Shown here piece after piece: positions 1 to 64,000 of a DNA stretch of 64,000 nucleotides; position 1 is the first letter of the stretch, and each line of letters begins with the position of its first letter. Origin of the DNA: a virus. Location of the stretch: positions 16,717-80,716 of the IMG/VR virus record IMGVR_UViG_3300032235_000808; one strand, given 5' to 3'. Both the position numbers and the translations under genes were made by a program. The notes beneath the pieces are model-generated. The model had not been told where the DNA came from. It searched no databases and was given only the letters and a program-made list of their open reading frames with translations.

Positions 1-894
1 ACCACATGTTGCTCTTGAGCCACCACCACCATCACCAGCACCACCTAATCCATCACTAGAACAGTGTTGAAATGACCCACCCTTACCATAAGCATCTCCA
101 GACCTCCATTCTGCCTGAACAGGACCACCGTTTACTTCACTAGCACCACTACCACCAGTTCCACACCATTGATTATTACCAATATCAGTTTCACAACCTC
201 TAATTCCGGTGTTACCTCCAGGTACCCATGCAATACCTCCTTTTATTAAATTACTATCCCATCCTGAACCACAGTCAAATTGTGCATCTTTACCATGGTT
301 ATATGAACCACCACCTCCACTGGCACTACCACATCCACAAAAATATGCTCTACCTCCATAAAATCCACCAACCCCATCTTGTACACCTAAAGTTCCTACA
401 ATTGCTGGTGCTTGATAGTTTGAACAAGCATCTCTACCTCCTCCACCACCTGAACCACCCTGACCACCTGTTAATGTATATCCACCACCATAACCACCAC
501 CATAGGCTGTTATTTCACCGAAACTTCCTTGTACTTTACTTTCACCACCAGTACCTCCGTGTCCTGGTGAACCTCCATTACCGCCTCCACCTCCACCACC
601 AACTGTGACAGTAATTGTGGTACCTTTTCTTACCGAATATCCACGCGCTTTTACGAATCCACCTGAACCTCCGCCACCTCCACCTTGGAAGCTGGCACCT
701 CTACCACCCCCACCTCCTCCAGCGAGGATATACATGTCAATCGTATAAAAATCACTATAACCCCAAAACTCACTCATTGAATCGGGAGTTCCTTTATTGG
801 CTGATGCACTTAATGTTCTTAATGAACCAGCACCTTCCGCTAATTCGCTTCTTATTTGAGATATCGAAATTGTTGTACTGTTAGGTAATGGCAT
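1..894 (-). CDS. Glycine-rich tail fibre or tip adhesin, 3' end beyond window
   Basis: An open frame starts at the ATG at 894 and runs off the window at base 1, giving 298 codons without a stop. The first ~45 residues (ISISQIRSELAEG then SMSEFWGY) match a short N-terminal module often seen in phage fibre and glycine-rich virion proteins. From about residue 57 the protein is dominated by Gly-Gly-Gly runs with scattered Cys, Tyr and Ser. Glycine-rich proteins of this sort at the end of a fibre operon can be receptor-binding tips, as with T-even gp38-type adhesins. That role is inferred; no catalytic motif is seen. It is the last gene visible in the minus-strand fibre cluster. Confidence 0.75.
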   Translation of the reverse strand, partial: MPLPNSTTISISQIRSELAEGAGSLRTLSASANKGTPDSMSEFWGYSDFYTIDMYILAGGGGGGRGASFQGGGGGGSGGFVKARGYSVRKGTTITVTVGGGGGGGNGGSPGHGGTGGESKVQGSFGEITAYGGGYGGGYTLTGGQGGSGGGGGRDACSNYQAPAIVGTLGVQDGVGGFYGGRAYFCGCGSASGGGGSYNHGKDAQFDCGSGWDSNLIKGGIAWVPGGNTGIRGCETDIGNNQWCGTGGSGASEVNGGPVQAEWRSGDAYGKGGSFQHCSSDGLGGAGDGGGGSRATCG

Positions 895-916
895 AATATT
901 AATTAATTTTTATCTT

Positions 917-1309
917 TTATTCAATAATACCGTTAGAGTAATATTCTACAGTTAATAAATGGTTGTATACTTGTTCTTCAAGTGACAATGCGTTTTCAGA
1001 TTTGTCAAGATTAAATACAACATCCATATTAGTTATTTTTTCCAAATTAGGATAATTACTTATTTTTCCTGTATGATTACCGGTCAATAATCCTATCGGT
1101 GCTTCATTATTATCTTTGGCAATTTTACTTTGATAAACCAAAATAAATGGGTTTATATAATGACCCGCTTTCCAAAAAATATCTTTTGCGGTACTATTAA
1201 CATCTTCATCATTTGCCCTTATAAATTCATCATATTCCATAAACACATAATATGCGTTATCATATGATGTTATATTATTTAATGAATTATATATATTTGT
1301 TAATCCCAT
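917..1309 (-). CDS. Hypothetical protein downstream of the halogenase gene
   Basis: This 130-residue protein of unrecognised family starts at an ATG 30 bases after the halogenase stop and is followed 22 bases later by the glycine-rich fibre gene. It is soluble-looking, rich in Asn, Asp and Tyr, and has no membrane segment, signal peptide or cysteine motif. Its position suggests co-transcription with the halogenase. It could be a virion protein or a small partner of the enzyme; nothing in the sequence decides between these. Confidence 0.6.
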   Translation of the reverse strand: MGLTNIYNSLNNITSYDNAYYVFMEYDEFIRANDEDVNSTAKDIFWKAGHYINPFILVYQSKIAKDNNEAPIGLLTGNHTGKISNYPNLEKITNMDVVFNLDKSENALSLEEQVYNHLLTVEYYSNGIIE

Positions 1310-1339
1310 TTTATTATTAAACTTATATATAAATATCTG

Positions 1340-2875
1340 TTATGAAACTTTTTTAATCATTTCAATTAGTTTTTTATTATCTATAGATGTTTTCAAAGCC
1401 TGTTCCACATTATACTTGTATGTTTCCATCCACTTTAAAAAATCACCGTTTAAATTATAGATTTCGTTTTCTTTTTTAAATATTTCTTTCGATATTAAAT
1501 TATTGTCAAGTCCAACACCAACTTCAATATAACTAATATTTGGAAATGTTTCAACAATATTTCTATCAAAAATATTTGGTGTACGTTCTTTCCAAGTTTT
1601 TAATTTTTTATCTAATGTCTTTGGTATAATTGTACTTTTCTTATAATCTTTCCAAAATGGTGTATCGTCTCTATCCGTTAAATAATGGTAATATAAGAAA
1701 TCTAAAACACTATCATTAAAGTTATTGAAATACTCATTATACTCCTCTCTAAATAAATCGGAAGGATATGTAAAATTCATTTTGGTTAGATATGTTAATT
1801 GGGATATTGCAATCCATATTGATGTGGCTTCAATTGGTTCTGTAAATCCGGCACTTAAACCGACAGATATACAATTTTTAATCCACACATCTTTAAATCT
1901 ACCAGCATTAAAATCAATTACTTTATTAATCTTAATTTCTTTACCAACCATTTCTTCCACCTCTTTCTTAGCTTCATCCACATTGATATAATTCTTATCA
2001 AAAATATATCCACAACCATATCTACTTTGTAATGGTATTTTCCACATCCAACCATATTTCATGGCAATTGCATCTGTGTGTGGTTGTATGATGTCATCTT
2101 CTTTATCTAAGAAGAATGGTATTGCACAATTAACTTTAAGTTGATTCTCATATGATATCCACTCACTCTCATAATGTTTACCGATGATTAATCTTTTAAA
2201 CCCGCTACAATCAAAAACAAAATCAATATTAGATACTGTTATGTCCTCAACTAAATTAATTGAACATATATTTCCGTCATTATCATTTTGAATATCTTTG
2301 ACTGTACCTTCAATTCTTTTTATACCTCTTTGTTCTGCTTTTTTTCTTAAAAATTTTGCCATTAAAGTAGCATCAAAATGATATGAATAACTTACTACCT
2401 TTTTGAATGTGTCATCGATATATAGATAAGGTGACCTATTATTATATGATAATAAATGGGTGATTAATCTGTCATCTAATTTTTCATCGTTTGCTATTAA
2501 ATTTGTAATAGTATAATTTGTTCCATTAGGTGTTAAACCAACTGATGTGACATTTCCTGATTTAACAATTTCCTCAAAATTTAATGATTTATCATCAACA
2601 CCAAAACCATGCATGTATTTTTCACCATTACCTCTCCAATTCTCAAAATTTATACCTAATTTAAATGTGGCATCGGTCTCCTTTATAATTTCTTCTTCAC
2701 TAATTCCTAAATTATAAAGAAAATATGGAAAAATGGGTACTGAACCTTCTCCAGCACCTAAAATACCAATTTCTTCACTTTCAATAAGTGTTATGTTATA
2801 ATCAGGTGCAATTTTGTTTAAATAGAGTGCGGTTAACCAACCAGCGGTACCGCCACCAACAATAACTAATTTCAT
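1340..2875 (-). CDS. Tryptophan halogenase-family flavoprotein
   Basis: This 511-residue protein belongs to the FAD-dependent tryptophan halogenase family (PrnA/RebH-like). The FAD-binding GGGTAGW motif is at residues 7-13 and the family signature WMWKIP at 276-281. By alignment from memory with RebH, the catalytic lysine corresponds to Lys72 in ATFKLGINFENW, and the glutamate that follows EPI is Glu349. The serine next to that glutamate in RebH is Ala350 here. Family members use reduced flavin, oxygen and halide to make HOCl-like species that halogenate aromatic substrates. Phage members are known, for example VirX1 of a cyanophage, which prefers iodide. Here the gene sits among tail-fibre genes, so the substrate could be a virion protein or a host molecule; this is unknown. 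Confidence 0.9.
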   Translation of the reverse strand: MKLVIVGGGTAGWLTALYLNKIAPDYNITLIESEEIGILGAGEGSVPIFPYFLYNLGISEEEIIKETDATFKLGINFENWRGNGEKYMHGFGVDDKSLNFEEIVKSGNVTSVGLTPNGTNYTITNLIANDEKLDDRLITHLLSYNNRSPYLYIDDTFKKVVSYSYHFDATLMAKFLRKKAEQRGIKRIEGTVKDIQNDNDGNICSINLVEDITVSNIDFVFDCSGFKRLIIGKHYESEWISYENQLKVNCAIPFFLDKEDDIIQPHTDAIAMKYGWMWKIPLQSRYGCGYIFDKNYINVDEAKKEVEEMVGKEIKINKVIDFNAGRFKDVWIKNCISVGLSAGFTEPIEATSIWIAISQLTYLTKMNFTYPSDLFREEYNEYFNNFNDSVLDFLYYHYLTDRDDTPFWKDYKKSTIIPKTLDKKLKTWKERTPNIFDRNIVETFPNISYIEVGVGLDNNLISKEIFKKENEIYNLNGDFLKWMETYKYNVEQALKTSIDNKKLIEMIKKVS

Positions 2876-2912
2876 ATATTAAATTATTTACATAATTTAA
2901 CAAAAAAAATTG

Positions 2913-3269
2913 TTAAATGGAAGGGTTATTGGGTGTTGTAACTGTTGCCCATGGTAATGGTAAGTTATATTCGGTTACAAATTGAACTGAATCATTATCT
3001 ATACGATTTTGAATTTCTGTTTTAAATTCAATAATATCAAGACTATTTTCCAACCATGATATGATAGTTTCTTGATTTATATTACTGTAATCAATAAAAG
3101 ATTCTGTATTTGGGGCCGGTAAATTTAACTTACCCGTAACAAAAGCGTTCACACCATCTTCTCTTGTACCTCTATAAACATATGTTATTGCACTAATAAC
3201 ATCACTCAAACCATCCAACGATTTTTGTGGGTGTAAATTCATAATTTCCCATTGATATATTGTTTCCAT
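2913..3269 (-). CDS. Small conserved phage protein of the fibre cluster
   Basis: A 118-residue protein beginning METIYQWEIMNLHPQ. The pattern of an N-terminal Tyr-x-Trp strand, a Gly-Leu-Ser-Asp-Val-Ile helix, an alpha-beta stretch with Thr-Gly-Lys-Leu and Pro-Ala-Pro, and a C-terminal Trp-Leu-Glu helix recalls small proteins next to fibre genes in T4-like cyanophages. The resemblance is from memory. It lies one base after the collagen-like gene and 37 bases before the halogenase, inside one operon. No catalytic motif is seen. It may be a fibre-associated structural protein or an assembly factor. Confidence 0.6.
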   Translation of the reverse strand: METIYQWEIMNLHPQKSLDGLSDVISAITYVYRGTREDGVNAFVTGKLNLPAPNTESFIDYSNINQETIISWLENSLDIIEFKTEIQNRIDNDSVQFVTEYNLPLPWATVTTPNNPSI

Positions 3270-3270
3270 A

Positions 3271-6200
3271 TTAGTCTAAACCTACGTGTTTTTTAATTTT
3301 ATTTACTTCTTCAGTTAATTCTTTAATTGCCTCAATTAACAATGGTACAATCTTATCATATTTTACTGTTAAATAATTTTCGCCAGATTTTGAGGTTGTA
3401 ACACCATCTTCCGATGTGTCAAAATCAAATGGTGCTAACGATACTACTTCAGGTAAAATTGATTGTACTTCTTGTGCTGAAACACCGACTTGTAATTTAG
3501 CATCGTTATATCCAAAAGTTTTCGCTAAATCATTATTAACATAGTAAAAACCATTTAATTTGTTAACCTTATCTAACGGATTTTCAATTGGGCCTAAATT
3601 TTCTTTTAATCTTTCATCAGAATAATATGCTGTAATATCACTTGTAGCGGCTATTTGATTTGGAACATAAAAGGCTTTACCATTGTAGACTCTCACCCAA
3701 CTTGTATCTTGCATAAAAATACCACCATCATATGACCCATTGTACCAACCTGTAGCACCTTGACTTCTAAACCAGTTTGGTGCGTAAACCGTATCAAATG
3801 TTGGACCATTGTTGGTATTAACATATTGGTTCATTGCAGACGCATAAACGTTTGATGTACCTGAAGGTCCTGTTGGTCCTTGAGGACCTGTGTTACCATT
3901 TGTACCATTAGTACCTGAAGGTCCTTGTCTACCTTGTGGACCTACGGGACCTATTGGTCCTATTGGTCCTTGTGGACCTGCTCCACCAACGTTACCTGTT
4001 GGACCTGTATTTCCTTGATTACCCTGTGGGCCAGTTGGACCCGTGTTACCTATATTACCCTGTGGACCTACGGGACCTATTGGACCTTGTGGTCCTGTGA
4101 CACCATTGTTACCTGCAGGTCCTGTGTTACCTTGATTACCTTGAGGACCAGTTGGTCCTGTGTTACCTATATTACCCTGAGGACCTATTGGTCCTTGTGG
4201 TCCGGTTGCCCCCACATTTCCTTGGTTACCCTGAGGACCTGTAGCACCATTGTTACCATTATTACCCGCATTACCTTGGGGTCCTGTTGGTCCTGTATTT
4301 CCTTGATTACCTTGAGGTCCCGTGGCACCATTGTTACCATTGTTACCTGCAGGTCCTGTGTTACCTTGGTTACCTTGAGGTCCCGTGGCACCATTGTTAC
4401 CATTATTACCCGATGGTCCTTGTCTACCTTGAGGGCCTACGGGACCGATTGGTCCAATATTACCTTGTGGTCCTATATTACCCTGAGGGCCAGTTGGACC
4501 AGTATTTCCTTGATTACCCTGAGGTCCTGTGGCACCATTGTTACCATTGTTACCTGCAGGTCCTGTATTTCCTTGGTTACCCTGAGGACCTGTTGGACCA
4601 GTATTTCCTTGATTACCCTGAGCACCATTATTACCATTATTACCATTGATACCTGATGGTCCTTGTCTACCTTGAGGGCCTACGGGACCAATTGGTCCAA
4701 TATTACCTTGAGGACCTGTCGCACCAGTATTTCCTTGATTACCTTGAGGGCCTGTTGGTCCTGTATTTCCTTGATTACCTTGAGGACCCGTTGCGCCAGT
4801 ATTTCCTTGGTTACCTTGTGGACCTGTGGCACCTGTATTTCCTTGATTACCTTGGGGACCAGTTGGGCCTGTGTTACCTTGATTTCCTTGTGGTCCTGTT
4901 GGTCCTGTTGGTCCTGTATTTCCTTGATTACCTTGAGCACCGTTGTTACCATTATTACCTGATGGTCCTTGTCTACCTTGTGGACCGACAGGTCCGATTG
5001 GGCCAGTATTTCCCTGATTACCTTGTGGACCTGTCGGTCCTGTATTTCCTTGGTTACCTTGAGGACCTGTTGGTCCAACATTACCTTGAGAACCCACGTT
5101 ACCCTGAGCACCAGTATTTCCTTGATTTCCTTGTGGACCTAAGTTACCAAATGCACCTTGATTTCCTTGCGGACCTGTTAGTCCAGTATTTCCTTGGTTA
5201 CCCTGAGGACCTGTTGGTCCGACATTACCTTGCGGACCTGTGGCTCCTTGATTACCTTGTGTACCCACATTACCTTGAGGACCAAGATTACCAAACGCAC
5301 CTTGATTTCCTTGCGGGCCTGTTGGTCCTGTATTTCCTTGGTTACCTTGAGGACCTGTTGGTCCAACATTACCTTGAGGTCCACTATTTCCTTGATTACC
5401 TTGCGGTCCTGATGGACCTGTGTTTCCTATTGGACCTGTGTTACCCTGATTACCTTGAGGACCTGTTGGTCCTGTGTTACCCTGATTACCTTGTGGTCCA
5501 TTTGGACCTATATTTCCTTGATTTCCTTGAGGTCCTATAACCCCCTGAGCACCCGTTGGTCCTTGTGGTCCTGTTACGTTTGATGAACCACCCGCGGGAC
5601 CTGTTGCACCTTGATTACCTTGATATCCTTGTGGACCTATTGGTCCTGTACCACCTTGGTTACCTTGAAAACCTTGAGGACCGACGTTACCATTTAAACC
5701 GTTAGTACCTGTAGGTCCAGTATTTCCTTGATTACCCTGAGGACCTGTTGGTCCCGTTGTTCCCGCATTTCCTTGATTACCTTGTGGACCAGTTGGTCCC
5801 ACATTACCTTGAGGACCAGTAGCACCTTGATTTCCTTGAGTTCCCGCAGGTCCTGTGTTACCTTGATTACCCTGAGGTCCGGTTAAACCAGTATTACCTT
5901 GATTACCTTGTGGACCAGTTGGTCCAACATTACCTTGTGGGCCGACATTTCCTTGATTTCCTTGTGGTCCTGTTAAACCAGTATTTCCTTGATTACCTTG
6001 AGCACCTGTTGCACCCACATTACCCTGATTACCTTGTGGGCCTGTTGGTCCCACGTTACCTTGGGGTCCTGTTGGTCCTTGTGGACCACCCACTAATAAA
6101 TTTGTGGCAACACCTGCAGCAGTTTCAGTTAAATCAATATACGCACCTCGAGCGGAACCTCCTTGTTCAAAAATTCTTATTTTATTTTGGTAAGAGTCGA

Positions 6201-6390
6201 TTGTTATACCACTACCTGTAAGTGTGGTATTTGTCTCAGGTTTACCTAATAATAATTCTCCACCTTCGTCACCCCCAATTGCGTCTAGTGTTAATTTTCC
6301 ACCAGCACCACCACCAACCGATAAAGAACCGGTAATTACAGAATTATTTTTAGCAATGACACCATTGCGTGCCACAAATTCATTTGCCAT
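3271..6390 (-). CDS. Collagen-like tail fibre with C-terminal S74 chaperone domain
   Basis: A 1039-residue fibre. Residues ~1-100 form a head containing a Gly-rich beta segment. Residues ~100-843 are Gly-X-Y triplets dominated by [13 protein letters not shown] units, with [13 protein letters not shown] blocks at intervals, so a triple helix of roughly 245 triplets is expected. Residues ~860-920 are a globular tip segment. Residues 924-1039 are an intramolecular chaperone of the peptidase S74 type: [11 protein letters not shown] carries the Ser924/Lys929 pair, spaced by five as in the endosialidase chaperone dyad, and the domain ends in a helical coil. Known members trimerise the fibre and then cleave themselves off just before the serine. 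The gene is probably a homotrimeric receptor-binding fibre. Confidence 0.93.
3860..6090 (-). repeat. Collagen Gly-X-Y repeat tract
   Basis: Within the fibre gene the DNA is a long run of 9-base units (three residues) arranged in higher-order blocks of about 12-18 residues. Block order differs along the tract and several blocks are near-identical, which fits expansion and contraction by recombination. Open plus-strand frames across it are compositional shadows. Confidence 0.9.
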
Positions 6391-6478
6391 ATATTGTTAC
6401 TTTAGTTCACTGTCCCTAAAGTGAGGGTTTATTAATTAATAAATATCGGAAAATACATAATTATCTTAATTCAAAATA

Positions 6479-6730
6479 TTAAATGTTATCTATTGATGAT
6501 GTCCATTCTTCAGTTGATAGTATCTCTAATATTTCTTCATGTGTATATGGTCCTTCTGTATTCTCTAAAGTAGATATAAATGAAGGTTGTTCACCTGACC
6601 ATTTTACAAATGTTTTTGAATTATCAACTGATTTTCTTACAGTTTCTTCTGAGGTTTCTAATACTTGACTAAAATCAACTTTAGAAAGTTCTGTGATTGG
6701 AAAAATGAGGTATTCTCTTGTGCTATACAT
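6479..6730 (-). CDS. Small hypothetical protein between lectin and collagen fibre genes
   Basis: An 83-residue acidic protein beginning MYSTREYLIFPITEL. It starts one base after the stop of the neighbouring LamG gene, so it is translationally linked to it. It has a beta-strand start, a segment TVRKSVDNSKTFVKW and a C-terminal helix ending in EILEILSTEEW. Similar short proteins are carried beside fibre genes in some T4-like cyanophages (recollection, not a search). No membrane segment or metal site is visible. The role is unknown; a fibre attachment or assembly protein is possible. Confidence 0.65.
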   Translation of the reverse strand: MYSTREYLIFPITELSKVDFSQVLETSEETVRKSVDNSKTFVKWSGEQPSFISTLENTEGPYTHEEILEILSTEEWTSSIDNI

Positions 6731-6731
6731 A

Positions 6732-7409
6732 TTATATTAAATTAAATCTTGATTTTAATGCGTTATAGTTTTGAAGTTGTTCCTCTGCAGATAATTGTCT
6801 ATTATACATATAAACCGATACCAATTTTCCTTGAAATCCTCTACCTGGATATCCACTTGCACCTAAATGATATGCAAAGTTAACAGGAAAATTTACACCT
6901 TGATTTGTTCTATATCCACCAAAGATATTCCAACCTGAAACTAATGTATTTGAAACTGTTCCATTTCTATAATATGTTGTAGCCGTTCCACTTGCCCAGT
7001 TATTTTGGTCTCCAGGATTTGATATATTCCAAGGACCGGTACCATTTACATTACCAAATCTTAAACTATTATCTTGTGAAACACTATTAGGGGTATCCGC
7101 AATTAATCCAGATATACCATTAGCTTGAGAATGAGTAAAATCCGGTTGAAATACTATGGTAACATCTAAATAATTTTGACTAATTGTAGAAGAAATATAG
7201 TTTCCATCACCCGCCGTGGCAAAATTAAAATAACTTTTTGGACCATCATTTACAAAAGCCACACTTCCATTTATGGTTCCGTGTGCATTATTTCCTGATA
7301 AATCGTACCATGTTGTTCCATTACCTGGGTATGAATTTTTATCAGTAGCATCTAACGCTAATATTAACCCATTCGTTACTATTTTTCCATTTGCATATTG
7401 TACTGCCAT
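6732..7409 (-). CDS. LamG/concanavalin A-like lectin-domain protein 1
   Basis: A 225-residue, single-domain protein of the LamG/concanavalin A-like jelly-roll type. The early GLILALDATDKNSYPG and TTWYDLSGNNAHGTING segments and the terminal MYNRQLSAEEQLQNYNALKSRF helix are the familiar signature of such domains in phage and Bacteroidota proteins. These folds usually bind glycans. No signal peptide is present, as expected for a virion protein. It is the last of three consecutive paralogues and probably decorates the tail or a fibre tip for carbohydrate recognition. Confidence 0.85.
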   Translation of the reverse strand: MAVQYANGKIVTNGLILALDATDKNSYPGNGTTWYDLSGNNAHGTINGSVAFVNDGPKSYFNFATAGDGNYISSTISQNYLDVTIVFQPDFTHSQANGISGLIADTPNSVSQDNSLRFGNVNGTGPWNISNPGDQNNWASGTATTYYRNGTVSNTLVSGWNIFGGYRTNQGVNFPVNFAYHLGASGYPGRGFQGKLVSVYMYNRQLSAEEQLQNYNALKSRFNLI

Positions 7410-7415
7410 ATATTT

Positions 7416-8111
7416 TTATCTTAATCCAAATCTTGATTTTAATGCGTTATAGTTTTGTTGTACTTCTGTTGCAGATAGTGTTTTGTTGTAAACTTTTGCA
7501 GATGCCATTGAGCCAGAAAACCAACCACTGCCGAAGTTACTTCGACCCATATTTAAACTAGCCGAAGTTACTAAAGGTGATAGGGCCATTGACCCCGCAC
7601 CCATTAATACACCATTCACATAAACACTTGAGGTTTGGTTAGTATAGTTAAAAGTATTAACAAAATGATACCATGAACCTGTAGTAATTGTTCCTCCACC
7701 GATGTCAGTATATGTTGGTGTCCCATAAAATGAAGCGTAAATGTTATTTCCTCTAACAACTATTGAATATGTACCTCCATTAATTGCGGATTGTGCAGAA
7801 TTAATTAAGGTTCCATTTGAACCTGTGGTAAAATTTGCCCAAAATTCGGTAGTAAAACTACTACTAATTAAACTAAAATTTGAATTGGGTAAAGTGTTCA
7901 ATGTAACATAATCATTTGTTCCATCAAATACTATTGTACCTCCTTTAGTTGAGTTATAGGTTGGTCCATTGGTCAATGTCCCATTATTTACCTTCCCACT
8001 AACGTCTTTCCATGTTAAACTACCACTGATATAACTATTTTGGTCACTAGCATCTAAATCTAACACTAAACTTGAATCTCTTACAATATTTGGTCCTGCA
8101 GATATTCCCAT
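7416..8111 (-). CDS. LamG/concanavalin A-like lectin-domain protein 2
   Basis: A 231-residue paralogue of its two neighbours, with the same layout. It has an N-terminal SSLVLDLDASDQNSYISG strand, then LTWKDVSGKVNNGTLTNGPTY, a central variable jelly-roll and a C-terminal KVYNKTLSATEVQQNYNALKSRF helix. The middle of the protein differs strongly from its neighbours while both ends are conserved, which fits divergence in glycan specificity. Six bases separate it from the next paralogue. Confidence 0.85.
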   Translation of the reverse strand: MGISAGPNIVRDSSLVLDLDASDQNSYISGSLTWKDVSGKVNNGTLTNGPTYNSTKGGTIVFDGTNDYVTLNTLPNSNFSLISSSFTTEFWANFTTGSNGTLINSAQSAINGGTYSIVVRGNNIYASFYGTPTYTDIGGGTITTGSWYHFVNTFNYTNQTSSVYVNGVLMGAGSMALSPLVTSASLNMGRSNFGSGWFSGSMASAKVYNKTLSATEVQQNYNALKSRFGLR

Positions 8112-8112
8112 A

Positions 8113-8808
8113 TTATTTTAAATTAAATCTTGATTTTAATGCGTTATAGTTTTGTAGGATTTCTGTTGCTGATAAAGCACGATTGTAGACTGTAACTTGT
8201 GAGATATTTCCGTTCCAATATTCACCCGGTAAATTAAACTGTGGTGCTTCTAACCCCCACCTACCTAAATTATACACAGTGTTACCAGTAAAAAGGCCAG
8301 TAGCAGTCCTAGAAGATATAAAACTTCCGTTTTGGTATACAGATTGCAGCAGACTTGAATTAAGAGTACATGTTAAATAAGTAAAATTTGCACTAGTATT
8401 AGATAAAGTAGTAACTAAACCACTAGTATATAAGTCAAATCTAAATGATGTTGTGCTAGATACAAATCTAAGATGAATTGATTTGTTGTTAGAAGCTTCA
8501 GTACCAAGAGAAAACACGATTTTATTGGATGAGATATTTCCTGTTTTTAACCAGATACCTATTGTAAATTCACTGTTTGATAGTGAGGTGGCAAGACTCC
8601 CAGATATATAATCATCAACCCCATCAAACACAATACTACCACCATTTGTTGAACTATAAGTTGGCCCATTTGTTAATGTTCCATTATTTCCATTACCACT
8701 CAAATCGTTCCATACCGTTCCGGTACCAGAATAACTATTTCTATCCGCAGCATCTAATGATAATATTAAACCACTTGTTACAATTTTAGGACCATTTCCA
8801 AATGCCAT
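8113..8808 (-). CDS. LamG/concanavalin A-like lectin-domain protein 3
   Basis: A 231-residue member of the same trio. The start chosen is the ATG at 8808, not an upstream in-frame codon at 8841, for two reasons. The resulting N-terminus (MAFGNGPKIVTSGLILSLDAAD) aligns with both paralogues, and the ATG overlaps the stop of the preceding fibre gene by one base (TAATG). The domain has NDLSGNGNNGTLTNGPTY, DGVDDYISG and VYNRALSATEILQNYNALKSRF. A carbohydrate-binding virion protein is the likeliest role. Confidence 0.85.
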   Translation of the reverse strand: MAFGNGPKIVTSGLILSLDAADRNSYSGTGTVWNDLSGNGNNGTLTNGPTYSSTNGGSIVFDGVDDYISGSLATSLSNSEFTIGIWLKTGNISSNKIVFSLGTEASNNKSIHLRFVSSTTSFRFDLYTSGLVTTLSNTSANFTYLTCTLNSSLLQSVYQNGSFISSRTATGLFTGNTVYNLGRWGLEAPQFNLPGEYWNGNISQVTVYNRALSATEILQNYNALKSRFNLK

Positions 8809-11800
8809 TATAATAGATTTACAAAACTTTTTATTGTCCAACCAGTGGTTGGTAACACAGTAGATAATACAACATTTCCCGTACTTAGTGAAGCGGTTAA
8901 TGCAACGTTGTCTGTTGTTCCAATATCAGTTGTTGAATTTTCTGTATACGTTATTGAATTTCCGTTCCAAACAGCTATTAATTGACCAGCTCTAGCGTTA
9001 GAACCTGATGCCAATGTATAATTGTAAAATACCGATGTAAATGAACTTGTTGCGTTGGTTGATATTGTTTGGGTACCTGAAGCCAATGACGCAATATTTT
9101 GATTTACTAATTGAGATGAACTAAGAATTATTTGATTAGTTACTCTCAAACTACCACTAATATCCGCCTTATATATTGGTGTTTCTGTACCAAAACCAAC
9201 CATTGATTGTGAAACAAATAACGCCTTTTGACCAAATTGTCCTATACGTACTGTATTATCTGAGAATCCTTCCATTAATGGTAGACCCGCAGCAGTATTA
9301 ACTGAGAATAATGAACCTGATAATGAATCATCTATTTGGAATAGACGACCTGAAGTTCCATCCACTGTGAATACACCTGAACCACTACCAATTAACGATG
9401 CCGCAACTCCTGAACTTGATACAAACAATGAACCTGTTATTGCTTCACTACCACTAATGTTAAGTGAACCTGTAACTTTGTGAATGTCAGTAGAAATGTT
9501 ACCAATTGTAACACCGGTTTGATTCACTTGTAATTCGGTTGAACCACCAATCGATACTCCTAAAATACCATTTAATGTTTGACTACCCGATATATTTAAA
9601 GAACCTGTAATTTTGTGAGTGTCAGTAGAAATGTTACCAATTGTAACACCTGTTTGATTAACTTGTAATTCGGTAGAACCTCCAATTGTGACATTTAAAT
9701 TACCAATTAACGTTTGACTACCTGAAATATTAACCGAACCCGTGAATTGATGAGTATCATCTATAGTATCACCAAATTTAGTTGAACCTGATGAGAATGA
9801 TGTGGTTAAATATGTAACAGAAGATGAGACAATAAATTGTTGTGCAATTAAATTACCTTGAACGGTTAAATCTCCCGTTATTGTACCACTACCAATAACA
9901 TTTAATGAACCTGTAAGTGATGATGAACCACTTACGTTTAATGAACCGGTAACAGTTTGATTACCGTTGAATACATTTGACCCAGTTATTGCAAAACCTA
10001 AGTTACTTATTTGTGAACTACCACTTACAATATCTGATGGTATACCTGTTAACCCACTATATATAACTTGTGAAGAACCTGATACTACACCGTCAGAATT
10101 TAATTTATTTTTAATAGTTGTATCAATAGAACTGCTAAATGTATTTAAACTACTTGTTACACCTTCAATTGAATCTAATCTATTGTTTTGTGCTAAATTG
10201 GTTGATGCCACTGATGATGATAATTCACCTATGCTTGAACTTAATGAACTACTAAATGTTGAGTATCCTGTTGTTCCTGTAATTTCAATTTGTGAAGAAC
10301 CTGATACCAATGGTGTTGTTTCCGAAACTATGGTTCCCGTAACTATTAAAGAACCAGTAATAACTTGAGATTGTTTAAAGTGGTTTGAACCTGTTGTTGC
10401 ATAACTACCTGTGACACCTTCAATTGAATTTAGTCTATTGTTTTGTGCTAAATTGATTGATGCTACTGAAGATGATAATTCACCAATACTTGAGCTTAAC
10501 GAACTACTGAATGTTGAATAACCCGTAGTTCCTGTAATTTGAATTTGTGAAGAACCTGATACTAGTGGTGTTGTTTGTGAAACAATGGTTCCTGTTGTTA
10601 AAAAAGAACCAGTAATTTCTGTATTAGAATTTATACTAACGTTTGTACCATTGTCGGTAATATTACTATCTATTAGGTGTTCAATACCGGTCCCTTTTGG
10701 GATTCTATTTTGTGTTAAATAAGTTTCATTTCCTAAATCACCATAAGTCTCGGGTCCCAATAAGAAAACGGACGATGTTACAATCCCTTGGGATTGATGA
10801 ATAAATATAAATTCGTCTTTTTGTGAATCAAACAAAAACGAACCTGAAACTTGTGGATTTGACCCACTATCAACAACCGCCAATCCACCATATCTAACGC
10901 CAGGATTAGATGCGTTAAGTTTAATAATATTGGTTGATATATCTAACTGTGACGATGTAACATAAACAATAGAAGATGAGCCTAATACCGTTAAATCCTG
11001 TGTGATGATAACCGACCCAGAAACGGTTTGACTACCATAAAAAGTATTAGAGCCCGTTGTTGCGTAAGTTAAATCCGTTAATAACGCACCATTACCTTTA
11101 AATGTACCACTAATGATACCACCATCATAAACGTATAGATTACTACCACTGTTTAAGATTAATGAACTATTTTCAGTTAACGCTAATGTTGCATCAAATG
11201 TTGCAGAACCTGAGGAAACAATTAATGAACCTGTAATTTGAGTATTTGAATTAATACTTACAGTCGTTCCATCATCACTTATGTTTGAATCAATTATATG
11301 ATGTTCGTCATCCGCTTTTGGAATACTATTTGTCGTTAATCCATATTCTTGACCTAAAGACCCCGTATTTCTAGGACCCATGATAAATAACGAAGAACTA
11401 TATGTATCATGATTTGGTACAACTTCCACCCATCTATCTTCTAATGTATCCCACGCTAACGATGCGGTTTCATTTACACCCTCATAATCTAAAACTTTTA
11501 TACCACCAAATCTACCTAAAGAACTTGTGGTTGTTACTGTAATCCAGTTATCGTTTACCAATAATGTGGACGCTGTTACATAATTATAATACGCAGTACC
11601 TGAAACGGTTAAGTCACCCACAATAGTTGCCTCACCTGTAACTTTTAATGTACCGGTAATTTCTGTATTAGTGTTAATTCTTAAACCTTCAGTATTTGAA
11701 ATAGAAGCAGTTGCATTACCATCCGCAATTCTTGCCGTATTTAACCCCGTAACACCACTTATTGGTATATTATAAAGTCCAGCACCATTTCCTGTAAATG

Positions 11801-12908
11801 AACCCGATACGGTATTTCCTACTATTGCTCCATTTACTTTTAATGACGCATTTGAACCGGTAATTTCAACACCACCATTTCCAGGTTGAATTATTATTCC
11901 ACCATCAGGTGATTGTATATATGTTTTACCTAAATTATCTCCAATTATATTAAATTTGGTTGCTTCACTTGCCAAAGATATACTACCAGTGAATTGGTGT
12001 GTGTCGTCATTTGAGTTACCAAATTTAGTGGAACCAGATTGAAATAAAACAGACGATGTAACATAATCTGTATGTATTTCTTTTGCGGTGATTGTTCCAT
12101 CAATATAAACATCGGTGTTTACTCTAAATCCATTGGCTTGAGATATTGATGCACTAACATTACCATCATAAATTTTATTTAAGTTAGTTATACCTGATAT
12201 TGGTATGTTAGTTAATCCACTACCATCACCACTAAATAAACCGGTTAACGAACCTGTAAAAGAACCCGTAAAAGAACCTGTCGAGTATGATGATGTAAAT
12301 GAATTAAAATTACTTCTTATACTACCACTTTCAGTTTCTAAAAACCCTAATCTACTAGCAATTGATGATGAAACTAATGTTAAATTTGTTACACCTTCTA
12401 TTGGTATATTTGTTAAAGCGATACCATCACCATTAAATGAACCAGTAAAGGAACCTGTAAATGACCCGGTGGTATATGATGATGTGAATGAATTAAAATT
12501 ACTTCTTATACTACCACTTTCATCTTCTAACGCATCTAATTGTAAGCTAATTGAGCTAGAAAAAAATGGTAATTCTGTAACACCACTAAGTGGTATGTTA
12601 TATAAGCCCGAACCATCACCTTTATATGAACCAGTAAATGATGCAGATTCAAAGTTTGACTGATATGAAGCAGAAAGTTCTAAAAAACTTGAGGATAATA
12701 AATCAATACTTGATGTTAAATTATCATAACCCGTGGTGCCTGTGATAAGAACTTGGGCAGACCCTGAAAATAAACCACCACTATCAAATAGACTTGATGA
12801 ACTAATTGTTTCCCACAATTTTGTATCTCCATCAAAAATTGGTAGATAACCATTTAATGGTGAATTTAAATTAATCTCTACAGGTTTTCTACTTACTAAT
12901 CTTCCCAT
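8808..12908 (-). CDS. Giant modular Ser/Gly/Thr-rich tail fibre protein
   Basis: A 1366-residue beta-rich fibre. The N-terminus (MGRLVSRKPVEINLNSPLNGYLPIFDGDTKLWE) looks like an attachment domain. What follows is repetitive: SFTGSFTGSFNGDG/LTNIPI cassettes near residues 100-230, NTEITGSLKVSG cassettes, two copies of a module around RFGG/RYGG ending in a Ser-Ile-Pro-Lys turn, two near-identical copies of a FSSSLSSSIGELSSSVAS coiled segment, and two copies of a GSTELQVNQTGVTIGN block. The C-terminus is a small beta domain ending GWTIKSFVNLL. No enzymatic motif is visible. It is probably a long homotrimeric fibre. It overlaps the downstream lectin gene by one base. Confidence 0.85.
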   Translation of the reverse strand: MGRLVSRKPVEINLNSPLNGYLPIFDGDTKLWETISSSSLFDSGGLFSGSAQVLITGTTGYDNLTSSIDLLSSSFLELSASYQSNFESASFTGSYKGDGSGLYNIPLSGVTELPFFSSSISLQLDALEDESGSIRSNFNSFTSSYTTGSFTGSFTGSFNGDGIALTNIPIEGVTNLTLVSSSIASRLGFLETESGSIRSNFNSFTSSYSTGSFTGSFTGSLTGLFSGDGSGLTNIPISGITNLNKIYDGNVSASISQANGFRVNTDVYIDGTITAKEIHTDYVTSSVLFQSGSTKFGNSNDDTHQFTGSISLASEATKFNIIGDNLGKTYIQSPDGGIIIQPGNGGVEITGSNASLKVNGAIVGNTVSGSFTGNGAGLYNIPISGVTGLNTARIADGNATASISNTEGLRINTNTEITGTLKVTGEATIVGDLTVSGTAYYNYVTASTLLVNDNWITVTTTSSLGRFGGIKVLDYEGVNETASLAWDTLEDRWVEVVPNHDTYSSSLFIMGPRNTGSLGQEYGLTTNSIPKADDEHHIIDSNISDDGTTVSINSNTQITGSLIVSSGSATFDATLALTENSSLILNSGSNLYVYDGGIISGTFKGNGALLTDLTYATTGSNTFYGSQTVSGSVIITQDLTVLGSSSIVYVTSSQLDISTNIIKLNASNPGVRYGGLAVVDSGSNPQVSGSFLFDSQKDEFIFIHQSQGIVTSSVFLLGPETYGDLGNETYLTQNRIPKGTGIEHLIDSNITDNGTNVSINSNTEITGSFLTTGTIVSQTTPLVSGSSQIQITGTTGYSTFSSSLSSSIGELSSSVASINLAQNNRLNSIEGVTGSYATTGSNHFKQSQVITGSLIVTGTIVSETTPLVSGSSQIEITGTTGYSTFSSSLSSSIGELSSSVASTNLAQNNRLDSIEGVTSSLNTFSSSIDTTIKNKLNSDGVVSGSSQVIYSGLTGIPSDIVSGSSQISNLGFAITGSNVFNGNQTVTGSLNVSGSSSLTGSLNVIGSGTITGDLTVQGNLIAQQFIVSSSVTYLTTSFSSGSTKFGDTIDDTHQFTGSVNISGSQTLIGNLNVTIGGSTELQVNQTGVTIGNISTDTHKITGSLNISGSQTLNGILGVSIGGSTELQVNQTGVTIGNISTDIHKVTGSLNISGSEAITGSLFVSSSGVAASLIGSGSGVFTVDGTSGRLFQIDDSLSGSLFSVNTAAGLPLMEGFSDNTVRIGQFGQKALFVSQSMVGFGTETPIYKADISGSLRVTNQIILSSSQLVNQNIASLASGTQTISTNATSSFTSVFYNYTLASGSNARAGQLIAVWNGNSITYTENSTTDIGTTDNVALTASLSTGNVVLSTVLPTTGWTIKSFVNLL

Positions 12909-12910
12909 TT

Positions 12911-13264
12911 TTAGTTATTTGCGTTTTCAAGCACGGATAATACTACATCTAATACTCCAGATTCGTTGGTTGTCATTACTAATTTATCATTTCTTTCCAA
13001 TACAAGTTTACCACCAAAAGGATTTAACGATTCTTCAGTTGGTATTGCACCATTATTAAGTAATGTAATTGTGGTGCCCGTATATCCACTTTTTATTATC
13101 CCAACACTAACTCTTTTAGTGGTGGCAGACATATTTGTAACCTGTGCAGATAAAACAATTGTTGAAATGTCCAAATCTTCTTGGTATATGTCATTACTAC
13201 CACTTGTTAATGTTGTGGTAATTAATCGGAATTTATTTAAAGGTAATGAACTAGTAACTGCCAT
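12911..13264 (-). CDS. Small beta-rich virion-associated protein
   Basis: A 117-residue protein between two fibre genes, two bases upstream of the giant fibre gene. It contains Thr/Ser-rich beta strands (FRLITTTLTSGSNDIYQEDLD, VSVGIIKSGYTGTTITLLNN) and ends in VVLSVLENANN. The composition and place fit a small trimeric collar, connector or decoration protein of the fibre, but no named family is recognised. Confidence 0.6.
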   Translation of the reverse strand: MAVTSSLPLNKFRLITTTLTSGSNDIYQEDLDISTIVLSAQVTNMSATTKRVSVGIIKSGYTGTTITLLNNGAIPTEESLNPFGGKLVLERNDKLVMTTNESGVLDVVLSVLENANN

Positions 13265-13290
13265 ATTTTTATTTATTTAAAATTTTTATT

Positions 13291-15462
13291 TTAGGTCTCA
13301 AGTGCTAAATTTATTGGTGTTATTTGTGCAGAAATTGCTTTATTAAACGTTCTACCTTCAATCGTACCCGTTTGTTGTCTAATAACAAAGTCGTTACCTT
13401 GATATTGGTCACCCGTTTCATCACCACCTGTGTAATAAACACGACCACCACTCTCTTGGAATACTCTGATTGTTAAATTAGTTTCTCCAACACCACCTTG
13501 GTTAATTGGTAGTCCTAAAAAGTTAACACCTGAACCCGCATATGAGAAATCATGTGACGTTGATGTAATTAGTGAACCAAATTCGACTAACAAATCTCCA
13601 CCGGCCTCGTCAATAATTACTCTCTGTATGGTATCTTCAACAACATCTAATAATTGACTCACTTTGGTAATTGTCGAAGCACTTATTGAACCAAATAAAT
13701 TATCGGGGTCATCTACAAAATATTCTCTAATGTATTGGTATGCCCTAACAAAGTCATCCGCAATACCCGTATTTCCAGTTGTAATTGGGAAAGAAACGAC
13801 AGCACCCTGTGTAAAACCACTCTGAACAGGTAATGTTTGCGTCTGACCCGTTGTTGTGTCTTGACCAACAAAGAATCCCGACGCTATTTGTGAAACACGT
13901 GCAACTACGGGTGATAATAAATCATCACAGATGGCATCGATTAACAATCCTGAATCCTTAATTGTTGACGCATATATTGTGGAACCGGTATTACTATACG
14001 ATGCCGCATATGTACCATATAATGCCAATTGTGAAATCATATATGTTTGAATATCGGTTTTCTTTGTTGCAATGTATGCCGAAGCAACTGAATCAACGGT
14101 GGTACCCGTAACTAATGTAATATCCGGTTTTACTAATATTCTTAACCCTTTTGAACGTAAACCATAATCACCAAATGTTGTATTTGAGTTTAACAATGAA
14201 GCGTGTCCACCATCAATACAATAAACACCGACTCTACTAAAGTTAGTAAAGAATGATACCATTTGACCGTATCCTCGACCTCTGGCACACATACCAATAC
14301 CATTAAAAGCAACCTGAGTATATGAATCCACAATCATTGATTTAAGTGGACTGTATGGGTCTAAAACGGAGTCATCTATTAACATTCCACCCGGTCCATT
14401 ACCCACCAACGGATTTGCGTTATCAAAATCTAATGGAGTGTAGAACTTATTGAATGGTGTGTTAATTGCTGAACAGTTTTGTACATATGGTGATGTTGAA
14501 ATGTATGCACCCGGTGCAAATGCGAAGAAGAAACCACTTCTTGGGTCTTCTAAATCATCAATTTCACAACCTTCCAATCTTAATCCTTGTGCGTAACAAC
14601 CATTATTCATTAAAAATAGATTATTACCTTTTGTTCCATTAGTAGGTCGTACAACTACAGACCTTAAATCATCACCTAAAAGTGAAACATTACTTACTAA
14701 TGTAATTGGTGCCTCTTCAACATAGTATCCACTTTTAACACGGATACTTGTTCTATAAGGATAAGGATTTGGTGGATTTAATGCGAGTGATGCAGACGCC
14801 GCTTGTGCCGCCACTTTAATTGTTCTAAATGGTGTCGATAATGTTTTTCCATCATTTGAATCACTACCATCTTCACTAACATAAAATACTTTTTCAGTAT
14901 AACCTACGTTAGTTAAATTACTTCCATCACCATAAATTGAACCTGATACCTTTAACGAACCCGTAATTTCTGTTTTAGTGTTTATTCTTAAACCTTCGGT
15001 ATTTGAAATGGAGGCCGTTGCATTACCATCGGCAATTCTTGTTGTATTTAATCCGGTAACTCCACTTATTGGTATATTAATTAATTGACTACCGTCACCT
15101 CTAAATGAACCACTAATGTATCCAGTATCTTGTACATGTAGATTACTACCACTTGTTAATATTAAATCACTATTTTGTGCAATTAAACCAGTATCAATAT
15201 AACCAATTCCATCGGTAACTATCAATGAACCTGTTATTCTTTGAGTACCTTCTAATCTAATACTACCACTAAGATTAATAGAACCTGTATTCGATGCGTT
15301 GGTAATAACTAGTTCTTCAATCGATGTTCCTAATGAACCCGATTTTGCCATGAACGCCTTACCGTCAGTTGTGTTTAATGCTAATTCACCTAATTCAAGA
15401 TTTGAATTTGTTGGTTTTTGACCTGATACACTACTCCTACGCAGTCTAATGATTTGTGCCAT
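13291..15462 (-). CDS. Tail fibre with MTD-like N-terminus and beta-helix domain
   Basis: A 723-residue protein. The start MAQIIRLRRSSVSGQKPTNSN followed by LELGELALNTTDGKAFM is the common fibre N-terminal domain seen in major tropism determinant-type and many other phage fibres. Residues ~130-180 carry a DGNATASISNTEGLRIN cassette almost identical to one in the 1366-residue fibre. Residues ~190-430 begin VSEDGSDSNDGKTLSTPFRTI, the hallmark of right-handed beta-helix (pectate-lyase-like/DUF1565) domains. The C-terminal ~290 residues are unrecognised. The beta-helix could bind or cut polysaccharide; catalytic residues cannot be assigned by eye. The gene is preceded by an array of palindromes. 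Confidence 0.85.
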   Translation of the reverse strand: MAQIIRLRRSSVSGQKPTNSNLELGELALNTTDGKAFMAKSGSLGTSIEELVITNASNTGSINLSGSIRLEGTQRITGSLIVTDGIGYIDTGLIAQNSDLILTSGSNLHVQDTGYISGSFRGDGSQLINIPISGVTGLNTTRIADGNATASISNTEGLRINTKTEITGSLKVSGSIYGDGSNLTNVGYTEKVFYVSEDGSDSNDGKTLSTPFRTIKVAAQAASASLALNPPNPYPYRTSIRVKSGYYVEEAPITLVSNVSLLGDDLRSVVVRPTNGTKGNNLFLMNNGCYAQGLRLEGCEIDDLEDPRSGFFFAFAPGAYISTSPYVQNCSAINTPFNKFYTPLDFDNANPLVGNGPGGMLIDDSVLDPYSPLKSMIVDSYTQVAFNGIGMCARGRGYGQMVSFFTNFSRVGVYCIDGGHASLLNSNTTFGDYGLRSKGLRILVKPDITLVTGTTVDSVASAYIATKKTDIQTYMISQLALYGTYAASYSNTGSTIYASTIKDSGLLIDAICDDLLSPVVARVSQIASGFFVGQDTTTGQTQTLPVQSGFTQGAVVSFPITTGNTGIADDFVRAYQYIREYFVDDPDNLFGSISASTITKVSQLLDVVEDTIQRVIIDEAGGDLLVEFGSLITSTSHDFSYAGSGVNFLGLPINQGGVGETNLTIRVFQESGGRVYYTGGDETGDQYQGNDFVIRQQTGTIEGRTFNKAISAQITPINLALET

Positions 15463-15528
15463 ATATATGGTTCTATTTTATATAAAATCTTGTGATATAT
15501 ATCACATTTAATTTGACCTATATAGGTC
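15459..15528. promoter_or_regulatory. Array of four perfect palindromes upstream of a fibre gene
   Basis: Four perfect inverted repeats lie in series at 15459-15470, 15475-15488, 15491-15506 and 15515-15528. Every one is centred on a TA step, with centres 17, 17 and 23 bases apart. The third is TGTGA-N6-TCACA, the textbook CRP-family operator pattern. The first overlaps the ATG of the fibre gene. The array fits an operator region for a dimeric regulator or a cluster of small hairpins in the leader; function is inferred. The rest of the gap to 15579 is A/T-rich with no gene. Confidence 0.5.
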
Positions 15529-15579
15529 TCTATATAAATACACAAAATTTCTATTTAAATAAATAAAATGTGAAAAAAA

Positions 15580-17790
15580 TTATAAACCGTATGTGGTTTT
15601 AATGGCATTGAAATTTGTGGTAATCTCAGCACTCGATAATGCTCTATTATATACTCTCATTTGGTAAAACACAGGTTGGTTTGCGGTAACTGAACTATTT
15701 AATCTATCGGCAGGTCCAGTTCCCGTATTTACGTGTCTTGCACCAAAGTAAAAATCACCAGTTGCATATCCACCAGCTGGGTTACTAAGTGTTGCCGTTG
15801 AACCGAATTGTGTGCCGTTTAAATATAGAAGTTTACTTGTATTATCAATTACGAAGACCCAATGTCTAATTACATTACTAGCAGTTATTGTTGCATTTGT
15901 TACATTTGCTGTAGGAGAACCCCATGTTATTGTTGTGGAATTTGCCATATATGCAAAATACCCCCTACTAAAACTATAAGCCTCATTACCCCAAATACTA
16001 GCCCAATGTGAATTCGGGTTAAAAGATGCAACAATTTCAATTGTTGAGGTTGCTCCCGTAATATTATATGGAATACTAATATATCCCGTACCTGTAGAAT
16101 CGGTATTATTTAATTTAATACCACCACCATTATTTGAAACATATGATGTTGTACCATTTAATGTTGCATTAAAACCATTACCCGAAGTATCACTCCAAAC
16201 TGTACCCGAACTAGGTGCCGAAGCTAAATTCATAATCAAACCATTCGTCACAATTGCATTTGAACCTGAACTTGGTGTTACTGTTGGTGTAATTGTTGAT
16301 GTTGGTGTAATGGTTGGTGTTATAGTGTTAGTCGGAGTTGGGGTAGGTGTGACAGGTGTTGGTGTGTTTGTTGGGGTCATACTAGGTGATGGTGGTGGTC
16401 CCAATAAACTAACCTTAATGTAACCACTACCAGTATTATATGTATTTAAATTTTCAACAGTATACCCTTCAAATGTTGTTAATGAATTATAGTTACCATC
16501 TGATGTTCCAATATATGAAATACTTCCACTAATATAGGAACCTCCTCCTCCACCACCATCGGATTGTGTTCCACCATTAGAGAAACCAGTACCACCGCCT
16601 GAATATCCACCACCCGCACCTGCGGAAATGATACCATTACCACCTCCACCACCACCGAATCCACCTCGGCTTGATGCGTATGAAGATGGGTCACTCCAAG
16701 AATTGTTTGTACCTCCACCTTTAGAACCGCTAATAAATGAATAACCACCTTCTCCATAGTTTGCAACATAACCAAATGGTTTTGTTAAAGTACCATTACC
16801 ATTCATACCGTGACCATAGAAACCCGCACCCGCACCTCCATCATATGTGTTAGAACCACTATGTGATGTTCCACCATTACCATTTATCCCACCTAAAGAG
16901 CCTCTTCTTGATGTTCCTCCAGTATTTGTTGTTACACCATCTTTACCATAATACGGTCCACCGGCAAATGATGTATAATGACCTGTACCTCCACCACCAC
17001 CTGCAACTATTAACGGTGTTTGTTGTGAACCTGAGATAGCCACGAATGTACCTCCACCACCACCTAAACCTTGGTAACTACCTGATTGATATATATTAAC
17101 ACCACTTGCGTCATAATATTGACCCGCAACCATTGTTAATTTTTGACCTTGTGTAAGTTGGTATCTTGCTTTAACTACGGCACCTCTACCATATGTTTGT
17201 GTTGAACCGACAGCTCTTGCTGCTCTTGAACCTGCAACTTCAAATTCATATGTTGCCGTCTGTGGTACGGTCCAAACTTGATATCCTTGGAACGCTCCTG
17301 TTGTAAATAATGATGTATCTGTTGCCCAAGATGCTGACCCACTATATGCACCAACTAATGATGAATATGTTGGACCCACATCACCTGTTGTATTTGCAGT
17401 TGTAAATGTAAAACCTGTAAAATAATATAATGAACTTTCAATAATCGGTGACGTGGTTACTGTAGGTGTTACAGTTGGGGTGACCGTACTTGAAGGTGTA
17501 TATGTTTGAGTTGATGTTATGGTAGGTGTTACCGTTGCGGTTGGTGTAACACTATTTGTTGGTGTAATTGTGTTAGTAGGTGTAACTGTATTTGTTGGTG
17601 TAATAGTTGTTGTTGGTGTTACTGAATTAGTTGGCGTAATTGTGTTAGTTGGTGTAATAGTTGGAGTGACTGTTTTAGTTGGTGTTGGGGTATTTGTTAA
17701 ATTTTGTGTTGGGGTCGGTGTAGGTGTTGATGGCGGTACAAACGCATCAAGACTACCAACTACAAACCCATTTTTAAAAATTATACCCAT
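15580..17790 (-). CDS. Mosaic adhesin: Thr-Pro stalk, ALK-type glycine-rich domain, LamG domain
   Basis: A 736-residue protein built as a chain. A short head (MGIIFKNGFVVGSL) precedes a TPTNTITPT stalk at residues ~18-110. A glycine-rich domain at ~125-465 contains the GGGGGTFVAISGS ... TPLIVAGGGGG pattern of the ALK/LTK-type Gly-rich family. A second short Thr-Pro linker lies at ~468-510. The LamG jelly-roll at ~510-736 has GLIMNLASAPSSGTVWSDTSGNGFNATLNG and ends in VYNRALSSAEITTNFNAIKTTYGL. The architecture is a rod with two binding heads. It shares the stalk type with the two giant adhesins at 50-60 kb and the lectin head with the LamG trio. Confidence 0.85.
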   Translation of the reverse strand: MGIIFKNGFVVGSLDAFVPPSTPTPTPTQNLTNTPTPTKTVTPTITPTNTITPTNSVTPTTTITPTNTVTPTNTITPTNSVTPTATVTPTITSTQTYTPSSTVTPTVTPTVTTSPIIESSLYYFTGFTFTTANTTGDVGPTYSSLVGAYSGSASWATDTSLFTTGAFQGYQVWTVPQTATYEFEVAGSRAARAVGSTQTYGRGAVVKARYQLTQGQKLTMVAGQYYDASGVNIYQSGSYQGLGGGGGTFVAISGSQQTPLIVAGGGGGTGHYTSFAGGPYYGKDGVTTNTGGTSRRGSLGGINGNGGTSHSGSNTYDGGAGAGFYGHGMNGNGTLTKPFGYVANYGEGGYSFISGSKGGGTNNSWSDPSSYASSRGGFGGGGGGNGIISAGAGGGYSGGGTGFSNGGTQSDGGGGGGSYISGSISYIGTSDGNYNSLTTFEGYTVENLNTYNTGSGYIKVSLLGPPPSPSMTPTNTPTPVTPTPTPTNTITPTITPTSTITPTVTPSSGSNAIVTNGLIMNLASAPSSGTVWSDTSGNGFNATLNGTTSYVSNNGGGIKLNNTDSTGTGYISIPYNITGATSTIEIVASFNPNSHWASIWGNEAYSFSRGYFAYMANSTTITWGSPTANVTNATITASNVIRHWVFVIDNTSKLLYLNGTQFGSTATLSNPAGGYATGDFYFGARHVNTGTGPADRLNSSVTANQPVFYQMRVYNRALSSAEITTNFNAIKTTYGL
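17460..17735 (-). repeat. TPTNTITPT stalk repeats
   Basis: Tandem 18-base units encoding Thr-Pro-Thr-Asn/Ser-Thr-Ile/Val. This is the same repeat family as in the two giant adhesin genes. A shorter copy in the same gene lies near 16260-16385. Confidence 0.85.
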
Positions 17791-17810
17791 TATGTTTATA
17801 AATAGAGAAT

Positions 17811-17834
17811 TTTTTAATTTAAGTAAATTAAAAA
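17811..17834 (-). terminator. A/T-only hairpin between two fibre genes
   Basis: Ten perfectly paired A/T bases on each side of a four-base loop lie 8 bases after the stop of the upstream 306-residue fibre gene, in a 52-base gap. It contains no G or C pairs, so it is weak; it could attenuate rather than terminate. Confidence 0.25.
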
Positions 17835-17842
17835 TTGAACCA

Positions 17843-18763
17843 TTATGCTATTTGAGTAACTGTTACAATTACCGATGGTGTTGCGGGTCTCGATGGAGTT
17901 GATTGTACATCTTTATATTGTAATTGCCCCTGTGCCGTTGTTTTTGACCAATACAATTCTACATAACTTCCAGATGATATTGAAGTTAAGAAGTTTAATG
18001 CTGCCACTTGAAATCCCCCACCACTTACCTTTTCAATAGAGAAATCGGTATTTGAATTAGCAATAGCCGAACCGGTCATAGCAAACCAAACAGAAAAATC
18101 ACACGACTGATTTGCGGTTGTATGCAATTGTGTTGAAAATTGAATGTTATATAATCCCGTATTTTCTACATAAATTCTAGTTGGAACTCCACTACCATTA
18201 TTTCCAACGTACATACCAGATAAATCAGGACTTGGTACTTCCAATTTCATAGGATATGCCGTATCTGCCGAACCACTTTGTGTTTGTAATGAATACCATT
18301 GTCCGTAGTTGAATAATTTATTTCCCCATCGGGTAAATGATGAACCACTAACTACATCAATATCACCATATACATTTAATGAACCCGTTATCCACTGTGA
18401 ACCTGTTAAGTATTGTGAACCTGTTACAATGAATATTGAATTATGGAAATTAGAACTACCACTCACTTCAATACTACCGCTAATTACGGTATTACCCACA
18501 ATTGTATTGGTTCCAGTCATAAGAGTATTACCTACAATTGTGTTACTACCACTCAAATTATGAGTACCTTTAAATGTTGTTGAACCACTTACATTAAATG
18601 AACCGGTTACTACTTGATTACCATGGAACGTGTTGTTACCATCTAATAATGTCTCTTTAGTTACAATATGTGTAGTTGTGTTACTTACATTATTCATTAC
18701 AATGTGAACACCGCTAGTGTCACCTGTGTATAATGGTAATTGGTCTATTTTTCTATTTGACAT
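17843..18763 (-). CDS. Short fibre with C1q-like jelly-roll head
   Basis: A 306-residue protein. After an N-terminal attachment segment (MSNRKIDQLPLYTGDTSG) come short beta repeats such as GSNTIVGNTLMTGTNTIVGNTVISGS. A C-terminal head at ~190-306 has the TGLYNIQFSTQLHTT, SVWFAMTGSAIANS and GSYVELYWSKT strands typical of phage C1q/TNF-like jelly-rolls. These heads are trimeric and often bind receptors. The ATG overlaps the stop of a 40-residue gene by one base, so the two are probably translationally coupled. Confidence 0.8.
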   Translation of the reverse strand: MSNRKIDQLPLYTGDTSGVHIVMNNVSNTTTHIVTKETLLDGNNTFHGNQVVTGSFNVSGSTTFKGTHNLSGSNTIVGNTLMTGTNTIVGNTVISGSIEVSGSSNFHNSIFIVTGSQYLTGSQWITGSLNVYGDIDVVSGSSFTRWGNKLFNYGQWYSLQTQSGSADTAYPMKLEVPSPDLSGMYVGNNGSGVPTRIYVENTGLYNIQFSTQLHTTANQSCDFSVWFAMTGSAIANSNTDFSIEKVSGGGFQVAALNFLTSISSGSYVELYWSKTTAQGQLQYKDVQSTPSRPATPSVIVTVTQIA

Positions 18764-18885
18764 TATTCGTTAGGTTGTAATTGTTCATCATCTTGACTTG
18801 TTACTATAACATTATCTTCGGTTAATAGTAATCCATTAACTTCTGTTATTGTTAAAATAAATCCTTCTGTCATTATTATTGCCAT
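18763..18885 (-). CDS. 40-residue micro-protein coupled to the C1q-like fibre
   Basis: A short frame reading MAIIMTEGFILTITEVNG then LLLTEDNVIVTSQDDEQLQPNE. It begins at the ATG at 18885 and its TAA shares one base with the ATG of the following fibre gene. The two pseudo-repeats (GFILTITE, GLLLTEDN) suggest a small beta-hairpin protein. Supporting points are the perfect coupling, its place directly after a terminator, and the clean fill of an otherwise unexplained gap. Function is unknown; a fibre cap or connector is possible. Confidence 0.6.
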   Translation of the reverse strand: MAIIMTEGFILTITEVNGLLLTEDNVIVTSQDDEQLQPNE

Positions 18886-18920
18886 AACAATAAATACCTT
18901 AGAAAATAGAATTAGTAAAT

Positions 18921-18950
18921 AAAAAAGGAAGGATTTGAATCCTTCCTTTT
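18921..18950 (-). terminator. Rho-independent terminator after the 555-residue fibre gene
   Basis: A perfect 12-pair stem with a TTGA loop at 18923-18950, read on the minus strand, is followed by a run of six T residues. It lies 25 bases after the stop of the gene ending at 18975 and separates that transcript from the micro-protein/fibre pair. Confidence 0.85.
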
Positions 18951-18974
18951 AATTAATTACTATTATACTTTAAA

Positions 18975-20642
18975 TTACACATAAGAACCCCCGTCAATCA
19001 CTGTCGAGAATACTAAAGCACCATTTGAATTCTTATAACCTAAAATTCCATCCATAACATCTGTTGTTGATGTTGTTGAAACATATCCTAAAATGTTAGA
19101 TGAATTTCTAAATACAATTGCAGATGAACTTAATGCATTATCAGTACCACCTGAATACGATAATGTTAAATTACCTGTTATTGTAGTATCACCTGTTCCT
19201 GAGTTAACACTAAATTTGTTAGTATTAAGTACCAACGTTGTACCTGAATAAGTTAATAAACTATTACCAATAGTGCCATTTGATGTAGCGATAGGGAATG
19301 TTCCGTCTGTTAAACTTGATTCAGAACCCATTGAACCAGTTGTTACACTAACAATTTTACCTGTGTTTCCGTTACTATATTGAACCAACCAATAATCATT
19401 TGTTGCATCCCATAAGAATGAACCTGATAATCCTGCTGAACCTGAATCATATGCCGATAAACCAGCATATCTATCAAATGGTGTATATGCATTAACTTGA
19501 ATAATATTATCACCAATATTAACTGTATTAGATTCTAAATTAACATTGGTTGCAGTCCCAAAAACTTCTAAATTACCTGATACATATAAATTACCGTTTA
19601 CACTTGTATTATTATCCAAATAAATTCCATTTGTACTATCAATTGTAATCGTTTGTAAATTATCGTCTATTTTTAAATAATTTGTGTCGTCACCAAAGAA
19701 ATTATATGTTGCATTACCTTTGATGTGAATATCAGAAGGTCCTCCCGTATTATAAATTCTAAAATCTCTACTATCGTTTAAATCTGGTTTCAAGTATAAT
19801 GAACCTGTACCTTGAATATTTGTTACTTCAAGTGCACCTGATAAATTTAAATTACCATTATCAAATGTTAATCCACTGTAATTTGTTAATAAACCATTAG
19901 CACCCGCAACAACTAATCTTTTTTCGGTTAAATCTTCTACATACACAGAACCCGATAATATGGTCGTACCACTTACAATTAAATCCCCCGGTAATGAGAT
20001 TGAATTAATAGCAATACTTTCCAAATTAATGTTTTCAATATACGCAGTTCCACTAACATACAAATCATTCCATGCATTATCGGCACTACCTAAATCGAAA
20101 GTATTATTTAACGCCGGAATCAATGATGAACTAATTTCACCATTAATGTTAACAGTATCACCCGTTAAGTTATCACCGATATTGATATTACCTCTTAAAG
20201 TAACATCACCTGTTAATGTGATAGAACCTGTTTGGTAAGTGTTACCGGTCATGTTTAAATCACCATCTAAACCTAAAGTTCCTGTTAATTTATTAATTGT
20301 AAGTCCTGAAATTGTATTTCCTTCAATATTACCTGTTAAATCGATATCACTATTACCATCCTTACTTAAGATGTATAATGTTTTGTTACCTGTAGCGTAA
20401 AAAGGTGTTCCGTCAATTACAGAACCGTAAGAACCAACTGAAATTGTTGGTGCGGTTGAACCTTGAAAAATTTTAGAAACTGGTCTATACGCACCAGCAA
20501 CACCTTCAGATTCACCAATGAACACCATTGGTCCGTTTAGGTCGTTGATGGAACCGGTAGCCATTACAAATTCACCAACCCTTGCGGTAACGTCTTTTAG
20601 AGTACCAATTCCACCTCTTCTGTGTTTAATTATTTGTGCCAT
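18975..20642 (-). CDS. Modular tail fibre protein with MTD-like N-terminus
   Basis: A 555-residue fibre starting MAQIIKHRRGGIGTLKDVTARVGEF, the same N-terminal family as the 723-residue fibre. The body is made of short beta repeats (LNMTGNTYQTGSITLTGDV, SGTTILSGSVYVEDL). A module at ~385-470 reads NIIQVNAYTPFDRYAGLSAYD then SGSFLWDATNDYWLV. This RYAGL/SGSFLWD module is shared with the 1366- and 271-residue fibres. No enzymatic motif is visible. It probably forms part of the side or whisker fibres. It ends at a strong terminator. Confidence 0.8.
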   Translation of the reverse strand: MAQIIKHRRGGIGTLKDVTARVGEFVMATGSINDLNGPMVFIGESEGVAGAYRPVSKIFQGSTAPTISVGSYGSVIDGTPFYATGNKTLYILSKDGNSDIDLTGNIEGNTISGLTINKLTGTLGLDGDLNMTGNTYQTGSITLTGDVTLRGNINIGDNLTGDTVNINGEISSSLIPALNNTFDLGSADNAWNDLYVSGTAYIENINLESIAINSISLPGDLIVSGTTILSGSVYVEDLTEKRLVVAGANGLLTNYSGLTFDNGNLNLSGALEVTNIQGTGSLYLKPDLNDSRDFRIYNTGGPSDIHIKGNATYNFFGDDTNYLKIDDNLQTITIDSTNGIYLDNNTSVNGNLYVSGNLEVFGTATNVNLESNTVNIGDNIIQVNAYTPFDRYAGLSAYDSGSAGLSGSFLWDATNDYWLVQYSNGNTGKIVSVTTGSMGSESSLTDGTFPIATSNGTIGNSLLTYSGTTLVLNTNKFSVNSGTGDTTITGNLTLSYSGGTDNALSSSAIVFRNSSNILGYVSTTSTTDVMDGILGYKNSNGALVFSTVIDGGSYV

Positions 20643-20683
20643 TCTTTGTTGTTTGTTTTATATTATAAATACTTTATTTTTGT

Positions 20684-21499
20684 TTAGAAAAACCCATCCC
20701 CACAGTCAATTATATTCACATTTGTTTTATGTTCTGCCAATATTATATTTTGCATTTTAATCGATGCCGATACTATCTGTGCATTTATTTGGTTTTCAAC
20801 TATACTCATAGCTCCTGAAACTACTAATGATTCCATATTAGGGTTTAAAGTTTGAACCAATGTGGTCATACCCTCAACTCTTAAATTACCTTTAATAGTT
20901 ACCGAACCACTAAGTAACATTGAACCAGTGTCAGTGGTGTTAATGATAACATTTGTACCGTCATCATAAATTCTTGAATCGACTAAAATACCACTACCTG
21001 AAGATTTTTGTATGTAATTTAAATTACCACTACCAGTTTTTTGTAAAACAATTTTTTGTTCAGAACCCGCAGGACCTGCTTTCCAATAATCACCGGTAGA
21101 ATCCCACAATAAAGAACCTGAAATGGTATTTGGCGCAGTTGGGTCTCTTACAATTAGACCACCATTCATTTGACCATTACCGTTTAATTCGATAATGTTG
21201 TCACCTAACTGTATTGTATTTGAATTTATTGAGGTGGTGGTTCCTAAAACTAATAAATTACCCTTTACTGTTAAATTGGACCCTGTGGTTTGAATTGCCT
21301 CTTTTATAGATGCGGAAAATAAATTTAATTCCTCCGTACCCTGAGTGTTTAAGAAATTTGAGAGATTTAAACCAGATACAAATACCTCATCAAAATAACC
21401 ATTTCTTAGAGCTCCACTAGGTGAACCCAAATTTATAATCGAACCTGATGGTACTTCGGCTGTATTAATTTGCAGCCAATTTATCTGTTGTAATGCCAT
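20684..21499 (-). CDS. Small modular tail fibre protein
   Basis: A 271-residue protein that opens with MALQQINWLQINTAEVPSGS and LGSPSGALRNGYFDEVFVSGL, a likely attachment domain. It then has the GNLLVLGTTTSINSNTIQLGDNIIELNG and SGSLLWDSTGDYWKAG module shared with the larger fibres. It ends with an Asn/Ile-rich coil. It is the first fibre gene after the glutaredoxin terminator, so a promoter for the fibre cluster may lie within 21500-21550, though no motif was assigned. Confidence 0.8.
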   Translation of the reverse strand: MALQQINWLQINTAEVPSGSIINLGSPSGALRNGYFDEVFVSGLNLSNFLNTQGTEELNLFSASIKEAIQTTGSNLTVKGNLLVLGTTTSINSNTIQLGDNIIELNGNGQMNGGLIVRDPTAPNTISGSLLWDSTGDYWKAGPAGSEQKIVLQKTGSGNLNYIQKSSGSGILVDSRIYDDGTNVIINTTDTGSMLLSGSVTIKGNLRVEGMTTLVQTLNPNMESLVVSGAMSIVENQINAQIVSASIKMQNIILAEHKTNVNIIDCGDGFF

Positions 21500-21551
21500 T
21501 AAAAAGTAAAGTCTTTTACATAAATACTTTTATCTTATTTATTGGCATAAA

Positions 21552-21578
21552 AAAAGGGATAATTTTTATATCCCTTTT
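21552..21578 (-). terminator. Rho-independent terminator after glutaredoxin gene
   Basis: A ten-pair stem (AAAAGGGATA against its complement) with a 7-base loop lies 3 bases after the glutaredoxin stop and is followed on the minus strand by T residues. It separates the redox/ATPase operon from the fibre genes. Confidence 0.85.
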
Positions 21579-21581
21579 AAA

Positions 21582-21851
21582 TTAAACGTATTTTTTAATA
21601 ATTTCTATACACTCTTCTTTACTATTGAAGTCCCTTTCAGGTACAAAGACCGGTCCTTCGTCTGAACCATTTATTGAAATATATACTGTTGGTAGTGAAT
21701 TATGACCTGTTTGGTTTATAACTTGGTTCCAAATTTCCTCATTATCATCAACAACAATTTCAGTATAATCAATTTCTAATTCAATTAAACTTTTTTTAAG
21801 TTCAACACAATGGCCACAACCATTTAATGTGAAAATAATAATATCGTTCAT
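21582..21851 (-). CDS. Glutaredoxin-like protein
   Basis: An 89-residue thioredoxin-fold protein with the redox motif C12-G-H-C15 after an IIIFTLNG strand and the cis-proline segment SLPTVYI. It most resembles phage glutaredoxins that reduce ribonucleotide reductase or protein disulfides using glutathione or thioredoxin-type electron donors. It follows the thioredoxin gene by two bases, so both are made together. The C-G-H-C centre differs from the classic C-P-Y-C. Confidence 0.88.
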   Translation of the reverse strand: MNDIIIFTLNGCGHCVELKKSLIELEIDYTEIVVDDNEEIWNQVINQTGHNSLPTVYISINGSDEGPVFVPERDFNSKEECIEIIKKYV

Positions 21852-21853
21852 TA

Positions 21854-22159
21854 TTATAGATTATTTAAAATATTTTTATAGTATGATTCTTCATTCACAC
21901 CAGATGAACGGTCTACTAATTTATCACCATCAAAAATCATAACCGTAGGTACTGAACGAATTCCTGCACTCATTGCATGTTGTTGTTCACTATCCACATC
22001 TATCTTAACAAATTCAATATTTGGGTAATCTCTTTCAAATGATTCTAATCTTGGGATTAGGGTTCTACATGGTCCACACCATTTTGCCCAATAATCCACT
22101 AATACTTTTTTTCCTTGTGATTGTAATTCCTTTACTTGTTCTGCTGTAACGTTTTCCAT
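21854..22159 (-). CDS. Thioredoxin
   Basis: A 101-residue protein with the canonical W27-C-G-P-C31 active site in DYWAKWCGPCRTLIP and the cis-proline motif SVPTVMIF. It is a complete, normally sized thioredoxin. It probably supplies electrons to a phage or host ribonucleotide reductase during infection. It is one base after the AAA+ ATPase gene and two bases before glutaredoxin. Confidence 0.95.
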   Translation of the reverse strand: MENVTAEQVKELQSQGKKVLVDYWAKWCGPCRTLIPRLESFERDYPNIEFVKIDVDSEQQHAMSAGIRSVPTVMIFDGDKLVDRSSGVNEESYYKNILNNL

Positions 22160-22160
22160 T

Positions 22161-23228
22161 TTAAAATCCTAATTTACTTGTTTTTATTGTTTTATGTACT
22201 TCTACATCTATATTATATATATCTGCCAAAGTCATTCCTTCTTTTACTTCGGTATCCTTATTAAGATGTTTTAATAATTTATTTGTATCTTCTACATTTA
22301 ACTTATCAAATTTATGTTCGGCAATTAATCTACCCTTTCTTAATAATGCTTTATCAATATTTTCTTTTCTCATATTGAACGTTGCAATAATTTGAATTGA
22401 TAAACAATCACCCAAAATACCGTCAGTTAAGTTAAGTACATTTGATACTCCGGCAGATGATACATTACCACTTTCTCTATCTCCAATGACACGTTCAGCA
22501 TCTTCAATGATAAGAATTGAATCCTTGTGGTCCATTAAGAACGGAATCATTGATGGGTCGGATAACATTTCAGCCATCGATGGTGGAATGAATAAAATAT
22601 CCTTATCCTCAATTAAACTTGTTAAGTATTTGATATAAGAAGTCTTACCGGTACCGTGTTGTCCATGTAACAATATAATACCTTTATCATTTTTCTTATT
22701 AAGACGACTGATAATTGTTTGATGTACTTCTTTGAACGATTCACCATAGTTTAAATCCAATTCCATTGGTGGGATAAACAAATCATACTCTTCAGTATCC
22801 AAATGTCCGTGTTCACTCTTTACCAAATGAATGTGTGAACGTTTTTTTGTTCTTACAAATGTTTCAATTTGAGTAAAATCTAATTGAATATTTAATTCGT
22901 TATTCTTGACATTATAAAAAAACTCAACATTAACCAAGTTGTCTTTCTTTTTATTGATGTGACCGGTGATTCTTAATAGTATTTGTTTCTCATAGTTGAT
23001 TAACATAGTTTGAGAACCAATTTCAAATCTTCTGTTGGTGGCATTAATTCTCATCTCTTCAACGAACCCGATTCCTTTAAAATATTTTTCAATTTCAGGG
23101 TCGTAGTACTTTGAATCCGTATGTTTAGAAGGTAATGAATCAAAAAATAACACAAACAGTTGTTCTGTTGGCATATCTGAACCATATACGCTATCATAAA
23201 TCGGATAAGATGATGGGAATTTTGTCAT
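22161..23228 (-). CDS. AAA+ ATPase
   Basis: A 355-residue protein. An N-terminal ~170-residue domain of unknown fold is followed by an AAA+ core: Walker A G-Q-H-G-T-G-K-T at ~189-196, Walker B SILIIEDAE at ~237-245, a sensor-1-type IATFNMR, and an arginine-rich sensor-2 region (ALLRKGRL). The core resembles the ATPase module of BCS1- or Vps4-like proteins. Large T4-like phages carry uncharacterised homologues. The N-terminal part may recognise a phage-specific protein or nucleic acid to be remodelled. Confidence 0.85.
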   Translation of the reverse strand: MTKFPSSYPIYDSVYGSDMPTEQLFVLFFDSLPSKHTDSKYYDPEIEKYFKGIGFVEEMRINATNRRFEIGSQTMLINYEKQILLRITGHINKKKDNLVNVEFFYNVKNNELNIQLDFTQIETFVRTKKRSHIHLVKSEHGHLDTEEYDLFIPPMELDLNYGESFKEVHQTIISRLNKKNDKGIILLHGQHGTGKTSYIKYLTSLIEDKDILFIPPSMAEMLSDPSMIPFLMDHKDSILIIEDAERVIGDRESGNVSSAGVSNVLNLTDGILGDCLSIQIIATFNMRKENIDKALLRKGRLIAEHKFDKLNVEDTNKLLKHLNKDTEVKEGMTLADIYNIDVEVHKTIKTSKLGF

Positions 23229-23263
23229 ATCAAAAAATAAGATAAAAATGTGATAAGTTAAAG

Positions 23264-23596
23264 TTACTTAGTGGTTATTTTTTCGTAACCTCTATCATCT
23301 ATGTAGATAATAGTCTCTAATTCGTAATCAAAGGACAAATCCGGTGGTAATTCACTTTCATCCATTTCAGATATTTTCATGGCGATTAGTGTTTTTCTTA
23401 ACAATTCAAATTGAACTTCTGTTAACATAACCTCACCACTATCCTCAAAGTTTTTTTGAGAAATATTACCCAAATATCTAAAAAAAGTGTCCTCATCTAT
23501 CTGTGATAGAAAGTATTCACGAGTTCCTTCGTTTTTACTAAAGAAATTTTTAACTGTCTGAATATAGATGAGAACCTCCGGTGGAAAATCTTCCAT
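23264..23596 (-). CDS. Hypothetical acidic protein coupled to the NusG-like gene
   Basis: A 110-residue acidic, mostly helical protein (MEDFPPEVLIYIQTVKNFF; EVQFELLRKTLIAMKISEMDE) ending in a predicted beta-hairpin ETIIYIDDRGYEKITTK. Its ATG overlaps the stop of the NusG-like gene by one base. It has no recognised domain. The coupling suggests a partner of the NusG-like factor or of the ATPase downstream. Confidence 0.7.
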   Translation of the reverse strand: MEDFPPEVLIYIQTVKNFFSKNEGTREYFLSQIDEDTFFRYLGNISQKNFEDSGEVMLTEVQFELLRKTLIAMKISEMDESELPPDLSFDYELETIIYIDDRGYEKITTK

Positions 23597-24123
23597 TAAA
23601 TCTTTTGGATTTGATTCATAGTTAATGAAATTGTATTTGGTCTACCAAATATCTTAATTTCAATATCAACCTTATCATCATCTTTTAATTCAGAGACAAC
23701 TCCCTCAAATGTTGCGAATGGTCCATCATTAACAATGATGGTTTCACCAACCTTGTATTTTGTTAATTTGGCATCAACGTGTTTATCCAAGATTTCATCT
23801 TTAAGGATTCTTTTGATATCACTTTCACGTAATTCAATAGGAATTCTATTTCCACCCATTCCCATTACATTCTGTGTTAACGAGATTGTTTTAAGTTGGT
23901 CCTCATTTAATGGTTGGTTGGATTCAAAGTAAAGGTATCCACTATATAGAACCTTTTCTCTAATCATTTTTTTGTTTCTTACCGTTACCTGATGTTTTTC
24001 AGTTGGACAAATGAATCTATTAACATTACCCATTTTACCTAATGAGATTTGTCTATTAAACTCATCGGCCATTTGTCTTTCCTTACCCGGTAAAACTTTT
24101 ACCAAATACCAAGATGTTTTCAT
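23596..24123 (-). CDS. NusG/RfaH-like transcription factor
   Basis: A 175-residue protein. The start is taken at the ATG at 24123 (MKTSWYLVKVLPGKERQMADEF) because the six codons before it begin only with TTG. The first ~100 residues fit the NusG N-terminal (NGN) domain that binds the RNA polymerase clamp, including a GYLYFES strand. The C-terminal VGETIIVNDGPFATFEGVVSEL is a KOW motif. Phage NusG-like factors are expected to promote processive or antiterminated transcription of phage operons. Confidence 0.87.
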   Translation of the reverse strand: MKTSWYLVKVLPGKERQMADEFNRQISLGKMGNVNRFICPTEKHQVTVRNKKMIREKVLYSGYLYFESNQPLNEDQLKTISLTQNVMGMGGNRIPIELRESDIKRILKDEILDKHVDAKLTKYKVGETIIVNDGPFATFEGVVSELKDDDKVDIEIKIFGRPNTISLTMNQIQKI

Positions 24124-24148
24124 AATATTATTTTTTAACAATATACTC

Positions 24149-24991
24149 TTAATAATTCATAATGAGAAGCTCAGTTCCCATATTTTGTGTTCCGTCTTTC
24201 TTAGCGGCAGCTGCCTTAGCGAAATCTTTTTGTTCCCAACGATACTCATCTTTAGGGAACCATTCAGATAATTTAGGAAAGTCATAATATGATAAACTAA
24301 ACTTACCTTGAATGTTCTTAATACAATCAGCCAATCTTGTGTGGTCATTCACATCAAAATCGTGATTAGAATAATAGTTCTCAGTTTTCCAATACGGAGG
24401 GTCCATGTAGAAATATGTCTTAGGAGAATCGTATTGAAGAACTACACTTTGAAAATCCATGTTCTCAACGAATGTGATTCTATCAAAATGTTCACGGAAC
24501 TTTGGATTCTTTAACTTATCCATAAAGATAAGAACTTTACAACGATACTTTCCTTTGTAATCTGTGTATGCTGCAGTTTCAGGTTTAGACCCCGAAAATA
24601 CTTGTGTTAATACATAGACATACTTGCCGGCAATATCGTAGTTAGGTTCATCACCAATCACTAAATTGGGGTCGAATACTTCCTTCTGATATGTTCTAAA
24701 CATTTCACCATATTCCGGTGGTGTTTCTTCCACACCTAATTGTTGACATGGGTATTTTGCAAGTTCATCCCACATCCTATCGTAATCTAATGAACATTTC
24801 ATAAGGTTGGCATTTAATCCATTGAAGTCATTGTATACCACCGTCTTAAGGTTAGGATACTTTGTCAAATCCATGTTAAAAAATACCCAAAACATACCTG
24901 AGAAACCCTCAACATACGTTTCAATGTCTGTAGGTATGAATGGCGTAATCCATTTACCAATACGTGCTTTACCACCAATGTAAGAAATCAT
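24149..24991 (-). CDS. D12-class DNA adenine-N6 methyltransferase (Dam-like)
   Basis: A 280-residue protein. The start is set at the ATG at 24991 (MISYIGGKARIGKWI) because this segment is the conserved family N-terminus; upstream in-frame codons add an implausible hydrophobic leader. Residues 27-33 (VEGFSGM) correspond to the S-adenosylmethionine-binding FxGxG region and D197-P-P-Y200 is the catalytic motif. It lacks a visible partner endonuclease, so it probably acts as an orphan that protects phage DNA from host restriction or marks it for regulation. Its start faces the plus-strand operon across a ~96-base divergent region. Confidence 0.9.
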   Translation of the reverse strand: MISYIGGKARIGKWITPFIPTDIETYVEGFSGMFWVFFNMDLTKYPNLKTVVYNDFNGLNANLMKCSLDYDRMWDELAKYPCQQLGVEETPPEYGEMFRTYQKEVFDPNLVIGDEPNYDIAGKYVYVLTQVFSGSKPETAAYTDYKGKYRCKVLIFMDKLKNPKFREHFDRITFVENMDFQSVVLQYDSPKTYFYMDPPYWKTENYYSNHDFDVNDHTRLADCIKNIQGKFSLSYYDFPKLSEWFPKDEYRWEQKDFAKAAAAKKDGTQNMGTELLIMNY

Positions 24992-25087
24992 GTTATTAAA
25001 TTTTTGATTATTTGTTTGACAAATATAGATAAAAGAATCGAATAAAAAAATAATTGATAAATATCTTTTTAATGTATATATTGTATT
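24992..25087. promoter_or_regulatory. Divergent intergenic region at the only strand switch
   Basis: This A/T-rich stretch of 96 bases separates the minus-strand methyltransferase from the plus-strand two-gene operon, so it must hold or adjoin promoters for at least the plus-strand pair. TTTG/TATA-like elements are present but no spacing is convincing enough to name a promoter. Confidence 0.45.
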
Positions 25088-25252
25088 ATGGCATGTAAAA
25101 CTTGTAAACAAAAAAACGGGATACCAGATAATATCAAGGAAGATATTATGAATAATGTTGCTAAAACCGGTAAAATAGTTCTTTGGATTATTGGCATTTG
25201 GGGTGCACTTGGATTATTTGGTTTAATATCGTTATTTAGACTATTTCTATGA
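25088..25252 (+). CDS. 54-residue membrane micro-protein with N-terminal CxxC
   Basis: A short plus-strand frame starting MACKTCKQKNGIPDNI. It has a Cys-x-x-Cys pair at residues 3 and 6, a short amphipathic linker and one strong transmembrane segment at ~29-52 (IVLWIIGIWGALGLFGLISL). Its TGA overlaps the ATG of the next gene in the ATGA arrangement, which supports real translation. Small CxxC plus membrane-helix proteins of this sort recur in phages of Bacteroidota (recollection). The cysteines may bind zinc or be membrane-proximal redox or lipidation sites. Function is unknown. Confidence 0.7.
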   Translation: MACKTCKQKNGIPDNIKEDIMNNVAKTGKIVLWIIGIWGALGLFGLISLFRLFL

Positions 25253-25887
25253 AGAATGGAAAATATTTTATAGTTCTTTTCTGTAACAAGAAGAAAGTTA
25301 AAATATTATATAAGTGTATGAAACGTACCACTGTGTATGAGTATTGGCGTGAATTTAGAACAGAAAAGAAACCAAGATACGTAAAACAACAAGGTGGTAA
25401 ACGTAATCGTGAACTAATATATGAGTTAGGTCTCATATTTCCAAACAATAGGTGGGCAACTCAAATATGGGTTAAAGACAGTTTAGGTCGTAATGAGCCG
25501 GCAATCATTGAGGACGACAAGTTTCGCATTAAAGAAATTGTACCATATTGGGAAGAAGAACTCATCTACGATTATTCAATCAAAAAAAGAATCCGTTACC
25601 ATGAAATGATGGAATATATTGAAAGTGTTACCGAGATTGCTCAAATCTTTACACTTAATAATAAGTTATTTGTTCAAGTAGAGGAAGATGTTCGATTATT
25701 TGGTAATAAGAACATCAAAGATGCCGATAGATTACTTGAATTGGTCAAAGAAGACTTATTAAAAAAGAAACGTGGTAACTTTATCTTTGTTAGAGATGTT
25801 ACCACGCATCAAAGGACTTTATTATACAATTTACTTGAATCTAAGGGGTTCAAACGTCAAGAGTTGTTTAGACACTACTCTTATTAA
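25249..25887 (+). CDS. Conserved hypothetical protein, only large plus-strand gene
   Basis: A 212-residue basic protein, Lys/Arg-rich in its first 60 residues (KRTTVYEYWREFRTEKKPRYVKQQGGKRNRELIYELGLIFPNNRW) and mixed alpha/beta afterwards. It overlaps the micro-protein gene by four bases, so both are translated as a pair. The basic start suggests nucleic-acid or membrane contact. Its 3' end runs 20 bases into the end of the converging minus-strand gene. The C-terminal RDVTTHQRTLLYNLLESKGFKRQELF helix is well formed. No family is recognised. Confidence 0.75.
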   Translation: MKNGKYFIVLFCNKKKVKILYKCMKRTTVYEYWREFRTEKKPRYVKQQGGKRNRELIYELGLIFPNNRWATQIWVKDSLGRNEPAIIEDDKFRIKEIVPYWEEELIYDYSIKKRIRYHEMMEYIESVTEIAQIFTLNNKLFVQVEEDVRLFGNKNIKDADRLLELVKEDLLKKKRGNFIFVRDVTTHQRTLLYNLLESKGFKRQELFRHYSY

Positions 25888-26107
25888 AAACAATGTCCAC
25901 AAATCCAATTGTTATAGAAAAAGAATCGTCCGGTTTATCCATTTTCCTACCATATTTTTTCTGAATGTGTTCAAATGAATAATTAAATTCATCGTTTGAT
26001 AGTTCCAACACTACGGTATTTGATACTGTTTGTACCGACATCTTTTCGATTAAATCCGATATGATTGCTAATTGATTTAATAAATCACCCTTTCTTTCCA
26101 TATCCAA
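25868..26107 (-). CDS. Small hypothetical protein converging on plus-strand gene
   Basis: A 79-residue protein (MDMERKGDLLNQLAIISDLIEKM) with an N-terminal amphipathic helix and a beta-rich C-terminus (SITIGFVDIVFNKSSV). Its 3' end overlaps the converging plus-strand gene by 20 bases, and its start overlaps the end of the upstream minus-strand gene by 23 bases. No domain is recognised. Confidence 0.65.
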   Translation of the reverse strand: MDMERKGDLLNQLAIISDLIEKMSVQTVSNTVVLELSNDEFNYSFEHIQKKYGRKMDKPDDSFSITIGFVDIVFNKSSV

Positions 26108-26210
26108 ATATCTGTGCTATTTTTTTAATAAATGTTAATTTTTCTTTAGGTGTTGGTTTTGGGATTATTTCATCCCTTTTAATTTTTTTTATTTCGTCAA
26201 TCATCTTCAT
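26085..26210 (-). CDS. Small basic protein, start uncertain
   Basis: A lysine-rich 41-residue protein ending KLTFIKKIAQIFGYGKKG. The in-frame open region reaches back to 26291, but that would overlap the preceding gene by 95 bases. The ATGs at 26210 or 26204 give an overlap of 14 or 8 bases, as is usual here, so 26210 is used. The C-terminal amphipathic segment IAQIFGYGKKG could touch membrane. Function is unknown and even expression is uncertain. Confidence 0.45.
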   Translation of the reverse strand: MKMIDEIKKIKRDEIIPKPTPKEKLTFIKKIAQIFGYGKKG

Positions 26211-26652
26211 CTTGTGACTCAGTATCTCCTTCTCGTCCTTCTTCATCTCCTTCGTCAACCAATCCATACCCTGTTGTAATTTCTTGTCCATAATCAGTTA
26301 ATAAGTTTATGTCTTTTAATTTGTCTAACGATTCCTTTTTAAATAGTTCTTGTAACTCTTTAACTTTCTGTTGGAATAATCTTTGTTTCTCCTCTTCCTC
26401 TTTATTTTGATTGATTATCTCCAAAGCACAAGCAAAAGCGACTTCATAACCTTCTTGTGTTGCGTTTGATATTAATGATAATAATGTGAACCTCTCATTC
26501 TTATCTTGTATTTTCATTTTCAAGGAACGATACGGTTTTGCAATCTCCTCGTATTTCCAAGTTAATGGTAACTTTATATCTAAACTGACATTACTTTCAA
26601 TCTCCCTAAGAGAATGAAAATATGGTCTTAATGATTTTATTGATTCAAACAC
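26197..26652 (-). CDS. Conserved hypothetical helical protein with acidic tail
   Basis: A 151-residue protein. The first ~80 residues are globular (LRPYFHSLREIESNVSLDIKLPLTW), the middle is a coiled-coil stretch (NQNKEEEEKQRLFQQKVKELQELF), and the last 20 residues are almost all Asp, Glu and Gly. Acidic tails of this type occur in DNA-mimic or chaperone-like phage proteins, but nothing more specific is seen. It starts five bases before the neighbouring membrane micro-gene ends. Confidence 0.7.
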   Translation of the reverse strand: MFESIKSLRPYFHSLREIESNVSLDIKLPLTWKYEEIAKPYRSLKMKIQDKNERFTLLSLISNATQEGYEVAFACALEIINQNKEEEEKQRLFQQKVKELQELFKKESLDKLKDINLLTDYGQEITTGYGLVDEGDEEGREGDTESQDEDD

Positions 26653-26656
26653 GTTG

Positions 26657-26836
26657 TTAAATTAAAAAATAAGTTATTATGTATGATAACGATGCCAAAT
26701 AAGATACTTGTTCCAATTTAGTTAGCGTTAGCGGTTTTGGGTCTTCTTCTGTTAGTCTTAATACAAACTCAACAACAAAATGCAATATGTATAAAATACA
26801 TAATACAAATAAAAATAAACTAATCTCTTCCTTCAT
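26657..26836 (-). CDS. 59-residue two-helix membrane micro-protein
   Basis: A short frame starting MKEEISLFLFVLCILYILHF and ending YLASLSYIITYFLI. A first transmembrane segment covers residues ~6-24, a polar loop RLTEEDPKPLTLTKLEQ follows, and a second hydrophobic segment covers ~45-59. Its start overlaps the end of the Hc1-like gene by 17 bases, and it fills what would otherwise be a 167-base gap. It resembles small membrane proteins in other large phages of Bacteroidota (recollection). Both ends may be cytoplasmic. A role in superinfection exclusion or lysis is possible but unproven. Confidence 0.7.
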   Translation of the reverse strand: MKEEISLFLFVLCILYILHFVVEFVLRLTEEDPKPLTLTKLEQVSYLASLSYIITYFLI

Positions 26837-27008
26837 GTCTTTTTATTTCATCTAAAATTTCCTTACGGAATGTTGCAATAAGTGATTTAACCTCTTGTGC
26901 ATTTTTTCTTGCCCTGATGGAAGCACTGTGATTTCCTTTCACAAAAACTTTCTTAGTATCTACCGATATCTTCTCAACCAGGTCCTTTATTTTTATTAAG
27001 GTTTCCAT
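26820..27008 (-). CDS. Histone H1-like (Hc1-type) small basic protein
   Basis: A 62-residue basic helical protein. The core KVFVKGNHSASIRARKNAQEV followed by KSLIATFRKEILDEIK closely follows the pattern of Bacteroidota Hc1-type histone H1-like proteins, where Gly-Asn-x-Ala-Ala-x-x-Arg-Ala-Arg-Lys-Ala is diagnostic. Such proteins are thought to bind and compact DNA. A phage copy might package or silence DNA, or mimic the host nucleoid protein. It uses a TAG stop. Confidence 0.7.
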   Translation of the reverse strand: METLIKIKDLVEKISVDTKKVFVKGNHSASIRARKNAQEVKSLIATFRKEILDEIKRHEGRD

Positions 27009-27046
27009 ATTATTTTGGTTTTTGATAGCAATATACGGAAAAATAT

Positions 27047-27502
27047 TTACTTTTTCAAGTTTTGTTCTAATAATTTGTAGATTTCTGTTAACATATCAAG
27101 TTCCGACCTTGACTTTTTGTATTTAAAATCGAATAACTTATAAAAGTATTCCGAAATTTTACTTGACTCATTATCTAATTGTACAAAATAATAAGCTTCT
27201 AAAAAGAAATTCCAAAAATATTGGTAATGTTGACCTCTTTCTTTAAAGAATATTTTTTCTTTATTAAAGTTTTCTATTGTTTTATCCCAACACCACGTGA
27301 AATGATTCTTTTGGTCTTCTTCTGTTTGGATTACATCATTACCTAAATAAGTTTCATCAATTAGAGAATGGAATGAATAAATAAAGTCGTAAAAGAGTTC
27401 AATTCTTTCACGACTTATATTATATGCTTTGTACCAAATATCAATTTGATTCTTGTAATTCTCCGAAGTAATAAACTCTAAATAACCTTCTCTATTTTCC
27501 AT
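27047..27502 (-). CDS. Conserved hypothetical protein rich in aromatic residues
   Basis: A 151-residue helical protein with many Tyr, Phe and Trp residues (QYFWNFFLEAYYFVQ; HFTWCWDKTIENF). No membrane segment is long enough to be convincing, and no metal or nucleotide motif is seen. The neighbours are the Hc1-like gene and the EF-hand/zinc-ribbon gene. The family is not recognised. Confidence 0.7.
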   Translation of the reverse strand: MENREGYLEFITSENYKNQIDIWYKAYNISRERIELFYDFIYSFHSLIDETYLGNDVIQTEEDQKNHFTWCWDKTIENFNKEKIFFKERGQHYQYFWNFFLEAYYFVQLDNESSKISEYFYKLFDFKYKKSRSELDMLTEIYKLLEQNLKK

Positions 27503-27551
27503 AATCCTACTTACTTACAATATAGGTATAAAAGAAAATAAAAAAAAGAAA

Positions 27552-28799
27552 TTACTGAGTTTTTTTGTTATACCCGTACATCTTTTTCATCTTTTCAATT
27601 TCCTCATTGATAAGATTTGTTTTTAATACTTCAGACTCATTAACCTCTTTTGTAGGTGCTGGGTCTTTTTCATACATTGGAGCCTTCTCTTGTTCTTTTT
27701 CTTTTTTATTTGCTCTGTCTGCTAATTTTTTTCCTGTGTCAGTTGGAATAACGTTTCCAGCGTCGTGTGAATTACCCATTGTAGAATCACCATCTAATGC
27801 TTTCTTTAATCTTGCTTTAAACTCTTCTGATGGTTCGCTATCATAATCTAAATCCAATAATGTACCACCTCTAAAGTTACTTACAAATTCATCTTCTTTT
27901 TCATCATTGTTAACCACAACCTTTTCTCCCTTTTTATTTGCTTCAGGGAATTCAGGATTACTTCCACCCGGTATTTCTAACTGACCTTTGATTTTTTTCT
28001 TTACATCATTTAAGTTAGCATCGTTTTCTTTACCACTTGCAGTACGTACTTTCTTTTGAGTTTCGATACCCGGTACCGCAGCTTCACTAACCATTTTACT
28101 AATTAATGCAACTAACTCAGATTCAGTTAAACGTAAAGTTTTCTTTTTAGATTCCATCATATTACCTGAACACTCTGAGCAAATTCCTTCCTCATTCATC
28201 ATACCACCACACTCATTACAAGTACCTGACATTTCATTCAAATCTTCTTCCATATAGTTACTACCACACTCATAACATTCTTCCTCTTCTTCTTTGGTAT
28301 CTTGTTTTTGACCTTTAAGGATTTTAAAATCTTGTGCGTCAATCTTACCATTATGGTTTTTATCTAATTTCTTTTGTCCTCCGATTAATTCTTCTTTAGT
28401 ATCTGCTTTATTACCATTAAGAATTTTAAAATCTTCACCATCAATTTTACCATTGTGATTCTTATCTAATTTTTTTTGACCACCTTTTAATTCTTCTTTC
28501 ATATCGTTGTTTTCTGTTTCTTCTAATTCTTCACCCATTTTATCTAATTTTTCAATCATATCACCATGAGATTCATAATTTGCTTTCTCAATGATAAATT
28601 GTTTTCCTGGGTGTTCTTTTGCCAATTTATCAACATGTTCTTCAGCTTCTTCTTGTGTGTCACAAGTAACAACAGGTTCACCTTCACATGTTACATGATA
28701 TTTTTCCATCATACCACCGGTAGATTCTTTAAGAATACTTTTCTTAATTTCATCAAAAACGATGCTTTCCATGATTGCGTTTAATTCTTCAACTTTCAT
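27552..28799 (-). CDS. EF-hand and zinc-ribbon protein, possible head/core protein
   Basis: A 415-residue acidic protein. Residues 112-123 and 146-157 are two near-identical EF-hand-like calcium loops (DKNHNGKID). Residues 175-210 hold three CxxC pairs (C175/C178, C194/C197, C207/C210) that look like a zinc ribbon. A TESELVALISKMVSEA segment at ~225-240 resembles short helices found in prohead core or head proteins of T4-like phages. The C-terminal 170 residues are polar and low-complexity. The duplicated calcium loops with flanking KEELKGGQKKL arose by internal duplication. It lies one base after the ParB-like gene. A scaffolding or virion role is inferred. Confidence 0.7.
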   Translation of the reverse strand: MKVEELNAIMESIVFDEIKKSILKESTGGMMEKYHVTCEGEPVVTCDTQEEAEEHVDKLAKEHPGKQFIIEKANYESHGDMIEKLDKMGEELEETENNDMKEELKGGQKKLDKNHNGKIDGEDFKILNGNKADTKEELIGGQKKLDKNHNGKIDAQDFKILKGQKQDTKEEEEECYECGSNYMEEDLNEMSGTCNECGGMMNEEGICSECSGNMMESKKKTLRLTESELVALISKMVSEAAVPGIETQKKVRTASGKENDANLNDVKKKIKGQLEIPGGSNPEFPEANKKGEKVVVNNDEKEDEFVSNFRGGTLLDLDYDSEPSEEFKARLKKALDGDSTMGNSHDAGNVIPTDTGKKLADRANKKEKEQEKAPMYEKDPAPTKEVNESEVLKTNLINEEIEKMKKMYGYNKKTQ

Positions 28800-28800
28800 A

Positions 28801-30123
28801 CTAAATAAATATCTGTTTTATTTCATTTAATACAATTTTTTGAATTTCATTTTTAGGAATACCCGTATTTTTTGAAACTTCATTAATTGCATCTTGTAAT
28901 TCTTTATCTTCTTTAATAAATTCTAATGCTCCGGTGTTACCTTGATTACAATACGGGAACTTTTTACACTTTTCCTTTATCTTAACAAAAACACCACCGG
29001 GTCCACCCCATTTAGGAAAATTTTTATCTTTAACCGCTCTACCTTTGTAGATACTATCAGGTCCATCAATCTTCAATGGGTCCTTACGTCCACCCTTTGG
29101 TGTTCTACCAAATGCTGGAACATCATATGCTCCTGACGACGACGCATCCATTGCTTCTTCAAGTTCTTCTTCGTTCTCATTTAAATTTGCATTATGTATT
29201 GTATGGATTTTTCTTTTTACCATACTACCAAATGCAGGACCTTCAAATGAACCAGATGAACTTGCATCTGTTTCGTCAATATCTTTTTTACCGGATTTTA
29301 ACCCTGACATTCTTGAAAATTCTTTTTCATTAAACTCCACATTTTCTTTGTGAAATTTATCTTTCATGTTCTTGAACACTTTTTTTCTGTTTTTGGTGTC
29401 TTCAATTTGTTTTAAAATTTCTGCAACACCTATAACCATATCATCATCATGTTCATGAGAATTTTTACCTTCTTCTATTTTGGATAGTTTACTGTAATAT
29501 TTTGGGTCTTCCCATAAATGGTCAAACGCAATTTCTTTTGCCTTATCTTTATCATCGGTATGTTCGGTTTCCACCTTCATTCCCATTTCAAGTTGTTTTT
29601 TTAATGACTTAACCATATCATCTATCTGATAATAGTTTTTTGCATTATGTTTTTTAGCAATTTGAATCAATGATTTATTGTCGGCTAATCCACCCTCTAA
29701 TTTGTTTGATTCGTTCATATTTTCTATTTTGGCAATAAACACTTTAGGACTTACACCAATTGCAGCTGCAGTACTTAATCTTGTGTTACCTGCTATTAAG
29801 ATATATCTATCCCCCAATTTTAATATTAAGGGTCTATTATATTCACCTTTCATAATAGCCTTTGCTAAAATTTTCGGACTGGTCTTATTATACATTTTGG
29901 CAATCTTCATTACCGCATTTGTATCACCTTTTTGGATTTCATTAGATTCGGTGTTCTCTAATTTACCCCATATATCATTTGTTAATGTTTCTTCTTTAGA
30001 ATTGTTGAAAGCATTAACCAATTGTTCTACACTAATTTTGATATTTTCATCACGACTCAAATCTTGAACAGCTCTTTGCAGTTCATCCATTTCACCTTCA
30101 ATATCGGGTCTTTTATTGTTCAT
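28801..30123 (-). CDS. ParB-like nuclease-fold protein with repeated C-terminal boxes
   Basis: A 440-residue protein. Residues ~65-135 form a ParB/Srx-type domain: RPLILKLGDRYILIAGNTRLSTAAAIG carries the Gly-Asn-Thr-Arg-Leu (111-116) nucleotide-binding motif. Residues ~165-215 (VETEHTDDKDKAKEIAFDHL) match the pattern of the phage DUF5661 module. Two copies of DASSSG..(E/D).PAFG, at ~285 and ~330, and a CNQGNTGALEF box at ~393 recall low-complexity tails in head-associated phage proteins. No full partition system (no ParA) is near. The role is uncertain; a virion protein with a reused ParB fold is as likely as DNA segregation. Confidence 0.72.
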   Translation of the reverse strand: MNNKRPDIEGEMDELQRAVQDLSRDENIKISVEQLVNAFNNSKEETLTNDIWGKLENTESNEIQKGDTNAVMKIAKMYNKTSPKILAKAIMKGEYNRPLILKLGDRYILIAGNTRLSTAAAIGVSPKVFIAKIENMNESNKLEGGLADNKSLIQIAKKHNAKNYYQIDDMVKSLKKQLEMGMKVETEHTDDKDKAKEIAFDHLWEDPKYYSKLSKIEEGKNSHEHDDDMVIGVAEILKQIEDTKNRKKVFKNMKDKFHKENVEFNEKEFSRMSGLKSGKKDIDETDASSSGSFEGPAFGSMVKRKIHTIHNANLNENEEELEEAMDASSSGAYDVPAFGRTPKGGRKDPLKIDGPDSIYKGRAVKDKNFPKWGGPGGVFVKIKEKCKKFPYCNQGNTGALEFIKEDKELQDAINEVSKNTGIPKNEIQKIVLNEIKQIFI

Positions 30124-30362
30124 TATTTAACATTCTTTAATGCACCCTCCCAAAAAGATTTACGTTGCCATAATGTTTTGAACAATTCAACAACAACCTT
30201 AGTAGATAAATCAATTATTTTATCGTCAATATTTTTTGTACCCAATTCTTTTTGAACCATTTTAATTACTTGGCTATGTGCTTGAGTAGTATCCAAGAAA
30301 TCTTTAATTTCTTTTCTGGTGATTCTTTCGATTTCTCTTTTATCTTCGTTACTAAGTGCCAT
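30123..30362 (-). CDS. Small conserved phage protein, helical
   Basis: A 79-residue all-helical protein (MALSNEDKREIERITRKEIKDFL ... VVVELFKTLWQRKSFWEGALKNVK). Its stop overlaps the ATG of the ParB-like gene by one base and its ATG lies one base after the preceding gene, so it is translationally linked to both. Similar short proteins accompany structural genes in large phages (recollection). Function is unknown. Confidence 0.7.
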   Translation of the reverse strand: MALSNEDKREIERITRKEIKDFLDTTQAHSQVIKMVQKELGTKNIDDKIIDLSTKVVVELFKTLWQRKSFWEGALKNVK

Positions 30363-30363
30363 T

Positions 30364-30873
30364 TTAGTTATTATTTCTTTGACTAATTATTGGTTCCATT
30401 GAACTTTTAAACACTTCGTTAAACTTAGCTAACTTCTCTAACGTGTTTGCAACGTTTTGTTCTAATTTTAACATATCCGCAATAACATATACACCACCAT
30501 CTTTACCGGCAATAAAAACAAATTTCATATCTTCATCCGTTAATTTACCATCTAATCTAATTTGGTCGGGAAATATAGAAAATCCAGGTTCGAAGTTTAC
30601 TATTTGTGAAACTTGTTGTTTGAAATTATCAATGATACCTGAAATTTCTTTCTTTTGTTCATCCATTAATTTCATATCGGCATCATCTTGTGAATTCATT
30701 TTAACGTCAACATCATTCACAACAAGAATATCATCTTTCATGCTTTGTTGTGGTTGAGGCTCATCTTGTGCCATTTCAACTTGTTCTCTTAAAATTTTAT
30801 TCGAAGCGGTTGATTCATTGAGTTTCCTCATCATGTTCAACATTTTCTTATCAAAGTCGTAACTATTTTTCAT
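30364..30873 (-). CDS. Hypothetical coiled-coil protein
   Basis: A 169-residue protein. The N-terminal 60 residues are helical and Gln-rich (QVEMAQDEPQPQQSMKDDILVVNDVD). A second helix, DDADMKLMDEQKKEISGIIDNFKQQVSQIVNF, precedes a small alpha/beta domain with the strand FVFIAGKDGGVYVIADML. No catalytic motif is seen. It follows the amidase-fold gene by one base. A structural or chaperone role is possible. Confidence 0.7.
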   Translation of the reverse strand: MKNSYDFDKKMLNMMRKLNESTASNKILREQVEMAQDEPQPQQSMKDDILVVNDVDVKMNSQDDADMKLMDEQKKEISGIIDNFKQQVSQIVNFEPGFSIFPDQIRLDGKLTDEDMKFVFIAGKDGGVYVIADMLKLEQNVANTLEKLAKFNEVFKSSMEPIISQRNNN

Positions 30874-30874
30874 T

Positions 30875-31480
30875 TTATCTTGGATTGCTAAAGAATACCC
30901 TAAAATTAAAAGAAGGGTTTATATCAGTATAAATACTTTCAAAATTAGATTTGCATACAATTCCGTTGAAATTAGATGCTTTTTCTAAGTATCCTTGTGA
31001 TGGTACCGTTTGTTTATATATGTCATGTTTTTCACATAACATCTCACAGAGTTCTGCAAGTGAATTTAATTGTGTTTCACCGTACTTATCCCAAAAATAA
31101 TAGTTTCTCCAATTACGTATATGTGGTTCGGACCTATATGGGTCTCCAATCCAATTATGTAATATACCGGTGATTGTGTTTTTATTTAACCAACCCAAAT
31201 TTTCAATGGCAATTTTTATTTGCTTTCTATCAACCTTAGGGTCGTCAAATGTATTTGAACTGTAGTCGGTGTCGTATAGTTGATAAACCATACCTAGCTT
31301 AGAAACAACAAAATGGGGTACGTCTTCGTACTTCCCATTTTTGCGATACTTTATCTTGTTAATAAAATCATCTACACGTCTTCGTGTATCATAAAGTAAA
31401 ATCTGAGTTTTTTTAGATTTTCTTTTATGTATGTTAAGTTGTTTGGTATCTAATGTTTCGACATTAAAGATTTCTAACAT
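30875..31480 (-). CDS. Amidase-fold protein lacking catalytic histidines
   Basis: A 201-residue protein starting at the ATG at 31480; a TTG seven codons upstream is less likely. The order of motifs is that of N-acetylmuramoyl-L-alanine amidase (Amidase_2) domains: a strand ILLYDT where the family has a His-His-Thr, PHFVVSKLGMVYQLYD, a TGILHNWIG strand, a GETQLNSLAELCEML helix and a final NFNGIVCKSNFESIYTDINPSF. The first zinc His is replaced by Tyr30 and the last (usually Ser-His) by Lys177. The fold seems kept while peptidoglycan hydrolysis is probably lost, so it may bind cell wall or serve structurally. Confidence 0.62.
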   Translation of the reverse strand: MLEIFNVETLDTKQLNIHKRKSKKTQILLYDTRRRVDDFINKIKYRKNGKYEDVPHFVVSKLGMVYQLYDTDYSSNTFDDPKVDRKQIKIAIENLGWLNKNTITGILHNWIGDPYRSEPHIRNWRNYYFWDKYGETQLNSLAELCEMLCEKHDIYKQTVPSQGYLEKASNFNGIVCKSNFESIYTDINPSFNFRVFFSNPR

Positions 31481-31484
31481 TTTA

Positions 31485-31599
31485 TCATTTTTTATCGTCA
31501 ACTTCCCAATATATGTTCTTATATCCTGCTGAATTTGACGTTTCCTCCCGGTGGTTTTCTATTATTTCTTCGGATGGTTCTGTTATTTTTTTTTTTCGT
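31485..31599 (-). other. Candidate -1 recoding site and 33-codon extension
   Basis: The last codons of the upstream membrane-protein gene sit on an uninterrupted run of 11 A residues (minus strand, 31596-31586) directly followed by the TAA stop. In the -1 frame the stop is avoided and reading continues for 33 coding-looking codons (ITEPSEEIIENHREE ... YKNIYWEVDDKK) to a TGA at 31485-31487, four bases before the next ATG. A AAA AAA is a canonical slippery heptamer; RNA polymerase slippage or an assembly error in the homopolymer would give the same result. Confidence 0.55.
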
Positions 31600-32842
31600 C
31601 AATTGCTTCATCAACAATATCTAACATTTTATCTAATTCTTTGGAGTCCGTTTGATAAATTGGTTCATCATCTTTATCAATTGGGTCGACACCCACATCC
31701 CAAGCTTCATCAACTTCAGGTATCTCATCTTCATCCATCGAATACATTTGTTCTATTTTTTCATTCTCTATTTTTTCTAAAAGTTCAATAGCATTTAAAT
31801 AAGGTTCGGGTGAAGATTCTTCTAACGCCTCTAATCTTTCGATTTCATTGAATTCGGCAATTGCTTGGTCAATTTCTTCGTCAGTAAAATTTAATTCAAT
31901 GTCATCATTAAAAACATCAACAGTCTTAGATTCTTCTAAAATTTTTTCTTCATATATCTCCTCTTCGTCCTCATCATCGACTTCAATATCTTTCAATCTA
32001 TATTCACTGTTTGCTAATGCTCCAACAGGGTCCTCACTATTATCCTCATATCCACGTATTTCATTTTGAATTTCTCCAATTTTTTTCATACGTTCGGCAA
32101 TTCTTTTGAATTCAATTTTTTGTGCTCGTTCTAATATTTCTTCATCACTTAAAGTTTCTTCATCTTTTAATGATGCTTTTTGAATTTTTTCATATTCATC
32201 ATGTGCATTTACTAAAGCCTCATTTGGTTTTGGTGGATTTAATAAATGTTTTTCCAATATCGCTAAATCTTCTTCAGAAAATCTAACTCTTGAAATCTCT
32301 CCTATTAAATCAGATGCATCTATTTTTGTTGGTTCTTCTTCCTCTTTTTTATCGTCAACAATAACTTCAACTTGTCTTTCCGTCTCACTGAATTTTACTA
32401 ACATATGAAGGAATGATAATGATATTAGTGGTAACATACCACCTGAGAAGAACGCCAGAAATCGTTTGTGTCCTATGAAGTCCGTAGGCTCAACTCCTGT
32501 TATCTCTAACAATGGTGATACGAGCTCAACCCAAGATTTAAACGAACTGGCGGTTACATCAATGAATGAATAGGCAAAGAATATATTACCGATAAATTGT
32601 ATTAATGTAACAATACCAAATGGAAAATAAATTTTCTTTCCCATATTTGCAGAAATTGCCGCAAGTGCTGATAACGCAGCAATCTCAATACCTACCGATA
32701 GATAGATTGCCCACGTAAAAGGATTTGATATTCCATACCATTGGGTTACGTGTGATATTGAAACCACTGCTACCGTAATGATAGGTATTAAAAACGCTAA
32801 TATAATTATCGTTTTGTAATTGTTATGAAACCAAACTTTCAT
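31583..32842 (-). CDS. Four-helix membrane protein with long acidic cytoplasmic domain
   Basis: A 419-residue protein as read (452 if the frame continues through the 11-A run). Residues ~8-145 hold about four transmembrane segments (TIIILAFLIPIITVAVVSI; AIYLSVGIEIAALSALAAI; FGIVTLIQFIGNIFFAYSF; FLAFFSGGMLPLISLSFLHM). The remaining ~270 residues are strongly acidic and coiled-coil (FSEEDLAILEKHLLNPPKPNE ...). No known family is recognised. It could organise phage proteins at the inner membrane. Its ATG overlaps the stop of the small membrane protein gene upstream. Confidence 0.8.
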   Translation of the reverse strand: MKVWFHNNYKTIIILAFLIPIITVAVVSISHVTQWYGISNPFTWAIYLSVGIEIAALSALAAISANMGKKIYFPFGIVTLIQFIGNIFFAYSFIDVTASSFKSWVELVSPLLEITGVEPTDFIGHKRFLAFFSGGMLPLISLSFLHMLVKFSETERQVEVIVDDKKEEEEPTKIDASDLIGEISRVRFSEEDLAILEKHLLNPPKPNEALVNAHDEYEKIQKASLKDEETLSDEEILERAQKIEFKRIAERMKKIGEIQNEIRGYEDNSEDPVGALANSEYRLKDIEVDDEDEEEIYEEKILEESKTVDVFNDDIELNFTDEEIDQAIAEFNEIERLEALEESSPEPYLNAIELLEKIENEKIEQMYSMDEDEIPEVDEAWDVGVDPIDKDDEPIYQTDSKELDKMLDIVDEAIDEKKK

Positions 32843-33108
32843 TATTTGTTAGATTCTAATTTTTTTATTTCTTCGTCAATCTGTGTTTGTCTTTGAACAT
32901 CTAAAATTTTTCTATCAGATGCTTGGATTGAACGTTTCTCGGATTTTAATCCTTCGATTTGCATTTGTTTATTTAAACGGCCTTCTAATTCGGTCATTTC
33001 TTTTCTAACCTTAGTTATTTCTCTTGTGTCACCACAACTTTTTAAAAAACCTAATAATGATATCACTAATACAATCATAGTGAATTTTTCTTCGATAAAT
33101 TTTTTCAT
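32842..33108 (-). CDS. Small N-terminally anchored coiled-coil protein
   Basis: An 88-residue protein. Residues ~9-25 (FTMIVLVISLLGFLKSC) are a membrane anchor ending in a cysteine but not a good lipobox. The rest is a charged coiled coil (ITKVRKEMTELEGRLNKQMQIEGLKSEKRS). The design, an inner-membrane helix with a periplasmic coiled coil, is that of Rz-type i-spanins, but no partner lipoprotein overlaps it, so a spanin role is only a possibility. It is coupled by TAATG to the four-helix membrane protein gene. Confidence 0.7.
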   Translation of the reverse strand: MKKFIEEKFTMIVLVISLLGFLKSCGDTREITKVRKEMTELEGRLNKQMQIEGLKSEKRSIQASDRKILDVQRQTQIDEEIKKLESNK

Positions 33109-33110
33109 GT

Positions 33111-33920
33111 CTATAAATAGTTTAATAGATTGAAACTCTCGTTTCTTAATTTCTTTATTGCCTTGTCTCTCAACTGTCTAATACGCTCTTTGGTACATCC
33201 AAACTCGTCACCTAAGTCGTCTAAGTTACATTCAATACCGTTTAATCCGTAATATTTCTCGATAATAACTTTTTCTCTATCATCAAGTACGTTTAACATT
33301 TGAGCCACACGTTTTTTAATTTCTTCAGGAGTATTGAATATTTCTTCGGGATTCCCTGCGTCCTTGTTTGGTATTAAATCAATCAATTGGTCGCCATCTT
33401 CATTGATTTCCTTAAACAATCCAACACAATATGGTAATGTAGTTGTATTGTCATTATTATTATCAATGTGGAACTTATCAATTTTATTTGTTTCGTTCTT
33501 CTTATTCTTTTGAGCCTCTTGAACTAAGTTAGATGGTAGTCTAATTGTTCTTGCATTATCATTTAATGAAGCCATGATAGCTTGTTTAACCCACCACACC
33601 GCATATGATATGAATTTTAAACCACTCTTAGGGTCGAAACGTTCTGTTGCTTTGATTAATCCGATATTACCTTCTGATATTAAATCTAACAAGTCTAAAC
33701 CCTGTCCTTGATACATTTTGGCAACAGAAATAACAAATCTTAGGTTACCTAATACAAGTTCTTCTAATAATTTATCCTTTTCTTTCTTGGTTGTGTTAGA
33801 ATCAAGTAACGATTTGAATATTTCGTCTTGTCTTTGATGACTTACGATAGGTATTTTACGAATGTCTTTTATATACTGATTTATTTCATCTGTACTGATA
33901 AGAACGGCAGGTTTTCTCAT
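33111..33920 (-). CDS. RNA polymerase sigma-70 family factor
   Basis: A 269-residue sigma factor. Region 1.2/2 spans residues ~10-128, with the core-binding LVLGNLRFVISVAKMYQGQG and the -10-recognising FISYAVWWVKQAIM. Region 3 appears partly replaced by an Asn-rich linker at ~135-165. Region 4 (~203-265) has the -35 helix-turn-helix LDDLGDEFGCTKERIRQLRDKAIKKLR. The size and composition match short RpoD-type factors of Bacteroidota. It is probably a phage factor directing host polymerase to phage promoters, perhaps for late genes. It uses a TAG stop. Confidence 0.95.
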   Translation of the reverse strand: MRKPAVLISTDEINQYIKDIRKIPIVSHQRQDEIFKSLLDSNTTKKEKDKLLEELVLGNLRFVISVAKMYQGQGLDLLDLISEGNIGLIKATERFDPKSGLKFISYAVWWVKQAIMASLNDNARTIRLPSNLVQEAQKNKKNETNKIDKFHIDNNNDNTTTLPYCVGLFKEINEDGDQLIDLIPNKDAGNPEEIFNTPEEIKKRVAQMLNVLDDREKVIIEKYYGLNGIECNLDDLGDEFGCTKERIRQLRDKAIKKLRNESFNLLNYL

Positions 33921-33960
33921 AAATTTATGGTATTATATTATACAATATAACTAAAAAGTC

Positions 33961-34404
33961 TTAGTTTTCAAAATTATCTAAGAACTTTTTTTCTTCGGAG
34001 GTAAGACTATCCATTCCGGTCTTTTCAATCTTTTCCAATAAATCATCTAATTCGAACACTTGTGATGATTCGGGTTTTGCGTACTCTAAATTCATAAACT
34101 TTGCGTTAGACGGCTTGTAAATGAAATCTTTTATTTGTTGTGGAACATGTGCACTAACTAAATTACTTCTGTCAAATATAAAATAAAACCTAACACTATC
34201 ATTTTTTAGAACATCAAACATATCTTTAGATAACTTTTGTAATTCACTATCTGAATCAAATATTACTATAATATTTTGAGAATTTTCAATCACGTATCTA
34301 ACAGATTTAACACAATCCATTTCACCAATGACATCCATGCAAAAATATTCTATATCTTCGTGGTCTTCAAACATCCCGAAAATAAATAAAATAAAGGTAT
34401 TCAT
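33961..34404 (-). CDS. Hypothetical protein with rhomboid-associated C-terminal tail
   Basis: A 147-residue protein. The first ~110 residues are alpha/beta (TFILFIFGMFEDHEDIEYF; SVRFYFIFDRSNLVSAHVPQQ). The C-terminal ~28 residues, DDLLEKIEKTGMDSLTSEEKKFLDNF, closely match the short tail (DUF6576-like) found after rhomboid proteases in Bacteroidota, where it is thought to be an interaction tag. This supports a Bacteroidota host or gene flow from it. Function is otherwise unknown. Confidence 0.7.
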   Translation of the reverse strand: MNTFILFIFGMFEDHEDIEYFCMDVIGEMDCVKSVRYVIENSQNIIVIFDSDSELQKLSKDMFDVLKNDSVRFYFIFDRSNLVSAHVPQQIKDFIYKPSNAKFMNLEYAKPESSQVFELDDLLEKIEKTGMDSLTSEEKKFLDNFEN

Positions 34405-34408
34405 AAAA

Positions 34409-35065
34409 TTACTTTTTAAGTTTTATTTTCCAATACATACCAAATCCAACATATGGTGACATTTTGTTACCGGTTGGTGTGTTACTATTGGCAACTCCAA
34501 GATTTAATTGAACTAACTTATCTCTCTTAGTTTTTAGTATTAAACCGGCAGATACGTTACTAACAACATCTTCTTTGTTAAATCCACCATTGAATCCCCA
34601 ATATACTTGGTTCTTTGGTAATTCTTTTACTATTGTTGTTTCTTTAACAGTTCTTTCTTTTAGATATGCATTCCATTTTCTACCCAATACTTTATTCTTA
34701 TAAATTGTATCGGTAATTGAAATCATACCTAAATCATTATCTAATTTTAATGAATCTTTATAAACAACTTTCTTATAAAAATCTCTAAGAATTGTTAGGG
34801 TATCCACTTTTGTTAATACAGGAACCTCGACATTCTTTTCAACAACGGTTTCGTGATAAATGTCATCACCTTTAACGTACTTTGTTTTATAATGGTCTAC
34901 AACAAATGTATCAACCTTACGGCTTAACAGTTCGTATTTTTTACCGTTAACTTTAATAGTTTCACCGGGAATGTCACCACCTTTATCTGTGAAGTAGTAA
35001 TAGGCTACAATACATGCTAATATGATTAGGACTATTGTTTTGATATCAAGTTTGAAAGTATTCAT
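34409..35065 (-). CDS. N-terminally anchored periplasmic protein with beta-rich end
   Basis: A 218-residue protein. Residues ~8-25 (IKTIVLIILACIVAYYYF) form a single membrane anchor. The middle is a charged, Val/Lys-rich stalk (VEKNVEVPVLTKVDTLTILRDFYKK). The last ~70 residues are beta-strands with alternating hydrophobic residues (VYWGFNGGFNKEDVVSNVSAGLIL, YVGFGMYWKI), resembling outer-membrane beta segments. Spanning from inner to outer membrane would suit an envelope-disruption (spanin-like) role. That is a hypothesis. The gene lies between a ClpP-like gene and the preceding hypothetical gene. Confidence 0.7.
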   Translation of the reverse strand: MNTFKLDIKTIVLIILACIVAYYYFTDKGGDIPGETIKVNGKKYELLSRKVDTFVVDHYKTKYVKGDDIYHETVVEKNVEVPVLTKVDTLTILRDFYKKVVYKDSLKLDNDLGMISITDTIYKNKVLGRKWNAYLKERTVKETTIVKELPKNQVYWGFNGGFNKEDVVSNVSAGLILKTKRDKLVQLNLGVANSNTPTGNKMSPYVGFGMYWKIKLKK

Positions 35066-35093
35066 TATATCTATTTTATATATAAATATAATG

Positions 35094-35113
35094 AAGGGGA
35101 CTTTTGTCCCCTT
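35094..35113. terminator. Hairpin after ClpP gene
   Basis: An eight-pair stem (AAGGGGAC against its complement) with a TTTT loop, starting 4 bases after the ClpP stop. On the minus strand the following bases are only partly T-rich; the plus side is more U-like. It is probably a weak or bidirectional terminator. Confidence 0.5.
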
Positions 35114-35116
35114 TTA

Positions 35117-35788
35117 TTATTTCTTCTTAACTATCTCGTCAATGATACCGTAAGCCAAAGCTTCGTCAGCACCTAACCATAAATCTCGACTTGCATCGTT
35201 CTTAACCGTTTCAGCATCTTTACCACAGTATCCACCTAACAATTCAAATAATGTATTGTTAATTTTTTCCCACTCAATCATAGTGATACGAGCATCTTGG
35301 ATATTACCACCGGCACCTCCTGATGATTGGTGTAACATTGTACGAGAGAAACGTAATGAACCACGTTTACCTTTTGTACCTGCACCCAATAAAACAGAAC
35401 CCATAGATGCTGCCATACCTGTGTTAATTGTACGAATGTCTGAACCAATGTAATCCATAACATCAACCATTGATAAACCCGACTTCACACTTCCTCCTGG
35501 TGAGTCGATATGCATCGTGATGTCCGTACTATCCAAACTGTCTAAGAACATTAATTGTGCTTGAACTATGGTGGACATATGGTCATTTACCTCACCGGCC
35601 ACCCATATAATTCTTTCCATCATCAAACGTGAGAACACATCCATTACAGTTACATTCATACTTCTTTCTTCAAGAATATATGGTGTCATACTGTTTTCAA
35701 TGTTTGTGTTGAATCTGTGTAAATCTAACGAACTGATTTTGTGGTCTTTAGCGTATAGACCAAAACTATTTAATTCTTTCGGTGTCAT
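35117..35788 (-). CDS. clpP: ClpP-like serine protease
   Basis: A 223-residue S14-family protease with a complete Ser-His-Asp triad: Ser128 in GMAASMGSVLL, His153 in MLHQSSGGAGG and Asp202 in NDASRDLWLGADEA. The oxyanion segment DSPGGSVKSG is present at ~95-104. It is longer at the N-terminus than host ClpP. Phage members may process head proteins or act with host ClpX on host or phage targets. It is not next to capsid genes here, which weakens the prohead-protease reading. Confidence 0.92.
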   Translation of the reverse strand: MTPKELNSFGLYAKDHKISSLDLHRFNTNIENSMTPYILEERSMNVTVMDVFSRLMMERIIWVAGEVNDHMSTIVQAQLMFLDSLDSTDITMHIDSPGGSVKSGLSMVDVMDYIGSDIRTINTGMAASMGSVLLGAGTKGKRGSLRFSRTMLHQSSGGAGGNIQDARITMIEWEKINNTLFELLGGYCGKDAETVKNDASRDLWLGADEALAYGIIDEIVKKK

Positions 35789-35830
35789 ATATTTATTATT
35801 TAGGTAACAAAGATAGTAAAAAATTTCAGA

Positions 35831-38182
35831 CTACGAAATTTTTGTTGTGATAAAATCAATTGATGAAACATTCTCATCTTTCTTAATCATAATAAGATTA
35901 TCTGACCAGTTACGAATCAATGGATTATGAGAAATAACGATAATATGTTCAAAGTAGTTTTTAATCTTCTTAAAAAATTCACCAACCATTTCAAGGTTTT
36001 CATCCGCAATTTTGCCAAAGACTTCATCCATTACAACGATATTAGGCTTTGGTAATGATGAGATTTTGGTCAACACACTACGAAGTGCTAATGACGAAAT
36101 TGTTCTTTCATAACCTGAACCGGCATTAAGAGGTTTTGCAATTCGTGATTCATTGTCAATCATAATAAACTCAACCTCATTCTTATCGTTGATATTCATC
36201 TCCAAAATGAAATGACAACTATCAACCAATAAACGATATAGTTCTTGGTTAATTAACGGAACCATATTTTTAAGTATAACTTTTGAAATACCATTCTTAC
36301 CATAAACTGTAAGGTATACTTTAAACACTTGCATTAATTCTTCCTCCGATTTAATTTTCTTGATTAAATCTTCGTTCACACCAATCTTTTCTTTCATATT
36401 GGTGATGTTGTTCTTATGTTTCTCAGTATTTGTACCGTTTAAACGAATGTCAGCGTTTGCCGTTTCAATTTTGGTTCTAATACCAACAACCTCTGCATCG
36501 ATTTTACGATTATCCTCAAGTTTCTTCTTGTTGTTCTCGTAATTGTCTAACTTTAATTGTTTTGCATCAATTTCAACTTGTTTTTGTTCAACCTCCAATT
36601 CATAACGAGCTTGGATTAACTTATTTCTTTCATAAGCATCGAACTCATCTTTCAAACTTTTAAATGACTTATTCTTTTCTTCTAAATCATCTTGTTTGAT
36701 TTTACGTTCTACACGTTTGTTTTTTAATGATTCAATAAGTTCTTTAATCTTATTAATCTCATCAGTATGGTCAACATCTTCAAGTGCTCTATTACATGTT
36801 GGACATATAGAACCTTCCTCAAATTGTTTGATGAGTTTTTCGTTTCTTGCAATTGCATCAACATCTAATTTATCCTCAACCAATAACGAGTTAATTTCTT
36901 TTTTAATTAACTCATGTTCTTCTTCTAAATAATATTGAGATGGTTCTACAACGTTTACATTATTGGCGTTGGTTCTACTCGATGATTGTTTAGTTTTTAA
37001 ATCCTTAATATCATTCTCAAGTTGATTTGGATTGGTATTAATTAGTTCGGTATCAATATTATTGTTTCTTGACCCGAGTAATTCATCTCTCCTATCCTCT
37101 AAACCTTTTAATGCTTTAGTATGTACATCTAGTTCATCAGCTAAAATAATTAGCTGTTCTTCTGAATTAGCTATACTATCACTATAAGTTTGATTGTCGA
37201 TTTCTAACTGAGCAATGTTGTGAGTATTTGAAATTAATTTCTTACTCCAATCATTATAGATACCTTTAGCAACCTCTTCTTTTAATTTAAGAGACTCTAA
37301 TCCCATGAACTTAGTCAATATCTGTCCACGAGCGGTTGGCTTCGACTCAATCAATTCCTCGAGGTTATAACCGGTAGTTAAGATAGTTGACAAGAAGTCT
37401 TCCTCAGTACCAATAGCCGATTCAATAAACGCTTCGGTTTCTCTACGTTGTTCACCGGCCAAATTCTCTATTGTACCGTCTTCCTTACGTTTGTAAAACT
37501 CTAACTTATTGGTAACCGTATAATCACCTGACTTTGATTTCTTTCTTAATGTTTTTCTTTCAATAACATAATCACCACCATCGATTGTAATTTCACCGGT
37601 TACACTAACCTCATCCTTATCTGTGAATCGATTAAAGATTTCTGCATTGGTTTTGGTCTTAGTCGTTGAGTTAAAGAATAAGAACATTAATAGGTCTACG
37701 GTTGAAGTAGATTTCCCACCAAAGTTTTTAGGTGTGGACTCAACAACTGATATTCCATCCAAATTAGTAAAGTCAATAACATTATTATCCCCGAAAGATA
37801 AAAAATTAGAAAACTCGACTTTTTTGATGAACCATTTGTTGTACCGTACTTTATTTTCATTTTGTTTTTCAATTTCTCCATTAACTCTATTATCTAATCT
37901 ATCAATAAGTTCCCATTTAGTAGACATCTTGTTTTCATCCATGAATTCCTTCATCAATGTTTTTTGATATTGACTATCTAAAATGTTATCTGAAACTTCT
38001 AATGATTGTAATCGAGTATTTTGTACATTAGTTAAAGTCTTGGTAATGATTTGTACACTGGCTCCATTATACTTGTTCTGAAAGTATGTCTTTACTCTCT
38101 TGATTTTTTCTGGCGTGAAGTTCTCTTGCACGTCTTGCCATGTTACTTTTACGAATGGATTCGATGTTTTTGTGATACTCAT
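35831..38182 (-). CDS. Recombination endonuclease subunit, T4 gp46/SbcC/Rad50-like
   Basis: A 783-residue SMC-like ATPase from the ATG at 38182; a TTG eight codons earlier is less likely. Walker A PKNFGGKST is at ~151-159. Long coiled coils flank a zinc hook C460-P-T-C463 (SICPTCNRAL). The signature-type NAGSGYERTISSLALRSVL and Walker B NIVVMDEVFG (~714-723) come near the end. With the gp47-like nuclease it should resect DNA ends for recombination-dependent replication, as in T4. An unusual N-terminal ~115 residues (VTWQDVQENFTPEKIKRVK) precedes the ATPase head. The first 116 bases overlap the preceding gene. Confidence 0.92.
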   Translation of the reverse strand: MSITKTSNPFVKVTWQDVQENFTPEKIKRVKTYFQNKYNGASVQIITKTLTNVQNTRLQSLEVSDNILDSQYQKTLMKEFMDENKMSTKWELIDRLDNRVNGEIEKQNENKVRYNKWFIKKVEFSNFLSFGDNNVIDFTNLDGISVVESTPKNFGGKSTSTVDLLMFLFFNSTTKTKTNAEIFNRFTDKDEVSVTGEITIDGGDYVIERKTLRKKSKSGDYTVTNKLEFYKRKEDGTIENLAGEQRRETEAFIESAIGTEEDFLSTILTTGYNLEELIESKPTARGQILTKFMGLESLKLKEEVAKGIYNDWSKKLISNTHNIAQLEIDNQTYSDSIANSEEQLIILADELDVHTKALKGLEDRRDELLGSRNNNIDTELINTNPNQLENDIKDLKTKQSSSRTNANNVNVVEPSQYYLEEEHELIKKEINSLLVEDKLDVDAIARNEKLIKQFEEGSICPTCNRALEDVDHTDEINKIKELIESLKNKRVERKIKQDDLEEKNKSFKSLKDEFDAYERNKLIQARYELEVEQKQVEIDAKQLKLDNYENNKKKLEDNRKIDAEVVGIRTKIETANADIRLNGTNTEKHKNNITNMKEKIGVNEDLIKKIKSEEELMQVFKVYLTVYGKNGISKVILKNMVPLINQELYRLLVDSCHFILEMNINDKNEVEFIMIDNESRIAKPLNAGSGYERTISSLALRSVLTKISSLPKPNIVVMDEVFGKIADENLEMVGEFFKKIKNYFEHIIVISHNPLIRNWSDNLIMIKKDENVSSIDFITTKIS

Positions 38183-38813
38183 TGTATTCTTTTGTATATT
38201 TTTCAATTAGTTTTTCATATTTTTCGGTACCTATATTATAAGAATAGTCAGGAAGATATATACCTTTTTCATTTTTGTTAAACAAATCAACATCACCTAT
38301 TTTAAAACATAACCAATGTTCGGGTCTACCTGCGGTTACAGTATTTGTTTTCCATAGACCTCTTACTAATTTATTTAAATCTCGTACTACACTAAAATTA
38401 ATATGCCAAAATTGTGTAAAATTACTATTAAACCTTGAAAATGTGTTAAATTCATAATCAGGTTCATAATGAATATATGGATTTCCATTTTTATCAAAAC
38501 ATGGAAATGATGGATAAGCGTATTTTTCTTTCCTTTCTTGTGGAATGTTATAAGTTGGAAATGGTAACGTAAATTGATTAAAATTTATACATGGTTGTTC
38601 CAAATAATGTCCAACCCATTTACCCGCTTCATTTTCATTCCCACCTCTTCTATCGGTATGAATAGTATCTATTCCCTTATGATTTGGATTTCGTATTAAA
38701 TTATATCCGTGTGTCTGTTTTAAGGCAACTTTTGACTCGATAGTTACCGGTCTATCATAAAATGACACCGCTTCGTCGGTACCTCTATAATTTCCTGTTA
38801 AATTTACTGCCAT
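38067..38813 (-). CDS. Conserved hypothetical protein overlapping the gp46-like gene
   Basis: A 248-residue protein starting at the ATG at 38813 (MAVNLTGNYRGTDEAVSFYDR), one base after the neighbouring stop. An in-frame extension to 38894 would overlap that gene and is rejected. It is rich in Tyr, Phe, His and Asn (EPDYEFNTFSRFNSNFTQFWHINF), with a basic C-terminal helix (SNMARRARELHARKNQ). No family is recognised. Its 3' end shares 116 bases with the start of the gp46-like gene. Confidence 0.72.
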   Translation of the reverse strand: MAVNLTGNYRGTDEAVSFYDRPVTIESKVALKQTHGYNLIRNPNHKGIDTIHTDRRGGNENEAGKWVGHYLEQPCINFNQFTLPFPTYNIPQERKEKYAYPSFPCFDKNGNPYIHYEPDYEFNTFSRFNSNFTQFWHINFSVVRDLNKLVRGLWKTNTVTAGRPEHWLCFKIGDVDLFNKNEKGIYLPDYSYNIGTEKYEKLIEKYTKEYNEYHKNIESIRKSNMARRARELHARKNQESKDILSEQV

Positions 38814-38814
38814 T

Positions 38815-39126
38815 TTATTTGATTCTACTCTCTTCGAAAAATTCAACGATAGCGTTAACCATCCAAACTGCTCCGGCGGTAAACATCCCATCAAAAAATA
38901 TAGTAGGCATCATAGGTAACTCAATATAAGTATTTACTAATCCACCTAAAATCAATGACATAAAGAAACCAACCCAAGTTCCTGTACATAATGTACATGA
39001 TATTAAGTCACCAAAAAACTTTGAGTGTTTCTTTATAAAATTACGAGCCTTTTCAAAAATAGACCCCCAAACAAGGATGGAGGTCATTCCATAACCTGCC
39101 AAAATCCAAAAAATAATTAATTCCAT
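38815..39126 (-). CDS. Small membrane protein with conserved Cys pair
   Basis: A 103-residue protein with an N-terminal transmembrane helix (ELIIFWILAGYGMTSILVW), a basic loop (KARNFIKKHSKFFGDLI), the C-x-x-C motif SCTLCTGTWVGFFMSLI starting a second helix, and a third helix near the end (GMFTAGAVWMVNAIVEF). The Cys-x-x-Cys-x-Gly-x-Trp-x-Gly pattern recalls DUF1360-type phage and bacterial membrane proteins. The role is unknown. Confidence 0.75.
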   Translation of the reverse strand: MELIIFWILAGYGMTSILVWGSIFEKARNFIKKHSKFFGDLISCTLCTGTWVGFFMSLILGGLVNTYIELPMMPTIFFDGMFTAGAVWMVNAIVEFFEESRIK

Positions 39127-39162
39127 ATTGAAATATAGATAAAAAAAATGAATTAAAAAAAT

Positions 39163-39915
39163 CTATTCGTCATAAAGTGAATTTAAATTACTATTTTTCA
39201 TATACTTGGCTCTATTAATTTTACCAAGACTTTCTGTAATAGCATCCAATTCTTTTTGTAATTGTTCATTTAGTCCTTTTAAACGAATAATCTCAGTTTC
39301 GTCTATTTTAACGATTTCCTTTATAACTTCAACTGGTACTTCTTTGATTACCTCCCTGATAATTTCAACGGGAACTTCTTTGATAATCTCCTTAATAACT
39401 TCAATCGGAACCTCTTTAATCACCTCAACCGGTACTTCTTTGATAATCTCAACAGGTACCTCTTTTACAATTGTTTTAGTTTTTGATTTACCCTGAATTT
39501 CTTTTATTACCTCAACCTCGATAGGAACTTCTTTAATGATTTCCTTAACGACTTCTATTTCAATAGGAACTTCTTTTATTATTTCCTTAATTACTTCGAT
39601 TTCAATGGGGACTTCTTTGATGACTTCCTTAATAACCTCGACCTGTACTTCTCTAATAACTTCCCTAATAACCTCAACTGGTACTTCCACAAGCTTCTCA
39701 ACTGTGACTTCAACGATTTTTTCGACTTCTTTGATGATTTCTTTTTCAATTGTTACCTCCTTTCCTTTAATGTGTGATGGAGTCTCACCATATTTTAATA
39801 AAGTGAAACCTCGGTTAAATGTTTCTTTAGCTTTCTTATCTACGTCTTGAATGTTATTTAATTCACAATATTGTATGAATTCTTTATCCAAGGTTAAGGT
39901 GTACTTCTTTACCAT
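39163..39915 (-). CDS. Val-Pro-Val-Glu repeat protein
   Basis: A 250-residue protein. A ~45-residue N-terminal domain (MVKKYTLTLDKEFIQYCELN) is followed from residue ~48 to ~200 by units such as EVPVEVIKEV, EVPIEIEVIKEIIK and EVIREVIREVQ, about 15 copies in 10-14 residue blocks. It closes with a coiled coil (IRLKGLNEQLQKELDAI). Amphipathic Val/Ile-Glu/Lys alternation with regular Pro suggests an extended solenoid, a polyvalent binder or a filament. The start overlaps the end of the gp47-like gene by 32 bases, so it is co-expressed with recombination genes. Confidence 0.75.
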   Translation of the reverse strand: MVKKYTLTLDKEFIQYCELNNIQDVDKKAKETFNRGFTLLKYGETPSHIKGKEVTIEKEIIKEVEKIVEVTVEKLVEVPVEVIREVIREVQVEVIKEVIKEVPIEIEVIKEIIKEVPIEIEVVKEIIKEVPIEVEVIKEIQGKSKTKTIVKEVPVEIIKEVPVEVIKEVPIEVIKEIIKEVPVEIIREVIKEVPVEVIKEIVKIDETEIIRLKGLNEQLQKELDAITESLGKINRAKYMKNSNLNSLYDE

Positions 39916-40702
39916 CCTCTATATCGGTTATATCTTTTATTTCAAAATGGAGAAATGGTTGTTCATTTGGTAAATCGTGAAATGTATATCCATCAATCTC
40001 TACATTATATATACCATAACCATGATGTTTCACCGTCTCACCAAAATTTTGTTGAATAAGACTTCCCGGCATTACCGCCTTTCCACCTTCAGGTAATGTA
40101 AATGTTTGTCTCTTATGAATGTCACCACATAATAATAAATCCAAACCAACAAAGTTTAATCTATCATAAGCATCTTCAAACTCAAATCCCATATCCGTAG
40201 ATAATCCTTGAATTGGTCCGTGGAATAAACCTACATGAAATTTACCTTCTTCCTTCTCGTACTCAGGTTTTACATTATGTTGATACAATGAATAAACAAC
40301 CCAATTGATATTCTCGTCAGGATATACACCACTATCTTTATAATATGTGATTGGTTCATCATATAATAGTTCAACAATTGGTGTGATGCTATCTAAACGT
40401 TGTGTATTGTTCTCTAAGAAGTCGTGGTTACCCGGTATGATAACAACCCTACCAAACTCACCTAATTGTTTTAGGAACCAACTTGTTAACATCAATTGTT
40501 CATTGGAGATATTAATTTTTTGATGTGCAATATCACCGGCAACAACAATACGAATGTTTCCCCAACCAAGACCTTCATCCACCCAACCTTTATATTGGAC
40601 TTTTAGTTCTTCAATTAATCTTTCAAATTGTTTTTTATACAATTCATGATATTGAAATGTTCTAATATGAATATCGGCAATGTGTACTATTCTTTTTATC
40701 AT
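39884..40702 (-). CDS. Recombination endonuclease subunit, T4 gp47/SbcD/Mre11-like
   Basis: A 272-residue calcineurin-type metallophosphoesterase with the full metal-ligand series: D10-I-H12, GD57IAH, G-N92-H93-D94, H161 in LFHGPI, and G-D194-I-H196. It is the nuclease partner of the gp46-like ATPase, separated from it by three intervening genes rather than adjacent as in T4. It probably trims DNA ends for recombination-dependent replication and degrades host DNA. Confidence 0.93.
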   Translation of the reverse strand: MIKRIVHIADIHIRTFQYHELYKKQFERLIEELKVQYKGWVDEGLGWGNIRIVVAGDIAHQKINISNEQLMLTSWFLKQLGEFGRVVIIPGNHDFLENNTQRLDSITPIVELLYDEPITYYKDSGVYPDENINWVVYSLYQHNVKPEYEKEEGKFHVGLFHGPIQGLSTDMGFEFEDAYDRLNFVGLDLLLCGDIHKRQTFTLPEGGKAVMPGSLIQQNFGETVKHHGYGIYNVEIDGYTFHDLPNEQPFLHFEIKDITDIEDGKEVHLNLG

Positions 40703-41556
40703 CGTTTTAAATATTTTTTTAAATCCATAGTTAAGATTGTGTCACTTATTTCTTTTGGTACTCTGAATTCTTCAAATGTACCATTTTCCTTTAAAAGAAC
40801 AATAACACTACCCATTAATTTTGTTTTATCAAATTTGGTACCTTGTAACATTTTTAAAATCAATCTACCGTATAGTGGTAATTGTAAGTAATAGTGACCC
40901 AAGGCATTATCATGATAATTACCAAATGGTGGATACAATCTACCAGTGTAATATTGAACTTCAAAGTTCTTTGGTTTATTAGTTTTCCAATCTGTGATAA
41001 CTAAACCATAATCAGTTTTTTGTCTGTTCATCATCAACCATACCTTATCGGGTTGACCGGTATATCCTTCTTCAGGGTCACCTAATACCATTTCGGTATC
41101 TAATAATACTCCACCACGTTCCAACATTAAATCAAGAAACTCTTTACCTGCACCAATCATCGCATCACTCTTACGTTGTTGTTCCTCATTGATATCAAAT
41201 ATTGGTTGTCTCACATTTTTGTAGTTACCAAATCTATCAATGGTATCGGTTTCTAATTCAAAGTGAACACGACTACCCATATTAGTTGATAAATCACCAG
41301 CTTGTTTCCATTCCGCTAACAATTCTTTTGCACCTTCAGGGTCACCTTTACACATCTGTAATGCCTTACCTTCTGAATCAAAGTGTTTATGGAACTTGGA
41401 TATTAGTCTTGAAACTGACGGGAAATTACTTTTAATTTCACCGTTAAGGTCTCTCATATAATAAATGTGGTCTTCCTCAATAAAGGACAACTCTAATTGT
41501 TTCCTTTTTTCCTCCAACGCATCTCTCATCTCTAACGAGATATCATATAAATTCAT
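40699..41556 (-). CDS. PD-(D/E)XK exonuclease (RecB/Cas4-like)
   Basis: A 285-residue protein with the RecB-type nuclease motifs: GSRVHFELE (His98), Glu155 in LLDTEMVLGD, Asp170 in GQPD, the central D189-W-K191 in ITDWKTNKP, and a following Gln in VQYYTGRL. It overlaps the gp47-like gene by four bases and follows the primase by one. It probably acts in recombination or DNA-end processing. Similar phage genes are often annotated as exonuclease or RecB-family nuclease. Confidence 0.9.
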   Translation of the reverse strand: MNLYDISLEMRDALEEKRKQLELSFIEEDHIYYMRDLNGEIKSNFPSVSRLISKFHKHFDSEGKALQMCKGDPEGAKELLAEWKQAGDLSTNMGSRVHFELETDTIDRFGNYKNVRQPIFDINEEQQRKSDAMIGAGKEFLDLMLERGGVLLDTEMVLGDPEEGYTGQPDKVWLMMNRQKTDYGLVITDWKTNKPKNFEVQYYTGRLYPPFGNYHDNALGHYYLQLPLYGRLILKMLQGTKFDKTKLMGSVIVLLKENGTFEEFRVPKEISDTILTMDLKKYLKR

Positions 41557-41557
41557 A

Positions 41558-42502
41558 TTAATCTAATTTAATTTCTTTATAACCACTTAAATCACCAGCC
41601 AAATCTGCAATGTCCTTATCTCCCTCCAATTTAATGATGTTAACTCGACCCATTAACTTACCACAATTAATTCTATGATAAAGTCTTTCAGCATCGTTCC
41701 ACGCATCAGGGTCCAAGACAATAGTGAGTTCCCCCTTTGCATCATCGTATAACTTATAAAAAAGGTGGTCTGACATAAATTTACCCAACATTGGTATTGA
41801 GTTGGGGATAAATATGCTATCGAAAGCACCTTCAACGATGTATATTTTTTCATTCCATTTAACTAATTTCTCATTGAAAATAATAATCTCCTTTTGTACC
41901 TCGGGATTTTTATACTTCAATTTAGTGTATGATAGGTATGACCTTGCAATAAAATAATTTAAATAACCTTCCTCATTGTAAGATGGAATAATAATTCTAT
42001 TTGCAAAGTCTCCTTCGTAACAGAATCCAATGTTATATCTCTCTAACATTTCATCTGTAATATTTCTTTTCTTAATATAAGCCCACGCTTGTTTGAATTG
42101 TGATGTTAACCTCAATCCTCGACTTGCATCTTTAAATAAGATAAACTCCTTTGGTAATTTTACATTTTTATAGACTCGTTTTGGTGCTTCACCATCCTCA
42201 TCAGGTCTCAATATGATATACTTCTTGAGTTGTTTAGGATTACCGTGTTGTTTTATTAACTTATATAACGTACCATGAGTTCCATGGGTTTCAGAACATG
42301 ACCAGCATTTAAAAACACTCTCTTTGTAGTTTATTTCAAGATTTCCTTTACCATCTCCGTGGTCAAGTTCCTTAATATCATATGAACAAACGGGACAATC
42401 AAAAGATATTTGTCCTTTGTAATCGTTGTGGAGTTTAGGTTCCCCTAAAATGTCCTCAAGGATATCAATTACCGGTGAATAATCTACTTTTTGGTCAGTC
42501 AT
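41558..42502 (-). CDS. DnaG-type primase with zinc and Toprim domains
   Basis: A 314-residue protein. The N-terminal zinc-binding domain has C36-P-V-C39 and C66-W-S-C69. A DnaG-like N-terminal catalytic stretch follows (ITDEMLERYNIGFCYEG, RIIIPSYNEEGYLNYFIAR). The Toprim domain carries Glu224 in IVEGAFDSI and the D264-P-D266 pair in IVLDPDAWND. The protein is shorter than cellular DnaG and lacks the helicase-binding C-terminus. It likely makes RNA primers for lagging-strand synthesis, perhaps with a phage helicase outside the window. Confidence 0.9.
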   Translation of the reverse strand: MTDQKVDYSPVIDILEDILGEPKLHNDYKGQISFDCPVCSYDIKELDHGDGKGNLEINYKESVFKCWSCSETHGTHGTLYKLIKQHGNPKQLKKYIILRPDEDGEAPKRVYKNVKLPKEFILFKDASRGLRLTSQFKQAWAYIKKRNITDEMLERYNIGFCYEGDFANRIIIPSYNEEGYLNYFIARSYLSYTKLKYKNPEVQKEIIIFNEKLVKWNEKIYIVEGAFDSIFIPNSIPMLGKFMSDHLFYKLYDDAKGELTIVLDPDAWNDAERLYHRINCGKLMGRVNIIKLEGDKDIADLAGDLSGYKEIKLD

Positions 42503-42545
42503 ACTCGAAAGGTATGAAAAATATTCGGTAAAAAAAAATTAAGCA

Positions 42546-42607
42546 TAAAAAAAGAGAGTCGAACACCACCCCGACTCTCTACCAACCAAGAATGTATTAC
42601 TACATTC
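42546..42607 (-). terminator. Two-hairpin terminator region after RuvC-like gene
   Basis: In the 152-base gap between the RuvC-like stop and the primase start, a 7-pair hairpin with a GTAA tetraloop on the minus strand (42590-42607) is followed by a 9-pair G/C-containing hairpin with a 10-base loop (42553-42580) and then seven T residues. The second is a typical rho-independent terminator; the first may be an accessory element. The remainder of the gap is A/T-rich with no gene. Confidence 0.85.
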
Positions 42608-42654
42608 CCGACCTACATTAATAAATATAAACAAAATAATTTGAAAAACAAAGC

Positions 42655-43269
42655 CTACTTCGTATTTTTTTCAGTTTCTTTTATCATATTTACATATCCT
42701 ATCACACAACATGCAGCATCCGCCATGTCGTAGTTCTCTTTCTTTAAATTACCTGTCTTTCCATATAACCAACTGATATCAGGACAAACCTCATTAACGT
42801 GTTCCCAAATTACATGTTTCTTATCTATATCTTTTGGGTATCCGCCAAATAAAACATTGCGACCTTTGTCATTTGGACCAACCAAATCAGGGAAAGCGTA
42901 CTTTCTCGAATTATATGTTGAGATGAATGTTGGTAAGATTCCTAATGCGTCATAACATACTTTAAGAATTAAAGTGTTGTAACGTAACAATGTACCAATT
43001 GTGTAAATGTTATTAGATTGAAGTAATGGCTCTTCTATAATGACACGGGTAATACCCATTCCTTTATATTTTTCGATGTGTGTTTTAAACGCATCTGCCT
43101 TTTTAATTAATTCTTCGATTTTATCTTCAGGTTGTGGTTTAATTTTTGGTGAAAAGTGTGTTAACTCCAATAATTTTGACCCTGAAATATCAAATAACGC
43201 AAAACCAATTGTTTTGGTACTAATATCTAAACCAAGAATTTTAGCCGACTCAAGTATTTTTTTATTCAT
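42655..43269 (-). CDS. RuvC-like Holliday-junction resolvase
   Basis: A 204-residue RNase H-fold nuclease with Asp15 in LGLDIST, Glu79/Glu80 in VIIEEP and Asp181/Asp184 in NYDMADAACC, the expected catalytic acidic set. The family resolves four-way DNA junctions, and in phages it also debranches DNA before packaging. The conserved GLDIST start and DxADA end support the call. The gene is set off from the primase by a terminator. Confidence 0.87.
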   Translation of the reverse strand: MNKKILESAKILGLDISTKTIGFALFDISGSKLLELTHFSPKIKPQPEDKIEELIKKADAFKTHIEKYKGMGITRVIIEEPLLQSNNIYTIGTLLRYNTLILKVCYDALGILPTFISTYNSRKYAFPDLVGPNDKGRNVLFGGYPKDIDKKHVIWEHVNEVCPDISWLYGKTGNLKKENYDMADAACCVIGYVNMIKETEKNTK

Positions 43270-43308
43270 GTAAACTATAATAAATAATTTAACATGAATT
43301 GTAAAGTC

Positions 43309-45267
43309 TTAGAAATCTAACTGTACATCAAAACTACCTTGGTTTCGGTCATAAGGTTCAGACATCTTTCCCATAATTAATGTTTCTTTGTTTGAATTTA
43401 ACAATGCAACTTCAGTAATCATAATACTTTCGGACGTATGTGTTGGGTTTTGTGATGTGATAAATTTATCTGATGGTAAATTTATTCTAAAATTTAATTG
43501 TTCAATTTCTGTTCCTCTTACCACATTAATACTACCAGGGAATGGTTGTTCCTCACCAAAATAAGGACCTGATGTTGTGGTTAAATAATCATTCTGAATG
43601 TAATTTCCTAAATAAAAGGCACCAGTATTTAATGCTTCCGAATATTCGGTTTCATTTATTGTAAAAACATGTTCCGTTAATGCCGAAGAGGTTATTAAAC
43701 TATTTCCATTTAAATATACCGTTTGGTCGTGCATTAACCACGCATCCGAATCTGGCAATTCACCGTTATCGGTTATTTGAAATAATAAATAAAGTTTATC
43801 TGCAATTGGCCCGTTTATTGTGTTACCTGTTGATGATTGTAAATAAAAAAGGTCCTCACCACCAAATCTAACAGTAACACCGAGTGGTGTTGTGGAACCG
43901 GTTACTTTTGTATAATAATTACAAGGTATACCATTTTTATTAATATCATGTGAATAAGATAACATATATGTCATCCACATTGTTTTTCCTGTTGTTAATT
44001 CAGTAATAGGGTCATAACTTACAATTGTATTTACCTTAGGTGCCGGTAATGTGTATTTTCTATTTGATTTATAATCTAACGCAGCAACAATTTCTTCATC
44101 ATCAAATATTATTACTTGTTGGTTGTAGAACACTTTACCCACTCTAATATTTTGTTCATCAAGTAAATCTCTATATTTTAAAACAAATCTTGAGTTATAT
44201 GATGAAACTATTTCTTTATCGGTGGAGTCCATATGAAACGATGCACCAACTGTTGTTCCGGTGTTTCTATGATACATTAAGAATGGTGTGTGTACTTGAA
44301 AGTATTCTTCATCCGATAAATCATTAGCATTTGGACTCGTATATCCTGTACTTGTACTTATATGGTCATCATATTTAAAAAATCTATTAGGGTCAATGTT
44401 ATCACCATTTTTAGAGTAGTGAATTACCGCAATTACTTTTTGTTCTTCCGGTGTGATTGTAATTAATTCTCCAAAACTATTTGTAATTGTTGTGCCGGTA
44501 TTGTATGTTTGTCCATCTGATGATTTATAACCAAAAAATTCTTTGGTGCCAACAAACTTGTTACTCGTATACCCCGTAATATTTCTATCTCCACTTTCTA
44601 ATCCGGTCAATTTTTTATCCCAAACAACATTTAATGTCCATGGATTATGTTGGTCGGTTGTTTCTGTTGGAATTGGGTTTTCAAATTCTTTATCATTATT
44701 AATTAATACAACATTCGTACTTGGCATTACCGGTACATTTCTATCTAAAGTAATTGATGTTGAACCTGTAGCAGTAACTTTAAAAATATAACTATTTGTT
44801 TGTCCTGTTATTGTATCATCATCTAATTTAGATGCATTAAGTGCTAACGTAACAAAACTACCAACCGGATATTCTGAACCATCAACAACCGTTAATGTAT
44901 CGCTATCACCTATAAATGAACTAATAGTTTCATAATGTGATTTAATAACAAAATCATCACCAAATGAACCTGATACAAATCCTGCTGGTCCCATAACATT
45001 TGAACATTCCACCACTTCTCTTAATGAAACAGGAATACCATATGGTGTACCACCATCAACATATAATAAAGGATATTTTACATTACCATAATCATCAAAT
45101 GGTGCCATTACCATTTGACCGGTGGTTGAATCCGTGTATGAATATTCTGAATCTCCCACTGCGAAGTGTGTAATCACAAAATTACCATTTGCAATACTTT
45201 CTCTACCCTTTTGCGTAAGTCTTGTGGCGATTGTAAACCCTCTATAATTTGTATCTAAAAAACTCAT
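43309..45267 (-). CDS. Virion protein with tail-collar-like N-terminus
   Basis: A 652-residue beta-rich protein. The start MSFLDTNYRGFTIATRLTQKGRESIANGNFVITHFAVGDSEY matches the N-terminal module of phage tail-collar fibre proteins (LT..G...IA....ITHFAVGD). The rest contains many Gly-Thr-Thr and Asp-Gly beta turns and no catalytic motif. It lies directly after the gpI-like tail gene. It probably joins the baseplate to fibres. Confidence 0.78.
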   Translation of the reverse strand: MSFLDTNYRGFTIATRLTQKGRESIANGNFVITHFAVGDSEYSYTDSTTGQMVMAPFDDYGNVKYPLLYVDGGTPYGIPVSLREVVECSNVMGPAGFVSGSFGDDFVIKSHYETISSFIGDSDTLTVVDGSEYPVGSFVTLALNASKLDDDTITGQTNSYIFKVTATGSTSITLDRNVPVMPSTNVVLINNDKEFENPIPTETTDQHNPWTLNVVWDKKLTGLESGDRNITGYTSNKFVGTKEFFGYKSSDGQTYNTGTTITNSFGELITITPEEQKVIAVIHYSKNGDNIDPNRFFKYDDHISTSTGYTSPNANDLSDEEYFQVHTPFLMYHRNTGTTVGASFHMDSTDKEIVSSYNSRFVLKYRDLLDEQNIRVGKVFYNQQVIIFDDEEIVAALDYKSNRKYTLPAPKVNTIVSYDPITELTTGKTMWMTYMLSYSHDINKNGIPCNYYTKVTGSTTPLGVTVRFGGEDLFYLQSSTGNTINGPIADKLYLLFQITDNGELPDSDAWLMHDQTVYLNGNSLITSSALTEHVFTINETEYSEALNTGAFYLGNYIQNDYLTTTSGPYFGEEQPFPGSINVVRGTEIEQLNFRINLPSDKFITSQNPTHTSESIMITEVALLNSNKETLIMGKMSEPYDRNQGSFDVQLDF

Positions 45268-45292
45268 ATATTATAAATATTAATTTATTTAA

Positions 45293-47695
45293 TTAGCACT
45301 CTGAATTTAAATTAGAATCTCCACCATAATTTGGTCTTAAATAACGATATTTTGACCTATTAAACATGGTATTCTTTATTAATACACCACCTGTCCATAA
45401 AGTAGTTGCCGGAACAAATTGTTCAATAACTTTAACCCAATATGGTGACATCTTTTTAATGTATTCAATTAATGATGTATATTTAAATGGTGTTATGTCA
45501 GTATTATTTATATAATCTCTATAAATCTCATCTAAAATTACATAACTTCTTTCGAATTTATTAGAGTTACTATTTACTAAAACATTTTTTAATCCATTAT
45601 CTAAAAACTCCGCGAATGTTATTCCCGTTTGTGGTGGCATTGTACCAAATGTTAATTCCAAGTTCGATGATTGTCTCCAAATATCATATTCAATTGTTTG
45701 TGATGGTGAAAGATGTACGCTTAAATTTTTTCTATTTAATGTGAAAATATCTAAATTATTGACAATACTTACTTTTTTATTGTCAATTCTCGACATTAAG
45801 CTATAACCATAATCTAAACCTTGAAACGTTCTAAAACTATCAAAATAATCCTCACCGTATGTGAATGGTTTATTCATTGTTTTAGTATATTTTGTTCTAC
45901 CAGTCAATACAGAATTATCATAATCAATAACCAATGGTGACCTATGTTGTAATGTTACATCATACCATCCTGAACCTTTTTGAAAAAATACACTACCATC
46001 ACTACTTGTGGCATTTTTTGGTACACCATTCTCATCAATTGGATAGTCACTTCTTATTAATGTTGTACCTGATGTTGGTGTCATACCCGTGTTGTAGGAT
46101 ATGAAAGTACTACCTGACATTGTTACACCGGTAATAATAGGTCCCATTTCAATCCCGTTGATATAGTTGTATAAATCGAAATTGACTTTTAAATCGGTAA
46201 TATCCCCAACTGTCACTAATGTAGTTGCCTCAGTTGGTACTGATGTTATGTCATAAACATATTCATCTATCTTAATCATTGGTTCGGGGGCACCCAAGAA
46301 TTTTAAAAAGAATTCTAAAGCTTTACGTGTACCTTTTGACTTATATAATTGTGCGAGATTAATTAAGATTCTTCTGTAAAATTCATATTCAGATTCTACT
46401 AAATTCTTTCCAACAGGAACACCTAAGTAATTACTATCTTGTCTTGTGTATAGAATATCATTTAAACTTTTCTCATCAAAAAGATTTACGGTATCGAGTC
46501 CCAAGTTTTGTGATAAATTTTTTAATAAGATATCTGGTATATTACTAATACCATCATAACTCACATGTCTCATGTAAGCAATGTTGTCAATATATTTTTT
46601 TACACTATCAAAACTTTGTCCATATAGTTGGAAAACCGATTCTGCTCTTTTGTCTTCCGTATCAAATTCAAATAATTGTGGTGATGTTAAAAATCTAACA
46701 ATTAAATTGGATTTATAATCGTCAATCTCATCTGATAAGTCATAAAGTTTTTGAACATATTGGTCAAACTCAATACCAATGATTTGTGGATTCCACCCAT
46801 CTTTTGATACCGGCCAAGTTGCGTCAACACCAATTAAATCAGTTGCACTTTCATCAAAACTATCTCTTGGTACTCTAAAAGATGCTGTGTAAATTGGATT
46901 TGATTCTCTATTAAGTAATAATTCCTCAAGGTCATCTAAACTTTTAAAGAACTCTTCAATAATACTATCATTTGGTTTGATTAAGAAATCAACATTAACA
47001 TCTGTATTTCCACTAAATAAATTACCATCCACCTCGAATGATGATATAAAGTTATTATCGAAAGTTGGCTCTGTATAATTCGTTATATTATATGAAATAC
47101 CACTATAAACAATTACATAATTCTTATATGATGAATAAAAATTTCTAATTTCATTATCCGTTTCAGCTAACGTATTACTATTTGGTTTTGTTAATACAAT
47201 ATCAAACGGGTTATATAAAATTGATTGCTGAGAGTCGAAATATGTTGTATCAGTATCACCACTATAACTAATATTTTCCGCAGTGTAATTTGTGGTTCTA
47301 ATTACTGTCGTACTATCTGCTAATAATGATGCTGGAAACTTGCTAACAATTCTACCGATTGATATATTGACTCTTTCTTTTAATGAACCGAATAAAGACC
47401 TACCAGCATCTTTTCTTGATGGTCTAAACTTAATAGTATCAGTTGTTGTTTTTGATGTATTTGTTTTTGGTGCATTAGTTTCTTCCTTTAATGTATCTAA
47501 TGTTAAAAAATCAGAAAAAGGTGATGTAGAAAAACTTTTACTATCTTTTTCAGGTGTCGCCCTATCAAGTACAAAGTTAGTATTAGTCAATTGACTACTA
47601 CCGTCAGTTATTTGATTACCAACTAAACTGTCGCTAAAAGTTTGTGCACCATTGGCTGCTTGACTTGGAACTTTATATTTTACTACTTTTGCCAT
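45293..47695 (-). CDS. Baseplate-associated tail protein, P2 gpI-like segment
   Basis: An 800-residue protein. The middle region around residues ~340-480 (KYIDNIAYMRHVSYDGISNI ... EYEFYRRILINLAQLYKSKGTRKALEFFLKFLGAPEP) has the pattern of P2 gpI-like and related tail proteins, where IYKSKGT followed by a Leu-rich helix is diagnostic. The N-terminal ~100 residues are low-complexity Ser/Thr-rich. The C-terminus ends with an Arg/Tyr-rich stretch. It is a likely baseplate wedge component and is co-transcribed with adjacent virion genes. Confidence 0.78.
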   Translation of the reverse strand: MAKVVKYKVPSQAANGAQTFSDSLVGNQITDGSSQLTNTNFVLDRATPEKDSKSFSTSPFSDFLTLDTLKEETNAPKTNTSKTTTDTIKFRPSRKDAGRSLFGSLKERVNISIGRIVSKFPASLLADSTTVIRTTNYTAENISYSGDTDTTYFDSQQSILYNPFDIVLTKPNSNTLAETDNEIRNFYSSYKNYVIVYSGISYNITNYTEPTFDNNFISSFEVDGNLFSGNTDVNVDFLIKPNDSIIEEFFKSLDDLEELLLNRESNPIYTASFRVPRDSFDESATDLIGVDATWPVSKDGWNPQIIGIEFDQYVQKLYDLSDEIDDYKSNLIVRFLTSPQLFEFDTEDKRAESVFQLYGQSFDSVKKYIDNIAYMRHVSYDGISNIPDILLKNLSQNLGLDTVNLFDEKSLNDILYTRQDSNYLGVPVGKNLVESEYEFYRRILINLAQLYKSKGTRKALEFFLKFLGAPEPMIKIDEYVYDITSVPTEATTLVTVGDITDLKVNFDLYNYINGIEMGPIITGVTMSGSTFISYNTGMTPTSGTTLIRSDYPIDENGVPKNATSSDGSVFFQKGSGWYDVTLQHRSPLVIDYDNSVLTGRTKYTKTMNKPFTYGEDYFDSFRTFQGLDYGYSLMSRIDNKKVSIVNNLDIFTLNRKNLSVHLSPSQTIEYDIWRQSSNLELTFGTMPPQTGITFAEFLDNGLKNVLVNSNSNKFERSYVILDEIYRDYINNTDITPFKYTSLIEYIKKMSPYWVKVIEQFVPATTLWTGGVLIKNTMFNRSKYRYLRPNYGGDSNLNSEC

Positions 47696-48618
47696 TATAC
47701 GTTAGTAATGTTATCTAATCCTAATGTTTCATCAATATCCGTTCTTTCTTCACGAACCTCATATAGCGTCTCACTAAATTCGTCTTTAATTTCGTAAAGA
47801 TTGTATTGTTTGTAAATTTCATTATTCTCATCGTAGATTGTGTAGATACCCGGTGTAATCACTTTAGTTTGATTACCGTACAATGCGTGTGCCAATGTAC
47901 TTGCATCATGTTCTACCATATCAATCTCAATAGTTGTTGGATTAACAAACGTATTGGTTAATATAATCTTTTGTCCTGGTTGTCCAATAAATGGGATAAC
48001 GTTTGGTCTTGTTGATGGTGATGACGAGGGTGTTATCGTCATGAATATTAAATTTGTTACTTGGTCAGTATATTGATATCTAATGGCTTTATCCGTTGTA
48101 TTGGATAAATTAGATGTTATTGGTTGACAATAAAATGATGATGTTACAACTCTATAAAAGTTTGGTATTTTTGTGGCATTATCAGTTGTATTAATATATT
48201 CAACACGATAACCAACCATTCCTTGTGGTGTAAATTTATTTCTATCTTCCGTAGGTACATTTGATGTATCAATTATTAATCCTCTTACAGATGGAAGTGA
48301 GGCTAAAACACCGCAATCTGTAATTGTGGTTCTAATTTGCTTTGGTCTAACATGTAATGTATAAATTCCTAATTCAGAAAAATCATCTGCACTTAATTTT
48401 AAATTATATAAACCACCTAATATCTCAGCATTTGGTGCCGATGCGTCATCTGTTGTATCTGAATTGTGGTAAACAGGTGTCAAAACATCTGTTGATATTA
48501 ATTTTTTAAGTGTAACCGGAGTTGTTGACGTTCTATTAGATGTATAATGATAATATATCTCAACATCTGCTGGGGATACGTCTGCCGGTCTAACTATACC
48601 ATATGAACCTACTGCCAT
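47695..48618 (-). CDS. Virion structural protein, tail/baseplate region
   Basis: A 307-residue protein starting MAVGSYGIVRPADVSPADVEIYYHYT. It is beta-rich with a Thr/Pro/Asn bias in the middle and a C-terminal acidic tail (VREERTDIDETLGLDNITNV). Its stop is coupled to the ATG of the gpI-like gene. No catalytic motif or named domain was recognised. It is inferred to be a tail or baseplate component. Confidence 0.65.
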   Translation of the reverse strand: MAVGSYGIVRPADVSPADVEIYYHYTSNRTSTTPVTLKKLISTDVLTPVYHNSDTTDDASAPNAEILGGLYNLKLSADDFSELGIYTLHVRPKQIRTTITDCGVLASLPSVRGLIIDTSNVPTEDRNKFTPQGMVGYRVEYINTTDNATKIPNFYRVVTSSFYCQPITSNLSNTTDKAIRYQYTDQVTNLIFMTITPSSSPSTRPNVIPFIGQPGQKIILTNTFVNPTTIEIDMVEHDASTLAHALYGNQTKVITPGIYTIYDENNEIYKQYNLYEIKDEFSETLYEVREERTDIDETLGLDNITNV

Positions 48619-48645
48619 TTCTTTTTTATTTAATAAATATAAATC

Positions 48646-49161
48646 TTATTGTTTTTTCACTTTAAAATAAGCATTTCCATATACACTTAATTCTCCCATG
48701 TTATCAATTTCACCCAATCTTAAATTCATTTCCATCACACCCTGTTTTCCACGTTCAACAAAAATATCCGAATATATTTTTGGTTCATCAACAAATCCTA
48801 AAAAATGTTCATTACGAGATAATACCTCAAATATTATTTCTTCTTTTGTAAACCCAACAGTATTTCCTGTTAATACAGTGTAACCTTCGGGATAATCAAC
48901 ATAATAAACACCATCAATTGTGTAACCGGTTGTGTTTGTTTCACCATCAACATTAGTTGCTATTGTGTAACCATCACCACCATATTTTTTGTATTCGGAT
49001 AATTTACTCAATCCAATGGCGTTATAATAAGTAATACCGGTAAAATTTGTGTCACCGGTATATGCCGTATAATCTAAATCATTTTGATAACCTTGTGTGT
49101 ACCCCGTTTCGGGAGTTACATATGGTAATGTAAATGTTAGTGAACCTGAACCAAGTAGCAT
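48646..49161 (-). CDS. Small virion-associated protein
   Basis: A 171-residue protein with Gly/Tyr/Thr-rich beta strands (TPETGYTQGYQNDLDYTAYTGDTNFTGITYYN) and a C-terminal IDNMGELSVYGNAYFKVKK. A long insertion of TGxT-rich turns suggests a fibre-like or decoration fold. It is transcribed with the 307-residue gene. The family is not recognised. Confidence 0.65.
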   Translation of the reverse strand: MLLGSGSLTFTLPYVTPETGYTQGYQNDLDYTAYTGDTNFTGITYYNAIGLSKLSEYKKYGGDGYTIATNVDGETNTTGYTIDGVYYVDYPEGYTVLTGNTVGFTKEEIIFEVLSRNEHFLGFVDEPKIYSDIFVERGKQGVMEMNLRLGEIDNMGELSVYGNAYFKVKKQ

Positions 49162-49171
49162 AATTATTAAT

Positions 49172-49198
49172 GTATTCTAGTAAATATCTTTAGAATAC
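49172..49198 (-). terminator. Weak hairpin in gap before virion gene
   Basis: An 8-pair stem with an 11-base loop in the 79-base gap between the genes ending at 49241 and starting at 49161. It has no clear T-run, so terminator function is weakly supported. Confidence 0.3.
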
Positions 49199-49240
49199 TT
49201 TTGGATTAATATAATGAATAAATTGGTGTAAATAAATCTT

Positions 49241-49831
49241 TTAAATTGTATCGCACTCAATAAATTCAAGTTCTACCTTTTTATTGATGGTTGGTGATGT
49301 TGTGGTAATATTAAAGGTAAAATTGTATTCACCTTTACCCAATATTATCTTGTCGTTACCTGAAGTTGTTGTTGATACGGTAATACTTGATGGGATTGGG
49401 GTTGGTGCGTCATCCACCGATGTCACTGTTAATGTACTTGATACGTTAACACTATCAAGGTCACCATTTGTTACAGTTAATTTTAGTACAGGACTACCAT
49501 TTGCACCAATTAAATCCGAAACATAACTTGTATAACAAACATCGGTAGATTGAAATGTAATAAAAGAATCACCACATTTTATTTGATAAAATGTAAAACC
49601 ATTAACTAATTGTTGATGTGTTAAATCTGATTTTAAAATAGTATATTCTGGACCAATATTTAAAACGTCAACCTTACCTGAACTTGTAACACCTGTCGTG
49701 CTCAACAATGTGGCAGTATTTCCAGAGTTAAAGGTAAATCCTGAAGAATCATAATGTTCCAAAGTCGCAACAAATGGACCAATAACATTATGGGGGATAT
49801 TTTTATATTTTGCTTTTATATTAACTGCCAT
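49241..49831 (-). CDS. Beta-sandwich virion protein
   Basis: A 196-residue protein (MAVNIKAKYKNIPHNVIGPFVATLEHYDSSG) with two likely Ig-like beta sheets, an N-terminal one and a C-terminal one (PIPSSITVSTTTSGNDKIILGKGEYNFTFNITTTS). It follows the giant adhesin gene by 12 bases. It may cap or attach that adhesin. No catalytic motif is seen. Confidence 0.65.
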   Translation of the reverse strand: MAVNIKAKYKNIPHNVIGPFVATLEHYDSSGFTFNSGNTATLLSTTGVTSSGKVDVLNIGPEYTILKSDLTHQQLVNGFTFYQIKCGDSFITFQSTDVCYTSYVSDLIGANGSPVLKLTVTNGDLDSVNVSSTLTVTSVDDAPTPIPSSITVSTTTSGNDKIILGKGEYNFTFNITTTSPTINKKVELEFIECDTI

Positions 49832-49843
49832 ATCTTATAAATA

Positions 49844-52800
49844 TTACATTGTAAATATGTCTCCATATGTTTGACTACAACCGTTATTATCGGTAACTTT
49901 AACATAATAGTATCCAGGTGCAATACTATTAAATGTCACATTTGATGCGTCATATAATGTGTCAACCAAACTACCTCCGCCAATTTCATATGGTGCCGCA
50001 TAATCTCTATATAATTCAAAAGTTTTAGAACCCGAAGCTCCACCTGAAACAGACGCGTATATTTGGTCAAATGCAGTTTTTTGTGCAAATAATCCAAGAG
50101 CTGTTGGTTGTGTTACTGTTACGTTAAAAGTGACCTCTCTAAGAGCTGAATCTCTGACGTAGACAATATAATTACCTGCAGGTAAGTTAGAATAATTAGT
50201 TGACGATGTCCAATTTGAGTATGTTGTATAAACGCTATTTAATTTTGTTTGATAAGTTCCACCAAAACCACCGCTTATACCAGTTACCACTATCGAACCA
50301 TTTGACCCACCGTTACAAGATACGTTTGTTACTGTATTTGTTGCCACAATTGCTGCCGGTGTTCTTGTCATAGTTGGTGTTGGCGTTGGCGTTTTTGTTG
50401 ATGTACTTGTTGGTGTTTGTGATGGGGTAACATAACAATTAATTGTTACAAAATAAGTCGTTGATACGTTACCAAAAGTATCTCTTGCTTTTAAATAATA
50501 AAGTCCATCATTTAAACTACTAAATAGGTAAGGCGAACTATTGTATGAAAACCAAGACCCGCCATCATCAATTGTTAATTCATACGTTCCACCATTTCCA
50601 CCTGTTACTGAATTAACTGAAATTATACCAGATGTATTTGTTGTTCCAGCACAACTTGTTGTATATGATACGTTGATTGCTGGATATGTTGATGTATCAT
50701 TTATAGTTACAACACTTGATGTTGCAACAATACTTCCGCTAACACTACCTGTTCTAACGTACACAAAGAATGTTTCAGAACCTTCGGTTACTTGGTCCGC
50801 AGTAATTGAAACACTAAAACTACCCGTGTTACTATTAATTGTAAAGCTACCACTTGTTGAACCAAAATCAATAGACGATGATGAACCGTTAGTGTTTATT
50901 GTCCAATAAAGTGTAGTTCCATTTCCAACACGAGAAGTATTAACGTTAAATGTTAATGAAGAACCCTCATTAATATTTGAAAATGCCGGTGCCACAGAGT
51001 ATGTTGGTAACGGTGTTGATGTTGGTGTAATCGATGGTGTTTTTGTTTGTGTGGGTGTAATTGTACTAGTTGGGGTGTTACTTGGTGTTTTTGTTTGTGT
51101 TGGCGTAATTGTATTAGTTGGTGTGATAGTATTTGTAGGAGTGTTACTTGGCGTCTTTGTTTGTGTAGGTGTAATTGTTTGTGTAGGCGTAATTGTATTA
51201 GTAGGAGTGTTAGATGGTGTCTTTGTTTGTGTAGGCGTAATTGTTTGTGTAGGCGTAATTGTATTAGTAGGAGTGTTAGATGGTGTCTTTGTTTGTGTAG
51301 GCGTAATTGTATTAGTTGGCGTTACAGTATTAGTAGGAGTATTAGACGGTGTCTTTGTTTGTGTTGGTGTTATTGTATTAGTTGGCGTTACAGTATTAGT
51401 AGGAGTATTAGATGGTGTTTTTGTTTGTGTAGGTGTAATTGTTTGTGTTGGAGTCACACTTGGTGTTGGTGTATTAGTTGGTGTTATAGTATTAGTCGGT
51501 GTTATAGTGTTAGTTGGAGTTACACTTGGTGTAATTGTTTGTGTTGGAGTAATTGTTTGTGTAGGTGTTGTGGTTGGTGTAGGTGAAATACATGGTGCAG
51601 TTGCGGTAATTTGAGCATTACCACTAACATTAGTGATTGTTAATACATCACCACTACCATCCCCTTTTCTAATATAGAATGTAGAAACTCCTGTAGTACC
51701 TAAAGTTGTGTTTAATTCTGCTATAGTCCATGTGTCAGTTCCATTTGGTGATTGATATAAAACTTCATTTAATTCCAATGGTTGGTCAGCATCATAAATT
51801 AAAATTTGTGTACTTGGTGAATAACAAATAGAATAAGAATCGGTTGAGATATAATAATATACTCCGTCTAATGGATTAGATGTAGATGGTGTTACTGTAG
51901 CGGTTGGGGTAACTGTACTTGTTGGTGTAATAGTATTAGTTGGTGTGATAGTATTTGTTGGCGTGTTACTTGGTGTTTTTGTTTGTGTTGGTGTTATAGT
52001 TTTTGTTGGTGTAATTGTTTGTGTAGGCGTAATTGTATTAGTTGGGGTAATAGTATTAGTTGGTGTAATAGTATTTGTAGGTGTCTGTGTTGGTGTTGGT
52101 GTTGTAGTATTAGTAGGTGTGGTTGTATTTGTAGGTGTAACTGTTGATGTTGGAGTATTGGTTGGGTATGGTGTAGTTGCAACAGTAGATTCCGCAGTAA
52201 TAACAAACGATTCACCCTCATTAAGTGTTAAACCAGTTGCATTTGGTAAGTCGGTAGGATTATATGGATTAACTGCGCTATATTCATAAACTGTAGTTAA
52301 TGTGTTACCACTATCCGCAACTTGTACTTTTAAGTATAATTGTGAGCTATCTGTGTTTCCTGTCCATCCAATATCAAATGTTTCACCAACAAAGTCCGTA
52401 ATACTATATTTAAACGCTCCCGTTGTTGAGTTGAACTTAAATATGTCAGTTGCATTAGCAAAAATTGCCAACGTATTTGCATTTGTGTCTACTGTAACCG
52501 AACCTTGTAATGCACTACATTGAGGGAATTGCTCGTAGAACGACATATTGTTACTGAAAACAGAACCAAGATTTGTTGCTATTGTATTACCCGATATATC
52601 ATATAAATCAAGATAAATTGTTGTATGTGTTGTTAATGGATTTTCTGCGTCATAATTATCGGTATCTGGTCTAAACTCAAAATATGCGTTTTCTGGGTCA
52701 TCGGCATTAAACAAGTAAAGTACATCATCGTAGCTATTTACACAACTACCAGAGTAGTACGAACCTAAAGGTATTGGGAACTCGTTGTCAATATTAATAT

Positions 52801-55396
52801 CACCTCTAATAGTTGTTCCACCACTTGGGTCTAAGTATCCAACTACACAATTAACTGACAATCCAATGTATGCCGCAACATCTATAGTTGTACATCCCGT
52901 ATTAACTATGTTAAATGTACTACCACTATATGTTACAGTGGCACAGTTTTCAAATGTTCCGTATTCTGTTGGTGTTACATAATATGTAAATGTTGCAAAT
53001 TGTTTTGTTAAGTTATATGCGGAATATAGTGAACCATAAGGACCCGGGTCAGAAATTGGTACATATTCAGTTGTCAATAGACTAAATGGTGGGTGGGTTG
53101 AATCATCACAATTATTTGGTAAAAAACTATTACCCGCATATAATCCAAGTCTAGAATTTAATTTAATAGTAAAATTATCTGTTGTTTGGTTCCATTCAAG
53201 AATTTCATAACTTGAATCCAACATAAATGAAGAATTGGTATATACTAAACCATTTGGACCAGTGGAATTCGATAATTCCAAGAAATCAGGTAAGGTATCT
53301 TTAATTATAACATATGAACTTGGTGGTAATGCTCTATCGGATGATATTGAAAGTTCAAAACGAGCAGAAAAATCTTTAATTGGTAAATCTATTAATGTTT
53401 TAGTAATTGTAAGTTCCGGTGTATCAATAGTATAAGTTAATGTATCAGTTGTTGTCACATTACCATACTTAACAGTTGCAACATTATTGTATTCACCAAA
53501 AATTTTATGTCTGACAGTAAAACCTAAAGTGTAATTATCGAGATTAGAAATTCTTTGGTGTAAAGCATATTCTATTGTATTTCCTGTACAAGTAATACCG
53601 GCAACTGTATTATTTCCACCACCATTTGTACCATCACAACCTTGATACCAATATGATACGTCGGTACCAAATATTCCTAAAAATTCTTGACCGATTAACT
53701 CGTCATTATATTTTATGTAATTAAACTCGATTAACTCATATATGTCAGTATCAATAATATTTTTTAATATTACATCACAATATGTTTGTCCTGTTGAACC
53801 TGCAGCTAACTTTACGTCAACTTCAATAATATTTTCAGTATTATAATCATACGCTCTTCTTTCAATTAAAGTATCAACAACCGAATACGGTAATGTTGAA
53901 CCTGAACAGAAGTCAATTAAATGTGAAATAGGTACAACAGTTTGTGTAATATCAAATGTAAGTGGTGTTAAGTCGGATGTATGTGAACCACTATAATTTG
54001 TACCTAAATTAGTTGCGGTAGCTGTTAATGTTACACTATCCCATGTTTGTGGTTTTACAACAAATCCAAGAGTATAAGTGTGTCCATCACCAATTGGTTT
54101 ACGTAGTGTATATCTTATGGTGTTAAGTGTACAACCACCGGTTGTTCGTCTTCCATCACAACCATTTGTCTCATCATAATAATCATCAACAGGATAATCG
54201 ATAAAATTTCCATCATATAAAATATATTGGAATGGGTCTCTATCATTTGGTAAAACATAACCACTTGGTATTGTTAATGTTAGAGTTGTGTTACCAACAG
54301 TACATGATTCATTACCGCTAATGACAACTTCCATTATACTTTCTTTACAATATTCTAATGTTGACGAAGTATAACCCGTTACCAAATCATTATCATAATC
54401 ATAGTAAAAATATTTGTCAGTTGGGTAAACAGTAGTAGTTAAGGCCGGCTGGTCGAATGTTAACGTATCCGAATCCGAAACTATTTGTGACCCGTACTGT
54501 GCGGTACCTGTAACTGTAATTGCTCCATATGTATTTGGTAACACATTAAATCCTACTGTGTAATAATGACCTCTACCAATTTCTTTATATAGTTCAAGTT
54601 TTATAGTACCATACGTACATCCAAAACTTGTACCACTTATAATACCGTTACAACCATCATACCAATCGGTTACCGGTGGTCCAAAAATTCCACCACCAAC
54701 AGCTTGTCCATCATAGTAAACATAATTATACCCCCCATGTGTATATCCACTTGGTATTGGAATTTCAATATATGTTGTACCAACAGTGTAACCTTTAGTT
54801 GTTGTTATGTCAAATGTATACATAAATTGTTCACCACAGTAATTTACATTTGAGGTGTCAAAATTAACCGCCAATACAGGTACTTGAGTGGGTGTCATTG
54901 TAGGTGTTAATGTCTTGGTTGGTGTTACTGTTGGTGTAATAGTTTTGGTTGGTGTAATAGTGTTTGTTGGTGTAATTGTATTAGTTGGGGTGATAGTTGG
55001 TGTAATAGTGTTTGTTGGTGTAATTGATGGGGTAATGGTATTTGTTGGTGTGTTAGTTGGAGTATCGGTAATAGTTGGTGTAATTGATGGTGTAACCGTA
55101 TTTGATGGCGTGATGGATGGTGTGATAGTAAATGTGGGCGTTGTGGTTGGCGTAGGGGTATTAAATAACAATGTTTCGGAACTATTACAACCTATATTAA
55201 ATATTATAATTGATGTTGTATTATCAGGTACGGAAATACTAATTCCCGTTGAAACCGTTTCATAATTTAAATTTTCTGCAGGTGTATTTGATGAAATTAA
55301 AAGGGCGATGTTATTTGACCCAATAGAATCATAATAAACGGTATACGGTCCGACTGATGCTCCTGAAGTTAATTTTATGTTATAATATAATGCCAT
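49844..55396 (-). CDS. Giant Thr-Pro-repeat adhesin with Calx-beta-like and SprB-like domains
   Basis: An 1850-residue chain. A head at 1-75 is followed by a TPTNTITPT stalk at ~75-172. Next come three related beta domains of ~150 residues (EIPIPSGYTHGGYNYVYYDG type), a fourth beta region to ~1070, a second stalk at ~1072-1172, a small domain, and a third stalk at ~1265-1465. A Calx-beta-like domain lies at ~1465-1568 (NINEGSSLTFNVNTS ... ADQVTEGSETFFVYV). Two repeats at ~1580-1850 include NVSCNGGSNGSIVVTGISGG, the SprB repeat signature of Bacteroidota gliding adhesins. It is probably an extended surface-binding fibre of the virion. Confidence 0.85.
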   Translation of the reverse strand: MALYYNIKLTSGASVGPYTVYYDSIGSNNIALLISSNTPAENLNYETVSTGISISVPDNTTSIIIFNIGCNSSETLLFNTPTPTTTPTFTITPSITPSNTVTPSITPTITDTPTNTPTNTITPSITPTNTITPTITPTNTITPTNTITPTKTITPTVTPTKTLTPTMTPTQVPVLAVNFDTSNVNYCGEQFMYTFDITTTKGYTVGTTYIEIPIPSGYTHGGYNYVYYDGQAVGGGIFGPPVTDWYDGCNGIISGTSFGCTYGTIKLELYKEIGRGHYYTVGFNVLPNTYGAITVTGTAQYGSQIVSDSDTLTFDQPALTTTVYPTDKYFYYDYDNDLVTGYTSSTLEYCKESIMEVVISGNESCTVGNTTLTLTIPSGYVLPNDRDPFQYILYDGNFIDYPVDDYYDETNGCDGRRTTGGCTLNTIRYTLRKPIGDGHTYTLGFVVKPQTWDSVTLTATATNLGTNYSGSHTSDLTPLTFDITQTVVPISHLIDFCSGSTLPYSVVDTLIERRAYDYNTENIIEVDVKLAAGSTGQTYCDVILKNIIDTDIYELIEFNYIKYNDELIGQEFLGIFGTDVSYWYQGCDGTNGGGNNTVAGITCTGNTIEYALHQRISNLDNYTLGFTVRHKIFGEYNNVATVKYGNVTTTDTLTYTIDTPELTITKTLIDLPIKDFSARFELSISSDRALPPSSYVIIKDTLPDFLELSNSTGPNGLVYTNSSFMLDSSYEILEWNQTTDNFTIKLNSRLGLYAGNSFLPNNCDDSTHPPFSLLTTEYVPISDPGPYGSLYSAYNLTKQFATFTYYVTPTEYGTFENCATVTYSGSTFNIVNTGCTTIDVAAYIGLSVNCVVGYLDPSGGTTIRGDINIDNEFPIPLGSYYSGSCVNSYDDVLYLFNADDPENAYFEFRPDTDNYDAENPLTTHTTIYLDLYDISGNTIATNLGSVFSNNMSFYEQFPQCSALQGSVTVDTNANTLAIFANATDIFKFNSTTGAFKYSITDFVGETFDIGWTGNTDSSQLYLKVQVADSGNTLTTVYEYSAVNPYNPTDLPNATGLTLNEGESFVITAESTVATTPYPTNTPTSTVTPTNTTTPTNTTTPTPTQTPTNTITPTNTITPTNTITPTQTITPTKTITPTQTKTPSNTPTNTITPTNTITPTSTVTPTATVTPSTSNPLDGVYYYISTDSYSICYSPSTQILIYDADQPLELNEVLYQSPNGTDTWTIAELNTTLGTTGVSTFYIRKGDGSGDVLTITNVSGNAQITATAPCISPTPTTTPTQTITPTQTITPSVTPTNTITPTNTITPTNTPTPSVTPTQTITPTQTKTPSNTPTNTVTPTNTITPTQTKTPSNTPTNTVTPTNTITPTQTKTPSNTPTNTITPTQTITPTQTKTPSNTPTNTITPTQTITPTQTKTPSNTPTNTITPTNTITPTQTKTPSNTPTSTITPTQTKTPSITPTSTPLPTYSVAPAFSNINEGSSLTFNVNTSRVGNGTTLYWTINTNGSSSSIDFGSTSGSFTINSNTGSFSVSITADQVTEGSETFFVYVRTGSVSGSIVATSSVVTINDTSTYPAINVSYTTSCAGTTNTSGIISVNSVTGGNGGTYELTIDDGGSWFSYNSSPYLFSSLNDGLYYLKARDTFGNVSTTYFVTINCYVTPSQTPTSTSTKTPTPTPTMTRTPAAIVATNTVTNVSCNGGSNGSIVVTGISGGFGGTYQTKLNSVYTTYSNWTSSTNYSNLPAGNYIVYVRDSALREVTFNVTVTQPTALGLFAQKTAFDQIYASVSGGASGSKTFELYRDYAAPYEIGGGSLVDTLYDASNVTFNSIAPGYYYVKVTDNNGCSQTYGDIFTM
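51000..51590 (-). repeat. TPTNTITPT / TPTQTITPT stalk repeats (long block)
   Basis: About 30 near-identical 18-base units in one block, with a higher-order 54-72 base period (TQTKTPSNTPTNTVTPTNTITP) repeated several times. Companion blocks of the same gene lie at ~51880-52180 and ~54880-55170. Confidence 0.9.
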
Positions 55397-55401
55397 CTAT
55401 A

Positions 55402-58400
55402 TTAAATAAGGTTTGTATAAGTAAAAGTATTATTAGTTTTATTGTAAACAAATGTTGCAACTCTTTGGAAAACACCGTTCGAAGCAGTTACACGTGTAAC
55501 ATTTGATGTGTCCACTTCAACAATATCATTTGGATGTGACGTAACAGGAGCAAAATCAACTCCACCCGTGTTACTTGGTGATATATCAATTAATGAATTA
55601 ATCTTAATTCCTTTTGTAAATCTAATTCCAATATCGCCAGATGAACCATCTGTTCTTTTTCCAAATAAATCAAATTCAAAAACATTAACATTTGGGTAAT
55701 TTTGTTTTAATAATGCGATATTAATACCGAATCTATAGAATCCTGAAGTTGACTTACCAAAAGGTGATAATAAATAACTATATGATACCGGTACAACAGT
55801 TGACGGTAATCTTCTATTAGATTTAGTTGTTGATATAGAAACAAACTGATTAAATTCAGATGTTGATGATGTTGACTGTACTAACTTCATTTCAGTAACA
55901 CCTGAACTTACAAAAACATCAATTAATGCACTACCAACTGTAGTACTTGATGGTGGTTGTACTGTAATTTGGTTAATTTCAAAATTAGCCTCACAATCAA
56001 TACAGTTAAGTATACCATTATCATCTGTTAATGAGATATTAGTTTCGGTTGAATAACATGAACCGTCACACACTGAACTGTAGTTACAATTAACATATCT
56101 AATTGGGAAAAATACCACATTATTTTGATTAGTACCTGCCGCAATTGTTAATTCATAGGTGATGGTATCGGGTCCACTACTTCCAAAATCCTGTATATCA
56201 GTATAATCATATGTATATGTAAATGTAATGTCAATTGGTGCATTATATGGTGAACCATCAAGATGTTTTAATGTAATTGTATGGGTTTCAACAGTGTCAA
56301 AATATGAACCACTACATCCTTGTTGATATGTGATATCAATTGTTTCAGTGTAACACATATCAAAAAACACCTGTGTACCCGAAGGTGTAACAGTAACGGT
56401 TGGTGTTACAGTATTTGTTGGTGTTATTGACGGTGTGACCGTATTTGTTGGTGTTATTGTACTTGTTGGTGTTACAGTTGGGGTCTTAGTATTGGTAGGT
56501 GTAACAGTATTTGTTGGCGTTACTGTGTTTGTAGGTGTAATACTATTTGTTGGTGTAATAGTGTTAGTTGGTGTTACCGTATTTGTAGGTGTAATAGTGT
56601 TAGTTGGAGTTACTGTCGGTGTTTCTGTATTTGTAGGCGTAATACTATTTGTTGGTGTAATAGTGTTTGTTGGTGTAATAGTGTTAGTTGGAGTTACTGT
56701 ATTTGTAGGCGTGATTGATGCAGTTACGGTTGGTGTAACAGTACTAGTTGGTGTGGTGGTTGGTGATGAACCAGGTGATGATGTAATTGATGGTGTTGGC
56801 GTATTTGTTGGTGTGTTTGTTGGTGTTTCAGTTACAGTTGGCGTAATAGTATTAGTTGGTGTGGTTGTATTGGTTGGTGTGGTTGTATTGGTTGGTGTAA
56901 TAGTATTAGTTGGTGTACTTGTATTTGTAGGAGTAACCGTAGGTGTTTCGGTTACGGTTGGCGTAATAGTATTAGTTGGTGTGATTGTGTTTGTTGGTGT
57001 ATTTGTTGGTGTTTCGGTTACAGTTGGTGTAATAGTATTGGTTGGGGTAACCGTAGGTGTTTCGGTTGTACTTGGCGTAATTGTATTAGTTGGTGTGACA
57101 GTATTCGTAGGAGTAACCGTAGGTGTTTCGGTTACAGTTGGTGTAATAGTATTAGTTGGTGTGACAGTATTGGTAGGTGTGGTTGTATTGGTTGGGGTAA
57201 TTGTGTTTGTTGGTGTATTCGTGGGTGTTTCTGTAACACTCGGAGTAAGAGTATTTGTTGGGGTTACAGTTTGAGTAATTGTATTGGTTGGGGTCACCGT
57301 ATTTGTTGGTGTCTCGGTAACCGTTGTTGTAATTGTATTTGTTGGAGTTACAGTCGGTGTCTCGGTAACTGTTGGCGTAATTGTATTGGTTGGTGTAATA
57401 GTATTAGTAGGAGTAATAGTATTAGTAGGAGTAATAGTATTAGTAGGAGTATTTGTTGGTGTTTCAGTAATAGTAGGTGTAACACTTGGCGTAATCGTAT
57501 TGGTTGGTGTAACCGTAGGTGTTTCGGTTACAGTTGGTGTAATAGTATTAGTTGGTGTTACTGTACTTGTTGGTGTTTCAGTTGTGCTTGGTGTAATTGT
57601 ATTAGTTGGCGTTACTGTGTTTGTAGGTGTGTTTGATACGGTCACACTTGGTGTAATAGTGTTAGTTGGTGTTACCGTATTTGTAGGTGTTATCGTATTT
57701 GTAGGTGTTATAGATGAGCTTATAGCCGGTGTTACCGTATTTGTAGGTGTGTTTGTTGCAGTTACAGTTGGTGTAGGTGTTTGTGATGTTGGCGTTGGTG
57801 TTGGTGTAACACTTTTAGTTGGTGTATTTGATGGTGTGGTAGTTTTAGTTGGTGTATTTGATGGTGTAGTAGTTTTTGTAGGTGTGATACTTGGTGTAAC
57901 ACTTTTAGTTGGTGTATTTGATGGTGTGGTGGTTTTTGTTGGGGTATTCGTTGGAGTAACACTTGGTGTAATTGTTTTTGTTGGGGTTACAGTACGTGTA
58001 GGTGTAATTGTTTGTGTAATACTTGGAGTAATCGTAACTGTTGGTGTTACAGTTGGTGTAACAGTTGGCGTAGCTGTTGGTGTAGCTGTTGATGTTGCGG
58101 TTGGGGTTTGAGTTAACGCGTTTGGACAATGAAGATTAAAATTCCATAATGTTTCAGGGTCAACACTTGCGTTTACAACAATTTTTACCGTATTATCAAC
58201 GGAAGTAGTACCCGTTATCATAATACTATTAACACCCGTACCCGTATATGTTCCAATTAAATTACTTATAGGATAATAAATTTGGAAAGAATCATTAATT
58301 GTATATGCGTCGTATTCAAATATTGCCTCACCCGGATATATGTTACAATTTATAAAATAGGTTTGTCCAGCACCAGGTCCTCCATAGACAGGTACATCAC

Positions 58401-59769
58401 ACAGATAATCTCTTGTTGGTGTAACCGTTGGTGTTTGAGTTTTTGTTGGTGTATGAGTTGGTGTAACGGACTTAGTAGGAGTATGGGTTGGTGTCACACT
58501 AACTGTTGGGGTTGGTGTAGGTGTACTTGTAGGTGTTGGAGTTTGTGTGAGTGGAATAATACATCCAACCATAAACGACCACAATGTTTCAATCTCACCG
58601 TTGTCTACAGGGTTGATAACAACTTTCATCGTATCTGATGTTCCGTCAACTGTTAATGTATGTGTTGACACTCCCGCCATTGATGTAAATCCTGTTAAAT
58701 ATGTATCTACAGGATAGTAAATATCAAACGAATCTGCGATTGTACCACCAGTGAAACTAAATACCGTTGTACCAGGACTGTTACCAACATTAATGTAATT
58801 TTCTAACGGTTCAGTTGAGTAACCACCAGAGTAAAGAACATTACATTCAGTACCTTCAACAATTGGTATGATATCAATATTGATTTCAAACGCACAAAGT
58901 ATTGTAGGTGTCATTGTAGGTGTAGGTGTTTGTGTTGGCTCCATAGTCATTGTTGGAGTCATTGTTGGAGTCACACTTGGCGTTGGTGTGTTTGTTGGTC
59001 TTAATGTTCTTGTTGGTGTTGGTGTTACCGTATTTGTAGGTGTAGCTGTGGCCGTTATAGATGGAGTCACAGTATTTGTTGGTGTCATTGTAGGTGTTAG
59101 TGTTGGTGTTGGGGTAATAATATCATCACAAACAACTGTCACATCTTTAGACAAACTATTATTTGTCCAAGGTGATAATAATTTAATTGTAATAGTATAT
59201 GCACCTTCCGTATTGTAGTTTTTAACCACTTTATGGCAATCAACACCAGAACAAACACCCTCAACACCAATTGAGGAAGTAGTTCCATCTCCCCAATCTA
59301 TAGTAAAATTAATTTCACCCACAGCGGCAATACCACTTAAATTAGTTGTATTGATAACAGTAACTTTATTACAATCAATATCGTAAATAAAGTTTGCATT
59401 AATTTGATTTTGTGCTGACTCCACACCAACACCACCATCGAATGCTGACATAACACCATATTCGTCAGCGGTAGATTCTAAAAATAGTGGTAATTGTTGG
59501 TCATCGTAAATTTGAGAATTAATTTGTGAAGTTGTTCCGGTAATTAAATTCCATAAACCACTTGTTGGTTCGCCCCATTTGTAGTAACCACTACCTTCTG
59601 TACCACCTGAAATGTTATAAACGACTAAACCAACACTAACTTGACTATCAGTTAAACCAGACCAATCAATAAGATTATCATTAGCGTCATACCATGTTTG
59701 ACCAGTCAATGAGACTAGTCTAACATCAGCAATGTTTTTACGTCTAAGGGTATACTTATTTTTCTTCAT
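55402..59769 (-). CDS. Giant Thr-Pro-repeat virion adhesin with PKD-like domain
   Basis: A 1455-residue chain. The N-terminal domain (MKKNKYTLRRKNIADVRLVSLTGQTWYDAND) probably attaches it to the tail. A PKD-like domain follows at ~140-218 (INFTIDWGDGTTSSIG ... YNTEGAYTITIKLLSPW). Two related beta domains are separated by Thr-Pro blocks (TDSFDIYYPVDTYLTG type and NDSFQIYYPISNLIG). A very long Thr-Pro stalk runs at ~548-1126, and a C-terminal beta domain with four Cys runs to 1455. It starts with an ATG 14 bases after the next structural gene. It parallels the 1850-residue adhesin and is likely a fibre with a flexible, possibly O-glycosylated, stalk. Confidence 0.85.
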   Translation of the reverse strand: MKKNKYTLRRKNIADVRLVSLTGQTWYDANDNLIDWSGLTDSQVSVGLVVYNISGGTEGSGYYKWGEPTSGLWNLITGTTSQINSQIYDDQQLPLFLESTADEYGVMSAFDGGVGVESAQNQINANFIYDIDCNKVTVINTTNLSGIAAVGEINFTIDWGDGTTSSIGVEGVCSGVDCHKVVKNYNTEGAYTITIKLLSPWTNNSLSKDVTVVCDDIITPTPTLTPTMTPTNTVTPSITATATPTNTVTPTPTRTLRPTNTPTPSVTPTMTPTMTMEPTQTPTPTMTPTILCAFEINIDIIPIVEGTECNVLYSGGYSTEPLENYINVGNSPGTTVFSFTGGTIADSFDIYYPVDTYLTGFTSMAGVSTHTLTVDGTSDTMKVVINPVDNGEIETLWSFMVGCIIPLTQTPTPTSTPTPTPTVSVTPTHTPTKSVTPTHTPTKTQTPTVTPTRDYLCDVPVYGGPGAGQTYFINCNIYPGEAIFEYDAYTINDSFQIYYPISNLIGTYTGTGVNSIMITGTTSVDNTVKIVVNASVDPETLWNFNLHCPNALTQTPTATSTATPTATPTVTPTVTPTVTITPSITQTITPTRTVTPTKTITPSVTPTNTPTKTTTPSNTPTKSVTPSITPTKTTTPSNTPTKTTTPSNTPTKSVTPTPTPTSQTPTPTVTATNTPTNTVTPAISSSITPTNTITPTNTVTPTNTITPSVTVSNTPTNTVTPTNTITPSTTETPTSTVTPTNTITPTVTETPTVTPTNTITPSVTPTITETPTNTPTNTITPTNTITPTNTITPTNTITPTVTETPTVTPTNTITTTVTETPTNTVTPTNTITQTVTPTNTLTPSVTETPTNTPTNTITPTNTTTPTNTVTPTNTITPTVTETPTVTPTNTVTPTNTITPSTTETPTVTPTNTITPTVTETPTNTPTNTITPTNTITPTVTETPTVTPTNTSTPTNTITPTNTTTPTNTTTPTNTITPTVTETPTNTPTNTPTPSITSSPGSSPTTTPTSTVTPTVTASITPTNTVTPTNTITPTNTITPTNSITPTNTETPTVTPTNTITPTNTVTPTNTITPTNSITPTNTVTPTNTVTPTNTKTPTVTPTSTITPTNTVTPSITPTNTVTPTVTVTPSGTQVFFDMCYTETIDITYQQGCSGSYFDTVETHTITLKHLDGSPYNAPIDITFTYTYDYTDIQDFGSSGPDTITYELTIAAGTNQNNVVFFPIRYVNCNYSSVCDGSCYSTETNISLTDDNGILNCIDCEANFEINQITVQPPSSTTVGSALIDVFVSSGVTEMKLVQSTSSTSEFNQFVSISTTKSNRRLPSTVVPVSYSYLLSPFGKSTSGFYRFGINIALLKQNYPNVNVFEFDLFGKRTDGSSGDIGIRFTKGIKINSLIDISPSNTGGVDFAPVTSHPNDIVEVDTSNVTRVTASNGVFQRVATFVYNKTNNTFTYTNLI
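56383..58120 (-). repeat. Very long TPTNTITPT stalk repeat tract
   Basis: Almost 1.75 kb of tandem 18-base units encoding Thr-Pro-Thr-X-Thr-Val/Ile. X alternates among Asn, Glu, Val and Ser, and higher-order blocks (TVTETPTVTPTNT) recur at 36-54 base periods. It is rich in GGTGT steps on the plus strand. Smaller blocks of the gene lie at ~58410-58550 and ~58900-59117. Confidence 0.9.
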
Positions 59770-59783
59770 CTATATTACTATAA

Positions 59784-60596
59784 CTATCGTTTTTCGTAAA
59801 ATTTAATCGCATTATCCATACCTTTTCCAACTAAATTATCTTCAGTTGTCGTTCCACCCGAATATTGATAAACTTTATATGAATAATTTGTCTTATCTAT
59901 ATCGATTTTATAGTACATGTCTCTTTCTTCGACAAGTTGTTGGTCAATTGTTAATCCGGTGGTAGTAAAATCTAAAATAGAACCGTCCAACGCATTCATG
60001 AACTTTGCAGTCATAAAAAATGTGTTACCACTTAATGTTGAATCACTTAAAACCGTATCATCTTGAAACCAAAATAGATACATGTTTTCTTTGTTTTTAT
60101 AATTCGAACCCATAAACACCGGAATATGGATATTTTCTCTAAGTGTATTATAATAAAATTTTTCACCTAAGGGTAGTGATAAATTTTTTGAAAAAACCAA
60201 TTTTCTATTTACCCTTGTTGGTGGTTCGTTATTAGGAGTCTTGAAGAATTCCAATCTAAAATAACTTTCTGAAGAAACTTTGGTCATTAAAGCATTATCT
60301 TTTGGTTTTATTCCTACCAAACTATAATCCAAACCATTTGTATATGTGTTACCTGAATCAATAAAATAAAACTTATACCAAATATCACATTGCATGTCGT
60401 CACTATTTCCTGTTAAGCCACTATATGATTTGTGGATATATCTAACTGTTTCATAATTGTCGATTGGATTAATTATTGTGGATAAAACCTCTTCTTCAAA
60501 TATATCCATACCTTCTTCCCAACCTAAATTTGTTTGAAAGTCATTTTGTTGATTGAGAATAATATTATAATCACCAGATTTTCTTAAAATTTCCAT
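59784..60596 (-). CDS. Virion structural protein downstream of a 582-residue protein
   Basis: A 270-residue protein (MEILRKSGDYNIILNQQNDF; FMGSNYKNKENMYLFWFQDD) with aromatic-rich beta strands and no enzymatic motif. Its ATG overlaps the preceding stop by one base. It sits between the giant adhesin and upstream tail genes and is inferred to be a tail component. Confidence 0.65.
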   Translation of the reverse strand: MEILRKSGDYNIILNQQNDFQTNLGWEEGMDIFEEEVLSTIINPIDNYETVRYIHKSYSGLTGNSDDMQCDIWYKFYFIDSGNTYTNGLDYSLVGIKPKDNALMTKVSSESYFRLEFFKTPNNEPPTRVNRKLVFSKNLSLPLGEKFYYNTLRENIHIPVFMGSNYKNKENMYLFWFQDDTVLSDSTLSGNTFFMTAKFMNALDGSILDFTTTGLTIDQQLVEERDMYYKIDIDKTNYSYKVYQYSGGTTTEDNLVGKGMDNAIKFYEKR

Positions 60597-62344
60597 TAAC
60601 AGATTAAATTGTTTGTATTTGTTCTTGAATTGAAACTAGCAACTCCATTTTGTTTATTGGTATAGTATCTTTCGTTTCTTAAATAAAGATTGATTTCATT
60701 TTTTATGTAATGTATGTTATTTACATATGGGAAGTTTGTTCCAATTCCATCCGGGTCAATATATCCATGTGTATATAAATCTCTCCATCTCCAAACATTT
60801 TCATCAGAATCATAAACCGTATTTTCCGGTAGATTATAGATTTGATTTGTTTTGGCAGTCTCCAAATATGGTGATAGTTCTCTCAATTTAACCCTATGAT
60901 GTGCCTGATAATAAAGACCTATTGGGTTTGTTTCAGTTGCTCCAGAATATATGGTATCATCAGTTTGTCCATAATCAAATAATTCGGTTGGATTATAAAT
61001 TTTATGGAATGTACCACTAATCACTCTTTCTTTTAATTCTTTTTTATTATACTCCACAAAATCACCAACCAATTCGCTACCGATTGGTAACTCGACACCC
61101 GAAGTAAACGTATATCCCGATTTAGTAAATGTTCTACCACTAAGATTGGTTTCTTTAGATATGTCACCATCAAAATGTTCGTCAATCCACGAATCGTGAA
61201 AATTAAATTTGTAACCTACTTTTGGTGGGTAATCAAAATAACCGTTTCCGTTTCTAAAAATCGTGGTAACAAAAACTTCCGTTGGTGTAAATCCTAAATT
61301 GTTTTTTATTCCACTTAATGTTAATGGTTCCTTAAAATCAAAAAGGACTGACTCGGGTCTATTTCTTTCAACAAGAATGTCATTATCTCCGTTACTATTT
61401 TCAAGAATTATTTTTCTTTCATGTTCAAATATTGGATTTTCAAACCCGACATTGTCTAAAATATAATCACCGGTATCACTTAGTGTTTTATGTTTTCTTA
61501 CATAATATGTTGATGTGGAACCGGCCACATTATTTCTATCTAAACATCTTTTACCTGTAACAATTAAAGCACCACTTAATGTGTTAGCATCATCCATAGT
61601 AAACTGTGATTTATTAAGTACAATCACATAATTTTCTGAATCGAATATTTCATTTCCAATGCTATTAACATAGTATGGTTTATTGTTTATTACAACATAC
61701 TCACCAGCACTTAAACCGTGTGGTACGGGACTTGTTAATGTAAACGTTTTGGTGTTACCCGTAACTCTAAATGGTATTCCGTCACCGGCAGTGAATTCAT
61801 GAGTTGTTCCTCCACTTAAAGAATATTTCATTGGATATTGAGTGTCTCCCGTATATGCATAACTCAAATAAATGTTCCAATTTTGATATGGGGCATTCAT
61901 TGCGGTAATTGTTGTATGGTCAGTTGAACCAACATAATTTGTAATCGGGTTATATTCCACACCCAAAGTATTTCCCGTTGGGATAACTGTGACTTCTCTA
62001 TATAAGTCTCTTCTTAAAAATGCAAACTCATCGTAAGGAATAAAACCGGTAAAATCATTATTACTACCATCTCCAACCAAATAAAGTCTTTCTTTAAGAT
62101 AATCATATTCGGTATTACCACTATACATGTTACGAAATATCATATTCATTTTACCGAATATCTTATAGTTTACGCTTTTGTTTCTTTCATCGTCGTATAA
62201 TTTCGCAATGTCTAATATAATATCCCTTTCACCAACCCTTAATAAGGATTCGGATGTCTCAAGATTTAACTTAATTGATAATTCTTGTTCATCCGCATTC
62301 GCGTATCTTTTACTTGGTAATATTATTTCTTTTTTCTCTTCCAT
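60596..62344 (-). CDS. Virion structural protein (582 residues)
   Basis: A 582-residue protein beginning MEEKKEIILPSKRYANADEQELSIKLNLETSESLLR. The first 100 residues have an acidic helical region with a RDIILDIAKLYDDERN helix. The rest is beta-rich with many GNT and SGGT turns. It is coupled by TAATG to genes on both sides. No named domain was recognised. Its place between tail genes supports a baseplate or tail-spike role. Confidence 0.65.
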   Translation of the reverse strand: MEEKKEIILPSKRYANADEQELSIKLNLETSESLLRVGERDIILDIAKLYDDERNKSVNYKIFGKMNMIFRNMYSGNTEYDYLKERLYLVGDGSNNDFTGFIPYDEFAFLRRDLYREVTVIPTGNTLGVEYNPITNYVGSTDHTTITAMNAPYQNWNIYLSYAYTGDTQYPMKYSLSGGTTHEFTAGDGIPFRVTGNTKTFTLTSPVPHGLSAGEYVVINNKPYYVNSIGNEIFDSENYVIVLNKSQFTMDDANTLSGALIVTGKRCLDRNNVAGSTSTYYVRKHKTLSDTGDYILDNVGFENPIFEHERKIILENSNGDNDILVERNRPESVLFDFKEPLTLSGIKNNLGFTPTEVFVTTIFRNGNGYFDYPPKVGYKFNFHDSWIDEHFDGDISKETNLSGRTFTKSGYTFTSGVELPIGSELVGDFVEYNKKELKERVISGTFHKIYNPTELFDYGQTDDTIYSGATETNPIGLYYQAHHRVKLRELSPYLETAKTNQIYNLPENTVYDSDENVWRWRDLYTHGYIDPDGIGTNFPYVNNIHYIKNEINLYLRNERYYTNKQNGVASFNSRTNTNNLIC

Positions 62345-63132
62345 TATTCAGCAGATGGGAATGCACCTAAAGGCCCAAATCTTTTTACAAATTTATCAAC
62401 CGCAGTTTTACCCGGTTTCAATCCAAAATAATATAGATACGGAGTTGACAATATTTGTCTTGTTCCGCTATAGTTTCTCGATGTTGGTGATAAAATATAA
62501 TCAACGGTGTTATCCCAATCTGATATATTCCAATTTCCACTATCACCAACTCTTGTATATAATTTACCCACCGTTGCACCACTCAACGTTCCATCACCGG
62601 CAACAATGTAAAGGAAAGTAAAACCCTCTTCTTGGTTATTATAATTTGTATGACTACCATCAATATCGTACACTAAATTATCATATTCATTATAATTAAA
62701 ATGTTCAACGTTAAATGTAGATGGAACTAATGGATTTACAATTGCATTTAATTTAATGGTATCACCACTATAATTTTTAGTCATTGGTAATAAAAGATAT
62801 TTGTGTGTTGGGTCACCATTATAATTGTAATTGTATGTCATACCTTGTAATGGTTGCGCTTGGATTCTATCCTGTGTAAAAGATGTTGTTGGGTAATACC
62901 ACGCTTGGTTAACACCTGTACCGAATCCGGTACCATTTTTGTTCCATAAATAAAATGGAACAATCTGTGAAGATTCTGTTAATCTACCAGGTTCATTTAA
63001 ACAAGCCCTAACACGATATCCATCATTTTCATCTAACTTTAATTGTACGGGTAGTGGACCATTTGACCCACCGGTATCATCCTTAAAAAATTCAGTATAA
63101 ACATCAGGGTCCAAAAGTGCTGGGTTATACAT
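62344..63132 (-). CDS. Virion structural protein (262 residues)
   Basis: A 262-residue protein (MYNPALLDPDVYTEFFKDDTGGSNGPLP) with Pro/Tyr-rich beta segments (YYPTTSFTQDRIQAQPLQGMTYNYNYNG). It is coupled to the 582-residue gene by TAATG and starts three bases after the upstream partial gene. No motif was recognised. It is a structural protein by context. Confidence 0.65.
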   Translation of the reverse strand: MYNPALLDPDVYTEFFKDDTGGSNGPLPVQLKLDENDGYRVRACLNEPGRLTESSQIVPFYLWNKNGTGFGTGVNQAWYYPTTSFTQDRIQAQPLQGMTYNYNYNGDPTHKYLLLPMTKNYSGDTIKLNAIVNPLVPSTFNVEHFNYNEYDNLVYDIDGSHTNYNNQEEGFTFLYIVAGDGTLSGATVGKLYTRVGDSGNWNISDWDNTVDYILSPTSRNYSGTRQILSTPYLYYFGLKPGKTAVDKFVKRFGPLGAFPSAE

Positions 63133-63135
63133 TTC

Positions 63136-64000
63136 CTACTTTTTACTTAATAAATCAAAACCATCAATACCCGCTTCACTATTTATTGACATTAATTGTA
63201 ATATATCACCATTTAAAACTTGACCTCTCATTTTAAGTGGTAATCTTGTATCAAACCCATTGTTTCTAAAGAATGCATATATATCACCCGTAACTGATGG
63301 ACTTGCAACATCCAACTTGTAGTTGATGTATAAACCTAAGATACCTCTTATGTCTTGATACGATGTGGCTCCAATATTTCTCACCACAGAACAGTTCGGG
63401 TCTAAGTTAGGGTCAATACATATCTCTTTAATAAACTCGTCTCTAGGACCTAAATCTACAAGTGTGGTTGGGTGTGCCAACGTTCCCCTTGCCGACGCAA
63501 ATTGATTGGTGATTGGATTAAACCATGATGAACGATAATAGAATCTCTTATCAGGGTTTGTTAACGTTCCGGCCTTAAAATATACCAAATCTTCGCAATA
63601 TGATGTTGAATATACACTAAGGTCTAAATTCTGTTCATCATCCCAAACAACTCTTGATTTAAATGGAAAGAAATATAATGAACCCGATAACCAATTATCT
63701 AAGAATGAATAGTTTACTAAACCTTCACAGAACAATTTACCTACCAATTTTCTTCTACAGTATTCGTCGATGGCAGCAATATTTGCTTCCCAGTTACTGG
63801 TGTCGGCAGCCGGTATAATTGTAAATAAACCATTTCTAATTTCAGAATAACCTGACCATGTTTCACATGTTTTACACCAGTTTCCTTTAGATTTATAGAT
63901 TACTTGACCGGCAGGATTTTTACCACCACTACAACTAAAACCTGTTGTTCTGGTAATAGTCTTTAAATCGTCATATTTTTTATTAAACCCATTTACACAA
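63136..64000 (-). CDS. Virion protein, 5' end beyond window
   Basis: The frame stays open from its stop at 63136 to the window edge at 64000, 288 codons. A TTG at 63747 is not a likely start, because the same frame continues upstream without a stop (CKTCETWSGYSEIRNGLFTI ... AAIDEYCRRKLVGKLF). The upstream part holds a Cys-x-x-Cys pair in NWCKTCETW. The downstream part is beta-rich with GLYINYKLDVASPSV. It is a tail protein by context. Confidence 0.7.
   Translation of the reverse strand, partial: CVNGFNKKYDDLKTITRTTGFSCSGGKNPAGQVIYKSKGNWCKTCETWSGYSEIRNGLFTIIPAADTSNWEANIAAIDEYCRRKLVGKLFCEGLVNYSFLDNWLSGSLYFFPFKSRVVWDDEQNLDLSVYSTSYCEDLVYFKAGTLTNPDKRFYYRSSWFNPITNQFASARGTLAHPTTLVDLGPRDEFIKEICIDPNLDPNCSVVRNIGATSYQDIRGILGLYINYKLDVASPSVTGDIYAFFRNNGFDTRLPLKMRGQVLNGDILQLMSINSEAGIDGFDLLSKK

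What the first reader, a model, noticed from the sequence alone, without database searches (positions are those of the whole stretch)
49844..51000. Phage tail adhesin carries SprB-type repeats, a signature of the host gliding machinery
The C-terminal ~270 residues contain NVSCNGGSNGSIVVTGISGG and a matching second repeat with a NNGCSQTYG end, the pattern of SprB repeats in Bacteroidota gliding adhesins, next to a Calx-beta-like domain. A phage carrying this fold at the tip of a fibre may bind the same polysaccharides as SprB, or mimic and compete with the host adhesin.
Basis: partly seen in the sequence, partly recalled or inferred. Interest (0 to 1): 0.6.

Follow-up and report, generated by a model that had tools for sequence, protein, structure and literature searches.

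The report
SprB repeats as phage fibre stalk
A long virion-type protein of an uncultured phage really does end in the repeat unit known from the gliding adhesins of Bacteroidota, but comparison with related phages suggests the repeats are a constant stalk whose short end piece is swapped between phages, rather than a copy of the host's sugar-binding adhesin.

Summary
The 1,850-aa protein at 49844-55396(-) contains a genuine SprB repeat (PF13573, 31.4 bits against a cut-off of 28). A repeat model built only from Bacteroidota proteins finds three units in its last ~270 residues, all above 2,000 shuffles. Calx-beta stays below threshold.

The same gene in a large family of uncultured phage contigs carries arrays of about 2-14 SprB-type repeats. 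In 22 distinct relatives the array is followed by a 78-143-aa tip from ten unrelated families. Two near-identical phages (98-99% DNA identity on both sides) differ only in that tip, and a second pair shows the same at about 92%. The array therefore looks like a stalk and the tip like the receptor-binding part. The window and four relatives lack a tip, end at the cap, and uniquely share a 196-aa gene next door.

Hosts are probably Bacteroidota: almost no Shine-Dalgarno motifs, and the only bacterial relatives found are Bacteroidota. No T9SS signal is present, so the protein is not a gliding adhesin. Binding, virion location and host are untested.

The parts
49844..55396 (-). Modular 1,850-aa virion-type adhesin gene; C-terminus towards 49844
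   Evidence: Open frame; orthologues at the same place in relatives
55172..55396 (-). Conserved N-terminal domain, residues 1-75 (type A backbone)
   Evidence: 35-41% identical to N-termini in L009, L011, L014, L017, L020
54883..55130 (-). TP-rich linker 1 (TPTNTITPTNT-type repeats)
   Evidence: Tandem repeats
51903..52179 (-). TP-rich linker 2
   Evidence: Tandem repeats
51598..51902 (-). Small domain (NPLDGVYYYISTDSYSICYSP...) shared nearly unchanged with L002 and found twice in diverged form in L003, between TP linkers
   Evidence: Sequences printed
51036..51597 (-). TP-rich linker 3
   Evidence: Tandem repeats, 66-bp unit
50693..50965 (-). Calx-beta-like domain, residues ~1478-1568, below Pfam threshold
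   Evidence: 17.3 bits against cut-off 27; 42% identical to Synechococcus phage Sf-FP1 virion protein
50450..50662 (-).
   Evidence: Bacterial repeat profile: 9.6 bits in the full protein, 12.2 on the C-terminal 384 aa where the best of 2,000 shuffles gave 10.5
50351..50428 (-). Short TP-rich linker before the SprB unit
   Evidence: Sequence
50099..50344 (-). Full SprB repeat, residues 1685-1766 (Pfam core at 50252-50341)
   Evidence: PF13573 31.4 bits; predicted beta-sandwich, model mean pLDDT 90
49847..50098 (-). Phage-type end-cap domain, residues 1767-1850; last ~30 residues SprB-like; protein ends here without a tip
   Evidence: Orthologous to the last repeat of phage arrays, E 4e-38; relatives L001-L004 likewise end here
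49241..49831 (-). 196-aa neighbour gene (g196), found only beside tip-less adhesins
   Evidence: HMM hits only in L001-L004 and re-fetches of the same contigs; nothing else above 15 bits
48646..49161 (-). 171-aa gene, homologous to the C-terminal half of a ~376-aa gene in simpler relatives
   Evidence: 55-56% over about residues 218-388 of the genes in L034, L036, L044
55402..59769 (-). 1,455-aa TP-rich gene; its first ~220 aa are homologous to the N-terminal half of that ~376-aa gene
   Evidence: 34-41% in L034, L036, L044, L055, L056

Best explanation
The protein is a long modular fibre adhesin of a large tailed phage that probably infects Bacteroidota. A conserved N-terminal domain is the likely virion-proximal end; threonine-proline linkers join interchangeable beta domains. 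SprB-type repeats form the Ig/FnIII-like distal stalk and end in a phage-specific cap. In most relatives a short, swappable tip beyond the cap would make the host contact. In the window's lineage the tip is missing, so the cap itself or a separate protein (candidate: the adjacent 196-aa product) would be the contact surface. Shown: the repeats, the arrays, the swaps, the absent tip, the gene co-occurrence. Inferred: virion location, orientation, host and binding.
For: SprB identity; arrays in relatives up to E 7.7e-38 over nine Pfam units in L113. Family-wide: PF13573 at E<=0.01 in 26 of 50 records chosen by an unrelated neighbour gene. Tip beyond the array in 22 distinct relatives, ten unrelated families. 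L106 and L107: 98.1% and 98.9% DNA identity over 3.4 and 5.7 kb on the two sides, with only the last ~265 bp of the gene unrelated; L013 and L081: 89-92% on both sides, tips unrelated. Fold: two beta-sandwiches, mean pLDDT 90; matches include FnIII tandems, T5 central fibre pb4 (TM 0.54), lambda tail tip and Aureispira GhpA. PHROG 26672, 'virion structural protein', matches the L020 array at E 3.4e-14. g196 only beside tip-less adhesins. Host hints.
Against: The window has one full repeat and two partial ones, not a long array, and no tip, so the stalk reading rests on relatives with 31-40% identity over the module. Within its own subgroup the last two domains are the most conserved part (64-75%) while the upstream domains differ, which would also fit an anchoring or conserved binding role. 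Neighbouring genes match no Pfam, PHROG or PDB tail protein. Swaps are seen in metagenome assemblies.
Confidence: 0.6

Rival explanations
1. One reading: the SprB unit and its cap are the receptor-binding tip and recognise the same surface polysaccharides as host SprB-type adhesins.
For: In the window and L001-L004 the protein ends at the cap, and the module is kept at 64-75% identity on two different backbones. Adhesion by phage Ig-like proteins is documented for gut phages (PMC13370021).
Against: In 22 tip-bearing relatives the array is constant and the part beyond it changes. The fold is generic. No paper found here shows that the SprB repeat itself binds sugar; the lectin function cited in PMC11205867 is that of RemA.
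Confidence: 0.2
2. The C-terminal SprB-cap module is the virion-anchoring or assembly end, and the variable upstream domains point outwards.
For: It is shared by the window, L001 and L002, whose N-terminal regions are unrelated; it lies next to the conserved gene cassette.
Against: In tip-bearing relatives the sequence past the array is the hypervariable part; the N-terminal domain is shared by the window and the type A relatives.
Confidence: 0.12
3. Molecular mimicry or decoy: the phage displays SprB-like repeats to compete with, or ride on, the host gliding machinery.
For: A profile built from Bacteroidota repeats recognises the phage repeats.
Against: No T9SS sorting domain, which F. johnsoniae SprB uses for secretion and propulsion (title of a reference listed in PMC7073777); similarity to bacterial repeats is only ~34%.
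Confidence: 0.04
4. Chance or low-complexity artefact of a repetitive protein.
For: Full-length hmmscan missed SprB; the protein is rich in T, S and G.
Against: All three units exceed every one of 2,000 shuffles; orthologous arrays score up to E 3.3e-40 with Pfam.
Confidence: 0.01

Closest known systems
SprB repeat (Pfam PF13573) of T9SS-secreted adhesins of Bacteroidota
   Same: Full ~80-residue repeat unit with CNGG..NGSI, AG.Y.V.V.D and TQP motifs; a profile of bacterial repeats recognises it
   Different: No T9SS sorting domain, phage gene neighbourhood, one full unit in the window, arrays ended by a phage-specific cap
A0A6J5LD72, 'SprB repeat' protein of an uncultured Caudovirales phage (BFVD/UniProt)
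   Same: Best viral structural match, E 6.4e-11; shows SprB in phages was already annotated automatically
   Different: Not compared in detail; multi-domain TM-score only 0.22
T5 central fibre pb4 and lambda tail-tip FnIII domains
   Same: Ig/FnIII-like beta-sandwiches in tail fibres; pb4 TM-score 0.54
   Different: 13-16% sequence identity over the aligned columns; different domain families
Modular Ig-like adhesins of gut phages (BACON, PKD; PMC13370021) and tentaclins (PMC10743442)
   Same: Modular Ig-like phage adhesins; those of PMC13370021 largely in phages predicted to infect Bacteroidota
   Different: Domain types reported are BACON/PKD, or an N-terminal C-type lectin followed by Ig domains; SprB is not mentioned in PMC13370021
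Aureispira grappling hook protein GhpA
   Same: Ig-like tandem domains of a bacterial protein; among the better PDB matches
   Different: 15-17% identity; a bacterial protein

Membership tests
SprB repeat (PF13573) | Score above the curated cut-off | tested here: met
   31.4 bits against 28 in the six-frame search; 28.0 on the 198-aa C-terminus; missed in the full-length scan
SprB repeat (PF13573) | Tandem copies in one protein | tested here: inconclusive
   Window: one full and two partial units; relatives: clearly tandem, nine Pfam units in L113
SprB gliding adhesin / T9SS substrate | C-terminal T9SS sorting domain (TIGR04183 or TIGR04131) | tested here: not met
   Best 16.8 bits against 23, none; positive control L103 44.6 bits against 35
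SprB gliding adhesin / T9SS substrate | Encoded in a bacterial genome with secretion and gliding genes | tested here: not met
   80.7-kb virus record with phage-type genes around it
Phage tail fibre / receptor-binding protein | Gene among tail or baseplate genes | tested here: inconclusive
   Neighbour gene conserved in 75 viral loci, but neighbours match no named tail family; one short N-terminal similarity (43% over 46 aa) to a Microcystis phage Mel-JY01 protein
Phage tail fibre / receptor-binding protein | Hypervariable distal part on a conserved backbone | tested here: met
   Tip exchange in relatives; the window itself has no tip
Phage tail fibre / receptor-binding protein | Present in the virion and binds the host | not testable with these tools
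   Needs mass spectrometry and binding assays
Calx-beta (PF03160) | Score above the curated cut-off | tested here: not met
   15.3-17.3 bits against 27

The most novel reading that the evidence does not exclude
This locus is a dedicated fibre-diversification site: adhesin genes sit between the two halves of what is one gene in simpler relatives, and near-identical SprB arrays and TP linkers act as recombination handles through which phages swap 80-140-aa tips, also between neighbouring fibre genes of one genome (the L115 tip reappears in the next gene of L113). SprB repeats would then be a shared building block of Bacteroidota adhesins and of the phages that hunt them.
Probability: 0.35. Interest if true: 0.65.

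Novelty: new variant of a known kind. Interest (0 to 1): 0.5.

Why it matters
If right, a host-type adhesin repeat has become a standard stalk of receptor-binding fibres in a widespread uncultured phage group. Natural pairs such as L106/L107, which over the compared ~9 kb differ almost only in one ~85-residue tip, make tip-to-host assignment directly testable. It also gives a handle on hosts for phages known only from metagenomes.

Tried and rejected
Relatives of the C-terminal module in bacterial genomes: none. Relatives of the window's module in isolated phages: only its Calx-like part matched. Bacteroidota -33/-7 promoters: not above chance, so no host evidence there. tRNAs in the window: none. 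PDB sequence searches with the module or arrays: only weak hits of no clear meaning. Naming the neighbours as baseplate proteins through Pfam, PHROGs or PDB failed. The first structure model of 384 aa was poor in its first half (pTM 0.40), so the last 166 aa were modelled alone. A profile of the tip-bearing relatives' repeats alone did not report the window protein, so that link rests on the bacterial profile, on Pfam and on the cap. My first thought, that the module is the constant anchoring end, was dropped to a rival once the tip swaps appeared.

Full report
Observation. The finding lies in a single minus-strand gene, 49844-55396, coding 1,850 aa. The window is bases 16717-80716 of an 80,716-bp virus record. 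The gene alternates TP-rich linkers with other domains, beta-rich where modelled. Pfam SprB scores 28.0 bits on the last 198 aa and 31.4 bits in a six-frame search (cut-off 28). A profile made only from repeats of two Bacteroidota proteins finds three units in the window protein. On the C-terminal 384 aa they score 37.6, 16.2 and 12.2 bits, against a best of 10.5 in 2,000 shuffles. The first ~80-aa domain of the final pair matches bacterial repeats over its full length. The last domain is a diverged cap: its final ~30 residues are SprB-like, and its orthologue ends the arrays of related phages. Calx-beta is below threshold, though the same stretch is 42% identical to a Synechococcus phage virion structural protein.

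Relatives. The module alone finds four viral contigs, L001-L004, 64-75% identical over it. Their upstream parts differ: L003 and L004 share the window's N-terminal domain, while L001 and L002 have another backbone with cadherin repeats. Using the neighbouring 800-aa gene as an anchor independent of SprB gave 75 viral loci. In 26 of 50 such records PF13573 hits at E<=0.01, in 15 over cut-off. Array-based searching gave 42 viral loci and confirmed more arrays. The largest, in L113 and L115, have 13-14 matched units with the bacterial profile.

Tips. In 22 distinct adhesins the array is followed by 78-143 residues falling into ten unrelated clusters. L106 and L107 are 98-99% identical in DNA on both sides. 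The unrelated stretch is L106 4442-4711 versus L107 3388-3646: it starts at the array's end and stops just after the stop codon. L013 and L081 show the same pattern at about 92% identity. The L115 tip type also occurs at the end of a neighbouring 192-200-aa ORF in L113 and in L115 itself. Tips therefore move as units. These are metagenome assemblies, so assembly error is possible, but two independent pairs agree.

The window's lineage. Window and L001-L004 end at the cap with no tip. Precisely these loci carry the 196-aa gene next door. A separate protein completing the fibre is a natural guess, not shown.

Locus structure. In seven loci examined without this adhesin (L034, L036, L044, L047, L055, L056, L063), a single ~318-388-aa gene joins the N-terminal part of the window's 1,455-aa gene to the window's 171-aa gene. 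The adhesin genes thus sit between two halves of what is one gene elsewhere. Whether this is insertion or fusion was not polarised.

Structure. The last 166 aa are modelled as two beta-sandwiches with mean pLDDT 90. Matches are Ig/FnIII tandems, including T5 central fibre pb4 (TM 0.54), lambda tail-tip proteins and Aureispira GhpA. This is a common fold and says little about specificity. The best viral match of the longer model is an uncultured Caudovirales protein already labelled 'SprB repeat', so SprB in phages is in databases, although no paper describing it was found here.

Host. Shine-Dalgarno-like motifs precede 1 of 40 window genes, against 2/29 in Tenacibaculum phage PTm1, 9/29 in Synechococcus phage S-H38 and 4/10 in Microcystis phage Mel-JY01. 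That Bacteroidota genes mostly lack such motifs is my own knowledge, not tested here. The only bacterial relatives of the arrays found are a Chitinophagales MAG and Xanthocytophaga flavus, ~34% identical; the first carries a T9SS type B sorting domain. About 20% of 99 sampled genomes of that phylum have SprB hits and none of 14 control genomes do. This favours a Bacteroidota host but does not prove it; some replication genes are closest to a Microcystis phage and megaphages.

Interpretation. Best reading: a fibre adhesin whose SprB repeats serve as stalk, with the host contact made by exchangeable tips in relatives and by the cap or a partner in the window. Competing readings, SprB as the binding tip and SprB as the anchoring end, remain open. 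Binding, virion location and host are inferences.

Noticed in passing
window 1340-2875 (-): Tryptophan halogenase gene (PF04820, E 8e-112); best phage match Pelagibacter phage HTVC008M at 46%.
   Followed up: partly
window 3271-6390 (-): Collagen-like fibre ending in a Peptidase_S74 intramolecular chaperone domain: a second, classical tail-fibre-type protein.
   Followed up: no
L034 7925-9052, L044 7886-9049 and five other loci: One ~376-aa gene corresponds to the N-terminus of the window's 1,455-aa gene plus its 171-aa gene; fibre genes occupy the split in the window's group.
   Followed up: partly
L113 8024-8599, L115 8037-8636: Neighbouring small ORFs end in the tip type found on the L115 adhesin: tips shared between adjacent genes.
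   Followed up: partly
phages record LR756502.1, ~516325-517458: A 642-kb uncultured phage genome with six places similar to the SprB array.
   Followed up: no
window 27552-28799 (-): EF-hand / dockerin-like motifs in a 415-aa phage protein.
   Followed up: no
window 7416-8111 (-): Laminin-G/concanavalin-like lectin domain protein (PF13385, E 8e-22), another possible glycan-binding virion protein.
   Followed up: no
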